Assembly: GCA_017479985.1 (NCBI GenBank)
Contig: JAFVBL010000031.1
Span: 1-58,554 of the forward strand
Length of the DNA stretch: 58,554 nt
Direction of reading: 5' to 3'
Source of the DNA: Alphaproteobacteria bacterium
GTDB taxonomy: Bacteria; Pseudomonadota; Alphaproteobacteria; RF32; CAG-239
In this document: positions 1 to 58,554 of the stretch, piece by piece
Layout of the letters: every line of letters begins with the position of its first letter
How positions within the stretch are numbered: position 1 is the first letter of the stretch
Notes under the pieces: generated by a model
Told to the model about the DNA's origin: nothing
The model's input: only the letters and a program-made list of their open reading frames with translations
Databases searched by the model: none
Made by a program: the position numbers and the translations under genes

Positions 1-1
1 A

Positions 2-133
2 AGCTTTAACTCCAGTATGCGAGATAATTTAGCTCGTTTTAATCGCAAGAGCAAACGCTATTCAAAAACCTTAGAAATGCTTGATAACACCTTGCTCCTC
101 TTCTTTAATAAACACATCATCAGTATTAAGTGA
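2..133 (+). mobile_element. IS1-type transposase, C-terminal fragment
   Basis: The open frame entering from the left edge encodes 43 residues and stops at TGA 131-133. It reads MRDNLARFNRKSKRYSK followed by an EML motif, which resembles the end of IS1-family (InsB-like) transposases, where a conserved Arg/Asn-Leu stretch and a YSKS-E-M motif close the DDE domain. The 5' part lies outside the window, so I cannot tell whether the element is intact. No terminal inverted repeat is obvious in the next 75 bases. IS1 assignment is by motif resemblance only; another DDE family is possible. Confidence 0.6.
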
Positions 134-208
134 ATAATCTGCATTAAAATGGGGGTTTTCAGCAAAGCTTTTAATAAAACGATTCGTTTAAATAAAGGAG
201 GATATGAA

Positions 209-913
209 ATGAGTGATGAGCAATTAAATCAAGCATTCAGCAAGGAAGAATTGGGTTTTCTTGAAAATGTGGCAAAGCCTGAAATTCAACCAACAGAAGA
301 AGAAAAGAAATTGTTGGTCGATAAAGATTTAGTGCTTATTGAAGATAAGGCAGATGTATTTGGTTATCAGCATAAAGACGGAACAAGAGTTTTAACTCGT
401 TGTGTCAATGTCTATGAAGACCCTGTGACAGGAGGGTATGAAGATGGTGAGGAGATACTTGAGAGCAGTGGAATTGTATTATATGGTGACAAAATAAGAG
501 CGGTTGCACTTATTAAAGGTGAAAATTATGTGCGTCTTGCTTTTAAGCATACTTTCAAGATAGATGATTTCGAAAGCGTAAATTTGAACATTAGCATAGG
601 TAAATTAGGAGAGGATAATAGCCGTGCATCGTTGGATTTCATAGATGAGTATTTTCATAGATATGAAGAAGACGTAGATTATTGGGAATACGATAATGGT
701 TCGATGATAGATGCGGAGATACATAATATTTTAGGCAAAGAAAATCCGGCTCTGCGTGATGTATTCCGACAATATATACCTGAGGGAGTTGATATTGCCA
801 ATACATTGACCAGGCATAGAGAAAATTTAAACACAATGAAAGATGCAACACAAGAGCAAATCAATCAGGCCGTGTTTATGAAAGCATTGGATAAGTGGAA
901 AAATACGAAATAA
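209..913 (+). CDS. Hypothetical acidic protein, 234 aa
   Basis: I do not recognise this protein. The frame is open from ATG 149, but ATG 209 is preceded by a strong AAAGGAGG 8 bases upstream, so 209 is the likely start. The product is acidic, rich in Glu and Asp, with no signal peptide or membrane segment. The middle alternates hydrophobic and charged residues as in a beta-rich cytoplasmic domain, and the last 40 residues look helical. An intrinsic terminator follows at 943-978, so it appears monocistronic. It sits directly behind a transposase remnant, so it may be accessory cargo, but there is no direct sign of transfer. Confidence 0.75.
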   Translation: MSDEQLNQAFSKEELGFLENVAKPEIQPTEEEKKLLVDKDLVLIEDKADVFGYQHKDGTRVLTRCVNVYEDPVTGGYEDGEEILESSGIVLYGDKIRAVALIKGENYVRLAFKHTFKIDDFESVNLNISIGKLGEDNSRASLDFIDEYFHRYEEDVDYWEYDNGSMIDAEIHNILGKENPALRDVFRQYIPEGVDIANTLTRHRENLNTMKDATQEQINQAVFMKALDKWKNTK

Positions 914-942
914 AATTCACGGTAATTTACTTTGAATGTAGA

Positions 943-978
943 AAGCGGCGGATTTTATATCTGTCGCTTCCGATTTTT
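943..978 (+). terminator. Intrinsic terminator after the 209-913 gene
   Basis: AAGCGGCGG (943-951) pairs with CTGTCGCTT (961-969) over nine pairs including two G-U, with a short AT loop, and a run of six T follows at 973-978. It separates the hypothetical gene from the rpsD promoter. Confidence 0.6.
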
Positions 979-999
979 TGCCGATTCTGTATTTTTTGC

Positions 1000-1166
1000 T
1001 TGAAAATTGTGTAAAAATGGTGTAGGTTGCTCTCACTTCTGAGAAGGCAGATTGCGGAGGAGTAGGGTGAGTGAAGGCTTGCCGCTTGTTTTGCAATCTC
1101 GTCGCAAATTGAGGTTTGTGACTATCGGGACAATAATATTAACAACAAAATATAAGGATAAATTTA
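1000..1166 (+). promoter_or_regulatory. rpsD promoter candidate and structured 5' leader
   Basis: A -35-like TTGAAA (1000-1005) stands 17 bases before TAGGTT (1023-1028). The roughly 130-base leader can fold: CTTC-TGA-GAAG forms a small hairpin near 1037-1046, and AGATTGC (1049-1055) is complementary to GCAATCT (1093-1099). An AAGGA Shine-Dalgarno lies at 1154-1158. S4 is an autogenous repressor in several bacteria, so this leader could be its binding site. That role is inference; the -10 match is weak. Confidence 0.4.
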
Positions 1167-1781
1167 ATGAAAAGTATCGTTTCTGCAAAGAAAAAACTCA
1201 GCCGTAGCTACGGCGACAACCTTTGGGGTGACGGCAACAGTCCGTTTAATAAAAGAAGCTATCGCCCGGGACAACACGGTCAAAGAAGAGCAAAAGTTAC
1301 CGACTACGGTCAACAATTGATTGCCAAACAAAAACTGAAAGTTTATTACGGTAATATTTCCGAAAAACAGTTCGGTAAATATTATGCCGAAGCTATTCGT
1401 CGTTCGGGCGATGCCGCCGAAAACTTAATCGGTTTGCTCGAGTCACGTCTGGATAACTTGGTTTATAAGGCTAAGTTTGTTCCGACCGTTTTTGCGGCAC
1501 GTCAGTTTGTAAACCACGGTCACGTTACCGTTAACGGTAAAAAAGTAAACATTCCGTCCTATATGGTCAAGGCCGGCGATGTGATTGAAGTTCGAGAAAA
1601 ATCCAAGAGTATGGCTATTGTTTCTGCCGCTCTCGAATCGCAAACGCGCGAATGGCCTACATATTTGGAAGTTGATGCCAAAAAAATGAAGGCAACTTAT
1701 ACATTTGTGCCGAAGTTTGAAGATGTTCCGTACGCAGCCGTGATGGAACCGAATTTGGTAATCGAATATTACTCCAGATAG
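1167..1781 (+). CDS. rpsD: 30S ribosomal protein S4
   Basis: S4 is a primary 16S rRNA-binding protein that starts assembly of the small-subunit body and helps form the mRNA entry channel. The 204-residue product has the usual length. The N-terminal S4 domain carries RSYRPGQHG near residues 31-40, and the S4 RNA-binding fold around residues 90-150 contains [13 protein letters not shown] and the [19 protein letters not shown] stretch. The end [11 protein letters not shown] matches the conserved S4 terminus. The ATG at 1167 has an AAGGA upstream. The gene stands alone between two terminators, as is common in Alphaproteobacteria, where rpsD is outside the large ribosomal operons. Confidence 0.98.
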
Positions 1782-1808
1782 TAAAAACTTATATAATTGG
1801 CTACTATC

Positions 1809-1863
1809 AAAGGTTTTTTCCCTTATGTACTACTTTGTACACTGCGGGAGAAAACCTTTTTCT
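1809..1863 (+). terminator. rpsD terminator
   Basis: AAAGGTTTTTTCCC (1809-1822) pairs with GGGAGAAAACCTTTT (1846-1860), with a long loop, and more T follows. The arm carries its own T-run, so it could work in both directions. Confidence 0.65.
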
Positions 1864-2176
1864 ATTAGCCTAATTCTATGAGTTTTTTAAGGTTGATGTA
1901 CCTTTTTGTACACCGCGTCAGCACGCTAACTTCGTATTAACCGCACTAAAAGAGTTTTTAAGGAGTATGGTTCTGACCGCAGGAAATTAACCAAATTCTT
2001 CGAATTTTTTTCGGTGCGGCAGCCGAGCTCTTGAAATAAACGGGAGATGCAATCTTAATCAAATCCTGCCCTGTTTGCTATAAATACGGTTTTGGCGAAG
2101 GCAGCGGTTACAATCGTATCGGTAAAGTTTTAATGAAAATCAGATGAATTGCAAAAATAATGTCTATCAATTTTGC
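1864..2176. other. Gene-free stretch between rpsD and the DUF805 gene
   Basis: No convincing reading frame or RNA gene is seen here. The stretch repeats a short TGTAC-N-TTTGTACAC-GCG phrase (near 1825-1845 and 1897-1918), which also occupies the loop of the rpsD terminator, and has an AT-rich half before the promoter at 2177. It may be decayed sequence. Confidence 0.4.
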
Positions 2177-2205
2177 TTGCAATAATATGGCAAGTATTGT
2201 ATAAA
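2177..2205 (+). promoter_or_regulatory. Promoter of the DUF805 / SGNH operon
   Basis: TTGCAA (2177-2182), a 17-base spacer and TATAAA (2200-2205) make a good sigma-70 type promoter 33 bases before the start codon. The same TTGCTTGCAA phrase opens the HTH leaders at 6704 and 19771. Confidence 0.65.
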
Positions 2206-2238
2206 TTGTGCAAAAATAATATAGCAACGGAGAAAAAA

Positions 2239-3177
2239 ATGAGTACGGATAATTTAGAAAATCAGGCAAGCAATAATATTTTTGAGGCGTATGTGAAGGC
2301 TCTTCGAAATTACTTTAATTTCAAGGGGCGGACTTCCCGATATGATTATTGGGGATTTTGGTTGACCGATATGTTGGTCATTATAATTTTTTCCGTTTTA
2401 AGCGTGTTTTTGAAAGAAACGCCGGCTTTTTCGTCATTGTCGGATAATTTGAAACAAGCATACGGTTTGTTGCTGATTATCCCGAGAATTGCCGCCATTG
2501 TTCGGCGTTTTCACGATACAAACAAAAGTGCCGTCAAATGGATTTTATTGCCGGTTGTGGTATCTTTTCTGTTTTTGTCTGGTATCGTTGCCGTTATAAC
2601 AGATAAAAGTACAGTTTCGATTTGGGCTTCGATGTTGGTTTTGGTATTGATTGTCGGTCTTTGGGTTTGCTTGTTTCGGCGCGGTTTGCCGGAAGATAAT
2701 AAATACGGACCGGCGATTGCGGAAAATAAGGGACAGCATAACAAAGGTATTATTATACCGATTGTTGCGTGGATTATTCCGATTATCGCAGTGCTCTTGG
2801 TCGGTGCAATCGGCGGCTACTCAAAAGCGATGACAGTACATAAGGCCGACCGGACGGCAACATCGGTTTATCGCTTGTTGGGCAGTGCCAAAGGGTTGAA
2901 CGGAGAAACTCCGATTGTTGAAGAAAATCAGGAAGGACGTACGGGAGAGGTTCTGCTGAAAGGTATGATACCTCTGGGCGGTGAAATGAATATCCGACGT
3001 GTGAACGGTTTGTATACGGTAACGCTTGATGAGGTATCGCAGGCAGGCTGTGAGGCTTTGTTTAAGCATAACTGGAGTGAATTGCCGGAATTTATCGGAT
3101 TGCAAATACAAGGTAAGACCGACTGCACAAGTTGTACGGAACAGAATCCTTGCACGCTTGAGTGGATATATAAATAA
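2239..3177 (+). CDS. DUF805 membrane protein with pilin-like C-terminal domain
   Basis: The 312-residue protein begins with a DUF805 (YhaH-like) domain: FNFKGRTSRYDYWGFWL near residue 30, then hydrophobic helices and RRFHDTNKSAVKW, the family hallmark. A further helix near residues 172-194 leads to a roughly 115-residue tail that is probably extracytoplasmic. This tail has paired cysteines near its end (AGCEALF and CTSCTEQNPC) and a spacing that resembles the disulphide region of type IV pilin-like proteins. ATG 2239 is chosen over 2173 because GGAG lies 7 bases upstream and the promoter overlaps 2173. The stop overlaps the next start (TAATG). DUF805 is firm; the pilin resemblance is by eye. 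Confidence 0.75.
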   Translation: MSTDNLENQASNNIFEAYVKALRNYFNFKGRTSRYDYWGFWLTDMLVIIIFSVLSVFLKETPAFSSLSDNLKQAYGLLLIIPRIAAIVRRFHDTNKSAVKWILLPVVVSFLFLSGIVAVITDKSTVSIWASMLVLVLIVGLWVCLFRRGLPEDNKYGPAIAENKGQHNKGIIIPIVAWIIPIIAVLLVGAIGGYSKAMTVHKADRTATSVYRLLGSAKGLNGETPIVEENQEGRTGEVLLKGMIPLGGEMNIRRVNGLYTVTLDEVSQAGCEALFKHNWSELPEFIGLQIQGKTDCTSCTEQNPCTLEWIYK

Positions 3178-3788
3178 TGGTTAAAGTAATCGGAATTATC
3201 GGTGACAGTATTGCGCACGGCTTTTATGATGCCGAGGATTTGGGCTGGGTAGCGCGTTTGGGGCGTCTTATTTTGCAAACGCGCACAGGTGAATATGTGT
3301 TTAATAATATGGCGCAATCAGGAGATAATATTGCCGATGCATATCATCGCGCGGTTACGGAAGTCGGCTCGCGGCATTTTGATTTAATTATGGTCAATGT
3401 TGGAATTAACGATTTGCGTCGCCGCATAAACAGCGATATGCAACTTGATTTCTCGGAAGGTGCGCGCATAATGTATTGGCAAAAACTTTTGGCTTTTTTG
3501 CTTACGACTGATGCCAAAATCGTGGTGACTGATCTGTTGCCTGTGGTGGAAGAAAAATATACCGAAGATGCGTCGCTTGTGCGCTATAACAGCGATGTCG
3601 AGCGTTATAATGAAATAATTCGCGATATCTGTGCCGACTTTGGAGTGCCGTTTTTGGCGCGCTATGCGGTATGGAAAAATCGTAATTTGCCGGAATTGTA
3701 TCAAGATGCAACGCACCCGAATGCGCAAGGTCATCAGATTTTGGCGGAAGAAATATATGCCTTTTTGCAAGAACAAAGATTGATTTAG
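3177..3788 (+). CDS. SGNH/GDSL-family hydrolase
   Basis: The 203-residue protein has the SGNH blocks in order: GDSIAHG with the nucleophile Ser near residue 11, a Gly in the QSGDN segment, GIND near residue 81, and DATHPN with the catalytic Asp-x-x-His near residues 183-186. Such enzymes hydrolyse esters (lipase, thioesterase or acyl-esterase). No signal peptide is visible, so it is probably cytoplasmic. It overlaps the DUF805 gene by one base (TAATG), so the two are probably co-translated. The substrate cannot be told from sequence; an acyl-carrier-like gene follows 100 bases later, which is at least compatible with acyl ester chemistry. Confidence 0.85.
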   Translation: MVKVIGIIGDSIAHGFYDAEDLGWVARLGRLILQTRTGEYVFNNMAQSGDNIADAYHRAVTEVGSRHFDLIMVNVGINDLRRRINSDMQLDFSEGARIMYWQKLLAFLLTTDAKIVVTDLLPVVEEKYTEDASLVRYNSDVERYNEIIRDICADFGVPFLARYAVWKNRNLPELYQDATHPNAQGHQILAEEIYAFLQEQRLI

Positions 3789-3888
3789 TGGGTTATCGTA
3801 TATTGACTCTCGACTGATATTGTCTATAATATCGAAGATTATCAATTTTTGTTATATCTTATATGTTTCACTAAATTATTTAACGTAT

Positions 3889-4209
3889 ATGCGGAAAAAA
3901 ATTTTTAAAGTTTCTGATTTTCGTAAAGTTTGGGGCAAATTAGTCGAACTGAGAGCGAGAGATTCGATGGACAAATCGGATACGAGTTTTCTGGAGATTC
4001 TGAACACTATGGAACAAATGTCCGACGAACAACTGCTGCAGGCCAAGCTTTATGCCGATTTGGGTATGGATTCTATGAGTTTGGCAGAGATGCTGACCTA
4101 TATGGAATTTACCTGTAAGTTTCATATTTCAGATGAAATCTATACAACTCTCGGGACCGGTGTCACGGTAACGGTACAAAAGTTCATTGATGCCGTGAAC
4201 GCAAAGTAA
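3889..4209 (+). CDS. Acyl carrier protein-like protein
   Basis: The 106-residue product contains DLGMDSMSLAEML, the acyl-carrier motif in which the Ser of DSM accepts 4'-phosphopantetheine, followed by a helix pattern typical of ACPs and an acidic surface. It has about 25 extra basic residues before the domain. The start is uncertain: 3889 and 3967 both lack a good Shine-Dalgarno; 3967 would give an 80-residue protein of ordinary ACP length. It is too divergent to be the house-keeping AcpP. No ketosynthase or ligase is adjacent, so its acyl partner is unknown. Confidence 0.7.
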   Translation: MRKKIFKVSDFRKVWGKLVELRARDSMDKSDTSFLEILNTMEQMSDEQLLQAKLYADLGMDSMSLAEMLTYMEFTCKFHISDEIYTTLGTGVTVTVQKFIDAVNAK

Positions 4210-4235
4210 GCGCGGTAAGCAAGAGCTAGAAAATA

Positions 4236-4278
4236 AAAACGGACATTTATCTTGTTTCAGATAAGTGTCCGTTTTTAT
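4236..4278. terminator. Bidirectional terminator
   Basis: AAAACGGACATTTATCT (4236-4252) pairs with AGATAAGTGTCCGTTTT (4259-4275) with one G-T pair and a six-base loop; T-runs lie on both strands. It serves the ACP-like gene (+) and the convergent gene at 4304 (-). Confidence 0.85.
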
Positions 4279-4303
4279 TATAGAGCGTGACATCTTCTGC
4301 CGC

Positions 4304-4798
4304 TTAATCCAATAAACCGCAATATCGGATATTTGCCGGCGTTTCCGGAGAATAATAGTTCTCTGGCATAGCTTCTTTGCCGCCGTCAAATTTGACAATC
4401 CAATTCAGATTGCCGCCGCGGGCAAAATACGAGCCTTTCAAAAGCGGTTTATCCATAACACGCAGCTGAGCATTGAGGTCATCTTGAAGTTTGTAAACTT
4501 CGAGCCAGATATTCCGATCGGGCAGACGGTTCTGATTGGCTTGATGACGGAGTAAATCCTCATCTTGATTCAGTTCAAGATACCAGTTGCCGGCAAACGG
4601 GAAAATACCAATCGGATTCATTTCTCGGCCTTTGTCAAAGGGCAGACGATACGGCACACCGTGAACGAGACACAGAAGGTCGAACTTTTTCGGCAGAAAA
4701 TCAGGATTTTCCCGTTGTTCGAGTTGTAAATCGCTGACGGTAATCCCGTTCAAATACATTTCGCGCAGAATTTGCACAATTTTTTCTTTTTTGTTCAT
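4304..4798 (-). CDS. Hypothetical protein, 164 aa
   Basis: Not recognised. The product is soluble, mixed alpha/beta, with a charged N-terminal helix and a central segment rich in Asn, Leu and aromatic residues. It has no signal peptide. The start ATG at 4798 has only a weak purine-rich upstream stretch. It shares the terminator at 4236-4278 with the convergent ACP-like gene, and a 140-base gap separates it from the divergent gene at 4941. Confidence 0.7.
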   Translation of the reverse strand: MNKKEKIVQILREMYLNGITVSDLQLEQRENPDFLPKKFDLLCLVHGVPYRLPFDKGREMNPIGIFPFAGNWYLELNQDEDLLRHQANQNRLPDRNIWLEVYKLQDDLNAQLRVMDKPLLKGSYFARGGNLNWIVKFDGGKEAMPENYYSPETPANIRYCGLLD

Positions 4799-4940
4799 AA
4801 GCTAGAATAATTGGTGAAACCATAATTGTAAATGTTTGTTTCAGAATAGCATAAATTTGCCAAAAGTCAAGTTTTGCTGTTCTTTCAGGTATCTGGAAAT
4901 TTTTGTATTTGCATATATTTAAATGCACACGGGAGGAAAG

Positions 4941-5150
4941 ATGTTCAGATTGTTTAAATTGATTTTTTTTGCAGTGTTACTGTTTTTGTTTGCCGAAGGA
5001 GCACATAGCTTCAGCCGTATGCACGGCGGTTTCGGGAATATGCTGCATCAATTTGAGAGCGAGCTTTTGCATACAGCGCAGTTGATGTTGCGTCAGGGAA
5101 CGACAGAAATGCAAAAAAAGGCAGAGGATTATATGGATAAGCTGGAATAA
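4941..5150 (+). CDS. Small exported or membrane-anchored protein, 69 aa
   Basis: ATG 4941 follows GGGAGGAAAG and is preferred to ATG 4923. The product begins with a basic FRLFK and a strongly hydrophobic core (residues 6-20) ending in AEGAHS, so it is a signal peptide or single membrane anchor, followed by an amphipathic helical tail of about 45 residues. Family unknown. It converges with the next gene, whose stop is 9 bases away. Confidence 0.6.
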   Translation: MFRLFKLIFFAVLLFLFAEGAHSFSRMHGGFGNMLHQFESELLHTAQLMLRQGTTEMQKKAEDYMDKLE

Positions 5151-5158
5151 CGCTGCGG

Positions 5159-6550
5159 TTACTTTCCTTCCAAAATTGCCTTAAACAATTCGTGTACACT
5201 CGGAATATGGTTGTGTGCATACATCGGGTCGGTCGCAAAGCGATAGACATTGTGACCGGCAAACGCCAGATTGTTCTGAATATCTCCGCCGTGTCCGATA
5301 TTCATCAGGGTGTTGTGTATGCAATATGTGCGCGGGTCAGGTATTTTACCGGTGGTGCCGTTTTCACGTGACCAGCTTGAAAATTGACATTGCGAGAGGC
5401 AACCGACACATTCCGAACGTTGTTTTTGCATTTCAATCCATTCGTCCGGTGTCAAAAAGACCAATGTTGAATCCGGCGTTTCTTTAATCATTGAGTAGCC
5501 GAGCGTGCGCTGTTCTTCAACCTTTTTCTTGTCGTCAGGACGGATATAAACCGCTTTATGCGGGGCAATCGGCAATAAGAACGTCAGCTCATTCGTTGCC
5601 GTGCCGCTATACGGAATTTCGGCCTTTTTGCGGCGCATCAGATTGCTGAGGAATTTGTTTTTAATCGCCGAAGAAAAGAAACCGGTCGGGCTGAATTTTT
5701 GTAAAATCACATCACCTTTTTGGGCGTGCATCATTAGGATTTTCCAAGCATCGCTTATCGGGCTTTCCTTGGTAATCATCGGGCGTGTGCCGAATTGAAA
5801 TGCAACATTGCCGAGTTCCGGATTATCGATATAATCCTGCCAATCGCTGAGGCTCCAAACACCGCCGGCAATAATAATCGGCAGATTTTTTAAACCGAGT
5901 TCATTTAAAACGTTGCGTAACGCTACCAATCGTTCATACGGGCGTTCCGGTGCAAGCGGATTTTCGGCGTTGGATAGGCCGTTATGACCGCCGGCGAGCC
6001 ACGGGTCTTCATAAACAACACCACCCAAATATTCGGCATAGTTTTTGAAGGCGCGTTTCCATAAGACGGACATTGCGCGTGCTGAAGATATAATCGGATA
6101 ATAATAAACATTGTGTTCTGAGGCGATTTTGCCTAAGTTATACGGTAAGCCGGCACCGCAAGTCACACCGTGAATCAATCCCTTTGCGCCGTCCAAAACG
6201 CGGGTGATTACCTCTTGCGAATCGGCCATTTCCCACAGCATATTGATATGTATACGACCGTTGCCCGCGGCAATATCGTGTGCAATTTGCGCTTGAGCAA
6301 TACCGCCTCTGATGGCATATTCCACCATTTCGCGATGGCGTTTGGCGCGGATTTTTTCGTGAAAAACTTCCGGAATAATTGTTCCTTCCAAAGAAATGTC
6401 GGTCGGACTGACCATAGAGATAGTGCCGACACCGCCTTCTTTTGCCCACGAACCGGAACTTTTGCCGTCCGTACCGTTTATGCCTTTTCCACCCTCAATC
6501 AACGGATAGACCATTGCTCCCGATATATTGATTTTTCTCAATGCCTTCAT
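5159..6550 (-). CDS. Nitronate monooxygenase / 2-nitropropane dioxygenase-like FMN enzyme
   Basis: The 463-residue protein resembles the NPD family of FMN TIM-barrel oxidoreductases: a Gly-rich GGVGTISMVS near residue 40, the GAGLPYN turn near residue 131, AGGH, IIIAGGVW and VAFQFGTRP in barrel order. The family oxidises nitronates; relatives are dehydrogenases or reductases, so the substrate is unknown. It is longer than typical NPDs. The C-terminal third carries a Cys cluster (CVGCLSQC and a later Cys near an IHN motif) that could hold an Fe-S centre or zinc; this is inference. It appears to be a single-gene unit. Confidence 0.8.
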   Translation of the reverse strand: MKALRKINISGAMVYPLIEGGKGINGTDGKSSGSWAKEGGVGTISMVSPTDISLEGTIIPEVFHEKIRAKRHREMVEYAIRGGIAQAQIAHDIAAGNGRIHINMLWEMADSQEVITRVLDGAKGLIHGVTCGAGLPYNLGKIASEHNVYYYPIISSARAMSVLWKRAFKNYAEYLGGVVYEDPWLAGGHNGLSNAENPLAPERPYERLVALRNVLNELGLKNLPIIIAGGVWSLSDWQDYIDNPELGNVAFQFGTRPMITKESPISDAWKILMMHAQKGDVILQKFSPTGFFSSAIKNKFLSNLMRRKKAEIPYSGTATNELTFLLPIAPHKAVYIRPDDKKKVEEQRTLGYSMIKETPDSTLVFLTPDEWIEMQKQRSECVGCLSQCQFSSWSRENGTTGKIPDPRTYCIHNTLMNIGHGGDIQNNLAFAGHNVYRFATDPMYAHNHIPSVHELFKAILEGK

Positions 6551-6708
6551 TTTTTGCCTCTCTTGTTTTGTTCACATTCTGTTATTTTCCGAATCGTGTC
6601 GGAATCATATACAGACAATATAATCATTTTTACACGTTTGAAAAGTAGGCACTTTTTCGGGGCTTAGTTTCCTTTAAGGAACTGTTGGGGCAGGTTTTGC
6701 TTTTTTGC

Positions 6709-6925
6709 TTGCAATTTATAAGGTTTGTTTTAATATAACATTTGCCGGCGAGAGGTCGTCGGCGGAGTGTCACAACTCCACGAATAAAAAAATACTCCTC
6801 TGTTGGTGGGGAGCCGGCGGAATATATTGAATACGCCGGACTGATTATTCGCAGTTGTGAACTCCCGACCACTTTTTCGAGTGGTCGCTTTTGTTTTAAT
6901 TTAACAAATTAAGGAGTTCTGAACG
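6709..6925 (+). promoter_or_regulatory. Structured leader of the HTH unit, copy 1
   Basis: Promoter-like TTGCAA (6709-6714), 16 bases, TAATAT (6731-6736). Then come a GGAGT/ACTCC hairpin (6764-6779), a CTCC...GGAG hairpin (6795-6812), CCGGCG/CGCCGG (6814-6839), and CGACCACT/AGTGGTCG (6866-6887) followed by a T-rich run like an intrinsic terminator. GAACTCC (6859-6865) is exactly complementary to GGAGTTC (6913-6919), which contains the Shine-Dalgarno of the HTH gene; it can also pair through ACTCC with GGAGT at 6764. The leader recurs at 19775 and, inverted, at 24224. A riboswitch- or attenuator-like role is inference from these alternatives. Confidence 0.7.
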
Positions 6926-7159
6926 ATGATAAACAACACAATAACCTTCAAACAACAAAATCTGAAAGAAATCGGACACGCATTATGGTTGGCACGACAG
7001 GAAAAACCTCTGTTTATCTATCAGGTTGCCAAACGCGCAAGAGTACCGATTGATATGATTGACGTAATGGAATTGGGGAAAGCCGTTGATGAATATAATC
7101 TGCGGAAATTACTCAAATTTTATGGTAAAAAAATGCGCATCGTGTTTGAAGAAAAGTGA
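6926..7159 (+). CDS. Small XRE-like helix-turn-helix protein, copy 1
   Basis: The 77-residue protein has the layout of a single XRE/Cro-type HTH domain: IG-LW-R-EK in helix 1, VAKRARVP as helix 2 and turn, IDVMELGK as recognition region, and LRKLLKFYGKKMRIVF as the final helix and strand. It probably binds DNA as a dimer. It is translated from AAGGAG behind the structured leader. It is 97% identical to the copy at 19992 (nearly all positions) and about half identical to the copy at 23981. It converges with the kinase of the TerY-P triad, 14 bases away. Autoregulation of its leader is plausible but unproven. Confidence 0.8.
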   Translation: MINNTITFKQQNLKEIGHALWLARQEKPLFIYQVAKRARVPIDMIDVMELGKAVDEYNLRKLLKFYGKKMRIVFEEK

Positions 7160-7173
7160 CTTAGATGCAATAT

Positions 7174-58554: not shown

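Follow-up and report, generated by a model that had tools for sequence, protein, structure and literature searches.

Three copies of a unit made up of an RNA leader and a small HTH gene lie in the window, by which we mean the whole 58,554-nucleotide stretch of alphaproteobacterial DNA that was analysed, and the leader of this unit is a structured RNA with strong covariation. Judged from comparative sequence evidence, this leader is probably an antisense RNA of the C4/IsrK type that forms the 5′ part of the very mRNA it targets, with a core that is a divergent relative of sRNA-Xcc1. The units occupy positions 6709-7159 (+), 19775-20219 (+) and 24411-23981 (−) of a genome (G000) of 1.18 Mb in 43 contigs. 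The three copies reported in the initial annotation are thus real, with the leader edge of copy 3 at 24411 instead of 24400.

The left edge of the repeated unit is formed in copy 1 by the promoter-like boxes TTGCAA (6709-6714) and TAATAT (6731-6736), which are spaced by 16 nt within a stretch common to copies 1 and 2; these boxes are a by-eye reading and were not flagged by a promoter scan. On the same strand they are followed by a hairpin, P1 (6744-6763), and by a 5′ element resembling a1b1 (6764-6787), which comprises GGAGU, UCACAACU and CGAAUAA, forms helices 2 and 3 and has its partner at 6845-6865. A CUCCUC strand (6795-6800) can pair with the GGGGAG (6808-6813) of the C4-like core. The core (6805-6872), assigned as an sRNA-Xcc1 homologue from covariance-model matches and covariation, consists of an outer helix, a hairpin with the loop GAAUAUAUUGAAUA (6820-6833), a second hairpin (6840-6855) and an a′ strand (6853-6865). 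A predicted intrinsic terminator with its T tract (6866-6897) has a 9-pair stem (6866-6887) and then CTTTTGTTTT. The Shine-Dalgarno sequence GGAGUUC (6913-6919), the putative a2-like target, is complementary to GAACUCC of the core and precedes the gene for a 77-aa protein of the Cro/C1-type HTH family (6926-7159). Copy 2 carries its leader at 19775-19991 (+), with the core at 19870-19938 and the terminator stem at 19932-19953, and encodes a 75-aa protein (19992-20219, +). Copy 3 is inverted, with the leader at 24225-24411 (−), the core at 24275-24342 and an 80-aa protein at 23981-24223 (−). In copy 3, pairing between the 5′ element and the core of the same leader is weak (−18.7 kcal/mol, compared with about −31 to −37 kcal/mol for the other five G000 copies tested), and the copy 3 leader looks as if it were recombined or decaying.

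The HTH assignment was obtained through family members: among 16 of these, Pfam gave 9 matches to HTH_25, 4 to HTH_31, 4 to HTH_19 and 2 to HTH_3 at E up to 0.01. The copy 1 protein alone had no Pfam match over the cut-off, and the sub-cut-off matches of the three copies taken singly, which included Anti-RecBCD_p2 and HTH_25, were not accepted. A PHROGs search with the three proteins returned weak unnamed families or none. An AlphaFold model of copy 1 made with no alignment had a pLDDT of 55.9 and was set aside.

Over aligned positions, copies 1 and 2 are 95% identical in the leader, 96% in the coding DNA and 97% in the protein, and they are alike from the promoter-like boxes through the stop codon. 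Copy 3 has kept the leader and carries a diverged gene, with identities for leader, coding DNA and protein of 91, 54 and 40% to copy 1 and of 87, 53 and 39% to copy 2. Flanks outside the unit show 40-48% identity among the copies. The proposal that the leader is more conserved than the protein therefore holds for the pairs 1-3 and 2-3 only, because copies 1 and 2 are near-identical across the whole unit. The leader identity of over 90% estimated for copies 1 and 3 was confirmed, and the estimate of about 48% for the protein core was a little high (45% over 67 aa, 40% globally). A leader search of G000 gave nine matches with E-values from 2.5e-110 to 7.7e-28. Leader and coding DNA were then compared across 62 complete copies from 18 genomes, and the leader showed the higher similarity in 117 of 160 pairs within a genome and in 1675 of 1731 pairs between genomes. 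The trend can therefore be generalised only partly; one G003 copy shows the reverse against six other G003 copies (proteins 89-96%, leaders 78-88%).

At every band of protein identity, leaders from one genome are about 3 to 9 points more alike than leaders from different genomes. This would be in line with a cassette of leader and gene whose leaders resemble each other mainly owing to recent copying or gene conversion, an explanation that we consider rather unlikely. The near-identity of copies 1 and 2 between unrelated flanks also speaks for it, as does the site of copy 1. This copy sits between conserved neighbours, and the neighbour gene is present in 26 of 27 genomes. Among 13 relatives besides G000, the site is empty with a conserved junction (by eye) in 11, ambiguous in G019 and filled in G003 by a unit of another HTH subfamily (leader 73%, protein 39%). 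Since filled and empty sites both occur, the units come and go or are exchanged. To this extent the suggestion of a mobile element boundary is partly supported; no terminal repeats, inverted ones included, were seen by eye or in the self-comparison, which counts against copying. Copying also leaves unexplained two findings described below, namely the copy-specific paired changes and a core that is still conserved well beyond the genus.

Several further repeats were seen in the assembly. One dispersed repeat occurs at 23681-23788 and 28399-28504 of the window, with 85 and 97% identity in two stretches, and a related-looking repeat (by eye) interrupts an HTH gene in contig C38 (L023). Contigs of the assembly break inside units, namely at L019 (C13) and at the ends of C7, C38, C4 and C43. 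C13, which has 4674 bases and a 133-base terminal overlap, is probably an assembly cycle through the repeat. Nine protein matches were found in G000, two of which are both ends of one 4674-base contig.

The leader of the unit folds with −70.3 kcal/mol (z −6.67 against 200 shuffles). To assess covariation, an alignment of 30 leaders (A2) was used. The long-range fold, in which the 5′ element pairs with the core, has 49 pairs; 91.0% of the cells are paired, compared with 81.5% after shuffling, and double-sided changes occur in 25 of the 49 pairs (shuffled 16.1), giving a covariation of 0.369 (shuffled 0.196). None of 500 shuffles reached the observed values, and versions of the fold that were slid along the alignment had at most 48.6% of cells paired. 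Helix 3 (CGAAUAA:UUAUUCG in copy 1) shows double changes in 7 of 7 pairs, and hairpin P1 in 6 of 8 pairs with 96.3% of cells paired. Helix 4, formed by the CUCCUC strand, is paired in 97.8% of cells and has no double-change pair. The terminator helices 6 and 7 are poorly aligned, with 69 and 72% of cells paired. An alternative core fold is paired in 94.4% of cells, and 0 of 500 shuffles were as high; its three outermost pairs are formed in 16, 17 and 24 of the 30 sequences. As both folds use the CUCC strand, they are mutually exclusive. Selection on the leader RNA, one of the possibilities initially raised, is thus supported by helices that covary beyond shuffles and slides, and the covariation check suggested for the leader stems had a positive outcome.

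Two exclusive folds with paired changes in both, together with an outer core helix that overlaps the 5′ strand of the terminator, would also be expected of an attenuator acting only in cis. Here the leader would pick between two folds during transcription, the core helix serving as antiterminator in one and the 5′ element pairing together with the terminator in the other, and no antisense action would take place on the ribosome-binding site or in trans. We regard such an attenuator as possible although unlikely. Blocking of the terminator would depend on the outer core pairs, which are formed in just the 16, 17 and 24 of 30 sequences given above; this does not favour an attenuator, and the duplex tests described below bear on the question in both directions.

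sRNA-Xcc1 (RF02221) is a stable RNA of about 88 nt. No Rfam family matched the window at its cut-off. With a relaxed threshold, full-length RF02221 matches were obtained for L051 (31.4 bits), L001 (26.1 bits) and L037 (25.6 bits), against a cut-off of 53, and none was found in L029, L045, L047, L048, L050 and L007. Unrelated hits in those tables had E-values just as good as the direct RF02221 ones (0.026 to 0.9). Other named RNA families gave scattered weak hits only and were rejected. We therefore turn to a comparison in both directions, which is a stronger test than the direct scores. In two overlapping samples, RF02221 had matches at E 0.001 or better in 27 of 190 genomes of Alphaproteobacteria (over cut-off in 3) and in 58 of 398 genomes of Pseudomonadota (over cut-off in 39), and in 0 of 14 control genomes in either case. 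A covariance model, R1, that was built from 30 cores, all of the window's genus, placed its match where RF02221 does in 20 of 30 loci found with RF02221, with E-values from 4e-10 to 0.03 (below 0.001 in 14), and missed 10; it also finds L048, L050 and L051. On these model matches, the core is judged to be a divergent relative of sRNA-Xcc1 that falls below the cut-off of that family. The earlier view that no named family has this layout was therefore wrong, the core being related to RF02221 and the layout being that of a C4 antisense RNA.

Like sRNA-Xcc1, the core has an outer helix that encloses a hairpin with an AAUA...GAAUA loop and a second hairpin, and it occurs in multiple copies; canonical sRNA-Xcc1 loci in turn also show a 5′ element and a match to the ribosome-binding site. 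The two differ in score, copies of the window type reaching 26 to 31 bits against the cut-off of 53. Arrays of cores were observed in L306 (four, 2964-3736, −) and L321 (three, 4279-4830, +), similar to a cluster of five sRNA-Xcc1 homologues described for Xylella in the accessible part of PMC12189769. At the canonical locus L130, two TwoAYGGAY RNA matches lie nearby (2372-2494, −, and 2791-2857, +). According to the portion of PMC12444791 that could be consulted, sRNA-Xcc1 lies upstream of symE and in the same direction in Xanthomonas integron cassettes, and its authors suggest a regulatory mechanism there that is unlike SymE/SymR. Control of the downstream gene has therefore already been hinted at. 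Other literature, as far as its accessible text goes, treats sRNA-Xcc1 as a trans-acting or virulence-linked sRNA.

The order of parts recalls an immunity system of phages. In phage P1, the C4 antisense RNA silences the antirepressor, and the P1 record is annotated in the order a1, b1, C4, a2, b2 and icd, which is the order of the parts found here. In C4 of P1 and P7 (RF01695, with a1b1 as RF03163), a1b1 precedes a two-hairpin antisense RNA inside an outer helix, and a2b2 lies before the next gene. In the window's genus, the upstream element is complementary to the RNA (−29.8 vs −21.3 kcal/mol); downstream, all copies share a GGAGUUC that can pair with the core, and no b2 was seen. The target differs: in the window it is a gene of the Cro/C1-type HTH family whose Shine-Dalgarno site is common to all copies, and antirepressors were found only at other core loci. 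P1 C4 lacks the GAAUA loop of the window core and carries a UUCG tetraloop. The 5′ end of C4 is made by RNase P; by eye, no clear RCCA was seen after the core helix. Direct membership in the C4 family was rejected because no significant model match was obtained either way: scanning seven leader loci for RF01695 with E-values up to 1 allowed gave nothing, 20 RF02221 loci had no match at the RF01695 cut-off, R1 matched P1 C4 with E 1.2, and P1 C4 was not among the RF02221 matches.

A second likeness is to IsrK and orf45-anrP of the Salmonella prophage Gifsy-1. In the text of PMC4825925 available to us, a 5′ RNA acts on a read-through mRNA, whose leader adopts two exclusive structures, one of them translationally inactive, that decide translation; for the CI RNA of P4, the same text describes the complementary sites seqA and seqC upstream and downstream of CI. 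IsrK has its own terminator and acts in trans, whereas no such terminator was seen between the 5′ element and the core of the window leader. The number of copies is reminiscent of the Group 1 sRNAs of Acinetobacter baumannii, with many C4-like copies in a single genome and C4-like processing there; these were called C4 by an Rfam search in the parts of PMC5320573 that were accessible, unlike the RNAs described here.

To measure the specificity of the pairing between the 5′ element and the core, the 3′ 36 bases of each core were paired with their own upstream 150 bases and compared with those of other copies, using 2000 permutations. Once G016 and two G000 cores of another class are set aside, the genus has 90 places; the HTH set contained 72 of these, chosen by an ORF of at least 30 aa and an ATG-plus-Shine-Dalgarno rule. 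The G127 set was used without L102, which has another gene type, and the mixed alphaproteobacterial set contained 26 of the 30 loci L056-L085, with L058 and L084 moved to G127 and L083 and L085 dropped as further copies of G084 and G208. Own pairs were more stable than pairs with other copies in the HTH genus (−29.8 vs −21.3 kcal/mol; 70 of 72 copies), in G016 (−25.7 vs −15.4; 18 copies), in G127 (−27.8 vs −17.3; 12), in the canonical RF02221 loci (−37.6 vs −28.2; 30) and in the mixed alphaproteobacteria (−33.7 vs −23.9; 26), each with 0 of 2000 permutations. The own partner was best or tied in 30/70, 16/18, 9/12, 20/30 and 15/26 cases, respectively. Averaged over the copies of a set, the match between 5′ element and core is thus copy-specific in each of the five. 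Among the aligned copies, no two from one genome have both the same second-hairpin loop and the same a′ strand (6/6 G000, 8/8 G003 and 12/12 G017 cases, alignments by eye), and three G000 copies share the second-hairpin loop alone. This uniqueness could reflect neutral paired drift or selection for privacy.

A different pattern was obtained for the core and the ribosome-binding site. Locus-by-locus matches were observed in the canonical set (−20.0 vs −14.8 kcal/mol, 25 of 30 usable, 0/2000, own best in 2/25), in the mixed set (−18.2 vs −13.8 kcal/mol, 18 of 26 usable, 0/2000, own best in 7/18) and in G127 (4/2000; 10 of 12 copies). No copy-specificity was detected in the HTH genus and in G016 (842/2000 and 1146/2000), so the ribosome-binding site is one shared target within each of these families; it is identical in 8 of 8 G003 copies. 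Six G000 cores pair with HTH sites with means of −14.2 to −15.6 kcal/mol and with other starts with −8.5 to −11.9 kcal/mol. As control starts, we used the 33 of 48 listed window ORFs that have a Shine-Dalgarno-like motif, and 0, 0, 0, 6, 1 and 2 of these paired as well as the HTH sites with the respective core. With 40 HTH copies used, HTH cores gave −13.95 with HTH sites and −8.71 with pilin sites, and pilin cores gave −13.45 with their own and −11.52 with HTH sites; the G127 cores show the opposite trend (−8.45 with their own sites, −10.42 with HTH sites).

These results argue in part against attenuation in cis alone, for average complementarity to the core is higher at the Shine-Dalgarno than at the 33 other window starts, HTH and pilin sites pair more strongly with cores of their own subfamily, and the ribosome-binding site matches locus by locus in the wider sets. 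Two findings speak for an attenuator: the CUCCUC strand can sequester the 5′ strand of the core, with locus-specificity among the mixed alphaproteobacteria (0/2000) and none in the other four sets (86 to 908 of 2000), and within the genus copy-specific pairing is confined to the leader.

An antisense leader, as preferred by us, may work as follows. Transcripts would often end at the terminator and give a short RNA. In the read-through mRNA, the GAACUCC strand of the core would hide the Shine-Dalgarno and block translation of the HTH gene, and capture of the core by the 5′ element would release it. The core may perhaps act in trans as well, on sister mRNAs that share the ribosome-binding site. 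Copies would keep a private match of 5′ element and core through paired changes, and all would retain the same ribosome-binding site. In the HTH genus, the predicted accessibility of the Shine-Dalgarno rises from 0.08 to 0.32 when the 5′ element is included (68 of 72 copies, p 9e-9). It changes by more than 0.1 when the element is present in 41 copies upwards and in 6 downwards, and without the element the Shine-Dalgarno is predicted to pair with the core at 0.87. This effect was absent in three other sets. The values in the HTH genus fit an antisense core with the 5′ element as its antagonist, in line with the work on IsrK (PMC4825925, in the text available).

The initial annotation had also linked the leader to HTH genes. 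R1 found 150 places in 25 of the 27 genomes of the genus, 26 of them in G016, and sequence was taken for 112 of these (92 outside G016 and 20 in G016; 38 were left out). An HTH gene (about 75 aa, Cro/C1-type) lies within 420 bases at 82 of the 92 places outside G016. Five of the other ten stop at a contig edge and five have no HTH gene; two of these five are G000 cores of another class, with an EcoRI-type methylase (C41) and an unnamed gene (C11) downstream. At G016 places, a type IV pilin-like N-terminal motif is encoded downstream in 19 of 20 cases and HTH in 0 of 20, and Pfam N_methyl was slightly under its cut-off for two G016 genes. These loci (L146-L165) appear to be a multicopy pilin-like family with variable tails under the same leader. 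The linkage to HTH genes therefore stands within the genus outside G016 and does not extend to the core elsewhere, which precedes pilin-like genes, antirepressors, SymE and others. G000 also has the cores L095 (C41), L096 (C11) and L074 (C42) of the same superfamily; genes downstream of its other cores include the EcoRI-type methylase (Pfam) and glycosyltransferase-like and membrane-protein-like genes (by eye), and the C42 core was assigned no clear gene. Copies in G127 (L058, L084, L097-L101, L104) precede small, similar-looking proteins of about 86-120 aa, one of which was tested and had no Pfam match.

Downstream ORFs of the 30 fetched canonical loci of RF02221 were taken by a fixed rule, which yielded one at 28 loci and none at L137 and L140. 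At E 0.001, Pfam named 12 of these 28 ORFs, with Bro-N in five (L130 below cut-off), Phage_pRha and SymE in two each, and KilA-N, P22_AR_N and Rap1a in one each; 16 had no family. For L139, only the longer start was used in the Pfam scan, and at L122 the first ORF has no family and the second is P22_AR_N.

This range of genes also bears on two further explanations. That the leader is a DNA operator for the HTH protein would suit a gene for a putative DNA-binding protein after the leader. The same core, however, lies upstream of pilin-like genes in G016 and of other genes elsewhere, and conservation tracks RNA pairing. A binding site for the HTH protein, as had been suggested, is not needed because the variable positions change as complementary pairs, and we consider an operator most improbable. 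A ligand-binding riboswitch with the GAAUA...GAAUA loop as its pocket could account for one highly conserved loop, for two exclusive folds and for the overlap with the terminator, but is very unlikely as well: the named downstream genes have no common pathway, and the strands of the 5′ element and the core vary freely in pairs.

Phage-related loci were also found. Searching for the loop as a sequence pattern yielded 2 stretches from viral_contigs and 85 from genome_contigs, and R1 was run on 15 of these 87. A full-length core was found in 10, with a best match of 23 to 46 bits each, scores that are raised because the pattern contains part of the core; L280, L310, L313, L331 and L348 had only partial, chance-like matches of 13.6 to 16 bits. 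Among these pattern-picked loci, viral contig L281 (R1 E 3.6e-6, RF02221 E 0.17) and the Methylovulum contig L337 (R1 E 1.2e-7, RF02221 E 0.0038) have the loop GAAUAUAUUGAAUA in a core; downstream of the core lie Bro-N and Rha genes in L281 and a KilA-N gene in L337. The leader of L121 matched 13 phage records in all, one of them Pasteurella phage Pmp1, where a match of 75.8% that covers 79% of the query extends up to and over the start of 'anti-repressor Ant'.

The antisense-leader kind is already known; the link to sRNA-Xcc1 and the spread to multicopy genes look new within the literature searched. No proposal of a C4-type layout for sRNA-Xcc1 was found in the accessible text of PMC12444791, PMC2996969, PMC5320573, PMC2864571, PMC4825925, PMC12189769, PMC12197685 and PMC6557892; the 2011 sRNA-Xcc1 paper and most subscription journals were outside this search. 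No literature that pairs sRNA-Xcc1 with an antirepressor was found, and one published table, in its accessible part, has both sRNA-Xcc1 and C4 antisense RNA and does not link them. In the searched literature, as far as accessible, the target of sRNA-Xcc1 is unsettled, and matches occur in 58 of the 398 genomes sampled from Pseudomonadota. The layout gives this RNA a concrete candidate target, the ribosome-binding site of the next gene, with the element just upstream as the antagonist. A further idea, which we hold to be doubtful, is mutual silencing, in which paralogues (HTH, or pilin-like in G016) share the ribosome-binding site as a target, any core silences all others and the private 5′ element frees its own copy. 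If true, this would be one-of-many expression, similar to allele exclusion, by RNA alone and built from a phage-type immunity RNA. More broadly, our sequence comparisons suggest that a phage-type immunity RNA has been reused as the leader of multicopy genes, both HTH and pilin-like, in gut bacteria.
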